Of a stretch of 42,136 nt of DNA, positions 1 through 42,136 are shown piece by piece. The translations under genes were made by a program, and so were the position numbers. Under the pieces are notes generated by a model, which saw only the letters and a list, made by a program, of their open reading frames with translations, did no database searches and was not told the origin of the DNA. Every line of letters starts with the position of its first letter. The first letter of the stretch is position 1. This DNA comes from Candidatus Acetothermia bacterium. Lineage in GTDB: Bacteria > Bipolaricaulota > Bipolaricaulia > Bipolaricaulales > Bipolaricaulaceae. Location of the stretch: assembly GCA_003562845.1 (NCBI GenBank), contig PWTL01000127.1, positions 1 through 42,136 of the forward strand, in the 5' to 3' direction.

Positions 1-434
1 AAGACCAAAAAGTCCTTCCCCGAATCCTCCAGCTCCAACACGGCTTCCTCGGGTGTCATCGGCTTACGGACGTAACTGTCCACAGGCACTATTCGTGGCC
101 GCTCCTCTTCTTCCTGCGGAGCCTCCGCCCGGTCCCCGCCTTTGCGCTCCACCCGCAGGCGCTCCTTGTACTTCACCAGCTGGCGCTGCATCTTCTCCAC
201 TGCCTGGTCGACGGAAGCGTACATGTCGTCCGTAACTGCTTCCGCCTTGGCCGTTTTCTTGTTCACCAGGTGTCCTACCATCTCCACCCGGTGCCGTCCC
301 CGCTCCACCTCCATGACCACATCGAGGCTTTGAACCTTGTCAAAATACCGCGACAAGCCAGCGACTTTCTTCTCCGCGTATTCTTTCAGAGCGTCGGAGT
401 CCGCCACATATCGCTCGACGATCCGGACGTCCAC
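1..434 (-). CDS. hpf: Ribosome hibernation promoting factor, long form (3' end outside window)
   Basis: Binds the 30S decoding region and, through its C-terminal domain, pairs ribosomes into inactive 100S dimers in stationary phase. The visible protein starts VDVRIVERYVADSDALKEYA and has the beta-alpha-beta S30AE fold region (about residues 1-95), a charged linker (about 95-118), and the start of the C-terminal dimerisation domain (SYVRKPMTPEEAVLELEDSG, ending FLVF), which marks the long form. Roughly the last 30 residues lie beyond the window edge. The start is GTG at 434, preceded by a purine-rich AAGGGG site; an ATG 20 bases upstream is out of frame. It is preceded by its own promoter (468-497) and separated from the upstream HerA-like gene by 232 bases, so it is probably an independent unit. 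Confidence 0.93.
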   Translation of the reverse strand, partial: MDVRIVERYVADSDALKEYAEKKVAGLSRYFDKVQSLDVVMEVERGRHRVEMVGHLVNKKTAKAEAVTDDMYASVDQAVEKMQRQLVKYKERLRVERKGGDRAEAPQEEEERPRIVPVDSYVRKPMTPEEAVLELEDSGKDFLV

Positions 435-467
435 AGGGTCCCCTTTCCAATCATTTCCTTACCTTTG

Positions 468-497
468 ATGATAGCATGCTCTGCCCCGGAAGGTCAA
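468..497 (-). promoter_or_regulatory. Sigma70-type promoter of hpf
   Basis: On the minus strand TTGACC (492-497) and TATCAT (468-473) are separated by 18 bases. The predicted transcript would start near 461, giving a leader of about 27 bases before the GTG at 434. The rest of the 435-666 gap holds no gene I can recognise. Confidence 0.6.
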
Positions 498-666
498 TGG
501 AGCCCGGCGACGAAGCCCCCTTCTTGCGTCCACAAGAGGATAAACTCACGCTGTTCTCCGTCGAGGATTACACCTGATAGAGGCGTTATTAGGGGTAGTG
601 TCACCTGTTTGCCAACCCCCAACACAGAAGCCCTCTTAGTCCGCTGGGAGGGAGTTGCCCGTTACC

Positions 667-2073
667 TCAGGCCAGCTCCAGCAGCGCTTCCCGTAAGTGC
701 TTAACCAACTGGTGCTGCCCTTCGGGGCCGAGCTCGCTGTGGAACAAGGAGAACGCCTCGCTTACGTACGGACGAAGCGCCATGCGGTACGTGAGCCCCC
801 GGGCAATCCGCTCCCGGTGCACAAGACCCAGCTCCACAAGCTCCGCGGGAGGCTCGGAGAGCAATACCACCTCGGCGCAGTCGATCCACGCGCCCAGCTC
901 AGCAGTGGTATACGCGCGGGGCTCGCGAGCCGCGAGAAATGCCAGCAAGCGCCGCTCGTGAACGGGGCGACGGGACAGACGACGTATCAGCCGATCCGCC
1001 TGCCGCAGGACCTCCTGAGGGAGCGTTTGCTCGGGCTGCGTTTCTCCCTTGCGCTCCATCCACCGCGGGCGCACCTCCTCAGTCCGGGCCGGCGGGGCAT
1101 CTTTCGTCGAACCCCCGGCGGAGGGAGTTCCCTGCGCGGTAGAGCTCGCCCTCACCCGCGCTTCCCGCAGGGCAAGGCGAGCTTCGGCCGCCTCCGCGCG
1201 TGCTCGGGTGACCACGGGCGAAGGCTCAACCTCGCTTCTGGCTCGCTGGATAGCTGCCAGGATTTCTCCGCGCACCTGCCGAAGCTTGGGGGTCTCCACT
1301 GGTTGGAACGCCGGCGTGAATCCGCCGTGGAACGTCTCCCGCAACCTGATCTGTACCTTGCGCACTGTCTGATCGGCGAGGAATATGCACTGCCCGACGC
1401 CCAGTGCCGCGACCTCCTCCTTAACCTCTCCTTTCCGCCACGGCAGGAGCTCGCCGTACACGCGCATGTCGGCCTCGTGCACTACCCGGTGCAGAAATAG
1501 CATTCCCGCCTGGGTCAACACATCCTTCTCCACTTTGGCTGAGCGCTGAGAGATGATCACCGCCCCCAGGCCTCGCTTCCTCCCCCGCAAGGCCATGCGG
1601 GCCACTGTCTCCTTGAGCTCGCTGCGCACTCCCTGGGGGATGAACTCATGACACTCCTCGATGCCGATCATGTAAGGCTTGCGCAGTTTTCCGGCCAATG
1701 ACCACAATCGAGACAAGTACTCCAGCACAAACAGATCGCGATCCTCAGACAGCATCCCCGATACGTCTACGACCACCGGCACGCCCTCGCGCAAGGAAAC
1801 CTCGGCGACGCCGGCCGCCGACTCGGCGTCCAACTCAATATCGACGTTCTCTCCCTCGCCGACCACCAATACCTCGTGCTTCTCTTTGAGTCCAAAGTAC
1901 TCACCATCAGTGTCGATGATGGACAGGGGGTAACGGGCCGCCAGCAACTCTTCGAAGATCACGCCCGCGGTGTTGGACTTTCCCGATCCGCGGATGCCGA
2001 GGATGGCCACACATTGCCCAATGGCCTCGTCCAGCGGAAGTTCGATGTTCGGTCCCAAGTTCAGCGTTCCCAT
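667..2073 (-). CDS. HerA-like hexameric ATPase (DUF87) with extra C-terminal region
   Basis: FtsK/HerA-superfamily P-loop ATPase of 468 residues. Walker A is GIRGSGKS (26-33), followed by IIDTDGEY (52-59), Walker B YMIGIEE (134-140), and a basic LRGRKRGLGAVIISQR segment typical of HerA sensor/arginine-finger regions. Archaeal HerA translocates DNA with the NurA nuclease in end resection; bacterial versions often sit in mobile or defence loci, but no NurA-like or SIR2-like partner is next to this one. After about residue 265 come a low-complexity Ala/Arg/Glu linker and a roughly 110-residue C-terminal region that looks like a small helical, possibly winged-helix, domain. ATG start at 2073 with a weak GTAGG site. 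It follows cca by 83 bases and may share its transcript. The ATPase call is firm; the biological role is not. Confidence 0.8.
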   Translation of the reverse strand: MGTLNLGPNIELPLDEAIGQCVAILGIRGSGKSNTAGVIFEELLAARYPLSIIDTDGEYFGLKEKHEVLVVGEGENVDIELDAESAAGVAEVSLREGVPVVVDVSGMLSEDRDLFVLEYLSRLWSLAGKLRKPYMIGIEECHEFIPQGVRSELKETVARMALRGRKRGLGAVIISQRSAKVEKDVLTQAGMLFLHRVVHEADMRVYGELLPWRKGEVKEEVAALGVGQCIFLADQTVRKVQIRLRETFHGGFTPAFQPVETPKLRQVRGEILAAIQRARSEVEPSPVVTRARAEAAEARLALREARVRASSTAQGTPSAGGSTKDAPPARTEEVRPRWMERKGETQPEQTLPQEVLRQADRLIRRLSRRPVHERRLLAFLAAREPRAYTTAELGAWIDCAEVVLLSEPPAELVELGLVHRERIARGLTYRMALRPYVSEAFSLFHSELGPEGQHQLVKHLREALLELA

Positions 2074-2146
2074 GACCTACCAAGGCTAGAGCTGTGCGAC
2101 CGCAAGGGCCAGGGAGGGCGCGACCCGCCCAGGGGACATGCGGGGG

Positions 2147-2160
2147 GTAACGACCGTTAC
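2147..2160. repeat. Short perfect inverted repeat at the 3' end of cca
   Basis: GTAACGACCGTTAC has 6-base arms around a 2-base centre and includes the cca stop codon. The loop is too short for a stable RNA hairpin and there is no T run, so it is not a terminator. It may be a protein-binding site or chance. Confidence 0.3.
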
Positions 2161-3584
2161 GTCTGACCTCCCAGGCGCTTCGCCGCTTCCTGGAGGGCTT
2201 GTTCTCGGGAAGTAATAGTCCCCGCCAGTATCAGCTCGTGCACCTCCTCCAGGACCTGGCCCACCTCGGGCCCGGGAGCTGCGCCCATCGACAGAACGTC
2301 GTCCCCCCGCAGGAGTTCGCGCGCCCGTTCCAACCCTTGGATCCGCTCCACGTGGAGCAGAAGTCCCACCACATGTCTTAGCAAGGGGAGCCAGGTGGAC
2401 GCCTTGTGCGCCGCCCCCTCCGCGTCACAGATGAGCAGCCGCAGGAGGTCAGCAAACATGGGGTAGCGCCCTGTCAGTTCTGTGAGGGGAGCGTCCGCCC
2501 GCTCGTTCGTACCCAGCAAGCGGAGCTGCTTGCCCAGCCGCATGTCCTGCAGTCGCGCCGCCCGCATATGCTCCCGGACCAGATGGGTCACCCAGGACAC
2601 CTGCTTTCCGGGAAGACGCAGTCGCCGCAGGGCACGGTCGGCCAGCTCCGCCCCAGTCTGACAATGACCGCTCATGTGCTCCCCATCCCAGCGCGCCAAG
2701 GCCGCGGGCTTCCCCACGTCGTGCAGGAGCACCGCCAGCTTGAGGAGCGGATCGTCCCACAGCCCATCGGCCACCTGGAGAGCGGCGCACGTATGGGCGA
2801 GGACGTCGCCCTCCGGGTGGTACTCCACCGGTTGGGGAACCCCGTCCAAGGCCGCCACCTCGGGGAGGACAAGCGGCAGAAGCCCCGTAGACTGCAGCAG
2901 GCGCACTCCGGGCGCGGCTCTGGGGCTGGCCAACAAGCGCAGGAGTTCGTCACGAATGCGCTCCCAAGAAACTTCGGCCAGTCCCGCCGCTTGACGCCGA
3001 ATGGCCTCCTCCGTCTCCTCATGCAAAGTGAATCCCAGCTGGCAGGAAAACCGGACGGCACGCAGAAGACGTAAACGGTCCTCGGCAAACCGTTTCTCCG
3101 GGGGGCCGATGGTGCGGATGACCCCTGCCCGGAGATCGGACATGCCTCCAACCAGATCGATCACCTGCCCATCCCGGGTGGCGACGAGCCCGTTCACAGT
3201 GAAGTCCCGTCGCCGCACATCCTCCTCCATGGTCCCCCAACGCACTTCGTCCGGATGTCGCCCGTCAGCGTAGGTTGACTCCGTGCGAAACGTGGCCAGC
3301 TCATAATGCCTTCCGTCGGGGCCGACCACGACGAGCACTCCGTACGCTCGCCCCACCACCAGTACCTTGAAACGGGAGAGGATTTCCTGAACAACGTCCG
3401 GCGGAGCCGCAGTAGCGATGTCCAGATCCTGGGTGGTCCACCTGCTCCCCTCCCACACTGCACGCACACCGTCCCGCACCACGCCGCCAACCAACACTGT
3501 GGCATACCCGGCTCGTTCCAAGCGGCCCATGAGCTCGGCGGCCGTTGGGTGCGCAGCTAACACGTCTTCTATAGGTATCCGCAC
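2157..3584 (-). CDS. cca: CCA tRNA nucleotidyltransferase / poly(A) polymerase family
   Basis: Adds or repairs the 3' CCA end of tRNAs (class II nucleotidyltransferase). The 475-residue protein has the VLVGGVVRDGV glycine motif (about 31-41), the catalytic DLDIA acidic pair (about 53-57), the FRTESTY and RRRDFTVNGL head-domain motifs, the EDRLRLLRAVRF neck motif, and a C-terminal HD domain (LLHDVGKP, then EHMRAARLQD). A bacterium may split this activity between CC-adding, A-adding and poly(A) polymerase enzymes, so exact specificity is inferred. The start is GTG at 3584; there is no convincing Shine-Dalgarno site, and a promoter -10 lies only 5 bases upstream. It is divergent from frr and followed by the HerA-like gene. 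Confidence 0.9.
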   Translation of the reverse strand: MRIPIEDVLAAHPTAAELMGRLERAGYATVLVGGVVRDGVRAVWEGSRWTTQDLDIATAAPPDVVQEILSRFKVLVVGRAYGVLVVVGPDGRHYELATFRTESTYADGRHPDEVRWGTMEEDVRRRDFTVNGLVATRDGQVIDLVGGMSDLRAGVIRTIGPPEKRFAEDRLRLLRAVRFSCQLGFTLHEETEEAIRRQAAGLAEVSWERIRDELLRLLASPRAAPGVRLLQSTGLLPLVLPEVAALDGVPQPVEYHPEGDVLAHTCAALQVADGLWDDPLLKLAVLLHDVGKPAALARWDGEHMSGHCQTGAELADRALRRLRLPGKQVSWVTHLVREHMRAARLQDMRLGKQLRLLGTNERADAPLTELTGRYPMFADLLRLLICDAEGAAHKASTWLPLLRHVVGLLLHVERIQGLERARELLRGDDVLSMGAAPGPEVGQVLEEVHELILAGTITSREQALQEAAKRLGGQT

Positions 3585-3589
3585 ACACC

Positions 3590-3618
3590 ATTATCCCCCC
3601 GGGGCGGCGCCCGCCCAA
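3590..3618 (-). promoter_or_regulatory. Promoter of cca, apparently leaderless
   Basis: On the minus strand TTGGGC (3613-3618) and GATAAT (3590-3595) are 17 bases apart. The -10 ends 5 bases before the GTG start, so transcription would begin at or next to the start codon. It lies back-to-back with the frr promoter. Confidence 0.5.
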
Positions 3619-3636
3619 CCCTGCGCGGGCCATCGC

Positions 3637-3665
3637 TTGCAGTGATTCCGCTTGAGAGCTAGGAT
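3637..3665 (+). promoter_or_regulatory. Promoter of frr and the ATP synthase operon
   Basis: TTGCAG (3637-3642), 17-base spacer, TAGGAT (3660-3665). Transcription would begin near 3672, giving a leader of about 13 bases that still holds the AGGGGTG ribosome site before the ATG at 3685. It is the only good promoter I found before 10430, so it may drive the whole frr-atp operon. Confidence 0.55.
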
Positions 3666-3684
3666 TCCCCAGGGGTGCACAGCT

Positions 3685-4242
3685 ATGGAACACGCGTTAC
3701 TAGACCGTATCAAGTCCAACATGGACAAGAGCGTCAAGGTGCTGAAAGGGGAACTCGTAAAAGTTCAGACGGGACGCGCCAATCCCTCTCTACTGGAGGA
3801 CGTTACTGTAGACTATTACGGAGCGCCTACCCCCCTGAAGCACGTGGCAAACATTGTCGCACCTGATCCCGACCTAATCGTGGTTCGACCGTTCGATCGC
3901 TCCCAGATCGCGGCAATGGAGAAGGCTATTCTCGCCTCAGACCTCGGACTCACGCCCCAAAACGACGGAGAGCTTGTCCGCATCAAGGTCCCGCGGCTGT
4001 CGGAGGAGAGACGGGCGGAGCTAGTGAAGGTGGTGCAGAAGAAGGGGGAAGACGCCAAGGTCGCCCTGCGGAACCTCCGCCGTGACGGGCGCGATGAGTT
4101 GGACTCGCTGAAAAAGGACGGGGACGTCTCCGAGGACGAGTACTTCCGCCTTCGGGAGCAGCTGGACGAGATCACCCAGCAGTTCGTCGGAGAAACAGAC
4201 GAGCTCGTGGAGAGCAAGGCCCAGGAGATGCGGACTCTGTAG
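3685..4242 (+). CDS. frr: Ribosome recycling factor
   Basis: With EF-G, splits post-termination ribosomes. The protein is 185 residues, the usual length for the family. It has the conserved GRANPSLLEDVTVDYYG segment and the helical arm RVPRLSEERRAELVKVVQKK-type sequence (here IKVPRLSEERRAELVKVV), followed by the RNLRRDGRDELDSLKKDG helix. A longer reading frame from a TTG at 3652 was rejected: ATG 3685 has AGGGGTG seven bases upstream and gives the normal N-terminus. frr usually follows tsf-pyrH; here it is the first gene of the ATP synthase operon, 14 bases before the atpI-like gene. Confidence 0.96.
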   Translation: MEHALLDRIKSNMDKSVKVLKGELVKVQTGRANPSLLEDVTVDYYGAPTPLKHVANIVAPDPDLIVVRPFDRSQIAAMEKAILASDLGLTPQNDGELVRIKVPRLSEERRAELVKVVQKKGEDAKVALRNLRRDGRDELDSLKKDGDVSEDEYFRLREQLDEITQQFVGETDELVESKAQEMRTL

Positions 4243-4256
4243 AGGGCGAGGAGACA

Positions 4257-4592
4257 GTGCGCTGGATCGGACTACGTGAGGGAGCGCTGTTGGCGGCGGT
4301 GGCCTCGCTGGGGCTCTCCGCCTACGGCTGGGCGTGGCCCGTGGCGGTGTGGTGGGGCCTGGGCTGCGTGGCCGGGGCCAGGGCGGCCGGGTACCTCCTG
4401 GACAGGAACCTCCCCGATCGCCGGGGAGCGCTGTGGACAGGGGTAGCAGCGGCGGGCGGATACCTGCTGATGGCGGTGCTTGCAGTAGGCGGGATCTCCG
4501 CTGGACTCCCCGCCCTGGGTGTGGTCGCCGGGCTGGGCGCGGCTACGGGCGGCTTGTGGGCGCGGGCGTGGTCGATGGCCAGGAGTACATGA
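4257..4592 (+). CDS. AtpI-like small membrane protein of the ATP synthase operon
   Basis: A 111-residue, strongly hydrophobic protein with about four predicted membrane segments (roughly residues 8-24, 26-45, 58-80, 83-104). I do not recognise a sequence motif. Its position just before atpB, size and topology match AtpI/UncI or AtpZ-type proteins, which help assemble the c ring or carry Mg2+ in other bacteria. GTG start at 4257 with AGGAG at 4248-4252. Its TGA overlaps the atpB ATG (ATGA), indicating coupling. The functional label rests mainly on context. Confidence 0.6.
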   Translation: MRWIGLREGALLAAVASLGLSAYGWAWPVAVWWGLGCVAGARAAGYLLDRNLPDRRGALWTGVAAAGGYLLMAVLAVGGISAGLPALGVVAGLGAATGGLWARAWSMARST

Positions 4593-5314
4593 GCATGGAG
4601 AAGCTGGGAGAGGAGCTGATCGCCACCCTACAAGTGGGACCGTGGCGGATCTCGTTCGACCTTCCCGCCGTGGCCGTAGGCGTGGGTGTGACACTGGTGC
4701 TCACCGCGCTGGCACTGTGGCTGAGACGCGGGCTTCCTCGCGACCCCGAGGGACCGTTGTCCAAGCGCGCAAGCTTCGTGGCCGCTGTGCACGAAACAGC
4801 CGAGACGCAGCTGGTGGCAGGTTTCGAGCAACCGTTGCGTCAACGGCTCTTGCCCCTAATCGCTGTCTTGTTCTTCTACACATTATTCTGTAACTGGGTG
4901 GGTATCCTCCCCGTGCCGTACATCGTCTCCCCGACGCAGAACCTGAACATCCCCATGAGCTTGGCGATAATGGTCTACGTGCTGGCCCACTACTACGGGC
5001 TGCGAACCCGGGGAGTTCGCCTGCATTTGCGGAGCTACTTGCAGCCCCATCCCGCTCTCCTGCCGATGAACGTAGTCGGAGACATGGGACGGACATTGTC
5101 CCACGGATTCCGTCTGTTTGGGAACATCCTCGGCGGGGCCATCCTTACGACCCTGGTACCTACGCTGCTCGCCCGTGTGGTGTACTTCATCCCCGCTGCG
5201 CTGTTCTTCGGGGTGTTGCTGGACGGTTTCTTCGGTATTTTCGTGGGCACAATCCAGGCCTTGGTGTTCGCTTTGCTCGCCTCAGCGTACATCAACCTGG
5301 CCGTGAGTTCATAA
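4589..5314 (+). CDS. atpB: F-type ATP synthase subunit a
   Basis: Membrane subunit that forms the two ion half-channels against the c ring. It is 241 residues with five to six hydrophobic segments. GRTLSHGFRLFGNILGG carries the essential arginine (FRLFGN) and the conserved Asn, and the last helix pair reads GFFGIFVGTIQALVFALLAS. ATG 4589 overlaps the preceding stop; ATG 4595, nine bases after AGGAG (4581-4585), is an equally good start and would shorten the protein by two residues. An in-frame upstream extension to 4334 is only the shadow of the preceding gene. Next gene atpE is 11 bases downstream. Confidence 0.95.
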   Translation: MSMEKLGEELIATLQVGPWRISFDLPAVAVGVGVTLVLTALALWLRRGLPRDPEGPLSKRASFVAAVHETAETQLVAGFEQPLRQRLLPLIAVLFFYTLFCNWVGILPVPYIVSPTQNLNIPMSLAIMVYVLAHYYGLRTRGVRLHLRSYLQPHPALLPMNVVGDMGRTLSHGFRLFGNILGGAILTTLVPTLLARVVYFIPAALFFGVLLDGFFGIFVGTIQALVFALLASAYINLAVSS

Positions 5315-5325
5315 GGAGGCAACGG

Positions 5326-5577
5326 ATGGACATTAGTGGTGCAGATCTCATCACGGTGGCCAGGTACTTGGCTGCAGGGCTGTGCATGGGCATCGGTGCC
5401 GTCGGCCCCGCCATCGGTCAGGGCCTGGCGGCAGCCCACGCACTGGACGGCATGGCCCGCCAGCCGGAGATGGAGAACTCCCTCCTCAGGACGATGATCG
5501 TGGGCCAGGCAATCGCCGAATCCACAGGCATTTACTCCCTGGTGGTGGCCATCATTCTCATCTTCGTGGCCGGCTGA
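5326..5577 (+). CDS. atpE: F-type ATP synthase subunit c, Na+-binding type
   Basis: Two-helix hairpin of 83 residues that forms the rotor ring. Helix 1 has the glycine-rich MGIGAVGPAIGQG (21-33), the loop has the conserved ARQPE (44-48), and helix 2 carries the ion-binding carboxylate E65 in GQAIAESTGIYSLV (60-73). Gln32, Glu65, Ser66, Thr67 and Tyr70 are the residues that coordinate or support Na+ in the Ilyobacter tartaricus c ring, and they fall at the same numbers here. Na+ coupling is therefore inferred. AAGGAGG sits 6 bases before ATG 5326. It is preceded by atpB and followed after 10 bases by atpF. Confidence 0.96.
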   Translation: MDISGADLITVARYLAAGLCMGIGAVGPAIGQGLAAAHALDGMARQPEMENSLLRTMIVGQAIAESTGIYSLVVAIILIFVAG

Positions 5578-5587
5578 GGAGAGCAAG

Positions 5588-6103
5588 ATGCAGCTTGAAT
5601 GGGGCACCGTCGTAGAGAACATAAACTGGACCTGGGTGCTGAACCTGGTCAACTTCGGGCTCCTGCTATGGCTGCTCAAGCGCCTGCTGTTCCGTCCGGC
5701 GTCTGAGTGGCTGCAGGCCCGGCGGGAAGCGGAGCAACAGAGATTGGAGCGGGCTCAACAGGCAGAAGCACAAGGGGAGGCGCTCCTCCGCCAGCGCGAG
5801 GAGACACTGGCCGAAGCGAACCGCCGGGCGCGAGAGATCATGTCCCAAGCGGAGTCAGAGGCACAGCGTCTGCTGCGCCAGGCCCGCGACGACGCACGGC
5901 GTCAGGCACAACAGATAGTGGAGGACGGGCAGGATCAGGCGCGGAGAGTGGAGGAGGAAGCTCTCGTCGAACTCAGGCGGAGCTACGCCGAGCTGGTGGT
6001 GCAAGGCGCGGGGAGAGTGCTCAGGCGCGAAGTGCGGCCCGAGGACCATCACTCCCTCCTCGAAGAGCTCGGGCGCCAGCTTCCGGAGAGGTTGCTCTCT
6101 TGA
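5588..6103 (+). CDS. atpF: F-type ATP synthase subunit b
   Basis: Peripheral stalk subunit of 171 residues. It has one N-terminal membrane helix (about 14-34, WVLNLVNFGLLLWLLKRLLF), the usual FRPASEWLQARREA start of the stalk, and a long, highly charged Gln/Glu/Arg-rich coiled coil to the C-terminus, which binds delta. One b gene only, so a b2 homodimer is expected. GAGGAGA precedes the ATG. Its TGA overlaps the TTG start of atpH. Confidence 0.95.
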   Translation: MQLEWGTVVENINWTWVLNLVNFGLLLWLLKRLLFRPASEWLQARREAEQQRLERAQQAEAQGEALLRQREETLAEANRRAREIMSQAESEAQRLLRQARDDARRQAQQIVEDGQDQARRVEEEALVELRRSYAELVVQGAGRVLRREVRPEDHHSLLEELGRQLPERLLS

Positions 6104-6645
6104 GCGCTGCGACTGGCCACAGAGCCGTACACCGCTACGCGGAGGCCCTGTACGAGGCGGCGGCGGCAACCGGGGAGGAGGAGAGAATCGGAGGCGACCT
6201 GGCACGGTTGGCGCAGCTGTGGAAGGACATCCCCCAACTGCCCCTTCTCCTCACTCATCCCCTCACCCCCACCAAGGAGAAGGAATCAGTTCTTGAACAG
6301 ACGTTCGGCGGAGACCTCCACCCATACACCGTCAACGCGCTGCGACTGATGATCCGCCGGGGGCGCGGTGCGTTCCTGCCCCAGTTGCGCTCAGCGTTCT
6401 TGAGGGCGGCAGAGGAGAATGGCAGACTGGTACGGGCGATACTGCGCAGCGCTCGCCCCCTGAGCCCTGAGGATCTGAACAAGGTCAAGTCCCAACTACG
6501 TGGGGCCACGGGCAGGGCAGTTGTTCTCGAGGTGGAGCCCACGCCAGCTCTACTGGCCGGCGCGGAGCTGGAGGTGGCCGGACGTCGCCTCGACGTATCG
6601 CTCAGGCGACGTCTGGAGCGTCTGGCTGAGGAGTTGAAAGGGTAG
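6100..6645 (+). CDS. atpH: F-type ATP synthase subunit delta
   Basis: Connects the b stalk to the top of F1. It is 181 residues. The N-terminal helical domain begins [15 protein letters not shown], and the C-terminal domain includes [20 protein letters not shown] and the final [16 protein letters not shown]. The start is TTG at 6100 with GGAGAGG eight bases upstream and a 4-base overlap (TTGA) with the atpF stop; this gives the usual family length. The same frame is open back to 5707, but that part is the shadow of atpF. Confidence 0.93.
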
Positions 6646-6647
6646 CC

Positions 6648-8158
6648 ATGGCCAACATACGCAGAGACGAGATCACCGCCATCCTCCGCCAACAGATCGA
6701 GCGCCTGGACGCGGATCTGAACATGGAGGAAGTCGGCGTCGTCGTGGAGGTTGGGGACGGGATTGCCCGTGTTTACGGACTCCGCTCTGCCCTTGCCTCA
6801 GAGCTCCTACGGTTCCCAGGCGAAATATACGGGCTCGTTCTCGACCTGCAAGAGGACTCTGTGGGGGTTGCCCTGTTGGGGTCCGACAGTGAGATAAAGG
6901 AGGGAGACGAGGTCCGCAGGACTGGGGATATCCTATCCACCCCTGTAGGTCGGGGTTTCCTCGGGCGGGTGGTCGATCCGCTGGGGCGACCGCTGGACGG
7001 CGAAGCTGCGGTGGAGCCGGAAGGGCAACGCAACACCGACGCTAAGGCCCCGGGCGTGATCCGCAGGCAACCGGTGGACACTCCGGTGCAAACGGGAATC
7101 AAGTGTGTGGATGCCCTGACACCGATCGGGCGCGGCCAACGGGAGTTGATCATCGGCGACCGCCGTACGGGGAAGACCGCCCTGGCAGTGGACACGATCA
7201 TCAACCAGCGCGGCAAAGACCTTATGTGCGTGTACGTGGCTATCGGGCAGAAATCCTCAACCATCGCCAAGGTCGTGGACGCGCTCCGCCGGTACGAGGC
7301 GCTGGAGCACACCGTGGTCGTGGCAGCGCCGGCGGAATCCCCCACCCCACTACAGTACATTGCCCCGTACACCGGCTGTGCCATGGGGGAGTATTTCCGC
7401 GATCAAGGGGAAGACGCGCTGGTGGTGTTCGACGACCTGTCCAAGCACGCGGTCGCCTACAGGGAGATCTCGCTCCTCCTGCGCCGGCCTCCGGGCCGTG
7501 AGGCGTATCCGGGGGACATCTTCTATACACACTCACGCCTCCTGGAGAGAGCGGCCCGCCTGGCGGATGCCCATGGTGGGGGTTCGCTCACTGCGCTTCC
7601 TGTAGTGGAGACCAAGGCCGGCGACATTACCGCGTACATCCCCACCAACCTGATCTCTATCACCGACGGACAGATTTACCTAGAGGCCGATCTGTTCAAC
7701 AAGGGCCAACGACCGGCGATGAACGTGGGGCTGTCAGTGTCCCGAGTGGGTGGTGCTGCCCAAGTGCAGGCGATGAAGTCGGTGGCCGGACAGCTCAGGT
7801 TGGAACTGGCACAGTACCGAGACTTGGCTGCGTTCGCCGAGTTCGCCCAGGAGCTGGATGAGGCATCCCGCGCGCAACTGGCACGAGGAGAGCGGGTCAT
7901 GGAGATCCTCAAGCAGGATCAGTACGCACCGTTGCCGGTAGAGGAACAAGTGGCTGTGCTGTACGCGGCCGTCTCCGGACTGCTCGACGACCTGCCCCCG
8001 GAGGCGGCCACCTCCTTTGAGCGCGGCTTCGTGGGATTTCTCCGTGAGCATCGAGGGGAGCTTCTGCAGTCCATCGGCAGCACCGGAGAACTCTCGGACG
8101 AAGGGCGGCAGGCGCTGGAACAGGCCGCGCATAAGTTCAAGGAAGGATTTCGCGCCTG

Positions 8159-8159
<1 letters not shown>
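6648..8159 (+). CDS. atpA: F-type ATP synthase subunit alpha
   Basis: Non-catalytic nucleotide-binding subunit of F1, 503 residues, full length. It has the N-terminal beta barrel ([15 protein letters not shown]), the P loop GDRRTGKT (about 170-177), and [20 protein letters not shown] and the [20 protein letters not shown] signature. The C-terminal helical domain ends in FKEGFRA. The start is ATG 6648, two bases after atpH. Its stop overlaps the atpG start by one base (TGATG). Confidence 0.97.
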
Positions 8160-10413
<2,254 letters not shown>

Positions 10414-10429
10414 CGTCTACGGACTTCGG

Positions 10430-10435
10430 TATAAT
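10430..10435 (+). promoter_or_regulatory. Perfect -10 box before the ACT-domain gene
   Basis: TATAAT lies 16 bases after the atpD stop and 18 bases before ATG 10454. I see no convincing -35 at 16-18 bases upstream. If used, the mRNA would begin close to the GGGAGGAG ribosome site (10443-10450). Confidence 0.4.
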
Positions 10436-10453
10436 GACCCCCGGGAGGAGCCC

Positions 10454-10858
10454 ATGGCCGAAGCGAACATCGGCAGAGAACTGGTGATCTTGACGCCCGA
10501 CCGGGTGGGGTTGTTAGCGGACATCTCGCAGATCCTGGCCGGACAGACGATCAACATACTCGCTGTCAGCGTTCGGGTCGTGGAGGGACAGGCGCAGATC
10601 CAACTGCTGACCGATGCGCCCAGCTACGCGCTGGACGCCCTACGTAAAGCGGAATACCCAACCCAAGAGCGAGAAGTGGTCGTCGTCGAGCTGCCCCACC
10701 GCCCGGGGCTCCTGCGGCGGATTGCCGACGCGTTGGCCCGGCAGGGCCTGGACATCCACGATCTCTACGCTACGGTGACCTCCGACAGCGACAACAGCCT
10801 GGTAGTGTTCTCCTGCGCGCACAACGGGAAGGCAGTGCAGCTACTGCGAGACCGGTGA
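10454..10858 (+). CDS. Tandem ACT-domain regulatory protein
   Basis: A 134-residue protein made only of two ACT domains. The first (about 8-70) begins ELVILTPDRVGLLADISQIL; the second (about 75-134) begins VVVELPHRPGLLRRIADALA. Both contain the ligand-loop pattern D/P-R-x-G-L-L-x-x-I. ACT domains bind amino acids or other small ligands; free-standing tandem ACT proteins (for example GcvR-like) act as sensors without a catalytic domain. The ligand cannot be told from sequence. The gene has a strong GGGAGGAG site, lies 40 bases after atpD and may be read from the atp transcript or from its own -10. It is convergent with the PIG-L gene. Confidence 0.8.
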   Translation: MAEANIGRELVILTPDRVGLLADISQILAGQTINILAVSVRVVEGQAQIQLLTDAPSYALDALRKAEYPTQEREVVVVELPHRPGLLRRIADALARQGLDIHDLYATVTSDSDNSLVVFSCAHNGKAVQLLRDR

Positions 10859-10912
10859 GTTCGGATCTTGCCGAAGAACAACCCGAACCCAATCGACTCC
10901 ACCGGCCAATGT

Positions 10913-11908
10913 CTAATACCGAGGCAACGACGGGACAGAAGCGGGCCCTGGCATGGGAACAGCGTACACCTCGGTGGACCGCACAAAGCGCGCCAGAAAA
11001 CGGCCGTTCGTCCACCGCTGCGAGCTGTGTGCCCTGATCGCCGCCAGCTTCAATTCCACTAAGCACTCCTCCAGTTCGACTGTTTCCCACCTCCACTGCC
11101 CTTCTATCGAAGGTGGCTCCAGCCTCAGCTCCGGGATGAGCTGGCGAGGGACAGGCCACTGGGGCACGTGCACCAAGTACAGGCGGATCTCCGGGCCGAC
11201 CTCCGGAGCGACGTGCGCCAGAGCACCCATGCCGAAGTAGAAGGAAGCTCGATGGTCGGGGTGCCCGTCCTCCTCGTGTGGAAGGTACACGACCGTGGGG
11301 CGGAACCGCTCGACAATGTTCACCAAGTCCGCCAGGAGGTCTTCGCCAGCGTAGACGGCTTGCGCGCTGTATGTATTCCTATAGGGAGAACGGTCGGCCC
11401 GGGTCTGCGGACTCGTATAAGGGTTCTCCCTCTCCCAATGGTCGTACCACATCGCCTTCAATCCCCCATCGGGGTACCCCAGGAAGAGGACATGCGTCTG
11501 GGGGACATCCAGGATGCCCAAAGAGCGGACTGCCTCTTTCTGGCGACGGTACCCCAACGAGCGGTAGTCGGCGGCACGGTGGAACGGAGTCAGGGTGAGC
11601 AACATCTGCGCCGCTTGGTTGGCGTCCCCGTTGGTCAGGAAGACCACCAGCACACAACGTCCGTCCAGCCGGAGTTGAGCGATCGTGCCCCCAAGAGCCA
11701 ACACGTCGTCGTCTGGGTGCGGAGAGATCACCAGCACTCGTTCCCCCGGGCACTCCTCGCACAGCGGGACCTCCATCCGCTCCGGGATGGGCACCCACCA
11801 CATGAAGGCGTGGATGAACGGGTGCGGCGTCCAGGGTAGCACTCCGAGAAACAGCGGGGTCACAAACAAAGCCACCCACGCGAGCCTCCGTGACCTGCGG
11901 CGAGCCAT
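10913..11908 (-). CDS. Membrane-anchored PIG-L/LmbE-family deacetylase
   Basis: Zn-dependent N-acetyl-glucosaminyl deacetylase family, 331 residues. After a basic start (MARRRSRR) comes one hydrophobic segment (about 9-26), so the catalytic part is likely outside the cytoplasmic membrane, anchored or secreted. Zinc and catalytic motifs are VISPHPDDDVLALGG (the usual AHPDDE, with Asp for the final Glu) and EEDGHPDHRAS near the middle. Possible substrates are acetylated sugars of glycolipids, cell-wall polymers or thiol cofactors; none can be chosen. ATG 11908 has AGGGTG six bases upstream; ATG 11914 is also possible. The frame stays open into spoVS, which was rejected. Divergent from spoVS and convergent with the ACT gene. 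Confidence 0.85.
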   Translation of the reverse strand: MARRRSRRLAWVALFVTPLFLGVLPWTPHPFIHAFMWWVPIPERMEVPLCEECPGERVLVISPHPDDDVLALGGTIAQLRLDGRCVLVVFLTNGDANQAAQMLLTLTPFHRAADYRSLGYRRQKEAVRSLGILDVPQTHVLFLGYPDGGLKAMWYDHWERENPYTSPQTRADRSPYRNTYSAQAVYAGEDLLADLVNIVERFRPTVVYLPHEEDGHPDHRASFYFGMGALAHVAPEVGPEIRLYLVHVPQWPVPRQLIPELRLEPPSIEGQWRWETVELEECLVELKLAAIRAHSSQRWTNGRFLARFVRSTEVYAVPMPGPASVPSLPRY

Positions 11909-11927
11909 CGTCATCACCCTGGCGGGA

Positions 11928-11933
11928 AGTATA
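11928..11933 (-). promoter_or_regulatory. Probable -10 box of the PIG-L gene
   Basis: TATACT on the minus strand, 19 bases before ATG 11908. The -35 region is weak, so this is tentative. Confidence 0.3.
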
Positions 11934-11969
11934 GCGCGCCGGAGGCCGGAAAGCCCTGTACACCGTTTG

Positions 11970-11999
11970 TTGACGGAGACGCGGGACCCCACGTATAAT
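11970..11999 (+). promoter_or_regulatory. Near-consensus promoter of spoVS-argS-ftsY-ppdK
   Basis: TTGACG (11970-11975), 18-base spacer, TATAAT (11994-11999). It is the closest match to the sigma70 consensus in the window. Transcription would start near 12006, about 49 bases before spoVS, with AAGGAGG before the ATG. Confidence 0.75.
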
Positions 12000-12054
12000 A
12001 GCTCTAGCCAACGCACGAGACGCCCCCCGGGGCCCCGGTAGAAGGAGGCGGCAG

Positions 12055-12315
12055 ATGGAAGTCCTAAAAGTCGCATCAACGTCCAACCCCAACGCTGTGG
12101 CCGGTGCCATCGCCGGAGCGCTGGAGACCGACAGTATCGTGGAAGCGCACGCGATCGGGGCCGGCGCTGTCAACCAGGCCGTCAAAGCTGTGGCCATCGC
12201 CCGTCGGCTTGTGGAGCGGGAAGGGGAGACGGAAGTGCGCGTTACCCCCGGCTTTATCGACGTGGAGATCGGCGGCGAGACCAAGACAGGTGTGCGCCTT
12301 ATCATCGAGAAGTAG
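12055..12315 (+). CDS. spoVS: Stage V sporulation protein S family (Alba-like) protein
   Basis: An 86-residue protein beginning MEVLKVASTSNPNAVAGAIA and including HAIGAGAVNQAVKAVAIARR, characteristic of SpoVS along its whole length. In Bacillus it affects septation and spore coat assembly; the fold is Alba-like, so nucleic-acid binding is suspected. SpoVS also occurs in non-sporulating thermophiles, so it does not prove sporulation. Strong AAGGAGG site and a strong promoter suggest high expression. The stop is directly followed by the argS start. Confidence 0.93.
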   Translation: MEVLKVASTSNPNAVAGAIAGALETDSIVEAHAIGAGAVNQAVKAVAIARRLVEREGETEVRVTPGFIDVEIGGETKTGVRLIIEK

Positions 12316-13956
12316 ATGCAGCTTGAAGCCTTAGTCAGGGCCGCGGTCAACGAGGCCCTGCTTCAGCTAAACACCCCCTGCGAGGAGGAGATCCCCGTTG
12401 ATCGTCCCCCGCGCCGCGAGTACGGGGACCTGTCCAGTCGCGTGGCGTTTCTGCTCGCGCCTGCCGCACAGAGGAACCCCGCTGTGCTGTCCCAGGAGAT
12501 CGCCGCATGCCTCGCGGGGGACCCCCGTTTCGTCGCGGTGTCGGCGGAAGGAGGATTCGTCAACTTCACTTTCTCCCTTGCAGCGCTGGCAGATGTGGTA
12601 CGCAGCGTCCTAGGCCGCGGAGAAGCTTACGGCCGGGGGGGCGGAGGGGGGGGGCGGAAACTACAAGTAGAGTTCATCTCCTCCAACCCTACAGGCCCAC
12701 TTACCGTGGGACACGGTCGTCAGGCTGCGCTGGGAGACGTAGTGGCCAGCCTTCTGGCCGAGCAGGGATGGCAGATAACCCGGGAGTACTACTTAAACGA
12801 CGAGGGCCGCCAGATAGAGCTACTCGGTCGTTCCCTGTGGGCAAGATACCGCCAAGCTCTGAACCAGGAGGTGCCCCTACCTGAGGGGGGGTACCACGGA
12901 GAGTACCTGCTGACCTTGGGACATAGGCTGGCCGCCGCTTGGGGAGACCGTTATCCGGAGTGGAATGCTGGTACCCAAGAGGTGTTTCGCAAGCTGGCAG
13001 TGGACGAGATGATGGGCATGATCACCGCGGACCTGGAGGCGATCGGCGTATCCTTCGACGTGTGGACCAAGGAAGGAGATCTCCACCGCCGTGGACTTAT
13101 CGAGGAGACGCTGAACTCCCTGAGGGAACGTGGGGCGGTGTACGAACATGAGGGAGCTCTGTGGCTTCGCTCCACCGATCACGGGCTGGGACGTGACCCA
13201 GTACTGGTGCGCTCCGACAGCACTCCCACTTACCTGCTGGTGGACATAGCTTATCACGTGGACAAGTTCCGTCGCGGGTTCGTGAAGGTGGTTGACGTGC
13301 AGGGGGCGGACCACGTGGAGGAACAACGGCAAGTGCTTCTCGCCTTGAACCTGCTGGGTGTTCCCGCGGGTTTCCTCGATTACTGCCTGCATCAGTTCGT
13401 CACGGTCCGCGGGCAGGAAGGCGTCGAGCGTATGTCCACTCGTGCGGGACGGTTCCTACGTCTACGGGACATGGTCGACGACCTCGGCCGAGATGTATTT
13501 CGCTACTTCATGGTCATGCGCAAACCGTCCAGTCACCTGAACTTCGACTATGAACTGGCCAAGAGTTCCAGTATGGAAAACCCCGTGTATTACGTGCAGT
13601 ACGCGTACACACGGATCGCCTCCCTGGTGCGCGAGGCGGAGCGACTGGGGGAAACCCCGGAGGGACTGGCCTCGGTCGATTTGTCGCCGTTGACCGACCC
13701 CAGCGAGCGCGAGCTCATACTGGAGCTAGATCGGTTCGGGGACGTGCTTCGCACCGCCGCGGACGAGTACGCACCACACCTTCTGTGTGAGTACCTGGAG
13801 GGGGTGGCCAAGTTATTCCATCCCTATTACAGCCGGGTTCGAGTGCTGGGGCAGGGGAGAACGACCCACGCCCGGCTCGCCCTGCTGTCGGGAGCCGGAT
13901 TGATCCTTCGCCGAGGGCTAGCTGTTCTCGGGCTCTCCGCTCCCGAGGAGATGTGA
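12316..13956 (+). CDS. argS: Arginyl-tRNA synthetase
   Basis: Class I aminoacyl-tRNA synthetase charging tRNA-Arg, 546 residues. It has the N-terminal Arg-tRNA additional domain (about 1-100), the catalytic core with SSNPTGPLTVGHGRQAALGD (HIGH signature as HGRQ region), and a degenerate KMSKS-type ERMSTRAG followed by RYFMVMRKPSSHLNFD. A C-terminal DALR helical anticodon-binding domain follows (PVYYVQYAYTRI onward). ATG 12316 touches the spoVS TAG with only a weak ribosome site, which suggests coupling. Glycine-rich linker about residues 104-114 is coded by G7 and G9 runs. Its stop overlaps the ftsY start. Confidence 0.96.
   Translation: MQLEALVRAAVNEALLQLNTPCEEEIPVDRPPRREYGDLSSRVAFLLAPAAQRNPAVLSQEIAACLAGDPRFVAVSAEGGFVNFTFSLAALADVVRSVLGRGEAYGRGGGGGGRKLQVEFISSNPTGPLTVGHGRQAALGDVVASLLAEQGWQITREYYLNDEGRQIELLGRSLWARYRQALNQEVPLPEGGYHGEYLLTLGHRLAAAWGDRYPEWNAGTQEVFRKLAVDEMMGMITADLEAIGVSFDVWTKEGDLHRRGLIEETLNSLRERGAVYEHEGALWLRSTDHGLGRDPVLVRSDSTPTYLLVDIAYHVDKFRRGFVKVVDVQGADHVEEQRQVLLALNLLGVPAGFLDYCLHQFVTVRGQEGVERMSTRAGRFLRLRDMVDDLGRDVFRYFMVMRKPSSHLNFDYELAKSSSMENPVYYVQYAYTRIASLVREAERLGETPEGLASVDLSPLTDPSERELILELDRFGDVLRTAADEYAPHLLCEYLEGVAKLFHPYYSRVRVLGQGRTTHARLALLSGAGLILRRGLAVLGLSAPEEM
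12646..12654 (+). repeat. Nine-G homopolymer in argS
   Basis: A run of nine G, shortly after a run of seven G, encodes a Gly-Gly-rich linker inside argS. The frame is intact here. Confidence 0.7.
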
Positions 13957-14879
13957 GCGCGGTGTGGAATCGTCTCCGCAGCGGCTTGGACCGGACTCGC
14001 CGGACCCTGTGGCAACCCTTGGAAGAAACGCTCAAGGGCAAGAGCCGTGTGGACGAGGAGTTCCTCGACCGTCTGGAGGAGATGCTGCTCGCTGCCGACG
14101 TCGGGGTGGAGGCCACCGAGGAGCTAGTGACCCCCTTTCGCGGGCAGAGCGCGCTCTCGTTTGCCGATTTGGAAAAGCTCTTGCGGGACAAGGTTGTACA
14201 GCTGCTCTCCCCTGCCCAAAGCCGACCCGTAGCGGCACCGACCGAAGACGGCCCCGCAGTGTACATGTTCGTAGGGGTAAACGGATCCGGGAAGACCACA
14301 ACTGTGGCCAAGGTGGGCAAAGCGCTGGCTGCGCAAGGAACCACAGTTGTTCTAGCGGCTGCGGACACGTTCCGCGCGGCGGCGGTGGAGCAGCTGACCG
14401 ATCTGGCACAGCGTACGGGGCTCAGCGTCGTCTCGCACCGTGCCGGGGCGGACCCGGGGGCGGTCGTGCACGACGCGGTGGAACACGCGCGCATACAAGG
14501 ATATGATGCTGTTTTAGTGGATACGGCCGGGCGCCTGCAGACAAAGCGCCCGCTAATGGAAGAGCTAGGCAAGGTGCGCCGGGTGGTGGAACGGCTGCAA
14601 GGGCGTCCGCCGGACGAACGGATTCTGGTGGTGGACGCTTCCGTCGGGCAAAACGCCATTTCCCAGGCAGAACTCTTCGACCAGGCCGTGGGCCTCACCG
14701 GCCTTGTGCTGACCAAGCTGGACGGGACGGCCAAAGGAGGAGCGATCCTGCCTATATGGCGTGCCTTGCGCGTCCCCATCTTCTGGGTAGGAGTGGGAGA
14801 GGGAATGGACGAGCTACAGTATTTCAGCGCAGAGGCGTATGCCCAAGCGCTAATTGGAGGGGACCATGGCACAGGCTGA
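13953..14879 (+). CDS. ftsY: Signal recognition particle receptor FtsY
   Basis: SRP GTPase that docks ribosome-SRP complexes at the membrane, 308 residues. The N domain covers about residues 1-95; there is almost no acidic A domain, as in many non-enteric bacteria. G-domain motifs are GVNGSGKTTTVAKV (G1), AADTFRAAAVEQL (insertion box), DTAGRLQ (G3), TKLDGTAKGG (G4) and FWVGVGEGMDEL (closing motif). The GTG start at 13953 overlaps the argS stop (GTGA), with GAGGAG upstream. Its 3' end overlaps ppdK by 14 bases. Confidence 0.96.
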   Translation: MSAVWNRLRSGLDRTRRTLWQPLEETLKGKSRVDEEFLDRLEEMLLAADVGVEATEELVTPFRGQSALSFADLEKLLRDKVVQLLSPAQSRPVAAPTEDGPAVYMFVGVNGSGKTTTVAKVGKALAAQGTTVVLAAADTFRAAAVEQLTDLAQRTGLSVVSHRAGADPGAVVHDAVEHARIQGYDAVLVDTAGRLQTKRPLMEELGKVRRVVERLQGRPPDERILVVDASVGQNAISQAELFDQAVGLTGLVLTKLDGTAKGGAILPIWRALRVPIFWVGVGEGMDELQYFSAEAYAQALIGGDHGTG

Positions 14880-17595
14880 GAAGTACGTATACCGCTTCGG
14901 GGGCGGAAAGGCCGACGGCGGAGCGGACATGAAGATGCTGCTCGGGGGAAAGGGTGCTAACCTGGGAGAGATGGCCCGCCTGGGAATCCCGGTTCCCCCA
15001 GGATTCACCATCACCACCGAGGCCTGCCGCTACTACCAACAGCACGAGGGCCACTACCCTGCGCAGCTGGAGCAGCAGGTGCGCGAGGGCATCCAGCACC
15101 TGGAGGAAGCAACCGGGCGCAAGTTCGGAGACCCCAAGCATCCGCTTTTGGTCTCTGTTCGTTCCGGGGCGGCGGCCTCCATGCCGGGGATGATGGACAC
15201 CGTGCTCAACCTGGGGTTGAACGACGACGTAGCCGACGGGCTGTCCGCCCAAACTGACGCCCGCTTCGCCTTCGATGCCTATCGGCGGTTCGTGGCCATG
15301 TACGGCTCGGTGGTTCTGGGAGTGAGGGACACCTCCGGTTCCGGAGTCGATCCGTTCCACGAGGCCCTGGACAATCTGAAAGAGGAGCGCGACGCCCGCA
15401 CCGATCTGGACCTGACCACGGGAGATCTCCAGGAGCTCGTGCAGCGATACAAGACGGCCCTCACGGAGGCGGGTAAGTCCCTCCCCGAAGAGCCTTGGGA
15501 CCAGCTGTGGGGCGCAATTGCCGCTGTGTTCAGCTCGTGGGACAACCCCCGGGCGCGGGTGTACAGGCGGATGCACCACATCCCCGACACCTGGGGAACG
15601 GCGGTGAACGTTCAAGCCATGGTGTTCGGTAACCTGGACGAGACTTCCGGGACTGGGGTCATGTTCACCCGCGACCCGGCCACAGGAGAGAACCGCCTGT
15701 ACGGCGAATACCTTCTCTCCGCCCAAGGAGAGGACGTCGTCGCCGGCACCCGCACCCCCCAACCGATAGCCTCGGCGCAGAAGTCCGACTCAACACAGGT
15801 CTCCCTCGAGGAGACTATGCCCGAGATCTACCAACAGCTGGTGGAGGTACGCGACCTCCTGGAACGTCACTACCGGGACATGCAGGACACCGAGTTCACC
15901 ATCGAGCGAGGCACACTGTACGTGCTGCAGACTCGTGCCGGAAAGCGCACGGGGTTTGCCTCCGTGCGCATCGCGGTGGAGATGGTGGAGGAAGGGCTCA
16001 TCTCTGAGGACGAGGCCATCCTCAGGCTGGAGCCCGCTGAACAACTGTCCCAGCTTCTGCAGCCCATCTTCGACCCGGCGGAGAAGGATGATTCACTGGT
16101 CTTGGCCAAGGGGCTCCCCGCGGGGCCCGGCGCGGCTTGCGGCCGGGTGGCGCTGACCGCGGATGCAGCTGTGCGCATGTCTGCCGACGGTGAGCCGGTG
16201 GTGCTTGTGCGCCATGAGACATCGCCCGATGACATCGCCGGCATGGCCGCCTCCGAAGGAATCCTCACTTCCCGCGGAGGGATGACCTCGCACGCGGCAG
16301 TGGTCGCTCGGCAGATAGGCAAGGTGGCCGTCGTGGGCTGTGACGGGCTGACGATCGACTACAAGGCCCGCGAGGTGCGCGTACAGAACAAGACCTTCCA
16401 GGAAGGCGAGTGGCTGTCCTTCGACGGCACTACTGGAGAGGTTCTGGGGGGGAAGGTCGCCACCCGCGCCTCCGAGGTCCTGCAAGTGTTGATAGACAGG
16501 ACACTCAACGCAGATGACGCCCCAGTATACCGCTTGTACGACAAGCTCATGAGCTGGGCCGATGAGCGGCGCAGACTGGGGGTGCGGGCCAATGCGGACA
16601 AGGCGGAACAAGCCTCGGCTGCGTTGGCTTTTGGAGCGGAGGGCATTGGGCTATGCCGTACAGAACATATGTTCTTCGGAGAAGAGCGCATACCCTATGT
16701 TCAGCAGGCCATCATCACCGAGGACCGCCGAGCGAGGGACGAGGCACTGCGGCGCCTGCTGGAGATGCAGACAGATGATTTCGCCGGCATTCTGCGGGTT
16801 ATGAACGACAAACCGGTGATCATAAGGCTGCTCGATCCGCCGATGCACGAGTTCCTGCCCAGCGAGGAGGAGAGCATCGCCGACCTCGCCCGCAGGTTCC
16901 AAGTCGAGCTCTCCGATCTCAAGCAACGCATAGGAGCGTTACACGAGTTCAACCCCATGCTCGGGCACAGAGGTTGCCGGTTGGGGATCACCAACCCCGA
17001 GCTATACGACATGCAGGTGGAAGCGATCTTCCGTGCTGCGGTGGGCCTCGCCCGCGAGGGCCTGAACCCGCGGCCGTATGTCATGGTCCCGCTCGTGGGC
17101 CTGGCCAGCGAGATGCGTGCAGTGCGCCGCCGCGTGGACAGCATCGCCCGGCGCACGATGGACGAAGAAGGCGTGGAGGTGGCATACAAGGTGGGGACGA
17201 TGGTCGAGGTGCCTCGGGCGTGCATGGTCGCCGACAGCATTGCCCAAGAGGCGCAGTTCTTCTCCTTCGGCACCAACGACCTCACGCAGATGGCGTTCGG
17301 GTTCTCCCGTGACGATGCCGGGAAGTTCATCCGCCAATATCTGGATGACAGCATCCTGCAGGTGGACCCCTTCCAGACTATCGACCGTCCCGGGGTCGGC
17401 GAGTTGATGAAGATCGCGACCGCCAAGGGGCGAGAAACTGCCCCGGAGCTCTCGATCGGCATCTGCGGGGAGCACGGCGGCGAGTCAGGCTCGGTGCAGT
17501 TCTGTCACGAGATAGGGCTGGATTACGTTTCTGCCTCTCCCTTCCGCATCCCCATCGCCCGTCTGGCGGCCGCCCAAGCAGCGCTCAAGGAGTGA
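14866..17595 (+). CDS. ppdK: Pyruvate, phosphate dikinase
   Basis: Interconverts pyruvate + ATP + Pi and phosphoenolpyruvate + AMP + PPi; in anaerobes it can serve glycolysis or gluconeogenesis. It is 909 residues, full length. The N-terminal ATP-grasp domain starts GGKGANLGEMARLGIPVPPG; the central swivelling domain has the phosphorylated histidine H476 in GGMTSHAAVVARQ; the C-terminal TIM barrel binds PEP/pyruvate, with GLCRTEHMFF, TMVEVPRACM, SFGTNDLTQM and catalytic C867 in GICGEHGG. ATG 14866 has GGAGGGG just upstream; an in-frame TTG at 14854 is less likely. It overlaps the ftsY end. Confidence 0.97.
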   Translation: MAQAEKYVYRFGGGKADGGADMKMLLGGKGANLGEMARLGIPVPPGFTITTEACRYYQQHEGHYPAQLEQQVREGIQHLEEATGRKFGDPKHPLLVSVRSGAAASMPGMMDTVLNLGLNDDVADGLSAQTDARFAFDAYRRFVAMYGSVVLGVRDTSGSGVDPFHEALDNLKEERDARTDLDLTTGDLQELVQRYKTALTEAGKSLPEEPWDQLWGAIAAVFSSWDNPRARVYRRMHHIPDTWGTAVNVQAMVFGNLDETSGTGVMFTRDPATGENRLYGEYLLSAQGEDVVAGTRTPQPIASAQKSDSTQVSLEETMPEIYQQLVEVRDLLERHYRDMQDTEFTIERGTLYVLQTRAGKRTGFASVRIAVEMVEEGLISEDEAILRLEPAEQLSQLLQPIFDPAEKDDSLVLAKGLPAGPGAACGRVALTADAAVRMSADGEPVVLVRHETSPDDIAGMAASEGILTSRGGMTSHAAVVARQIGKVAVVGCDGLTIDYKAREVRVQNKTFQEGEWLSFDGTTGEVLGGKVATRASEVLQVLIDRTLNADDAPVYRLYDKLMSWADERRRLGVRANADKAEQASAALAFGAEGIGLCRTEHMFFGEERIPYVQQAIITEDRRARDEALRRLLEMQTDDFAGILRVMNDKPVIIRLLDPPMHEFLPSEEESIADLARRFQVELSDLKQRIGALHEFNPMLGHRGCRLGITNPELYDMQVEAIFRAAVGLAREGLNPRPYVMVPLVGLASEMRAVRRRVDSIARRTMDEEGVEVAYKVGTMVEVPRACMVADSIAQEAQFFSFGTNDLTQMAFGFSRDDAGKFIRQYLDDSILQVDPFQTIDRPGVGELMKIATAKGRETAPELSIGICGEHGGESGSVQFCHEIGLDYVSASPFRIPIARLAAAQAALKE

Positions 17596-17599
17596 TCGT

Positions 17600-17611
17600 C
17601 CGGGCGCCCGG
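17600..17611. repeat. Perfect GC palindrome after ppdK
   Basis: CCGGGCGCCCGG lies 5 bases after the ppdK stop. There is no T run after it, so it is not a classical terminator, though it could slow polymerase or protect the 3' end. Confidence 0.3.
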
Positions 17612-17639
17612 GCACTAACGTGTCCGGCCGCCCTCAGTC

Positions 17640-18581
17640 ATGGGCCGCTATGTGCTGGGCCGGATAATCGCCTTGGGAGCCACGATGTTCAGTGTGGCCT
17701 TCCTCGTGTTCCTGCTGCTGTCCGTAGTCCCGGGAGATCCGGCACGGCTGGCAGCCGGCCCCGAGGCCACACCAGAAGTCTATCAGAGCATCAGGGAGAA
17801 ACTGGGCCTGGAGCACCCGTGGCCGGTTCGGTTCGCCCGCTGGGTGGGGGGACTCGTACGGGGAGACGCGGGGATCTCCCTGAACTACGACCTCCCGGTC
17901 AGCGACCTTTTGGCTGCGGGAGTATCTGTCACGTTGCCACTGGCCGCCCTGGCTTTGGCCCTGGCCACAGTGCTGGGAGTGCCGTTGGGGCTTCTGGCCG
18001 CGTCCCGTCCCGGCGGTGCTGTGGATCTGGCTACGGTGGGCGTCGCCCAACTGGGCATGGCCCTCCCTGAGTTCTGGCTGGGACTCCTTTTGGCGGGATT
18101 GGCCGCGGTGCGCTGGGGCATCCTCCCTGTGGGAGGTTTCCCCGGGTGGGAGGATCCTCTGGCAGCCCTGGCCCATCTGCTGCTCCCCGCCGTGGCCCTG
18201 GCCCTGCCCCGAGCGGCGTATCTGGCGCGGATGGTGCGGGGGGCAGTGGCCGATGTTCTCTCGGAGGACTACATTCGCGCCGCCCATGCCAAGGGGGTGG
18301 CCGGCGCTCGAGTGCTCCTTCACCACGCGCTACGGAACGCGCTGGTCCCCGTGGTGACTAGTGCCGGGCTGACCCTGGCCCGGTTGGTGGGCGGGGCGCT
18401 GGTAGTGGAGAACGTGTTCTCCCTTCCAGGCCTGGGGGCGTTCGCCCTGGTGGGCGTGCACGCGCGCGACCTGTCTCTGGTGGGGGGGATCGCCGTTGTC
18501 ACAGCTGGATTAATGGTCCTGGTGAGCTTCGCGGTGGACCTTGCCTACGGAACTTTGGATCCGAGGATCCGCAGAGCATGA
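17640..18581 (+). CDS. Peptide/nickel-type ABC transporter permease (DppB/OppB family)
   Basis: Inner-membrane subunit of a family-5 type importer, 313 residues with about six membrane segments. The N-terminus has the VVPGDPARLAAG motif of DppB-type permeases, and the EAA loop reads EDYIRAAHAKGVAGARVLLH followed by ALRNALVPVVT. The C-terminus ends AYGTLDPRIR. ATG 17640 has no clear ribosome site. It is 44 bases after ppdK and overlaps the next permease by 4 bases. Substrate class (peptide, nickel, sugar oligomer) cannot be resolved. No ATPase subunits are nearby. Confidence 0.88.
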   Translation: MGRYVLGRIIALGATMFSVAFLVFLLLSVVPGDPARLAAGPEATPEVYQSIREKLGLEHPWPVRFARWVGGLVRGDAGISLNYDLPVSDLLAAGVSVTLPLAALALALATVLGVPLGLLAASRPGGAVDLATVGVAQLGMALPEFWLGLLLAGLAAVRWGILPVGGFPGWEDPLAALAHLLLPAVALALPRAAYLARMVRGAVADVLSEDYIRAAHAKGVAGARVLLHHALRNALVPVVTSAGLTLARLVGGALVVENVFSLPGLGAFALVGVHARDLSLVGGIAVVTAGLMVLVSFAVDLAYGTLDPRIRRA

Positions 18582-19420
18582 GACGTCTCGGGCTGCGCCT
18601 CGGCCTCGTGCTCATCGCCCTCACCCTGGGGCTGGTGGTTCTGGGAGCGCTGTGGACCCCCTACCCTCCAACGAAACTGACTCCCACCTCTCTGTCCGCA
18701 CCCTCGTGGGCACATGCAATGGGTACCGACTGGTTCGGGCGGGACACTCTCTCCCGGGTCATGGCCGGGGGCCGCAGCACCCTGTCCGTGGCCGCCGTGG
18801 CCGTGGTCGCCGGCGGGATCCTGGGCACGGCCCTGGGGGGCTGGGCCGGCTATCGCGGAGGACTGGTCGGGGAGATCATCATGCGTGCGGCCGACCTGCT
18901 ACTGGCATTCCCCACCGTTTTGGCGGGCCTCGTCCTGGCCACCGTGTGGGGACCGGGAATCCTGGGCGTTGCCGTGGCGCTCGCCGCGGCCAACATCCCC
19001 TTCTTCGCCCGCATCGCTCGAGCGGGGTTCATGACGTTGAAAGAACGGCAGTACGCAACGGCGGCGCGCGCAGTGGGCGCCGGTGGCCCACACATAATCC
19101 TACGCCACATCTTGCCAAATATGACCTCGCCCCTCGTGGTGCAGGCCACTGTGAGCCTGGCCGGAGCGGTGTTGGCCGAAGCTTCGCTGAGCTACCTGGG
19201 CCTGGGGGTACAACCTCCGCATCCCTCCTGGGGCCGGATGCTCCAGGAGGCGCAATCGTACTTCCACCTATCGCCGTGGCCTGCAGTCTTTCCCGGACTG
19301 ACTCTGGCAGCGCTTGTCCTCGGCCTGAACCTCGCCGGCGACGGACTGCGGGACTACCTCGACCCGGCCTTGCGTCGACTCACTCCCGAGAGACCCGGCT
19401 CAGGTCAAGTGCGTAGATAG
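18578..19420 (+). CDS. Peptide/nickel-type ABC transporter permease (DppC/OppC family)
   Basis: Second permease of the same importer, 280 residues. It has one N-terminal membrane segment, the HAMGTDWFGRDTLSRVMAGG motif typical of DppC proteins, and then five more segments. The EAA loop reads QYATAARAVGAGGPHIILRH, and LSYLGLGVQPPHPSWGRML is another family hallmark. ATG overlaps the preceding stop (ATGA). Its last 41 bases overlap, on the opposite strand, the end of the binding-protein gene. Confidence 0.9.
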   Translation: MRRLGLRLGLVLIALTLGLVVLGALWTPYPPTKLTPTSLSAPSWAHAMGTDWFGRDTLSRVMAGGRSTLSVAAVAVVAGGILGTALGGWAGYRGGLVGEIIMRAADLLLAFPTVLAGLVLATVWGPGILGVAVALAAANIPFFARIARAGFMTLKERQYATAARAVGAGGPHIILRHILPNMTSPLVVQATVSLAGAVLAEASLSYLGLGVQPPHPSWGRMLQEAQSYFHLSPWPAVFPGLTLAALVLGLNLAGDGLRDYLDPALRRLTPERPGSGQVRR

Positions 19421-20864
19421 GCAGGATCGGTACTCCGCTTACCCCCGTCCGCATGGCCACGATGGCGGCCATGTCCTGCAGATAGACGTTGACCACCTCC
19501 TCGGCCAAAATCTCCTGTGCCCGCGCGTATAACTCCCGCCGCCTCTCCTCGCTCACTTCCACAGAGCCCTCCGCCAAAAGCTGGTCCATTTCTGCGCTTT
19601 CCCATCCTCGGCGAAAGTAGTAGTCGGGCCGTTCCGGACCATAGACGCTTAGGATCAATGCAGGATCCAGTCTTCCCGGGTGTGCGATCACCGTCAGGTC
19701 GTAGTTCCCCTGGGAGAAAACTCGTTCCAGCCACGTAGCCCAGTCCACCAGCTCAATATTCACTCTTATGCCGACCTGTTCAAGCTGCGCGGCGATCAGC
19801 TCTCCCGTCCGCACGTGCTGAGCGTAGTTGCTGGGGAGGGTCAGGTTAAGGGCAAGGCCGTCCTGGAAACCAGCCTCAGCCAAAAGCTCCCGGGCTACAA
19901 GGGGCTCGTATGGGTGAAGATCTGTCAGATCTACATAGTAGGGGAGCGTGGGAGTCATATGGCTGCCGACCGCAGTTCCGTACCCAAAGAACACTCTCTC
20001 GATGATCTCCCGGCGATCCACGGCATGGGCAATGGCCTGCCGCACCGCCAGTTGGTCCAACGGGGCGCGGGAGTTGTTGATAGACAGAACTTGTACCACG
20101 TTGGAAGGGCCGGAGGCCACTGTGAACCCCGGCCTCTCCTTCAGTTCCACGGCGTTCTCCGGGGTCACCTCGACCACCACATGCACGCTTCCGGCCAACA
20201 GGGCTCTCCTCTGCGCAGCCGGGTCGCGGACAAAGCGGAACTCCACTCGTTCCAGTCGCGGGAGGTCGGGGAAATAGTAGTGAGGGTTGCGGGCAAGCAC
20301 GAGCCGATCCGCCGGTCTCCACTCCACAAACTGAAACGGTCCTGTGCCCACCGGGTGCCGGGCGAGGTCGTCCGCTTCCGGGGGCACGATCACCGACTGC
20401 GCGAGGGCCAGGAGGGACAAAAACGCCGCCTGTGGCTGAACTAGGTGAAAGCCTACCACCAGCTCGTCCACCACTTCGATGCTGTCGATTACATCGTAGT
20501 CCTCGCGTCGCGGGTGCCCCGTGGTCGGGTCCTGGGCGCGGCGAAAGCTCGCGGCCACAACTGCAGCGTCCAGGGCAGTTCCATCGTGAAACCGGACCCC
20601 GTCACGCAAGTAAAACGTGTACTGCCGCCCGTCCGCGGACACTTCCCAGTCCTCGGCCAACTGGGGATGCAGTTCCCCATTCTCATCAACCTGGACCAGA
20701 CCTTCGTACAGGTTGTGATGCAGAAGCTGGCGGATCACCGCCGCCGCATTGGTTGTGGGGTCGAGCCCGGGGGGCTCGGTGGCCACGGCCACGCGGAGTT
20801 CGCCGGACATCGCGGACAGCACCGCGCATAGGACCATGGCCAAGGAGAGCACTAGACGCCGCAT
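19380..20864 (-). CDS. ABC transporter substrate-binding protein, family 5
   Basis: Extracytoplasmic solute-binding protein of 494 residues. A Sec signal peptide (MRRLVLSLAMVLCAVLSAMS, about residues 1-20) precedes the mature domain, which has TEPPGLDPTTNAAAVIRQ, YTFYLRDGVRFHDGT, VGTGPFQFVEW and LAVRQAIAHAVDRREI, all family-5 features. The cysteine at 13 is not in a clear lipobox, so a periplasmic form is more likely than a lipoprotein. A near-perfect GGAGGTGA site precedes ATG 20864. It probably serves the two permeases it faces, though it is transcribed in the opposite direction. Confidence 0.9.
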   Translation of the reverse strand: MRRLVLSLAMVLCAVLSAMSGELRVAVATEPPGLDPTTNAAAVIRQLLHHNLYEGLVQVDENGELHPQLAEDWEVSADGRQYTFYLRDGVRFHDGTALDAAVVAASFRRAQDPTTGHPRREDYDVIDSIEVVDELVVGFHLVQPQAAFLSLLALAQSVIVPPEADDLARHPVGTGPFQFVEWRPADRLVLARNPHYYFPDLPRLERVEFRFVRDPAAQRRALLAGSVHVVVEVTPENAVELKERPGFTVASGPSNVVQVLSINNSRAPLDQLAVRQAIAHAVDRREIIERVFFGYGTAVGSHMTPTLPYYVDLTDLHPYEPLVARELLAEAGFQDGLALNLTLPSNYAQHVRTGELIAAQLEQVGIRVNIELVDWATWLERVFSQGNYDLTVIAHPGRLDPALILSVYGPERPDYYFRRGWESAEMDQLLAEGSVEVSEERRRELYARAQEILAEEVVNVYLQDMAAIVAMRTGVSGVPILPIYALDLSRVSRE

Positions 20865-20948
20865 GAAAGTTCACCTCCGGAGGCTCAGTTTAGGGGCGGA
20901 GACAAGGGTATTCCAGTCCTGAGCAAACAGGAGCGTCCAGGCCCACGA

Positions 20949-21971
20949 TCAGGCAGGCCCCTCCCCTGCCCCCACCACCGCGCGGCCCAGGGGTACGGCG
21001 GCATCGACGGCCGTCTCCGCGATGTTGAACCCGTACTCGCGCGTTCGCAGGAGGCTGTCCATGACAATGCTGATGGGAAGAGCGTTGACCGGCTGCTCCC
21101 TGATCGCCCCCTGCGCCCATTCCAGGAGCCTCTCCCTCTGCTCCTTCTGGGAGAGCACCTCGTTGGCGAGCTTCGTATCCCTCTCCTCGAAGGCTTGCAC
21201 TGCTCCGGCCAGTATCCTCCGCGATTCAGCGTGGGCATCCCCGACCCGACTGCCCACCCCTGGGGAAAGCTCGCTGCCCAGCGCCAATGCCGCACGGGAA
21301 ACTTTGACCGCGTGGTCGGCCACCCGCTCCAGTTGGTCGGCCACCGCCTGATGATAGTGGAACTCAAAACGGGACAGGCGCACTTCTTCCTCCACCAGAA
21401 GATCGCGCAGGAGGAGCCCGAACTGGCGGGCCACCAGCAGCACCAACCTGTCCACATCGCCGTCTCGCTCCGCTACATCCTGGGCCAGTTCCTCGTCCCG
21501 CGTACGGAAAGCGGTCAGCGCATCATCGAGCATCCCCACCGTGATCTCGAAGATCCGGTGAATAGTCTGTCCTACCGGGAAATCGCGCATGTTGACGACT
21601 GAGTGCAGGACCACCGCCGCCTGCGATTCCTCGAGAATCTCCAACCCCACCAACGACTGAGCGATCTCCCGCACAGTACGACGCTGCTCGTGGCGAATCC
21701 GGTCACCGACGACCTCGATCACATCGTAACCAGCGATGTACCGGGCGATGATGTCTCTCTGCAGTTCCACCGGGCCGCGCCCTTCCATGTGCAGAGAGCA
21801 GCGATTGCCCTCCCGCGCTCCGGTGGGAACGAGGAGCAACGCACCCGAGTCGTTGGGAATGAGCACCACCGTGCTTCCCTGCTTCACTCCCACTGCGTCG
21901 GCCCACCCTTTGGGGAGTGTGACTAGAAACGTGCCTCCTCCGGTGATCTGCACCTTGCGCCGAAAAGCCAC
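20949..21971 (-). CDS. AbrB/SpoVT-like domain fused to PhoU domains
   Basis: A 340-residue protein. The N-terminus (KVQITGGGTFLVTLPKGWAD, then VKQGSTVVLIPNDSGALLLV) is a swapped-hairpin AbrB/SpoVT DNA-binding domain. The rest is two helical PhoU-like repeats, with RIFEITVGMLDDALTAF and HYHQAVADQLERVADHAVKV carrying the acidic/His pattern that binds metal clusters. This architecture is common in archaea. PhoU links phosphate transport to signalling, but no pst or phoR gene is close. GTG 21971 sits five bases after AAGGAGG; GTG 21977 overlaps that site and is less likely. Divergent from glgP; the binding-protein gene follows after 84 bases. Confidence 0.82.
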   Translation of the reverse strand: MAFRRKVQITGGGTFLVTLPKGWADAVGVKQGSTVVLIPNDSGALLLVPTGAREGNRCSLHMEGRGPVELQRDIIARYIAGYDVIEVVGDRIRHEQRRTVREIAQSLVGLEILEESQAAVVLHSVVNMRDFPVGQTIHRIFEITVGMLDDALTAFRTRDEELAQDVAERDGDVDRLVLLVARQFGLLLRDLLVEEEVRLSRFEFHYHQAVADQLERVADHAVKVSRAALALGSELSPGVGSRVGDAHAESRRILAGAVQAFEERDTKLANEVLSQKEQRERLLEWAQGAIREQPVNALPISIVMDSLLRTREYGFNIAETAVDAAVPLGRAVVGAGEGPA

Positions 21972-21991
21972 CCCCACCTCCTTCGATCTAT

Positions 21992-22020
21992 ATAGTAGGG
22001 GGGTTCGATCAGGAGAGCAA
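21992..22020 (-). promoter_or_regulatory. Promoter of the AbrB-PhoU gene
   Basis: On the minus strand TTGCTC (22015-22020) and TACTAT (21992-21997) are 17 bases apart, about 20 bases before the GTG start. The -10 overlaps an AT-rich palindrome, CTATATAG (21988-21995). Confidence 0.45.
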
Positions 22021-22063
22021 CGGTTACAGCGTTCGAATTGCTGAGGGACGGTTCAACAAGCGA

Positions 22064-22069
22064 TACAAT
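22064..22069 (+). promoter_or_regulatory. Possible -10 box of glgP
   Basis: TACAAT on the plus strand; TTGCTG at 22038-22043 is 20 bases upstream, which is longer than usual. The leader would be about 88 bases and I recognise no riboswitch in it. Confidence 0.3.
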
Positions 22070-22163
22070 GCCAGCAACGCCGGTCCGGGAAGCTCTGGGC
22101 AGGCGAAACTAGGCCGCGGGGCTCTTGCCCACGCGCCATTGGTCAAGGACGGTGACTCGACTT

Positions 22164-24284
22164 ATGGACATTGCGGAACGCTTTCCCCACCTCCCCTCCC
22201 GCCTGCAGGGACTGGCCGAGCTTTCGTTCAACCTGTGGTGGAGCTGGAACCCCGAAGCCCGCGAACTTATCCGCATGCTGGACATACAGTCCTATCGGGC
22301 AACGCAGCACAACCCCGTCCACATGCTGGACATCCTGCCCGTGGAGGCTCTGGAACGGGCGGCGCGCAGCCCCGCCTTCCTGGACCGATACGACGCAGTG
22401 ATGGCCCGGTTCCGCAAGGACGTCACCGACACGGACGGCTGGTTCACACAGCGTTTCGGACCGTCCTCCCTCCCTGTAGTGTACATGTCCGCGGAGTTCG
22501 GGGTACACGTCTCTCTGCCCGTATACGCTGGGGGACTGGGAATGCTGGCCGGGGACATCTTGAAGGAGTCCAGCGACCTAGGGCTCCCCATGATCGGCCT
22601 GGGGTTGATCTACACCCAGGCCTATGTGTGGCAACGTATTCGTGAGGATGGCTGGCAAGAGGACGTCGAACAGCAGCTTGACCGCACACACAACCCCCTG
22701 CTTCCCGTCCTCGATGAGCATGGTGAACCACTGCGCGTACGAGTTCCCGCCTTCCATCCGCCGGTGCACGTAGAGGTGTGGCAGGCAGCGGTGGGCCGAG
22801 TTCCCTTGTACCTCATGTGCACAGATGTCGAAGGCAACCAGCCCTGGGATCGCACGATTACACAGCGGCTGTACGCGAAAGATCTGGAGCAACGCCTGCG
22901 CCAGGAGATCGTGTTGGGCATGGGAGGAGTTCGCGTACTCGATGCGCTGGGTGTATCGCCCGGGGCGTTACACTTGAATGACGGCCACCCCGCCCTGGCC
23001 ATCTTGGAGCGCCTGCGAGCTGTGGTCGAGGAAGGACATGCTTTCCAAGAGGCCCTGGAGAAGGTCCGCTCTTCGACTATCTTCACCACCCACACTCCCG
23101 TCCCTGCCGGCACTGACGTTTTCCCGTTCCCCCTGATCGAGAAGTACCTCGACCACTACTTCCGCGATGCCGGATTGGACCGCGACCGCATCCTGTCCCT
23201 GGGGGTCAACCCCAAAGATCCCCAGGCCGGGTTCAACATGACGGTGTTCGCCCTGCGCATGAGCCGGTTCTGCAACGCTGTAAGCAAGAGGCACGCCCAG
23301 GTGGCCGGCGAGATGTGGAGCGAGGTCCGCAGCGACGACTCCGGGGCAACCTCCATTGAACCGATCACCAACGGCGTGCACCTGCCCACGTGGATCGAAC
23401 CCCTTCGTCTGCAGCCGGCGTTGGCCGAAAGACTTGGCGAGGACTGGAAGGATACCCAGGACGAACCGGACACATGGCAACAGGTCGCGGACATCCCCGA
23501 TGGCACATTGTGGCGGGTGCACAATGACCGCAAGGCGACCCTGTTGCCCCAAATCGACGCGCGGGCCCGTCGAGCCTGGCAGTCGGGAGACGTCCCCGCG
23601 GCCAACATGATGGGTTTCGGCGCACTGCTGGACCCCTACACGCTGACCCTGGGGTTCGCCCGTCGCTTCACGTCCTATAAGCGCCCCGATCTCATCCTGC
23701 ACGATATGGAAAGACTTCAGCGATTGCTCACCGACCCCACACGGCCTGTGCAGATCATCTTCACGGGCAAGGCACACCCCGCCGACCAGGACGGCAAGCG
23801 ACTGCTACAGAAGGTGTTCCGGTTGGCCAAGGATCCCGCGTGTGCCGGACGCATCGCCTTCGTGGAGAACTATGATCAGCACCTGGCCAAGTACCTCGTG
23901 GCCGGCGTGGACGTGTGGCTCAACAACCCGCTCCCCCCGCTGGAGGCCAGCGGGACGAGCGGCATGAAAGCCAGCGTCAACGGCGTCCCCCACCTCGCTG
24001 TTCTCGACGGATGGTGGCCCGAGGCGTACGACGGCGCCAACGGCTGGGCCATCGGGGAGGACTCCTCCGCTGACGATAGGACCCCCGCCGACGCTGATTC
24101 ATTGTACCGTCTACTGGAGGAGACAATCGTCCCCCTGTATTACGAGCGGGGTGCGGACAACGTCCCCCACGGGTTTGTACAGGTGATGAAGGCGGCCATT
24201 CGCACTGTGGCCCCGGCGTTCAACTCCCGCCGCATGGTGAAGGAATACTGCGAAAAGCTGTACGGACCAGCGTTACGCCTGTGA
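22164..24284 (+). CDS. glgP: Alpha-glucan phosphorylase, short (GT35) form
   Basis: Releases glucose-1-phosphate from glycogen or maltodextrins using phosphate and pyridoxal phosphate. It is 706 residues. It has the N-terminal LAELSFNLWWSWNPEA motif of the short bacterial/archaeal type, YMSAEFGVHVSLPVYAGGLG, HLNDGHPALAILE, FTTHTPVPAGTDVF, RRFTSYKRPDL, FTGKAHPADQDGK, and the PLP lysine in LEASGTSGMKASVNG. ATG 22164 is preferred, with AAGGACGGTG about 10 bases upstream; GTG 22152 and TTG 22125 are in-frame alternatives. It is convergent with hisS, with 33 bases between. Confidence 0.95.
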   Translation: MDIAERFPHLPSRLQGLAELSFNLWWSWNPEARELIRMLDIQSYRATQHNPVHMLDILPVEALERAARSPAFLDRYDAVMARFRKDVTDTDGWFTQRFGPSSLPVVYMSAEFGVHVSLPVYAGGLGMLAGDILKESSDLGLPMIGLGLIYTQAYVWQRIREDGWQEDVEQQLDRTHNPLLPVLDEHGEPLRVRVPAFHPPVHVEVWQAAVGRVPLYLMCTDVEGNQPWDRTITQRLYAKDLEQRLRQEIVLGMGGVRVLDALGVSPGALHLNDGHPALAILERLRAVVEEGHAFQEALEKVRSSTIFTTHTPVPAGTDVFPFPLIEKYLDHYFRDAGLDRDRILSLGVNPKDPQAGFNMTVFALRMSRFCNAVSKRHAQVAGEMWSEVRSDDSGATSIEPITNGVHLPTWIEPLRLQPALAERLGEDWKDTQDEPDTWQQVADIPDGTLWRVHNDRKATLLPQIDARARRAWQSGDVPAANMMGFGALLDPYTLTLGFARRFTSYKRPDLILHDMERLQRLLTDPTRPVQIIFTGKAHPADQDGKRLLQKVFRLAKDPACAGRIAFVENYDQHLAKYLVAGVDVWLNNPLPPLEASGTSGMKASVNGVPHLAVLDGWWPEAYDGANGWAIGEDSSADDRTPADADSLYRLLEETIVPLYYERGADNVPHGFVQVMKAAIRTVAPAFNSRRMVKEYCEKLYGPALRL

Positions 24285-24317
24285 GCGAAGCTGCCGGAGG
24301 GGGGACCTGTCTTCAGG

Positions 24318-25583
24318 TTACCGCGGCCACCCTTCGGCGCTGGCGAGGCTCTCCAACGGCAGACGGCTCTCCCGGCCCGAGGCCAGATGGCGGACCGTGG
24401 CCTGCCCCTGGTCCAGCTCAGTGGAGCCCAACACCACGGCCCACTGCGCGCGACGAGCGGCTACCTGCATCGCCTTGCGCAGGGAGCGGTCCATGTACTC
24501 CATGTCCGCGCTCCGGCCGGATGAGCGAAGCTCCCGGAGGATCTTCACTGTGGCCCCCCGCACCCGGGGGTCATCTCCCACCGGCAGCAGACACACGTCT
24601 AGCTCTTCCTCGCTCTCTGTTCCCTCTCGCTCCTTGACGAGCAGCACCAGGCGCTCCAGTCCTCCGGCGAACCCCACTGCCGGGGTGGAAGAGCCTCCCA
24701 ACAACTCCACAAGGTCATCGTATCTCCCCCCGCCGAGCAACGCGTCCTGGGCGCCAAGCTCCGCCGAGCAGAGCTCGAATACGGTACGGGTATAGTAGTC
24801 CAGCCCCCGCACCAACGTATAGTCCTCATGGAAGGCAAGCCCAAGAGTATCCAGGTACGCCTTCACTTCCCCGTAGTGCTGCGCGCAGTCCTTACACAGG
24901 TGGTGGGCGCTGTGGGGAGCGGTCGCCGCCACCTCTCTGCAGCCAGGGCGCTTGCAGTCGAGCACCCGCATCGGGTTCTCCCCCACGCGTCGTCGGCAGT
25001 CCGTACACAGATCCTCCAAGTGCTCCCGCAAATACGCAGCCAGTGCGGCACGATAGACGGGGCGGTCCGCTGAACAACCGATGGAATTCAGGCGCATGGT
25101 CAACCGTTCGCGGCTGAGCCCCAAGGAGGACACGAGCTCCGCCGCCAGGTCGATGACCTCAGCGTCCAAGGCCGGGTCCAGCGATCCCAACGCTTCCACT
25201 CCGTACTGGTGAAATTGCCGCTGTCTCCCCCTCTGCGGCTTCTCGTAACGGAACATCGGCCCCAGGTAGTACAGCTTGGCCAAGTCTCCCCGCGAGTGCA
25301 GGCCATGCTCGATGTACGCCCGCACCACCGATGCCGTGGCCTCCGGACGGAGGGCCAACTGCAGGCCTTTGCGATCGGGGAACACGTACATCTCCTTGTG
25401 CACGATGTCCGTCCCCTCGCCCACTCCGCGAGCAAAGAGTTCCGCCAATTCCACCAACGGAGGGCGGATCTCCCGATACGCGTACAGGCCACACGTGCGG
25501 TGGATCTCACGTTCCAAGCGCCGCCACAGCTGGGACTCGTCGGGGAGTACGTCCCGCATCCCCCGCACGCTCTCCGCCCTCAT
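24318..25583 (-). CDS. hisS: Histidyl-tRNA synthetase
   Basis: Class II synthetase charging tRNA-His, 421 residues. It has motif 1 (IRPPLVELAELFARGVGEGT), motif 2 (GPMFRYEKPQRGRQRQFHQY), the histidine signature LVRGLDYYTRTVFE, motif 3 (AVGFAGGLERLVLL) and a C-terminal anticodon domain. The insertion domain has a Cys cluster (CTDCRR, VLDCKRPGCR, HLCKDC), usual in bacterial HisRS. ATG overlaps the ribH stop (ATGA), so it is the last gene of the riboflavin operon, an unusual partnership. Confidence 0.96.
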   Translation of the reverse strand: MRAESVRGMRDVLPDESQLWRRLEREIHRTCGLYAYREIRPPLVELAELFARGVGEGTDIVHKEMYVFPDRKGLQLALRPEATASVVRAYIEHGLHSRGDLAKLYYLGPMFRYEKPQRGRQRQFHQYGVEALGSLDPALDAEVIDLAAELVSSLGLSRERLTMRLNSIGCSADRPVYRAALAAYLREHLEDLCTDCRRRVGENPMRVLDCKRPGCREVAATAPHSAHHLCKDCAQHYGEVKAYLDTLGLAFHEDYTLVRGLDYYTRTVFELCSAELGAQDALLGGGRYDDLVELLGGSSTPAVGFAGGLERLVLLVKEREGTESEEELDVCLLPVGDDPRVRGATVKILRELRSSGRSADMEYMDRSLRKAMQVAARRAQWAVVLGSTELDQGQATVRHLASGRESRLPLESLASAEGWPR

Positions 25584-26041
25584 CCCCGCAACCCTCGCTC
25601 CAGATTCACCATCTCCACCAGGCTGTCCGCCGCCTGAGCCCCTTTGTTCCCTGCCTTACCCCCTGCCCTCTCCAGCGCCTGGTCTTGGGTGTCCGCGGTT
25701 ATGACCCCGAAACAGACCGGCACCGGGAGCTCCAAGCTAAGGTGAGACAGTCCTTTGCTGACCTCGGAGGCCACATACTCAAAGTGCGGGGTCGCCCCCC
25801 GGACCACGGCACCCAGGGCCAACACTCCATGCACCTGGCTCGCCACCGCCTTGACCGCCCGCGGAAGCTCGAACGCGCCCGGTACCTTCACCAGCACAAT
25901 GTCTTCCTCCTCGGCGCCCAACCGACGCAGTCGATCCACCGCCCCCGCGACCAGCTGTCCGGTGACCAGATCGTTGAACCGCGACGCTACAACGGCAATC
26001 TTCATCCCTGCTGCCGTCAGCACTCCCTCATGAACTCGCAT
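25580..26041 (-). CDS. ribH: 6,7-dimethyl-8-ribityllumazine synthase
   Basis: Condenses ribitylaminouracil with dihydroxybutanone phosphate, the penultimate step of riboflavin synthesis. It is 153 residues. Motifs: VVASRFNDLVTGQLVAGA, VPGAFELPRAVKAVA, LGAVVRGATPHFEYVASEV (with catalytic His in the last block), PVCFGVITADTQDQALER, and NKGAQAADSLVEM. ATG 26041 is preceded by AAGGGGG. It lies 9 bases after ribBA and overlaps hisS. Confidence 0.96.
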   Translation of the reverse strand: MRVHEGVLTAAGMKIAVVASRFNDLVTGQLVAGAVDRLRRLGAEEEDIVLVKVPGAFELPRAVKAVASQVHGVLALGAVVRGATPHFEYVASEVSKGLSHLSLELPVPVCFGVITADTQDQALERAGGKAGNKGAQAADSLVEMVNLERGLRG

Positions 26042-26050
26042 AGAGCCCCC

Positions 26051-27253
26051 TTATACTTTGTCCAGCGTGTGTCCGAGCTTCTCCTTCTTGGTCCGGAGAT
26101 AGCCACAATTGTAGGGCCCGGGGTCGATCTCAATTCTCACCTGTTCCTCGATGTACAGCCCGTGCCCGGAGAGCCCGGCCACTTTCTTGGGGTTGTTGGT
26201 GAGAAGGCGCAGCGATCGTACACCCAGGTCAGCGAGAATCTGAGCGCCGAGCCCGTAGTCCCTGAGATCGGCCGGGTACCCCAGCTGCAGGTTCGCCTCC
26301 ACCGTGTCCAACCCCTGGTCCTGCAGGTGATACGCTGACACCTTGTTTGCCAACCCAATGCCCCGCCCCTCCTGCCGCATATACAGGAGAACACCGCGTC
26401 CCTCAGCGGAGATCAGCTCCAACGCCTTGTTCAGCTGCTGGCCACAGTCGCAGCGCAACGAGCCCAGTGCATCGCCGGTGAGACACTCGGAGTGGACCCT
26501 TACCAACACCGGCTGCTGAGTGTCCACTTCTCCCTTCACTAGCGCCACGTGCTCTTGCCCCATGACCCGATCTCGATAGGTCAGAAGGCGGAACATCCCC
26601 CAGCGACTGGGGAACGTCGCCTCGGCAACCCGCTCCACGAGGATCTCACCTCGCTTCCTGTAGGAGATGAGATCGGCAATGGTGATCAACGGAAGGCGAT
26701 GGCGAGCGGCGAATTCTCGCAGCTCGGGCAGTCGGGCCATCGACCCGTCGTCACGCATCACCTCACACACCATACCCACCGGCGACAGCCCCCCCAGTTG
26801 ACACAGATCCACTGCCGCCTCAGTGTGCCCCGCTCGCCGCAGTACTCCTCCCGCCCTGGCCACCAGCGGGAACACGTGTCCCGGGCGCACCAAATCGGTG
26901 GGCGCGCTGGCCGGGTCGGCCAACACCCGGATCGTACGAGCGCGATCGGCAGCGGAGATACCGGTGCTCACTCCCTCGCGGGCGTCCACGGAGACGGTGA
27001 ACGCCGTCCCGTGCTGATCTTGTGGCGCATCCACCATGGGCGTCAGCTCCAGCCGCTCCGCCCAGGAGCGAGGCATTGGAACGCAGATCAATCCCCGTCC
27101 TCGGACTGCCATGAACGCCACGGCCTCGGCGGTGACCATCTCCCCGGCCAACACCAAGTCGCCCTCGTTCTCTCGGTCCTCGTCGTCCACGACGACCAAC
27201 ATCTTTCCCTCGGCCAAGGAGTGGATCGCTTCCTCTACAGAGGCAAAGCTCAT
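26051..27253 (-). CDS. ribBA: Bifunctional DHBP synthase / GTP cyclohydrolase II
   Basis: Supplies both precursors of riboflavin. The N-terminal RibB domain (about 1-200) has [49 protein letters not shown] and [13 protein letters not shown]. The C-terminal RibA domain (about 205-400) has the zinc cysteines in [20 protein letters not shown] and the [12 protein letters not shown] and [10 protein letters not shown] motifs. Both halves look intact, 400 residues in total. Its ATG overlaps the ribE stop by 4 bases. Confidence 0.96.
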
Positions 27254-27819
27254 CGTTCCCTCCAGCCCAGCACGTACTTGGCCAGGATGTCAAACTCCAG
27301 GTTCACCTGATCGCCCACCCGTCTGGTGCGCAGGTTGGTGCGCTCCCACGTATGGCGCACCAGCGCACAGCGAAAGCTACTCCCCCGCACCGCAAACGGG
27401 GTGAGGCTGATTCCGTCCACAGCCACTGCTCCTTTGTCCACCATAAGCGGGCCAAAGCGCGGGGGAAACGATACCTCCAGCAACATCCCCTGCCTCATCC
27501 CCTCCATGAGTACTATCTTGCCCACGCAGTCTACGTGCCCCTGGACCCAGTGCCCGCCTAACGGGTCCCCCACCGCCAGGGCCGGCTCCAGGTTTACATA
27601 CGTTCCCCGCCCCAGCCGCCCCAACGAGGTGCGCTCCTCTGTCTCCGGGGACAAGTCTACCCCCAGCGCTGCGCCGCCCACGTCGACCACGGTGAGGCAC
27701 ACGCCATTCACCGCCAGGGAATCGCCCGGCTTGGGGGACAGATCACAGCGCTCAACCCACATCCGGCCTGGTTCCTGGGCCGTCAGCTTTCCCACCGCCT
27801 GCACTATTCCGGTGAACAT
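27250..27819 (-). CDS. ribE: Riboflavin synthase alpha chain
   Basis: Dismutates two lumazines to riboflavin. It is 189 residues with the diagnostic start MFTGIVQAVGKL and two similar barrel halves: GDSLAVNGVCLTVV and LGGHWVQGHVDCVG in the first to second half, and AVDGISLTPFAV later. ATG 27819 is chosen by homology; an upstream extension of the frame runs into yidC and is rejected. It is the first gene of ribE-ribBA-ribH-hisS. ribD is not in the cluster. No FMN riboswitch precedes it. Confidence 0.95.
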   Translation of the reverse strand: MFTGIVQAVGKLTAQEPGRMWVERCDLSPKPGDSLAVNGVCLTVVDVGGAALGVDLSPETEERTSLGRLGRGTYVNLEPALAVGDPLGGHWVQGHVDCVGKIVLMEGMRQGMLLEVSFPPRFGPLMVDKGAVAVDGISLTPFAVRGSSFRCALVRHTWERTNLRTRRVGDQVNLEFDILAKYVLGWRER

Positions 27820-27837
27820 GAGCTGCGTCCCGCGCGG

Positions 27838-27867
27838 AGTGTACTTGAGCGGGCCCCGAGGGCACAA
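27838..27867 (-). promoter_or_regulatory. Promoter of the riboflavin operon
   Basis: On the minus strand TTGTGC (27862-27867), 18-base spacer, TACACT (27838-27843). Transcription would start about 12 bases before the ribE ATG. It is back-to-back with the yidC promoter. Confidence 0.5.
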
Positions 27868-27871
27868 GCGC

Positions 27872-27901
27872 TTGCGCTTCCCATCACGGCTCGGGTAAAG
27901 T
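27872..27901 (+). promoter_or_regulatory. Possible promoter of yidC with almost no leader
   Basis: TTGCGC (27872-27877), 18-base spacer, TAAAGT (27896-27901). The -10 ends 9 bases before ATG 27911 and there is no ribosome site, so the mRNA would have a leader of about 3 bases. Confidence 0.4.
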
Positions 27902-27910
27902 ACCGCCGGT

Positions 27911-29395
27911 ATGATCAGAACTTGGGTGGCGTTTGCCGTCGTGCTGGTGGCCGTAGGCTGTGCGTCGTTCTCGGTTACACACCCTGTCACACTGAGCGTC
28001 GGCGAACATGACGGTGCCGAGTACATAGAGGCAGAGAACGCGTTCGTCCGCTACCGCTTCTCCGAGAGCGGTGGCGTCATGGACAGTGCCTTTCTACACT
28101 TCGCCACTTTGCGGGACCGGGCCGCTGATGCGGTACCCGGCTGGGAGAATGGCGATGACTTCATCGTCGGAGCAAGCCGCCCCTTCGAGCTGTGGATCGA
28201 CGGACCGCACACGGGCCGCGTTCCCTACGAGGCGACGATAGCCGAGAAGACAATTCAGCGCGCGGTGATCGAACTCTCCGGAGAAGGAGAGAACTGGACC
28301 GCTGTAAAGACGTTCACCGTGAACCACGACGCGCTATATACGATGGACGTCCGCGTACAGATCTGGGCCCCGGGGAGCAAAGTGCAACTGGTACTGGGGC
28401 ACCTTGCCCGCGGCCCGGACCTCCTGTACATGTACGATGGAGAAGTGTACAGCAGCCCTCAGCCTGTCGGCGCTTACACGCGCTTTCAGGGGCTGGGCCT
28501 TGTGAGCAACCAGGAAGTCTATTTCCTGCAGTTCGACCAGCAGGTCGAGGTCCAGCCTTTTCAGGCAGTGAACCAAGCGGGGCAGCTGGTGTTCGGAGTG
28601 GAGATAGGGGAGGCGCCCGACGAGCTTCACCTCTCGGGAACCCTCTATGCCGGGCGTAACCGCTACCTGTTGCTGGAGGCAGTAGGGCTGGAAGAGCTGT
28701 CGCCTGTAGGCCTGTTCTCCCAATTCCTGGTGTACGTGATGCGGCTGTTGAACTGGCTGTATGAGCTCACCGGAAACTACGCCTGGGCGATCCTCCTGTT
28801 CACCCTCCTCACGCGGGTGATCCTGTATCCGGTGATGCGCTCTCAACTGAGATCCATGGCCAAAATGCAGCGGCTCCAGCCCAAGATGAAGAAGCTCCAG
28901 GAGAGGTACAAAGACGATCGGGCCACGCTGCAGAAGCAGATGATGGAGCTCTACCGCAAGGAAAAGGTGAATCCCTTGGGAGGGTGCCTCCCCATGCTGC
29001 TGCAGCTTCCTCTGTTGATCTTGCTGTGGCAGGCCATCATCTACTCTTCAGAGCACATCCGCTTGTCTCCGGGGTTTCTGTGGATCACCGATCTGTCCGG
29101 ACCCGACCCGTACTACATCTTGGTCATCGTCACCACGGGGCTGATGATCCTCCAACAGTGGCTCACCCAGCGCCGTATGGCCACCGCTCCCACTGGAGGA
29201 GCGCAGGCCATGGGCTGGCTGTTCCCCCTCATTATGGCGGTCTTCTTCCTCAACTGGCCTGCCGGCCTGTGGATGTACTGGCTGTTCACCACTGTCCTCC
29301 AGGTGGGGCAGCAGTGGGTGGTGGACCGGGAGCTCGCCAGGGAGGAGCCCCCGCTCGAGACTCCCGCCGACGATGGACAAATCCAAGGAGATTGA
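27911..29395 (+). CDS. yidC: Membrane protein insertase YidC, long form
   Basis: Inserts and folds membrane proteins with or without SecYEG. It is 494 residues. An N-terminal hydrophobic segment (about 6-16) ends in VAVGC (13-17), which fits a lipobox with C17. A large beta-rich extracytoplasmic domain (about 25-265) follows, as in Gram-negative YidC, then the conserved insertase core: TGNYAWAILLFTLLTRVILY with the conserved arginine, a basic cytoplasmic hairpin, NPLGGCLPMLLQLPLLILLW and LNWPAGLWMYWLFTTVLQ. The ATG has no ribosome site. It is coupled to jag, whose start lies 23 bases inside its end. Confidence 0.94.
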   Translation: MIRTWVAFAVVLVAVGCASFSVTHPVTLSVGEHDGAEYIEAENAFVRYRFSESGGVMDSAFLHFATLRDRAADAVPGWENGDDFIVGASRPFELWIDGPHTGRVPYEATIAEKTIQRAVIELSGEGENWTAVKTFTVNHDALYTMDVRVQIWAPGSKVQLVLGHLARGPDLLYMYDGEVYSSPQPVGAYTRFQGLGLVSNQEVYFLQFDQQVEVQPFQAVNQAGQLVFGVEIGEAPDELHLSGTLYAGRNRYLLLEAVGLEELSPVGLFSQFLVYVMRLLNWLYELTGNYAWAILLFTLLTRVILYPVMRSQLRSMAKMQRLQPKMKKLQERYKDDRATLQKQMMELYRKEKVNPLGGCLPMLLQLPLLILLWQAIIYSSEHIRLSPGFLWITDLSGPDPYYILVIVTTGLMILQQWLTQRRMATAPTGGAQAMGWLFPLIMAVFFLNWPAGLWMYWLFTTVLQVGQQWVVDRELAREEPPLETPADDGQIQGD

Positions 29396-29825
29396 GCAAG
29401 CACGGCGCTTTGTGGACGGGCTTCTCCATATCCTGAACGAGAGAGCCACCGTGGACATCGTCCCCGACAGTGGAGAGCTGTACGTCAACATCACAGGCCA
29501 TCTGCGCCTCATCGGAGGGCAGGAGACTGTACTGGCTTCTTTGACCCACCTCCTGCGCCGCCATCTGCGCGTCACCCTGCAAGCTGATTTGCCTGCGACA
29601 GTTGACCTCAATGGAGCGCTGGCCGCCCATCGTCAGGAGCTGGCTGCCCGGGCGCGAGAGGCGGCCTTGCACGTTTCCAGCAGCGGTCGCAGGCACCGCC
29701 TGCCGCCTATGTCAGCACGGGACCGCCGCTTGGTGCACATGACCCTGGCCGAGTTCGGCGGCGTACGGACGCGGTCGGTGGGGCAGGGAGCTGCCCGCCG
29801 GGTGGTGATCGAGCCCGTAAAATGA
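29373..29825 (+). CDS. jag: Jag/KhpB-like RNA-binding protein (KH + R3H)
   Basis: A 150-residue RNA-binding protein with a KH-like domain (about 30-85) and a C-terminal R3H domain (RRHRLPPMSARDRRLVHMTL, then GQGAARRVVIEP). The long N-terminal Jag domain of Bacillus is missing or reduced; the first 20 residues are only a short helix. In Gram-positive bacteria Jag follows spoIIIJ/yidC, as here, and influences cell-wall elongation by binding mRNA. The ATG lies inside the yidC end without a clear ribosome site, so coupling is likely. Confidence 0.88.
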   Translation: MDKSKEIEQARRFVDGLLHILNERATVDIVPDSGELYVNITGHLRLIGGQETVLASLTHLLRRHLRVTLQADLPATVDLNGALAAHRQELAARAREAALHVSSSGRRHRLPPMSARDRRLVHMTLAEFGGVRTRSVGQGAARRVVIEPVK

Positions 29826-30625
29826 AGCTCCGCAAGGCGGCCCTCGGCCCACAGATCCCTGTGCGGAGGGACGAAGACGGACGGGTCGTGGTTCTGGAGG
29901 TACCGCTCACTCCCCTCGACGCAGCCGCAGTCAGAGAGGAGCTCTCTCTACGCCTGGCCGCGGGAGAGCGTGGACTAGTGGTGTTCACCCCCGATGCACA
30001 CGCGTCCGCGTGGGCCCTGCTCGACGACAAGAGAGCAGCGCTCTATCGCCGGGCCGACTACGTACTGTGCGATGGTGCCGGCTTGGCCTGGTCCTCCCGC
30101 GTGTTGGGGTGTCCTGTCCCGCGTACGCCGGGAGTGGATACTGCCTGGGAACTCTGCCGTCTTGCCCGCGAACTGGACTGGAGCGTGTACCTGCTCGGCG
30201 GAAGACCGGGGGTGGCGGCTCTCGCCGCGGGCAGGCTGCACAAAGAGCTGCCGGGCATTCGCCTTACGGGGCATCATCACGGGTACTTCCAGGGCCAGGG
30301 GCCCGCCGGCCAGGTGTCCTCCCTGACACCGGACCTGCTGCTTGTAGGCATGGGCTGCCCGCGTCAGGAGAGGTGGATCCTAGAGCAGAGGCACGGGGGG
30401 GCGGGCATCCTCATGGGCGTGGGGGGAGCGTTGGACCTGTGGGCGGGGTTCCACCGACGGGCTCCCCGTTCCCTGCGCAACGTGGGGTTGGAGTGGGCCT
30501 GGCGCACCCTACGAGAGCCACGTCGGGCAACACGTCTGTGGGCAATACCCTTTATCATCTACCAGACAGGGATCTGTCGACTGCGCCTCTTCCTCCAGTA
30601 TCGCACCCCCGCCCCAGGGAACTAG
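29822..30625 (+). CDS. WecG/TagA/CpsF-family glycosyltransferase
   Basis: Family GT26 enzyme that adds a sugar (ManNAc or ManNAcA in known members) to a lipid-linked sugar. It is 267 residues. Motifs: TPDAHASAWALLDDKRAALY, ADYVLCDGAGLAWSSRVLGC, VYLLGGRPGVAA, DLLLVGMGCPRQERWILEQ and GVGGALDLWAGFHRRAPRSL followed by NVGLEWAWRTLREPRR. It implies a surface polysaccharide or teichoic-acid-like polymer, though no other polymer genes are near. ATG overlaps the jag stop (ATGA). Its stop codon interlocks with that of secF. Confidence 0.9.
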   Translation: MKLRKAALGPQIPVRRDEDGRVVVLEVPLTPLDAAAVREELSLRLAAGERGLVVFTPDAHASAWALLDDKRAALYRRADYVLCDGAGLAWSSRVLGCPVPRTPGVDTAWELCRLARELDWSVYLLGGRPGVAALAAGRLHKELPGIRLTGHHHGYFQGQGPAGQVSSLTPDLLLVGMGCPRQERWILEQRHGGAGILMGVGGALDLWAGFHRRAPRSLRNVGLEWAWRTLREPRRATRLWAIPFIIYQTGICRLRLFLQYRTPAPGN

Positions 30626-31593
30626 CGGGCGGAGGCTCTCGCCTTGGATTTCTGCTGGGCGGCCGCCTTAGCCCACCAGCGCAGGATAGGGTTCGCCACA
30701 AAGAACGAGGAGTACGTCCCCACGATAACGCCAATCAGCAAGGCCAACGCGAACGGCTGCAGCGCTGGGCCGCCGAAGGCGTACAGGATGACCACGGGTA
30801 TGAGGGTGGACAGGCTGGTGTTGATCGACCGGCTGAGAGACTGGTTGGCCGAGCGATTTATCACGTCCACCACAGGCGCTCGTTTCATCCCCTTCAGGTT
30901 CTCCCTGACTCGGTCGAAGATGACGATGGTGTCGTTCAACGAGTAGCCGACGATGGTCAAAAAGCCCGCGATCACGGGCAGGCTTATCTCCACCTGAAAC
31001 AGCGCAAACAGGCCCAGGGCGATGGTTACATCGTGCACCAACGCGGCAATGGCCCCCACCGCATAGCGGAGACGAAACCGCCACGAGATGTACACCAAAA
31101 TAGCGCCCAGGGCTATGAGAACCGCCTGCCAGGCCCGATCGATCAGCTCGCGGGATACTTGGGCCCCCACACCTGTGTACGAAACGCCCAGCTCGCCGTT
31201 GTCGCGAAAGGCAGCCGGAAGGGCGACCCCTGCCGGGGGATCGGCCAGGTCGCTCCGGATCTGGCGCACCAGGTCCTCGTGCCTCTCTGGATCCACTCTC
31301 AACGTGATGATCTTCCCGGAGAGCATCACTCCGTCGCGCTCGAAGGTAGCATCCTGAATGTGGACTTCCGCCGGGAGCACCCCCTGGTCCTCGAACCGAG
31401 ACAGGTACAGGCGGAGGTCTTCGCTCGGCGCCTCCACTCCCTGTGGGTAAATGACGGTGAATTGCGATCCTCCTGTGAAATCCACACCCGCCCGCAGGCC
31501 AAGAACCGCCACTAGAAGAACGCTCAGCACGACCAACCCCACGGACAGAGGTCCGAGGTACTTGGCCTTGCCCAAGAAGTCGTAATTGGTCAT
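30622..31593 (-). CDS. secF: Protein translocase subunit SecF
   Basis: Works with SecD to pull preproteins across the membrane using the ion gradient. It is 323 residues with six membrane segments. After the first segment comes GVDFTGGSQFTVIYPQGVEA; the second block has the YISWRFRLRYAVGAIAALVHD motif, and FLTIVGYSLNDTIVIFDRVR and RSINTSLSTLIPV are strongly conserved SecF features. secD normally lies just upstream but is absent; rpsT is there instead, overlapping by 4 bases (ATGA). Confidence 0.95.
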   Translation of the reverse strand: MTNYDFLGKAKYLGPLSVGLVVLSVLLVAVLGLRAGVDFTGGSQFTVIYPQGVEAPSEDLRLYLSRFEDQGVLPAEVHIQDATFERDGVMLSGKIITLRVDPERHEDLVRQIRSDLADPPAGVALPAAFRDNGELGVSYTGVGAQVSRELIDRAWQAVLIALGAILVYISWRFRLRYAVGAIAALVHDVTIALGLFALFQVEISLPVIAGFLTIVGYSLNDTIVIFDRVRENLKGMKRAPVVDVINRSANQSLSRSINTSLSTLIPVVILYAFGGPALQPFALALLIGVIVGTYSSFFVANPILRWWAKAAAQQKSKARASAR

Positions 31594-31856
31594 CGTGGCA
31601 CGTTGCTCAGGCGCCTCACCATGCGCGACTTCAGGCGCCCCGCCCGGTTGGCATGGATCACCCCTCGCTGAGCCGCCTTGTCCACCGCCGCCTGGTACTG
31701 GGGCAGTAGCTTCTCCGCCTCGTCAGGTTGGCCGCTTTGCACCAGTCGCCCTATCTCCCTACGCCAGTACCGCACGGCGCTCCTTCTGAGGTCGTTTCGT
31801 GTCCGACGCCGGACGCTCTGACGCAATCGCTTTTTGGCCGAACGCGTATTGGGAAT
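31590..31856 (-). CDS. rpsT: 30S ribosomal protein S20, apparent AUU start
   Basis: Small-subunit protein binding the 5' and 3' minor domains of 16S rRNA. From the ATT at 31856 the protein is 88 residues, the normal S20 length, and reads (M)PNTRSAKKRLRQSVRRRTRN, ending in the classic GVIHANRAGRLKSRMVRRL region. The only strong ribosome site, AGGAGG (31866-31871), lies 9 bases before this ATT. An in-frame TTG at 31931 would add 25 residues unlike S20, and an ATG two bases after AGGAGG is out of frame. The gene is coupled to secF and divergent from nrdD. Confidence 0.92.
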   Translation of the reverse strand: MPNTRSAKKRLRQSVRRRTRNDLRRSAVRYWRREIGRLVQSGQPDEAEKLLPQYQAAVDKAAQRGVIHANRAGRLKSRMVRRLSNVPR

Positions 31857-31902
31857 CGTACATCGCCTCCTCGTTCCAAAAGGTAAGCCAAACCCGGCTC
31901 TG

Positions 31903-31931
31903 ATCTTAGCCTGCGCCCTGCCCCCTCGCAA
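31903..31931 (-). promoter_or_regulatory. Promoter of rpsT-secF
   Basis: On the minus strand TTGCGA (31926-31931) and TAAGAT (31903-31908) are exactly 17 bases apart. The leader would be about 40 bases and hold the AGGAGG site. This placement also argues against the TTG at 31931 as a start codon, because it lies inside the -35. Confidence 0.55.
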
Positions 31932-31950
31932 GAGCGAGAAAAAGTTCCTG

Positions 31951-31980
31951 TTGCCTGACCGCCCCCCGCGGCGCTATGGT
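31951..31980 (+). promoter_or_regulatory. Promoter of nrdD-nrdG
   Basis: TTGCCT (31951-31956), 18-base spacer, TATGGT (31975-31980). It would give a leader of about 115 bases, with no riboswitch class or clear NrdR box that I recognise. Confidence 0.45.
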
Positions 31981-32101
31981 AATAGGCGTCACATCCAGGG
32001 GGGAAACACCGCAGGTTGCCAAGCGCTAGCTGGGGCGGGCTCCGTTGAATCCGAGCTCGCAACCCGGGACGGACAGGACCAAGGGATAGGGAGAGAGAGG
32101 A

Positions 32102-34225
32102 ATGAACATGATCCAGTCAGTGCGGAAGCGTGACGGAAGAGTCGTACCCTTCGCTCCTGAGCGCATCACCACGGCCATCGCCAATGCCCTGCGCGAGGTG
32201 GGACAGGATGACCCACCACGCGCCGCCGAGGTGAGCCGGAAGGTGGTGGCCACCTTGGAGGCCCGCTACGCCGGACTGTTCGGCCCACCCCACGTAGAGG
32301 AGATTCAGGACATCGTCGAGGAGGCGCTGATGGCCGCCGGGCTGGCAGACGCCGCGCGCGCGTACATTCTCTATCGCCAGCAACACAAACAAATCCGTGA
32401 CCTCAAGGCTCTCCTCGACCCCAGCCTCGTGGAGCAGTACCTCAATGGGGCCGACTGGCGCGTGAAAGAGAACTCCAACATGTCCTTCTCCTTGCAAGGG
32501 CTGAATGTGTTTCTGACTGACAAGCTGATCTCCCGCTACTGGCTGGATCGCATTTACCCCGCTCACATACGCCAGGCCCACGAACACGGTGACCTGCACA
32601 TGCACGATCTGGGGACGCTGGGACCGTACTGCGTGGGGTGGGATCTACACGACCTCCTCACTGTGGGATTTCGCGGGGTACGGGGAAAAGTGGAGGCCCG
32701 CCCGGCAAAGCACTTTCGAGTGGCGCTGTTGCAGGCGGCGAACTACCTGTACACGCTCCAGGGCGAGGCGGCCGGCGCGCAAGCCTTCTCCGGGTTAGAC
32801 ACTTATCTCGCCCCTTTCGTAGCCCGAGAGCGACTCGACTACCCACAAGTGAAGCAAGCGATGCAGGAGTTCGTGTACAACCTCAACGTACCCACGCGCG
32901 TGGGCTTCCAGACGCCGTTCACCAACGTCACCTTGGACCTCAAGGTGCCCCGCGACCTGGCCGATATGCCGGCGACAGTGGGCGGTCGCGACTTCGGTAA
33001 GTACGGGGATTTCCAGGAGCAGATGGACCTGATCAACCGCGCCCTGGCGGAGGTCCTCGGCGATGGAGACGCCCGCGGGCGAGTGTTCACCTTCCCCATC
33101 CCCACTTACAACATAGTGCCCGGCTTCCAGTGGGACAACCCCGAACTTAAGCCCGTATGGGAGATGACCGCACGCTACGGGATCCCCTACTTCGCCAACT
33201 TCATCAACTCCGACATGCGCCCCGAAGACGCGCGCAGTATGTGCTGCCGACTGCGTCTGGACACCAGGGAGCTCAAACGACGCGGAGGGGGGCTGTTTGG
33301 CTCGAACCCGCTCACCGGGTCTATAGGGGTGGTTACCATGAACCTGCCCCGTTTGGGCCACGTGGCCCGCAACGAAGGGGAGTTCTTGGAGAGGCTGGCA
33401 AGCACGATGGACGAGGCCCGTCAGTCGTTGGAGATCAAGCGCAAGGCGCTGGAACGCCTTACCGAACAGGGTCTGTACCCATATTCCCGGTTCTACCTAC
33501 GGTCGGTATACCAGGTCTCCGGCACCTATTGGGCGAACCACTTCTCCACCATCGGCATCATCGGGATGAACGAAGCCTGTTTGAACCTGCTGGGGTGCAC
33601 CCTCGCCGACCAGCAAGGCGTCGAGTTCGCCGCACGCGTTCTGGACTTCATGCGGGAGAAGTTGGCCGACTTCCAGGACCAGACCGGGGATCTGTGGAAC
33701 CTGGAGGCCACACCGGCAGAAGGGGCAAGCTATCGCCTTTCCATGTTGGACAGCAAGCGCTTTCCGCGCATGTCCACGGGGGGCGGACACCACAACAGGG
33801 GCAACGGCAACAGCAGAGCACCTTACTACACCAACTCCTCACAGCTGCCCGTCGGTCTGACGGATGACCTGTTTCACGCTCTGCAGCTTCAAGAGCCACT
33901 GCAGACACGCTACACGGGGGGGACCGTGTTCCACGCCTGGTTGGGGGAAAGCCTGCCCAGCCCGGAGGCCGCCAAGCGTCTCGTGCGCAAAGCCATGGAG
34001 AGCTTCCGCACCCCATATCTCACGCTCACCCCGACGTTCTCCATCTGCCCCGCCCACGGGTATGTGGCCGGGGAACACAGCGACTGTCCCCATTGCGGCT
34101 CGCCGGCAGAAGTTTACTCCCGCGTCGTGGGGTACCTCCGCCCGGTGGAACAGTGGAATGAGGGCAAACAAAGCGAGTTCCGGGACCGAAAGGTGTTCGA
34201 CGTCTCCGAGATCACTGTGCCCTGA
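32102..34225 (+). CDS. nrdD: Anaerobic (class III) ribonucleoside-triphosphate reductase
   Basis: Makes deoxyribonucleotides with an oxygen-sensitive glycyl radical. It is 707 residues. The N-terminal ATP-cone (SVRKRDGRVVPFAPERITTA, about 5-100) provides allosteric control. The barrel contains KENSNMSFSLQGLN, MHDLGTLGPYCVGWDL and the NEACLNLLGC region. The C-terminus has a zinc site (SICPAHGYVAGEHSDCPHCG) and the radical loop with Gly677 in SRVVGYLRPVEQWNEGKQSE. ATG 32102 lies 1 base after GAGAGAGG; ATG 32108 has a better spacing and is a fair alternative. Followed by its activase after 12 bases. Confidence 0.96.
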   Translation: MNMIQSVRKRDGRVVPFAPERITTAIANALREVGQDDPPRAAEVSRKVVATLEARYAGLFGPPHVEEIQDIVEEALMAAGLADAARAYILYRQQHKQIRDLKALLDPSLVEQYLNGADWRVKENSNMSFSLQGLNVFLTDKLISRYWLDRIYPAHIRQAHEHGDLHMHDLGTLGPYCVGWDLHDLLTVGFRGVRGKVEARPAKHFRVALLQAANYLYTLQGEAAGAQAFSGLDTYLAPFVARERLDYPQVKQAMQEFVYNLNVPTRVGFQTPFTNVTLDLKVPRDLADMPATVGGRDFGKYGDFQEQMDLINRALAEVLGDGDARGRVFTFPIPTYNIVPGFQWDNPELKPVWEMTARYGIPYFANFINSDMRPEDARSMCCRLRLDTRELKRRGGGLFGSNPLTGSIGVVTMNLPRLGHVARNEGEFLERLASTMDEARQSLEIKRKALERLTEQGLYPYSRFYLRSVYQVSGTYWANHFSTIGIIGMNEACLNLLGCTLADQQGVEFAARVLDFMREKLADFQDQTGDLWNLEATPAEGASYRLSMLDSKRFPRMSTGGGHHNRGNGNSRAPYYTNSSQLPVGLTDDLFHALQLQEPLQTRYTGGTVFHAWLGESLPSPEAAKRLVRKAMESFRTPYLTLTPTFSICPAHGYVAGEHSDCPHCGSPAEVYSRVVGYLRPVEQWNEGKQSEFRDRKVFDVSEITVP

Positions 34226-34237
34226 GGGGGAGAGCAC

Positions 34238-34954
34238 TTGGAGATCGCCGCCGTCCAGTGGACGTCTCTGCAGGACTACCCCGACCGCGTAGCAGCGGTG
34301 GTCTGGACCCCGGGGTGCAACCTCCGTTGTCCGTTCTGTTATAACGCTGAGCTCGTGCTTCCCGAGTTCCGGGCCCCGGGCCGGCGGATCCCTGCACGGG
34401 AAGTGCTCAGGGGCCTCCGAGCGCGCAGCAGCTTTCTGGATGGAGTGGTGTTCACCGGCGGAGAGCCGACTCTCCAGCCCGGGTTGGCGGACTTCTTGCG
34501 CGAGGTTAGAGAGGCCAGCCTGGAAGTGAAGCTGGACACGAACGGCACTCGCCCCCCGGTGCTGGAGCAGCTCTTAGGAGAGCATCTGGTAGACTACGTC
34601 GCCCTCGACATCAAGGCCCCCCAGGATCGGTACTCCCTATACGCCCGGCCGGTTGAGATGAGCGAACAAGCTCTGCTCTCTCGCGTGGAGGGATCTCTAT
34701 CCTTGCTCCGGGAGGGGACCGTGGACTACGAGCTCCGTACCACCGCCGCTCCCGGGCTCACCGCTGGAGACCTGGAGGCGATCGCCCGGTGGGTCGCCCC
34801 CGCCCCCCGCTACTTCCTGCAGCTGTTCGTATCCCCGCCCGCGAGCCGGCTGATCGACGAACGGACTCGGGGACGACCTGCGTTGGCTGCGGATGATCTG
34901 CGGAAAGTGGGCATCTCTTTGGGCCGGCTCCTCCCAACCTACATCCGCGCCTGA
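34238..34954 (+). CDS. nrdG: Anaerobic ribonucleotide reductase activating protein (radical SAM)
   Basis: Uses a [4Fe-4S] cluster and S-adenosylmethionine to put the glycyl radical on NrdD. It is 238 residues. Cysteines 27, 31 and 34 form the CNLRCPFC motif; VVFTGGEPTLQPGL and KLDTNGTRP are further radical-SAM motifs. It is longer than E. coli NrdG and belongs to the variant annotated as NrdG2-like or pyruvate-formate-lyase-activase-like. The TTG start is preceded by GGGGGAGAG. Its neighbour NrdD fixes the likely role. Convergent with trpS, 13 bases apart. Confidence 0.92.
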   Translation: MEIAAVQWTSLQDYPDRVAAVVWTPGCNLRCPFCYNAELVLPEFRAPGRRIPAREVLRGLRARSSFLDGVVFTGGEPTLQPGLADFLREVREASLEVKLDTNGTRPPVLEQLLGEHLVDYVALDIKAPQDRYSLYARPVEMSEQALLSRVEGSLSLLREGTVDYELRTTAAPGLTAGDLEAIARWVAPAPRYFLQLFVSPPASRLIDERTRGRPALAADDLRKVGISLGRLLPTYIRA

Positions 34955-34967
34955 GCGTGTCGGCCCC

Positions 34968-35942
34968 TCAGGCCAGGCCGACGCGTGTCCGTACCTCGGC
35001 CAGCACCGGCTCGGCGATCTCCCGCGCACGGTGTGCGCCCGCCATCATCAGCTCGTCGAGATCCACACTGCTTTCGAGCTCCGCCCGCCGCCGGCGTACC
35101 GGGGCCAGCTCCTCCATCAACTGCTGGAACAGCGCCTGCTTCAAGTCCCGGTACAGGAGGCCGCCCTCACTGTGCTGTTCCCGAAACTGAGAGACAATAT
35201 CGGGAGGGGCCACCAACTCCAGAATGGAGAACAGGTTTGCCACCCCGGGGGACATCTCCTGTCCCGGGGTCAGTCCCGGGTCGGTCACCCCCGCCTTCAC
35301 CTTGCGCAGGATGTCCTCCTCCGGCTCGTTCACCCCGATGTAGTGCTCCGGACCAGCGGACTTGCTCATCTTTCTCGACGGATCGGCGAAGGACATCACC
35401 CGCGCCCCCTGGCCCACCACCGCCTCAGGCTCCGGAAACAGCTCTCCAAACCGGCTGTTGAACCGCCGAGCAATGCGGCGAGAAAGCTCTAGATGCTGAA
35501 CCTGATCCTCTCCCACCGGCACGCGGTCGGCGAGGTACAGCAAGATGTCCGCCGCCTGAAGCACAGGGTAGTAGAACAGCGACGCGTTTATGAACACCTG
35601 TTCCTTGGACTTCTCCTTGAACTGCGTCATGCGCGCCAGATCGCCAAACGAGGTAACACACCCGAGGATCCAGCACAGCTCAGTGTGCTCGGGGACGTCC
35701 GATTGTCGGAACACAATAGAACGTTCGGGGTCGATACCGCAGGCCATCAAGTCCAATATGAGCCCCCGCCAGGCATCGCGGAGTTCGTCCGGCCCCGTGG
35801 CCTCGTTGGTCAGCGCATGGTAATCCACCACGCAGTACAGACACTGTGCTTGCTCCTGCAATTCTACCCACCGCCGCACCGCCCCAAAGTAGTTGCCCAG
35901 GTGCAGCACGCCAGTGGGCTGAATTCCGGAGAATACCCGCAT
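34968..35942 (-). CDS. trpS: Tryptophanyl-tRNA synthetase
   Basis: Class I synthetase charging tRNA-Trp, 324 residues. It starts MRVFSGIQPTGVLHLGNYFG, with the HIGH-type HLGN. Further motifs are VVDYHALTN, PVLQAADILLYLADRVPVGE and the KMSKS motif in PSRKMSKSAG. ATG 35942 follows GGGAGGTGG; an extension to 35975 was rejected because it runs through the promoter -10. Divergent from glmU and convergent with nrdG. Confidence 0.96.
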   Translation of the reverse strand: MRVFSGIQPTGVLHLGNYFGAVRRWVELQEQAQCLYCVVDYHALTNEATGPDELRDAWRGLILDLMACGIDPERSIVFRQSDVPEHTELCWILGCVTSFGDLARMTQFKEKSKEQVFINASLFYYPVLQAADILLYLADRVPVGEDQVQHLELSRRIARRFNSRFGELFPEPEAVVGQGARVMSFADPSRKMSKSAGPEHYIGVNEPEEDILRKVKAGVTDPGLTPGQEMSPGVANLFSILELVAPPDIVSQFREQHSEGGLLYRDLKQALFQQLMEELAPVRRRRAELESSVDLDELMMAGAHRAREIAEPVLAEVRTRVGLA

Positions 35943-35961
35943 CTCCACCTCCCAGCAGCGA

Positions 35962-35990
35962 AGTATAGGTGACACCCAACTCGCAGTCCA
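35962..35990 (-). promoter_or_regulatory. Promoter of trpS
   Basis: On the minus strand TGGACT (35985-35990), 17-base spacer, TATACT (35962-35967). The leader would be about 13 bases with the ribosome site inside. Confidence 0.5.
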
Positions 35991-35995
35991 CCCCG

Positions 35996-36024
35996 TTGCA
36001 TTGCGTTACAGCGGAAGATATAGT
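35996..36024 (+). promoter_or_regulatory. Promoter of glmU-prs-rplY-pth
   Basis: TTGCAT (35996-36001), 17-base spacer, TATAGT (36019-36024). Transcription would start about 9 bases before ATG 36040, which lacks a ribosome site. Five bases separate its -35 from the -35 of the trpS promoter. Confidence 0.5.
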
Positions 36025-36039
36025 CCACAAGAACAGCCC

Positions 36040-37410
36040 ATGAACAGTGGTCTCGATGTAGTGATCCTCGCAGCCGGCAAGGGATCTCGCATGTGCTCCC
36101 AGCAGCCCAAGGCCCTCCATTCCTTGGCGGGGGAGCCTTTGCTGGAACACGTACTACGGGCTACGGCTGCCGTGAGGCCCCGCCGCACGGTCATCGTGGT
36201 GGGGCACAGGGCGCACGCGGTACGCAGCGCGTTCGCCGGGCGCTCCTTGACATTTGTGTCGCAGGATCCACCGTTGGGGACAGCACACGCGGTGCAGCAG
36301 ACGCGTGAGCAGCTCTCATCTCCTTTCTTCTTGGTAGTGCCCGGCGATGTCCCGTTGGTTCCCCTGGAGGCGCTGACTCGCCTTGTTGAATTGCACTGCG
36401 ACAGTGGGTCGCTGGTCACCCTTCTCACCTCGGAGATGGAGGAGCCCGGCCAGTACGGGCGAGTGCTCCGCAACAGAGAGGGGAAGGTCACCCAAGTGGT
36501 GGAGGCGGCTGACGCCGCGCCCAAGCAGCTGGCGGTGAAGGAAGTTAACGCCGGTGTGTACTGCCTGAGCAACAGAAGTGAGCTGTGGGATGCCCTGGAG
36601 GAACTCTCCCCAAGCAACGCCAAAGGTGAATACTACTTGACGGACCTCGTGTCCGTGGCTGCACGGCGGGGCGAGTGCTCGGCAGTGGTCTGGCCCCACA
36701 ACGAGCAGTTGATAGGCATAAACGACCGACGCGATCTAGCTCAGGCGGAGAGGACACTACGCTACCGCACTCTGGAACAGCTAATGCTGTCCGGGGTCAC
36801 CGTAGTAGATCCGGATAACACCTACGTCTCTCCCGAAACCAGCGTCGGACAGGACACTGTACTCCTCCCGGGCACTCACTTGCAGGGGACGTGCCGCGTG
36901 GGGAAAGGTTGTCGCGTGGGACCGGGGGCGCACCTTGCAGACTCTCAGCTGGAGGACGGGGCGATCGTGAGTTGGTCTGTACTGGAGGGAGCGTGGGTCG
37001 GCCCTGAGGCGCGGGTGGGACCGTACGCCCATCTCAGGCCCGGCGCCCACATCGGCGCCCGAGCGCGGGTGGGGAACTTCGTAGAGGTCAAGGCAGCAAG
37101 CTTGGGGGAAGGTGCGAAAGCCGGACACCTTGCCTACATCGGTGACGCCAGTGTGGAGGCGGGGGCGAACATCGGCGCCGGGGCCATTACCTGCAACTAC
37201 GACGGGATGCACAAACACCACACGCACATCGGAGAAGGGGCGTTCATCGGCAGCAATGTATCTTTAGTCGCTCCGGTCACAGTCGGCGAGCATTCGACAG
37301 TGGGCGCAGGGTCAGTGATTGTCCGAGACGTACCCCCAAGAGCCCTGGCCGTAGCGCGGGCTCCACAGGTAGTCAAGCCGGACTGGAAAGAGCGCGGGGA
37401 GGTGGCGTGA
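36040..37410 (+). CDS. glmU: Bifunctional GlmU: GlcNAc-1-P uridyltransferase / GlcN-1-P acetyltransferase
   Basis: Makes UDP-GlcNAc for peptidoglycan and other envelope polymers. It is 456 residues. The N-terminal Rossmann uridyltransferase has LAAGKGSRMCSQQPKALHSL, QDPPLGTAHAVQQT, VVPGDVPLVP and KEVNAGVYCL. The C-terminal left-handed beta helix of hexapeptide repeats contains RVGPYAHLRPGAHIGARARV, GNFVEVKAASLGEGAKAGHL and NIGAGAITCNYDG, the acetyltransferase site. ATG 36040 is chosen over an upstream TTG at 36001 that would lie in the promoter. No ribosome site is visible. Its stop overlaps prs (GTGA). Confidence 0.96.
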   Translation: MNSGLDVVILAAGKGSRMCSQQPKALHSLAGEPLLEHVLRATAAVRPRRTVIVVGHRAHAVRSAFAGRSLTFVSQDPPLGTAHAVQQTREQLSSPFFLVVPGDVPLVPLEALTRLVELHCDSGSLVTLLTSEMEEPGQYGRVLRNREGKVTQVVEAADAAPKQLAVKEVNAGVYCLSNRSELWDALEELSPSNAKGEYYLTDLVSVAARRGECSAVVWPHNEQLIGINDRRDLAQAERTLRYRTLEQLMLSGVTVVDPDNTYVSPETSVGQDTVLLPGTHLQGTCRVGKGCRVGPGAHLADSQLEDGAIVSWSVLEGAWVGPEARVGPYAHLRPGAHIGARARVGNFVEVKAASLGEGAKAGHLAYIGDASVEAGANIGAGAITCNYDGMHKHHTHIGEGAFIGSNVSLVAPVTVGEHSTVGAGSVIVRDVPPRALAVARAPQVVKPDWKERGEVA

Positions 37411-38363
37411 ACGAGCTGAGCCTACTTTGCGGCAGGGCCAATCGACCGTTGGCAGAGGAGGTGGCGCGCATTTTGGGTCTGGAGCCGTGTGATGCCTCGG
37501 TGGCAGACTTCCCGGACGGGGAGATCCGGGTCCACGTACACCAAACGGTGCGCAAGAAGTCAGTGTTCATAGTCCAGCCCACCTCACCACCGGTCAACGA
37601 CCATCTGATGGAGCTCCTGTTGATGGTGGATGCGCTGCGCCGTGCGTCTGCGGGCATGATCTGCGCAGTGATCCCGTATTTCGGATATGCACGTCAGGAT
37701 AGGAAGAAGAGGGGGCGAGTTCCCATCTCGGCCAGGCTGGTGGCCAACATGCTGGAGACCGCCCGCGTGGACCGGGTGCTCACGGTGGACCTACATGCCG
37801 GGCAGATACAGGGTTTCTTCAACGTTCCCGTAGATCACCTGCGCACGGACATGGTGTTCGCCGAGCACCTGATCACACGACATCCAGACCTGCTACAGAA
37901 CTTGGTGGTAGTGTCTCCCGATCTGGGCGGCGTGTGGCGGGCCCGGCGCCTCACCAGGGAGCTCAGGGCACGCATGGCGATCGTGGAGAAACATCGTCGG
38001 GACTCCGATGAAGAATCTCCGGAGATGGTGCAGGTGATTGGAGATGTGGCAGGGTGCAACATCCTCCTCGTGGACGACATCCTGTCCACCGGGGCCACCC
38101 TGTGCGAGGCGGCCGACACCTTGGCCAGGGAGGGAGCGAAGTCCCTGTACGCGGCGTGCACGCACGGCCTGTTCGCCGGGCCGGCCCTCGAGCTCGTGGA
38201 ACGGTCGGCGTTGCAAAAGGTGCTGGTGACCGATACCATCAACCACGAAGCGGGGCTGAACCATCCCCAGGTGGAGAAGGTCACAGTGGCCCCGCTGTTA
38301 GCGGACGCGATCCGCCGGATTCACGAAGGCAAGTCTGTAAGCGACCTACTTGTGAGGAGCTAG
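37407..38363 (+). CDS. prs: Ribose-phosphate pyrophosphokinase (PRPP synthase, class I)
   Basis: Makes PRPP from ribose-5-phosphate and ATP for nucleotides, His and Trp. It is 318 residues. It has FPDGEIRVHV, VIPYFGYARQDRKKRGRVPI, the metal/PRPP site VDLHAGQIQGFF, and the PRPP loop LLVDDILSTGATL. ATPase flap residues and the regulatory loop match class I. The GTG start overlaps glmU and has GGGGAGG upstream. Followed by rplY after 8 bases; glmU-prs-ctc-pth is a widely conserved order. Confidence 0.96.
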   Translation: MNELSLLCGRANRPLAEEVARILGLEPCDASVADFPDGEIRVHVHQTVRKKSVFIVQPTSPPVNDHLMELLLMVDALRRASAGMICAVIPYFGYARQDRKKRGRVPISARLVANMLETARVDRVLTVDLHAGQIQGFFNVPVDHLRTDMVFAEHLITRHPDLLQNLVVVSPDLGGVWRARRLTRELRARMAIVEKHRRDSDEESPEMVQVIGDVAGCNILLVDDILSTGATLCEAADTLAREGAKSLYAACTHGLFAGPALELVERSALQKVLVTDTINHEAGLNHPQVEKVTVAPLLADAIRRIHEGKSVSDLLVRS

Positions 38364-38371
38364 GAGGAAGT

Positions 38372-39028
38372 ATGGCAACCGTGAAGGCACAGCCCAGGGA
38401 TCTACGGGTCAAGCCCAAGGCGCTCCGCCGTCAGGGGCTAGTTCCCGTGGTGGTCTACGGGGCCCACCTGGACCCCGTGCACGTAGCTGTGGGGGAGGAC
38501 GCTTTGCAGCGCCTGTTCTCCGAGGTCACCAGGTCCACCGCCGTGGAGCTCGACGTCTCCGGCGGGGAGCAGTACCACGTATTCCTGAAAGCTATTCACT
38601 TGCACCCTGTCACCGACCGCCCCCTGCACGTGGACATGTACGTCCCCGAGCGGGGAAGGAACCTGGATATGCCTGTGCCTGTCCGATTAGTGGGCGTCTC
38701 CCCCGGGGTGAAAGACGGGGGGTTGTTGGAGATCCTGCAAGAGTACATCCACGTCCGGGCCCGGGCAAGCAAGATGCCCCCGTACATCGAGGTGGACATC
38801 TCCGCCCTGGGCTTGAACGACTCGGTATTGGTGGAGGACCTCCCCTGGGGAGAGGGAGTGGAGCCCGTGGTCCCTCCAGATACGGCGGTCGTAACAGTGA
38901 TCTCCCCACGCGGGCTGGCCAAGGCGCAGCTGGAAGCCGAGGAAGCTGCTGAGGCGGCCGAGGCCGAACTCGCGGAGGGCCTGGAGGAGGCCGAAGAGGG
39001 GCTCGCGGAGGTGAAGCCAGAGGATTGA
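38372..39028 (+). CDS. rplY: 50S ribosomal protein L25/general stress protein Ctc
   Basis: Binds 5S rRNA. It is 218 residues, the long CTC form: an N-terminal L25 domain (about 1-92; KALRRQGLVPVVVYG, IHLHPVTDRPLHVDMY) and a C-terminal TL5-type beta domain (about 95-180; RLVGVSPGVKDGGLLEILQE), followed by an acidic Glu/Ala-rich tail (about 185-218). ATG 38372 has AGGAGGAAG upstream; the open frame before it is a shadow of prs. The stop overlaps the TTG start of pth. Confidence 0.95.
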   Translation: MATVKAQPRDLRVKPKALRRQGLVPVVVYGAHLDPVHVAVGEDALQRLFSEVTRSTAVELDVSGGEQYHVFLKAIHLHPVTDRPLHVDMYVPERGRNLDMPVPVRLVGVSPGVKDGGLLEILQEYIHVRARASKMPPYIEVDISALGLNDSVLVEDLPWGEGVEPVVPPDTAVVTVISPRGLAKAQLEAEEAAEAAEAELAEGLEEAEEGLAEVKPED

Positions 39029-39585
39029 GGGCGATTGTCGGCCTGGGGAACCCGGAACCTGCCCACGCGCCCACCCGGCACAACCTGGGGTTTTGGGTGG
39101 TGGAGCGGTTGCTCGGTGCCCGTCCCTGGAAGGTCAGACGATTTCCCTGGGGCCAGGTGGCCTCTCGCCGCGAAGGCATTCTGCTGCGCCCGACCACGTA
39201 CATGAATCGCTCCGGCGACGCCGCCCGGGCGCTCATCAGCCGGTATGGGCTGACCCCAGGCGATGTCCTCGTGGTCCTCGACGATGCCGACTTGTCCGTA
39301 GGGGAGCTTCGCCTGCGCCCCTCCGGGGGCGGCGGCACACACAACGGGCTGCGGTCGGTGCTGGCGGCCTTGGGAACGGATGAAGTGCCACGGTTGCGCG
39401 TGGGGGTCGGCGCCCCGCCTCCACAGGTGGACATGGCCGACTACGTGCTCCGCCCGCCGGAACCTGACGAAATACCGCTCCTCGAGCGAGCGGTGGACAA
39501 GGCGGCACAACTCGCCCTGGTATTCGTGCACTCCGGTCTGAGCGCTGCTCTGGACAGCTACTCCCGGGCGCGACTGCCGTTATAA
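39025..39585 (+). CDS. pth: Peptidyl-tRNA hydrolase
   Basis: Frees tRNA from prematurely released peptidyl-tRNA. It is 186 residues. It has IVGLGNPEP, the catalytic histidine in PTRHNLGF, LRPTTYMNRSGDAARA, the VVLDDADLSVGELRLRPSG block with the catalytic Asp, and GGGGTHNGLRSV. The residue normally Tyr in GNPGxxY is replaced (GNPEPAHA), a mild change. The TTG start overlaps the rplY stop (TTGA). Its stop codon lies within the -10 box in front of clpC. Confidence 0.95.
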   Translation: MRAIVGLGNPEPAHAPTRHNLGFWVVERLLGARPWKVRRFPWGQVASRREGILLRPTTYMNRSGDAARALISRYGLTPGDVLVVLDDADLSVGELRLRPSGGGGTHNGLRSVLAALGTDEVPRLRVGVGAPPPQVDMADYVLRPPEPDEIPLLERAVDKAAQLALVFVHSGLSAALDSYSRARLPL

Positions 39586-39586
39586 T
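39581..39586 (+). promoter_or_regulatory. -10 box of clpC
   Basis: A perfect TATAAT overlaps the pth stop codon, 29 bases before ATG 39616. I find no good -35 at normal spacing. No CtsR or CIRCE operator was recognised in the 30-base gap. Confidence 0.4.
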
Positions 39587-39615
39587 GAACCTGCGACTAT
39601 GGAGGTCTGCGACCT

Positions 39616-42030
39616 ATGTATGAGAAGTTCTCCAAGGAAGCCATGAAGCTGCTTGCCACCTCGCAGGACGAGGCGGCGGAATGGCGCCACCGCTACGTGG
39701 GGACGGAACATCTGCTCCTGGCGCTTCTGAAGACCGACGGCACCCGCGTGCAACGGTTTCTGAGCGAGCATGGACTCACGTACGACCGGGTGGCCCGCAT
39801 CCTCGAGCGACAGAAGGGCAAGGGTAAGCTTCGGCTGCCTTCCGAAGACCTTGAGCCCACGCAGAGGTTACGACGGGTGATGAAGCTGTCCTACGAAGAG
39901 GCGCGGCGCGAGAGCTCCGATCCTATCGAGCCTGAGCACCTGGTGTTGGCCATTTTGCGGGAGGGCGAGTGCACCGCGGCGGAGATGTTGCGCGCGCACG
40001 GAGTCGATCTCAGGACCGCGCGCAACCACTTCTTCCCCCGACGGGGTCGAGTACAAGTGCGCAGCACGAAGTCAGAGCGCCTGCCGGGAGAGCTGGGCGA
40101 GTTCGGCCGCAACCTGGTGGAGGAAGCCGAGGGCGGCCTGTTGGACCCGATGATCGGCCGCGAGGCGGAGTTGGACCGCGTGGTGCAGATCCTCTCCCGC
40201 CGCAAGAAGAACAACCCCGCCCTGATCGGGGAGTCCGGGGTGGGGAAGACGGCCATCATCGAGGGGTTGGCCCAACGGATCGCCACCGGTGACGTACCGC
40301 TGGCCCTGGCGGAGAAGGAGCTCGTGGAGCTGGACATGGCCGGTGTAGTGGCCGGCACGAAGTACCGCGGCGAGTTTGAGCAGAGGTTGAAGAACATCAT
40401 CAACCATGTCATGAGTTCGGAAAACATTATCCTGTTCATCGACGAGCTACAGAGCGTGGTCGGCGCCGGGGGTGCGGAGGGAGCCATCGACGCCTCGGCC
40501 ATCCTCAAGCCGCCGCTCGCCTCGGGTGCCATCCAATGCATCGGCACAGCTACGCCGGACGAATACCGCAAGTCGATCGAGAAGGACCCGGCCCTGAAGC
40601 GCCGGTTCAAGACGATTTACGTGGACGAGCCCTCTATCGACGAGACTGTGAAGATTCTCAAAGGGCTGCGTCCCAAGTACGAGCAGCACCACAATGTGAA
40701 AATCGGCGATGACGCCCTCCGTCAGGCCGCACGTCTTGCCGACCGCTATCTCACCGACCAGTTCCTTCCGGATAAGGCGGTGGACCTCATGGACGAGACC
40801 GCAGCACGGGTCAGGCTTGATGCCACTGACCTTCCCCCGGAGGCGCGGGAGCTCATGGGGGAGGTGGCCGAGCTGGAGGACCAGGAGGAAGACGCTGTGG
40901 CCGCACAAGACTATGAGCTCGCCGCCAAGCTCCGGGACAGGAGAACGTCCCTCATGGAGCGCATGAAGAGCTTGGAAGAGGACGCCCAGTCCTTCCCGGA
41001 CACCCCCGTGGTCACAGGGCAGCAAATCGCCGAGACGGTGGCCGATTGGACAGGCATCCCTGTTCGGCACCTGCAAGAAGAGGACACCGCGCGCCTCGTA
41101 CACATGGAGGACAGGGTCCACGAGCGCCTTGTGGGCCAGGAGGAGGCCGTGCGGGCAGTGTGCCGGGCCATTCGCCGCGCCTATGCGGGAGTGAAGGACC
41201 CTCGCCGGCCTATCGGTTCGTTCTTGTTCCTCGGGCCCACCGGCGTGGGCAAGACTGAACTAGCCCGTACTCTGGCTGCATTCCTGTTCGGGGATGAAGA
41301 CGCGCTCATCCGCATTGACATGTCCGAGTACATGGAGAAGTTCGCCGTCAGCAGACTTCTCGGGGCTCCTCCCGGCTATGTGGGATACGAAGAGGCGGGG
41401 GAGCTCACGGAAGCGGTGCGCCGCCGCCCGTACTCGGTCATCCTGTTCGACGAGATCGAGAAGGCCCACCGCGACGTGTTCAATATCCTGCTTCAGGTGA
41501 TGGACGACGGCATCTTGACCGACGCCCAAGGGCGCAAGGTAGACTTCCGCAACACGGTCCTCATCATGACCTCCAACGTGGGCGGCAAGCTCATCACAGA
41601 TCGCTCCACACTGGGGTTCAGCACCGAAGAGGTAGAGACGGTGGAGGCGTACAAGGACATGAAGTCGCGGGTTATGGGCCAGGTAAAGGAGCTCTTCTCT
41701 CCTGAATTCCTCAATCGCCTGGACGACGTTATCGTCTTCCACTCGCTCACCAAGGAACAGCTGACGAGCATCGCCGAACTCCTGCTCGCCCAACTGCGCC
41801 AGCGTCTGGCCGACGAACACGAGCTCGACCTCGTGTTGACTGACTCCGCCCGCGATCTTCTCATCGAGCAAGGCTACGATGCCAAGTATGGAGCACGGCC
41901 CATGCGCAGGGCCATCGAACGGCTCATCGAGGACCCCGTGTCCGAGAAGATCCTGACCAAGGAGTTCCCCGATGCCTGCCGAGTCCTGGTGGAGGCGGAG
42001 GGTGAGGAGATGACCTTCCGCAGGGAGTAG
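39616..42030 (+). CDS. clpC: ATP-dependent Clp protease ATP-binding subunit ClpC
   Basis: AAA+ unfoldase that feeds ClpP, 804 residues. The N domain has two Clp-N repeats (about 1-145; VGTEHLLLALLKTDG and IEPEHLVLAILREGE). D1 (about 175-400) has Walker A LIGESGVGKTAIIEG and Walker B LFIDELQSVVGAGGAEGA, where Gln replaces the usual His after DEL. A UVR-like middle domain lies about 420-460. D2 (about 500-800) has LGPTGVGKTELARTLA, a GYVGYEEAGELTEAVRRRPY pore region, VILFDEIEKAH and an arginine finger. GGAGGT precedes the ATG by 8 bases. Upstream mcsA/mcsB/ctsR are absent; radA follows, as in Firmicutes. Confidence 0.95.
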   Translation: MYEKFSKEAMKLLATSQDEAAEWRHRYVGTEHLLLALLKTDGTRVQRFLSEHGLTYDRVARILERQKGKGKLRLPSEDLEPTQRLRRVMKLSYEEARRESSDPIEPEHLVLAILREGECTAAEMLRAHGVDLRTARNHFFPRRGRVQVRSTKSERLPGELGEFGRNLVEEAEGGLLDPMIGREAELDRVVQILSRRKKNNPALIGESGVGKTAIIEGLAQRIATGDVPLALAEKELVELDMAGVVAGTKYRGEFEQRLKNIINHVMSSENIILFIDELQSVVGAGGAEGAIDASAILKPPLASGAIQCIGTATPDEYRKSIEKDPALKRRFKTIYVDEPSIDETVKILKGLRPKYEQHHNVKIGDDALRQAARLADRYLTDQFLPDKAVDLMDETAARVRLDATDLPPEARELMGEVAELEDQEEDAVAAQDYELAAKLRDRRTSLMERMKSLEEDAQSFPDTPVVTGQQIAETVADWTGIPVRHLQEEDTARLVHMEDRVHERLVGQEEAVRAVCRAIRRAYAGVKDPRRPIGSFLFLGPTGVGKTELARTLAAFLFGDEDALIRIDMSEYMEKFAVSRLLGAPPGYVGYEEAGELTEAVRRRPYSVILFDEIEKAHRDVFNILLQVMDDGILTDAQGRKVDFRNTVLIMTSNVGGKLITDRSTLGFSTEEVETVEAYKDMKSRVMGQVKELFSPEFLNRLDDVIVFHSLTKEQLTSIAELLLAQLRQRLADEHELDLVLTDSARDLLIEQGYDAKYGARPMRRAIERLIEDPVSEKILTKEFPDACRVLVEAEGEEMTFRRE

Positions 42031-42039
42031 CGGCCTCGC

Positions 42040-42136
42040 ATGCCCTACCGCTGCAAAGGCTGCGGGTACTCCTCCCCGAAGTGGCTCGGCCGTTGCCCCG
42101 GCTGCGGGGTGTGGGAGTCGTTCGTCCAAACTGAGG
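42040..42136 (+). CDS. radA: DNA repair protein RadA, N-terminal fragment (runs off window)
   Basis: Only the first 32 codons are visible: MPYRCKGCGYSSPKWLGRCP and onward to VWESFVQTE. The four cysteines (5, 8, 19, 22) form the C4 zinc finger and SPKWLGRCPGC is diagnostic of RadA/Sms, a branch-migration helicase in recombination. The gene starts 10 bases after clpC, so the two are probably one transcript. Confidence 0.92.
   Translation, partial: MPYRCKGCGYSSPKWLGRCPGCGVWESFVQTE

What the first reader, a model, noticed from the sequence alone, without database searches (positions are those of the whole stretch)
5326..5577. ATP synthase c subunit carries a complete Na+-binding signature
Seen: Gln32, Glu65, Ser66, Thr67 and Tyr70 in AtpE, in the contexts AIGQG and AESTGIYSLV. 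Known: these residues at these positions form the Na+ site of the Ilyobacter tartaricus c ring. Inference: this organism makes ATP from a sodium gradient, which usually implies a primary Na+ pump (Rnf, decarboxylase or Na+-pyrophosphatase) elsewhere in the genome.
Basis: partly seen in the sequence, partly recalled or inferred. Interest (0 to 1): 0.72.

Follow-up and report, generated by a model that had tools for sequence, protein, structure and literature searches.

The report
Sodium-type ATP synthase rotor in Bipolaricaulota
This uncultured bacterium's ATP synthase carries the complete sodium-binding site of known sodium-driven enzymes and its genome encodes a matching sodium-type pyrophosphatase pump, so it very probably runs on a sodium cycle; the enzyme is of a known kind, but one key residue has switched repeatedly in this phylum, with hints of a link to alkaline habitats.

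Summary
Confirmed. AtpE (5326-5577) has P28, Q32, E65, S66, T67 and Y70 at the Ilyobacter positions (I replaces V at 63, a backbone ligand); it is 49% identical to the solved I. tartaricus c subunit and sits in an ordinary F-type operon (atpB-E-F-H-A-G-D). The window is from a Bipolaricaulota (Acetothermia) MAG, 85% complete. The predicted partner pumps exist: a membrane pyrophosphatase closest to the Thermotoga Na+ pump, and an Mbh hydrogenase with an Mrp-type Na+ module. Rnf is absent here and in 24 same-family genomes; a decarboxylase beta subunit was found in the sister genome but not here. Across 100 genomes of the phylum, all 56 with the Na+ c motif and a readable pyrophosphatase motif carry the K+-dependent pyrophosphatase type. 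On the tree Gln is derived from Glu in the window's clade, and it occurs in two other lineages. Named Gln32 MAGs come from soda lakes (pH 10), an Oman well (pH 11) and apparently Lost City; one Lost City MAG keeps Glu32. New member of a known kind. Na+ coupling is inferred, not measured.

The parts
5326..5577 (+). atpE, F-type c subunit, 83 aa, complete Na+-site residues
5407..5409 (+). Pro28 codon of AtpE
5419..5421 (+). Gln32 codon (CAG); Glu in most of the phylum
5518..5526 (+). Glu65-Ser66-Thr67 codons; Na+ ligands Glu65 and Ser66, Thr67 holds the coordinating water
   Evidence: ligand roles from PMC3692424
5533..5535 (+). Tyr70 codon; hydrogen-bond donor to Glu65
   Evidence: role from PMC3692424
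5313..5319 (+). AAGGAGG ribosome-binding site of atpE
4257..4592 (+). small membrane protein in the atpI position; conserved in the nearest relatives, no Pfam or NCBIfam match
4595..5314 (+). atpB, a subunit, with the stator Arg in FRLFGN (start ATG at 4589 or 4595)
5588..6103 (+). atpF, b subunit
6100..6645 (+). atpH, delta subunit (TTG start assumed)
6648..8159 (+). atpA, alpha subunit
   Evidence: TIGR00962, 760 bits
8159..9010 (+). atpG, gamma subunit
9007..10413 (+). atpD, beta subunit; the operon ends here without atpC

Best explanation
AtpE forms the rotor ring of an F-type ATP synthase whose ion sites bind Na+: Glu65, Ser66, Gln32, the backbone carbonyl of residue 63 and a water held by Thr67, locked by Tyr70 (shown: the residues; inferred: the binding, from 1yce and 3zk1). 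Na+ flowing in past the stator Arg of AtpB turns the ring and makes ATP. The Na+ gradient is probably built by the membrane pyrophosphatase (Na+-type signature) and by an Mbh hydrogenase with an Mrp-type Na+ module that oxidises ferredoxin (shown: genes and residues; inferred: ion and direction). The enzyme may also run backwards as an ATP-driven Na+ exporter.
For: Complete signature aligned to solved Na+ rings. Pyrophosphatase on C81 with GNTTAA (K+-dependent) and Glu at 6.53, none at 6.57; best solved relative is the T. maritima Na+ pump at 595 bits against 420 for the plant H+ pump and 353 for the K+-insensitive H+ pump (classification from PMC6882861). Mbh cluster with MnhE, MrpF, MnhG, MbhE, MnhB, NuoK-type, antiporter, small and 30-kDa subunits on C96, and a large subunit with both NiFe cysteine pairs at the end of C32; in Pyrococcus MbhABC is the Na+ module that feeds a Na+-dependent ATP synthase (PMC8415708). 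In the phylum 56 of 56 genomes with the Na+ c motif and a readable pyrophosphatase motif have the K+-dependent type; 10 of 13 without the c motif have only the K+-independent type. G015 and G020 have no ATP synthase and only the K+-independent pyrophosphatase, while congeners G005 and G023 have both Na+-type parts. The g18 lineage, with Ile32/Phe63, has only a K+-independent pyrophosphatase.
Against: No biochemistry from any Bipolaricaulota. K+-dependent pyrophosphatases with Glu6.53 also include Na+/H+ pumps and an H+ group (PMC6882861). The phylum co-occurrence is not corrected for kinship; only a handful of lineages carry the contrast, and some of those use a V-type ATPase. A two-carboxylate N-ATPase ring with Thr and Tyr is H+-specific (PMC5376962), although it has Met where this one has Thr67.
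Confidence: 0.88

Rival explanations
1. The same Na+ ring works mainly in reverse: the enzyme hydrolyses fermentation ATP to pump Na+ out, as a salt-export and gradient-making pump.
For: In this family epsilon is about 85-97 aa and lacks the C-terminal helices that brake hydrolysis, while relatives in families f2 and f7 have full-length epsilon. A fermentative life is proposed for a relative, B. anaerobius (PMC6092417).
Against: The genome also has two other candidate Na+ pumps, Mbh and the pyrophosphatase, which make an ATP-driven pump less needed. Truncated epsilon alone does not set direction.
Confidence: 0.3
2. The rotor is dual or H+-coupled in the cell: the site can hold Na+, but protons drive it under natural conditions.
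For: Promiscuous or H+-using rings with near-complete signatures exist (B. pseudomallei N-ATPase, PMC5376962; Methanosarcina acetivorans, own knowledge). Published accounts of the phylum speak of a proton motive force (PMC6092417).
Against: Full Ser66/Thr67/Tyr70 set, matching Na+-type pyrophosphatase, and nearest relatives from soda lakes at pH 10 and 70-400 g/L salt (PMC6146748), where an inward proton gradient is hard to hold.
Confidence: 0.1

Closest known systems
Ilyobacter tartaricus / Propionigenium-type Na+ F-ATP synthase c ring (1yce, 2wgm)
   Same: Gln32, Glu65, Ser66, Thr67, Tyr70 and Pro28; 49% identity over 73 residues
   Different: Ile for Val at 63; partner pumps found here are a pyrophosphatase and Mbh, not a decarboxylase; atpC lies outside the operon and is short
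Fusobacterium nucleatum two-carboxylate Na+ c ring (3zk1, PMC3692424)
   Same: Highest identity of the solved rings compared residue by residue (55% over 69 residues); the state of most Bipolaricaulota (62 of 69 genomes)
   Different: Gln, not Glu, at position 32, so no second carboxylate
Acetobacterium woodii c2/c3 (4bem)
   Same: Gln32, Glu65, Thr67, Tyr70, Na+ ring of an anaerobe
   Different: Thr66 instead of Ser66; hybrid ring with a c1 hairpin pair; Rnf as pump
Pyrococcus furiosus Mbh plus Na+ A-type ATP synthase
   Same: Mbh with Mrp-type Na+ module paired with a Na+-type rotary enzyme
   Different: Here the rotary enzyme is F-type and a Na+-type pyrophosphatase is added

Membership tests
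Na+-coupled F-type ATP synthase (one-carboxylate, Ilyobacter type) | Gln32, Glu65, Ser/Thr66, Thr67, Tyr70 in the c subunit | tested here: met
Na+-coupled F-type ATP synthase (one-carboxylate, Ilyobacter type) | F-type subunit set a, c, b, delta, alpha, gamma, beta, epsilon | tested here: met
   seven genes in the operon; epsilon on another contig (C56)
Na+-coupled F-type ATP synthase (one-carboxylate, Ilyobacter type) | Na+ binding, Na+ protection from DCCD, Na+-driven ATP synthesis | not testable with these tools
   needs protein
Two-carboxylate Na+ rotor (Fusobacterium type) | Glu at position 32 besides Glu65 | tested here: not met
   CAG (Gln) at 5419-5421; Glu in most relatives
N-type ATPase | scores over the curated cut-offs of the alt_F1F0 models | tested here: not met
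   c 78.8 of 130.85, beta 608.6 of 752, alpha 633.3 of 750.5 bits
N-type ATPase | no delta gene, operon order starting with beta and epsilon | tested here: not met
   atpH present, order B-E-F-H-A-G-D; the N-type order is from own knowledge
Na+-translocating membrane pyrophosphatase (partner pump) | K+-dependence motif GNTTAA and Glu at 6.53 without Glu at 6.57 | tested here: met
   criteria from PMC6882861, not exclusive to Na+ pumps
Mbh energy-converting hydrogenase (partner pump) | Mrp-type Na+ module plus NiFe large subunit with both cysteine pairs | tested here: met
   operon split over contigs C96 and C32, so its unity is inferred from G005
Rnf complex | RnfA/RnfE membrane subunits (PF02508) | tested here: not met
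   none in G000 or 24 same-family genomes, present in other families

The most novel reading that the evidence does not exclude
Within one bacterial phylum the Na+ rotor has switched from the two-carboxylate (Glu32) to the one-carboxylate (Gln32) site several times, and the switch is an adaptation to alkaline habitats: a second glutamate that must stay protonated is a liability near pH 10-11, so Gln replaces it. Conversely one lineage lost the Na+ site (Ile32/Phe63) and has only a K+-independent, H+-type pyrophosphatase, so the coupling ion of rotor and pump changed together.
Probability: 0.35. Interest if true: 0.66.

Novelty: new member of a known kind. Interest (0 to 1): 0.45.

Why it matters
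Published accounts describe energy conservation in Bipolaricaulota as proton-based (B. anaerobius, PMC6092417) or leave H+ versus Na+ open (PMC11287216); Ca. Acetothermum was given V-type ATPases and no F-type (PMC3267732). These data say that most of the phylum has a Na+-type F rotor with a matching pyrophosphatase, and they give natural Glu32/Gln32/Ile32 variants of one rotor with which the meaning of the second carboxylate can be tested directly.

Tried and rejected
Missing epsilon: at first it looked as if the enzyme lacked epsilon, but atpC lies on contig C56 between recO and fabF, as in relatives. N-type ATPase: rejected by cut-offs and gene order. Rnf as the pump: not found. Decarboxylase: not found in this MAG, found in G001 and a few others, so gap or true absence is open. 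Statistical proof of rotor and pump co-variation: Fisher p about 8e-10 but not corrected for kinship, so used as support only; the motif search also missed 14 c-positive genomes with no readable pyrophosphatase motif, some because of incomplete assembly or motif variants. Habitat link of Gln32: only three lineages, one (MAG-1260) assigned to Lost City only from its numbering next to MAG-1503 (its name is not in the paper text), UBA7950 unknown, and MAG-1503 from Lost City keeps Glu32. Low salt and low pH for the Ile32 lineage (two Alinen sediment MAGs) could not be checked in a paper.

Full report
Observation. The reading frame 5326-5577 encodes an 83-residue F-type c subunit. Counting confirms Pro28, Gln32, Ile63, Ala64, Glu65, Ser66, Thr67 and Tyr70. 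Against solved chains, positions line up without renumbering with Ilyobacter tartaricus 1yce (P/Q/V/A/E/S/T/Y, 36 of 73 identical), Fusobacterium nucleatum 3zk1 (Glu at 32, otherwise the same, 38 of 69) and Acetobacterium woodii c2 (Thr at 66). The proton ring of Spirulina, 2wie, shares Gln32, Glu65 and Tyr70 but has Phe63, Ala66 and Leu67. So Ser66 and Thr67 carry the weight of the prediction, and both are here. Residue 63 contributes only its backbone carbonyl (PMC3692424), so Ile for Val should not matter.

Setting. The window is contig C87 of an 85%-complete, 1.45-Mb MAG. Its nearest named relatives are Candidatus Acetothermia/Bipolaricaulota MAGs. The operon is atpI-position gene, atpB, E, F, H, A, G, D. 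AtpB keeps the stator arginine in FRLFGN. The N-type ATPase models stay below their cut-offs. This is the only c-type subunit found in the genome.

Epsilon. atpC is not in the operon. It lies on contig C56 between recO and fabF, a place shared by other families of the class. In the window's family it is short (open frames of about 85-97 residues where the frame is clean) and ends after the beta-sandwich; in families f2 and f7 it is about 131-141 residues with the C-terminal helices. The short form should lack the helical brake on hydrolysis (inference).

Pumps. The membrane pyrophosphatase on C81 has GNTTAA and Glu at 6.53, none at 6.57. Its best solved relative is the T. maritima Na+ pump at 595 bits, against 420 for the plant H+ pump and 353 for the K+-insensitive H+ pump. 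By PMC6882861 this fits Na+ pumps, but Na+/H+ pumps and one H+ group share the features. An Mbh hydrogenase is present: MnhE, MrpF, MnhG, MbhE, MnhB, NuoK-type, antiporter, small subunit and 30-kDa subunit run off the start of C96, and the large subunit with RICGIC and DPCMCC sits at the end of C32. The same genes are contiguous in G005. In Pyrococcus, MbhABC carries the Na+ path and feeds a Na+-dependent ATP synthase (PMC8415708). Rnf subunits are absent from this genome and the 24 same-family genomes searched but present in other families. The decarboxylase beta subunit was not found here but occurs in G001 of the same genus.

Co-variation. In 100 genomes of the phylum, the motif A-I/V-x-E-S/T-T-G-I/V-Y of a Na+-type c subunit was found in 70, the K+-dependent pyrophosphatase motif in 59 and the K+-independent one in 17. 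Of 56 c-positive genomes with a readable pyrophosphatase motif, 56 have the K+-dependent type; of 13 c-negative ones, 10 have only the K+-independent type. Kinship is not corrected for. The clearest contrasts: G015 and G020 have no ATP synthase and only the K+-independent pyrophosphatase, while congeners G005 and G023 have the Na+-type c ring and Na+-type pyrophosphatase. The closed genome of B. anaerobius was reported to lack ATP synthase (PMC6092417). The g18 lineage (G030, G033) has Ile32 and Phe63 in its c subunit and only a K+-independent pyrophosphatase; after A. woodii c1 its best solved matches are cyanobacterial and chloroplast H+ rings.

Position 32. Among 69 genomes matched over both helices, 62 have Glu32 and 7 have Gln32: G000, G001, G004, G007, G039, G071, G076. 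A tree of AtpB, F, A, D and G (48 rows, most branches strongly supported) places the window's Gln32 clade of four inside a family otherwise Glu32, with one change in the family and four changes of position 32 (Gln, Glu, Ile) in the phylum (same count for Bipolaricaulota in a quicker tree). So Gln32 here is derived from the two-carboxylate state, and Gln32 is found in two further lineages (L016/L023 and L051), where the direction of change is less certain.

Habitat. The named members of the window's clade are T3Sed10, CSSed11 and B1Sed10 MAGs, which match the sample names of Siberian soda-lake sediments at pH 10 and 70-400 g/L salt (PMC6146748). L023 is named after well NSHQ14, pH 11.1-11.3 in 2017 (PMC8115248). 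L051, MAG-1260, appears by its numbering to belong with Lost City MAG-1503 (vent fluids pH 9-11, PMC9469722); this is an inference. MAG-1503 itself keeps Glu32 (L021), against the rule. The idea has a physical basis: Glu32 must stay protonated, E. coli mutants with a second carboxylate become pH-sensitive, and an earlier proposal called it a high-pH sensor, which the F. nucleatum authors read differently. I hold this at about one in three.

What is shown and what is inferred. Shown: residues, operon, presence of the pyrophosphatase and Mbh genes and their signatures, distribution of Gln/Glu/Ile32, tree. Inferred: Na+ binding, Na+-driven ATP synthesis, direction of the pumps, alkaline adaptation. 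The main warning is the B. pseudomallei N-type ring, H+-specific in spite of two Glu, Thr and Tyr, but with Met at the Thr67 position (PMC5376962).

Verdict. As a Na+ F-type rotor it is a new member of a known kind; the repeated change at position 32 and its possible tie to pH are the part that deserves follow-up.

Noticed in passing
G000:C56:3860-4093 (L149:3839-4129, - strand) and L002-L011: atpC lies outside the atp operon, between recO and fabF, in several families; in the window's family it has lost its C-terminal helical domain.
   Followed up: partly
window 14866-17595: Pyruvate, phosphate dikinase (1266 bits, TIGR01828) a few genes downstream of the atp operon; with the pyrophosphatase it suggests a pyrophosphate-linked energy economy.
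   Followed up: no
L202 (G015), L097 (G020), L156 (G016), L163 (G023): A second pyrophosphatase type, K+-independent by motif (GNTSKA), with Asp instead of Glu at 6.53 (DLVDSY); it is the only one in the ATP-synthase-less genomes.
   Followed up: partly
L041, L044, L045, L187 (c subunits): Ile32/Phe63 with ETTxxY kept: a c subunit that looks converted from Na+ to H+ use.
   Followed up: partly
L176, L179, L180: In families with a V-type ATPase, frr lies on the same stretch as the V-type genes, as it does beside the F-type operon here; possible replacement of one enzyme by the other at one site.
   Followed up: no
L050:1668-2486: A Planctomycetota locus with a c-type protein of three hairpin pairs, one of them with Thr in place of the ion-binding Glu, beside a normal two-carboxylate c subunit.
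   Followed up: no
L025, L026, L028: MAGs titled Neomarinimicrobiota and Caldisericota whose atp operons fall inside Bipolaricaulota: probably mislabelled records.
   Followed up: no
window 12055-12315 and 667-2073: A SpoVS protein and a short HerA-type helicase in a phylum not known to form spores.
   Followed up: no

Follow-up and report, generated by a model that had tools for sequence, protein, structure and literature searches.

An AUU-class start codon of the ribosomal protein gene rpsT conserved across Bipolaricaulota and shared with infC

IF3 acts against initiation at any codon but AUG, GUG and UUG by destabilising the initiation complex, a property that is used in the self-control of its own gene, infC, and non-canonical starts have been found to be repressed by IF3 in both E. 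coli and Streptomyces (PMC5472188). Several genes are known in which such a codon is conserved. The GTC start of Streptomyces sigR represents a conserved non-canonical start that acts as a brake (PMC5472188). In S. aureus, conserved AUA and AUU starts with an extended Shine-Dalgarno sequence were characterized by Ribo-Ret and reporters and yielded ~10% of the AUG output, with up to 30% in rich medium in the case of ccpN (PMC13009471). In the gene for ribosomal protein bS20, rpsT, UUG or GUG starts occur in some gamma-proteobacteria and AUG starts in other proteobacteria, while starts at AUU, AUA or AUC (ATT, ATA or ATC in the DNA; hereafter AUH) are not mentioned (PMC10931766). Thus, the combination of an AUH start with a strong binding site is already known, as is, separately, a weak start of rpsT. 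In the literature searched, to which a study on genes preferring non-AUG starts (arXiv:2008.10758) did not belong, we found no description of AUH starts in rpsT or in any gene of Bipolaricaulota.

The rpsT locus analyzed here shares features with each of these systems. Like infC, which starts at AUU, AUA or AUC and is autoregulated by IF3, it is a translation-machinery gene combining an AUH start with a strong Shine-Dalgarno sequence; however, infC encodes the discriminating factor itself, whereas rpsT encodes a protein of the 30S subunit and its dependence on IF3 is putative. The E. coli rpsT is the same gene, encodes bS20 and has a weak start, UUG, in place of the AUU described here, with AUH in 88 of 90 related genes. 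IF3 treats UUG, unlike AUH, as a canonical codon, and E. coli belongs to an unrelated phylum with a different operon, rpsT of Bipolaricaulota being found with secF. With cvfC1 (AUU), ccpN (AUA) and infC (AUA) of S. aureus the locus has in common an AUH codon, extended anti-Shine-Dalgarno pairing and conservation among relatives (PMC13009471), although the S. aureus genes are regulators or others and not ribosomal proteins. In sigR, both codon and gene are different, and the effect of IF3 was shown, whereas for rpsT it is presumed. A phylum-wide AUH start in a ribosomal protein gene is unexpected for a protein required in ribosome amounts, and we regard the case as solid as an observation and moderate as a mechanism.

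The rpsT locus and the position of its start codon

The window, that is, the whole stretch of 42,136 nucleotides that was analyzed, belongs to a genome assembled into 127 contigs (1.45 Mb, 85% complete), which carries a single copy of the S20 gene. Among named genomes, the closest are MAGs of Bipolaricaulota, a phylum formerly called Acetothermia. The features of the locus are as follows.

31590..31856, minus strand: rpsT coding sequence (bS20, 88 residues, ATT start), from matches to TIGR00029 and PF01649 and an alignment of 21 relatives
31854..31856, minus strand: AUU start codon of rpsT; AUH in 88/90 relatives, ATT invariant in the family of the window
31862..31871, minus strand: extended Shine-Dalgarno sequence of rpsT, AGGAGGCGAT, with 9 nt between its core and the start; able to pair with the 16S 3' end GGATCACCTCCTTTCT of the complete relative G015, duplex of -15.1 kcal/mol
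31861..31863, minus strand: out-of-frame ATG, the first of 34 codons; a likely by-product of the extended Shine-Dalgarno sequence, found in 14/90 relatives only
30622..31593, minus strand: secF, its start overlapping the rpsT stop (ATGA); TIGR00966, 284.7 bits
32102..34225, plus strand: nrdD-type anaerobic ribonucleotide reductase, divergent neighbour; NF006126, 1005.9 bits

On the minus strand, the start region reads ACG AGG AGG CGA TGT ACG ATT CCC AAT ACG CGT TCG GCC AAA AAG, with AGGAGG at 31871-31866 followed by 9 bases (CGATGTACG) and by ATT at 31856-31854. The frame was identified as bS20 by TIGR00029 (79.5 bits, cut-off 33) and PF01649 (80.1 bits). The TIGR00029 match begins at position 2 of the profile with the Pro that immediately follows the ATT codon, and the PF01649 match begins on the same residue. 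ATT therefore occupies the position of the initiator Met, 9 bases past AGGAGG, which agrees with the original prediction made from this DNA. Since secF lies beside rpsT on the same strand in 77 of the 90 loci, the two genes likely form one operon. The rpsT leader is contained in the 245 bp that separate rpsT from the divergent nrdD, a match to which is found near rpsT in many of the 90 loci; a scan for sigma-70 promoters found nothing.

The only canonical in-frame codons in the window are a TTG at codon -25 (31931), which lacks a Shine-Dalgarno sequence, and a TTG at codon +10, from which initiation would remove the conserved N-terminus of S20. The earlier claim that no canonical codon gives a normal S20 was thus confirmed. 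One might still suppose that the true start lies upstream, at the TTG at -25 in the window and at a GTG at -3 in many relatives, and that S20 is longer, with ATT simply encoding an internal Ile. The frame of the window is indeed open for 39 codons upstream of ATT and includes this TTG, and in ~35 relatives the Shine-Dalgarno sequence GAGGTGAT includes an in-frame GTG, at codon -3. However, in 39 of the 88 AUH genes the stretch from the in-frame stop upstream to the AUH codon holds no ATG, GTG or TTG, and in 22 of the 88 this stop precedes the AUH codon by just 2-3 codons. An upstream extension would include the Shine-Dalgarno sequence in the coding region, and it shows no conservation. Codon usage also argues against this reading: internal Ile codons of the rpsT genes in the GC-rich family of the window are 86% ATC and 8% ATT, and Ile codons in the complete relative G015 (68% GC) are 94% ATC and 5% ATT, whereas the start in this family is always ATT. 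This indicates that the codon serves as a start and not as Ile. Furthermore, an rpsT gene of family f7 that has an ATG start (L179) likewise keeps a GTG at -3 inside its Shine-Dalgarno sequence, implying that the GTG belongs to the binding site. We therefore consider an upstream start very remote; for the ~35 genes with GTG at -3, judged individually by their sequence, a GTG start is possible.

Initiation downstream, at the TTG at codon +10, would result in a shortened S20. Such a TTG is found in the window and in some relatives, but in relatives without an upstream alternative the position of the next canonical codon varies from +10 to beyond +40, while residues 1-12 of S20 are well conserved in the alignment of 21 relatives and the Shine-Dalgarno spacing fits the AUH codon. 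The probability of this reading is negligible. On the basis of stops, spacing and conservation, an upstream GTG or TTG and a downstream TTG were both rejected as the start.

Start codons of rpsT across Bipolaricaulota and other phyla

S20 was found in 89 of 100 Bipolaricaulota genomes, and the start region was read in 90 rpsT genes, two of which come from one genome. The codon aligned with Met1 is ATT in 71 genes, ATA in 14, ATC in 3 and ATG in 2, so that AUH is present in 88 of the 90; all 36 rpsT genes counted in the family of the window have ATT. These relatives were inspected for ATG or TTG at this codon, and the AUU start put forward for the window is borne out by them. A sequence error or MAG artefact as the source of ATT is ruled out. 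By comparison, all 58 rpsT loci from other phyla (Atribacterota, Aerophobota, Bacillota, Legionella and other gamma-proteobacteria, Planctomycetota, Bacteroidota, Chloroflexota and Patescibacteria) have ATG, GTG or TTG, with the ATG of one locus, L063, aligning one codon further downstream.

The two ATG starts (G051 and G074) are confined to f7, one of nine families. This family is nested among AUH families in the S20 tree, which is built on few columns and has a support of 82/55 at the nearest fork. The nesting points to a reversion, and the ATG in f7 has probably arisen from AUH in this way. The distribution could also reflect a historical accident, in which drift fixed an ancestral AUH start without function; the pattern on the tree would follow from one origin at the base of the phylum. 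Yet AUG is one base change away and appears in only one family, and the extended Shine-Dalgarno sequence has been retained together with the codon. We consider drift highly unlikely, and the rarity of so accessible a codon suggests that the weak start is kept by selection.

The weak rpsT starts of unrelated phyla (UUG in E. coli, GUG in Legionella and AUH here) fit the convergence that had been proposed, and the AUH genes represent an independent and stronger case of the weak start of E. coli rpsT. That rpsT has become weak in different ways offers a comparative handle on the unsettled control of S20. On the practical side, gene callers restricted to ATG, GTG and TTG will miss or misplace rpsT in Bipolaricaulota.

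Some further observations concern individual genomes and families. Family f7, the only one with ATG in rpsT, also stands alone in having Ala at residue 2, where the other families have Pro. The two rpsT genes of G056 differ from each other and both start with ATT, reflecting either a second copy or a mixed bin. In one genome of the same genus as the window, the assembly contains no rpsT match.

The extended Shine-Dalgarno sequence and the rpsT leader

In a gap-free alignment of 49 rpsT genes, GG-n-GA is invariant and the next base is T in 43. This extended motif, GGnGAT, corresponds to the sequence complementary to the 3' end of the 16S rRNA in G015. The clades fall into two sets by the distance between GGAGG and the start, which is 9 in one and 8 in the other. 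Across the phylum, the duplex energy has a median of -13.7 kcal/mol. For rpsT of G015 it is -15.0 kcal/mol, tied second strongest of 54 genes for translation and transcription, compared to a median of -10.55 for the others, and GGnGAT is present in only 2 of the 54.

An out-of-frame ATG had been noted as a potential competitor of the AUU start. It does exist, at 31863-31861 and 2 nt past AGGAGG, although its frame comprises 34 codons plus stop and not 33. ATG is present at this position in only 14 of the 90 genes, where a G happens to follow GGnGAT, and is probably a by-product of the extended Shine-Dalgarno sequence. A competing or frameshifted use was rejected, given this lack of conservation and the poor placement so close to the Shine-Dalgarno sequence. 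In some genera, the Shine-Dalgarno sequence GGGGAT could pair with AUUCCC, formed by the start and the second codon, to give a short hairpin; other clades, inspected by eye, do not match, and the pairing is probably incidental.

The original prediction had also raised the possibility that the weak start is sensed by S20. S20 would then repress its own translation, as proposed for the UUG-initiated rpsT of E. coli, whose autoregulation reportedly changes upon mutation of the start or the leader (Parsons 1988, as related in PMC10931766 and PMC9845219). However, the E. coli autoregulation has been neither confirmed nor refuted, and binding of S20 to the mRNA was not found (PMC10931766). In Bipolaricaulota, the rpsT leader had no Rfam match up to E = 5, and clade-wise RNAalifold predictions gave folds that differ between clades, with none in common. 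Low z-scores relative to column shuffles were obtained in some clades, but this shuffle is unfair because conserved columns are clustered. Sensing by S20 thus finds no support here, and we regard direct repression of rpsT by S20 as possible and quite unlikely.

Restriction to rpsT and infC and a possible role of IF3

In order to place the rpsT start among those of other genes, ribosome, translation and transcription proteins of E. coli K-12 were used to find homologues in G015, and their start codons were checked around the expected Met. Starts were placed by eye, with rpsN, truB, infB, pheS, rbfA and ftsH left unplaced. The 52 placed starts consist of 41 ATG, 8 GTG and 3 TTG; of 54 genes, rpsT and infC alone have no canonical codon nearby. 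A generally relaxed choice of start codons in Bipolaricaulota is ruled out by these 52 genes. A genome-wide scan of G015 for AUH starts was too noisy to yield a gene list.

The infC gene has AUH 5-9 nt behind a Shine-Dalgarno sequence in all 38 Bipolaricaulota relatives inspected by eye, a few of which have canonical codons nearby as well, at poorer spacing. The infC start in the genome of the window, one of the 38, is ATA; within its family the infC start varies between ATT, ATC and ATA, unlike that of rpsT, which is always ATT. A special initiator tRNA reading AUH was considered and ruled out: G015 has three tRNAs with a CAT anticodon, one of which shows the initiator GGG/CCC anticodon stem and unpaired 1-72 ends, and none of its 46 tRNAs suggests an extra initiator or one dedicated to AUH.

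The comparison establishes the start position, the codon class, the extended Shine-Dalgarno sequence, their conservation and the sharing with infC only. Based on these sequence features, we think it likely that rpsT has a genuine weak AUU start that is held by selection, discriminated against by IF3 and offset by the extended Shine-Dalgarno sequence. The ordinary fMet-tRNA with its CAU anticodon would initiate at AUU through a mismatched third-position contact, and the extended helix with the 16S 3' tail would compensate for the weak codon. Selection may keep the start weak such that initiation is limited by codon discrimination, presumably above all by IF3. Sensing of IF3 at rpsT is plausible in that infC is the only other gene with such a start among the 54. 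With IF3 scarce relative to 30S subunits, IF3 and S20 would both be made faster, and with IF3 plentiful, infC and rpsT would both be throttled, so that initiation on rpsT is expected to follow the IF3:30S ratio as it does on infC. This would suggest that a gene of the 30S subunit can itself be under IF3 discrimination. Some observations count against this reading. A weak start is hard to reconcile with the large quantity of S20 required, and the f7 genome G051 combines ATG in rpsT with ATC in infC, so that the AUH starts of the two genes can be uncoupled. More tentatively, rpsT and infC might constitute a two-gene regulon throughout the phylum, in which AUH starts and extended Shine-Dalgarno sequences tie S20 supply and 30S assembly to the IF3:30S ratio.

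A serious rival to IF3 control, albeit an unlikely one, is a fixed brake without feedback, which might for example set the ratio of S20 to SecF in a translationally coupled rpsT-secF operon. The ATGA overlap of rpsT and secF in the window and the adjoining secF in 77 of the 90 loci are in line with such a brake. However, the 13 loci without a secF match still have AUH, and a weaker Shine-Dalgarno sequence would brake equally well, yet that of rpsT is among the strongest.

Aside from rpsT and infC, the peptide deformylase gene def of G015 and of G020 apparently starts at a CTG located 9 nt past AGGAGG. A short way upstream of this CTG lies an in-frame stop, and the interval contains no ATG, GTG or TTG. 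In relatives, def starts with ATG or TTG, and the CTG start is therefore not phylum-wide.
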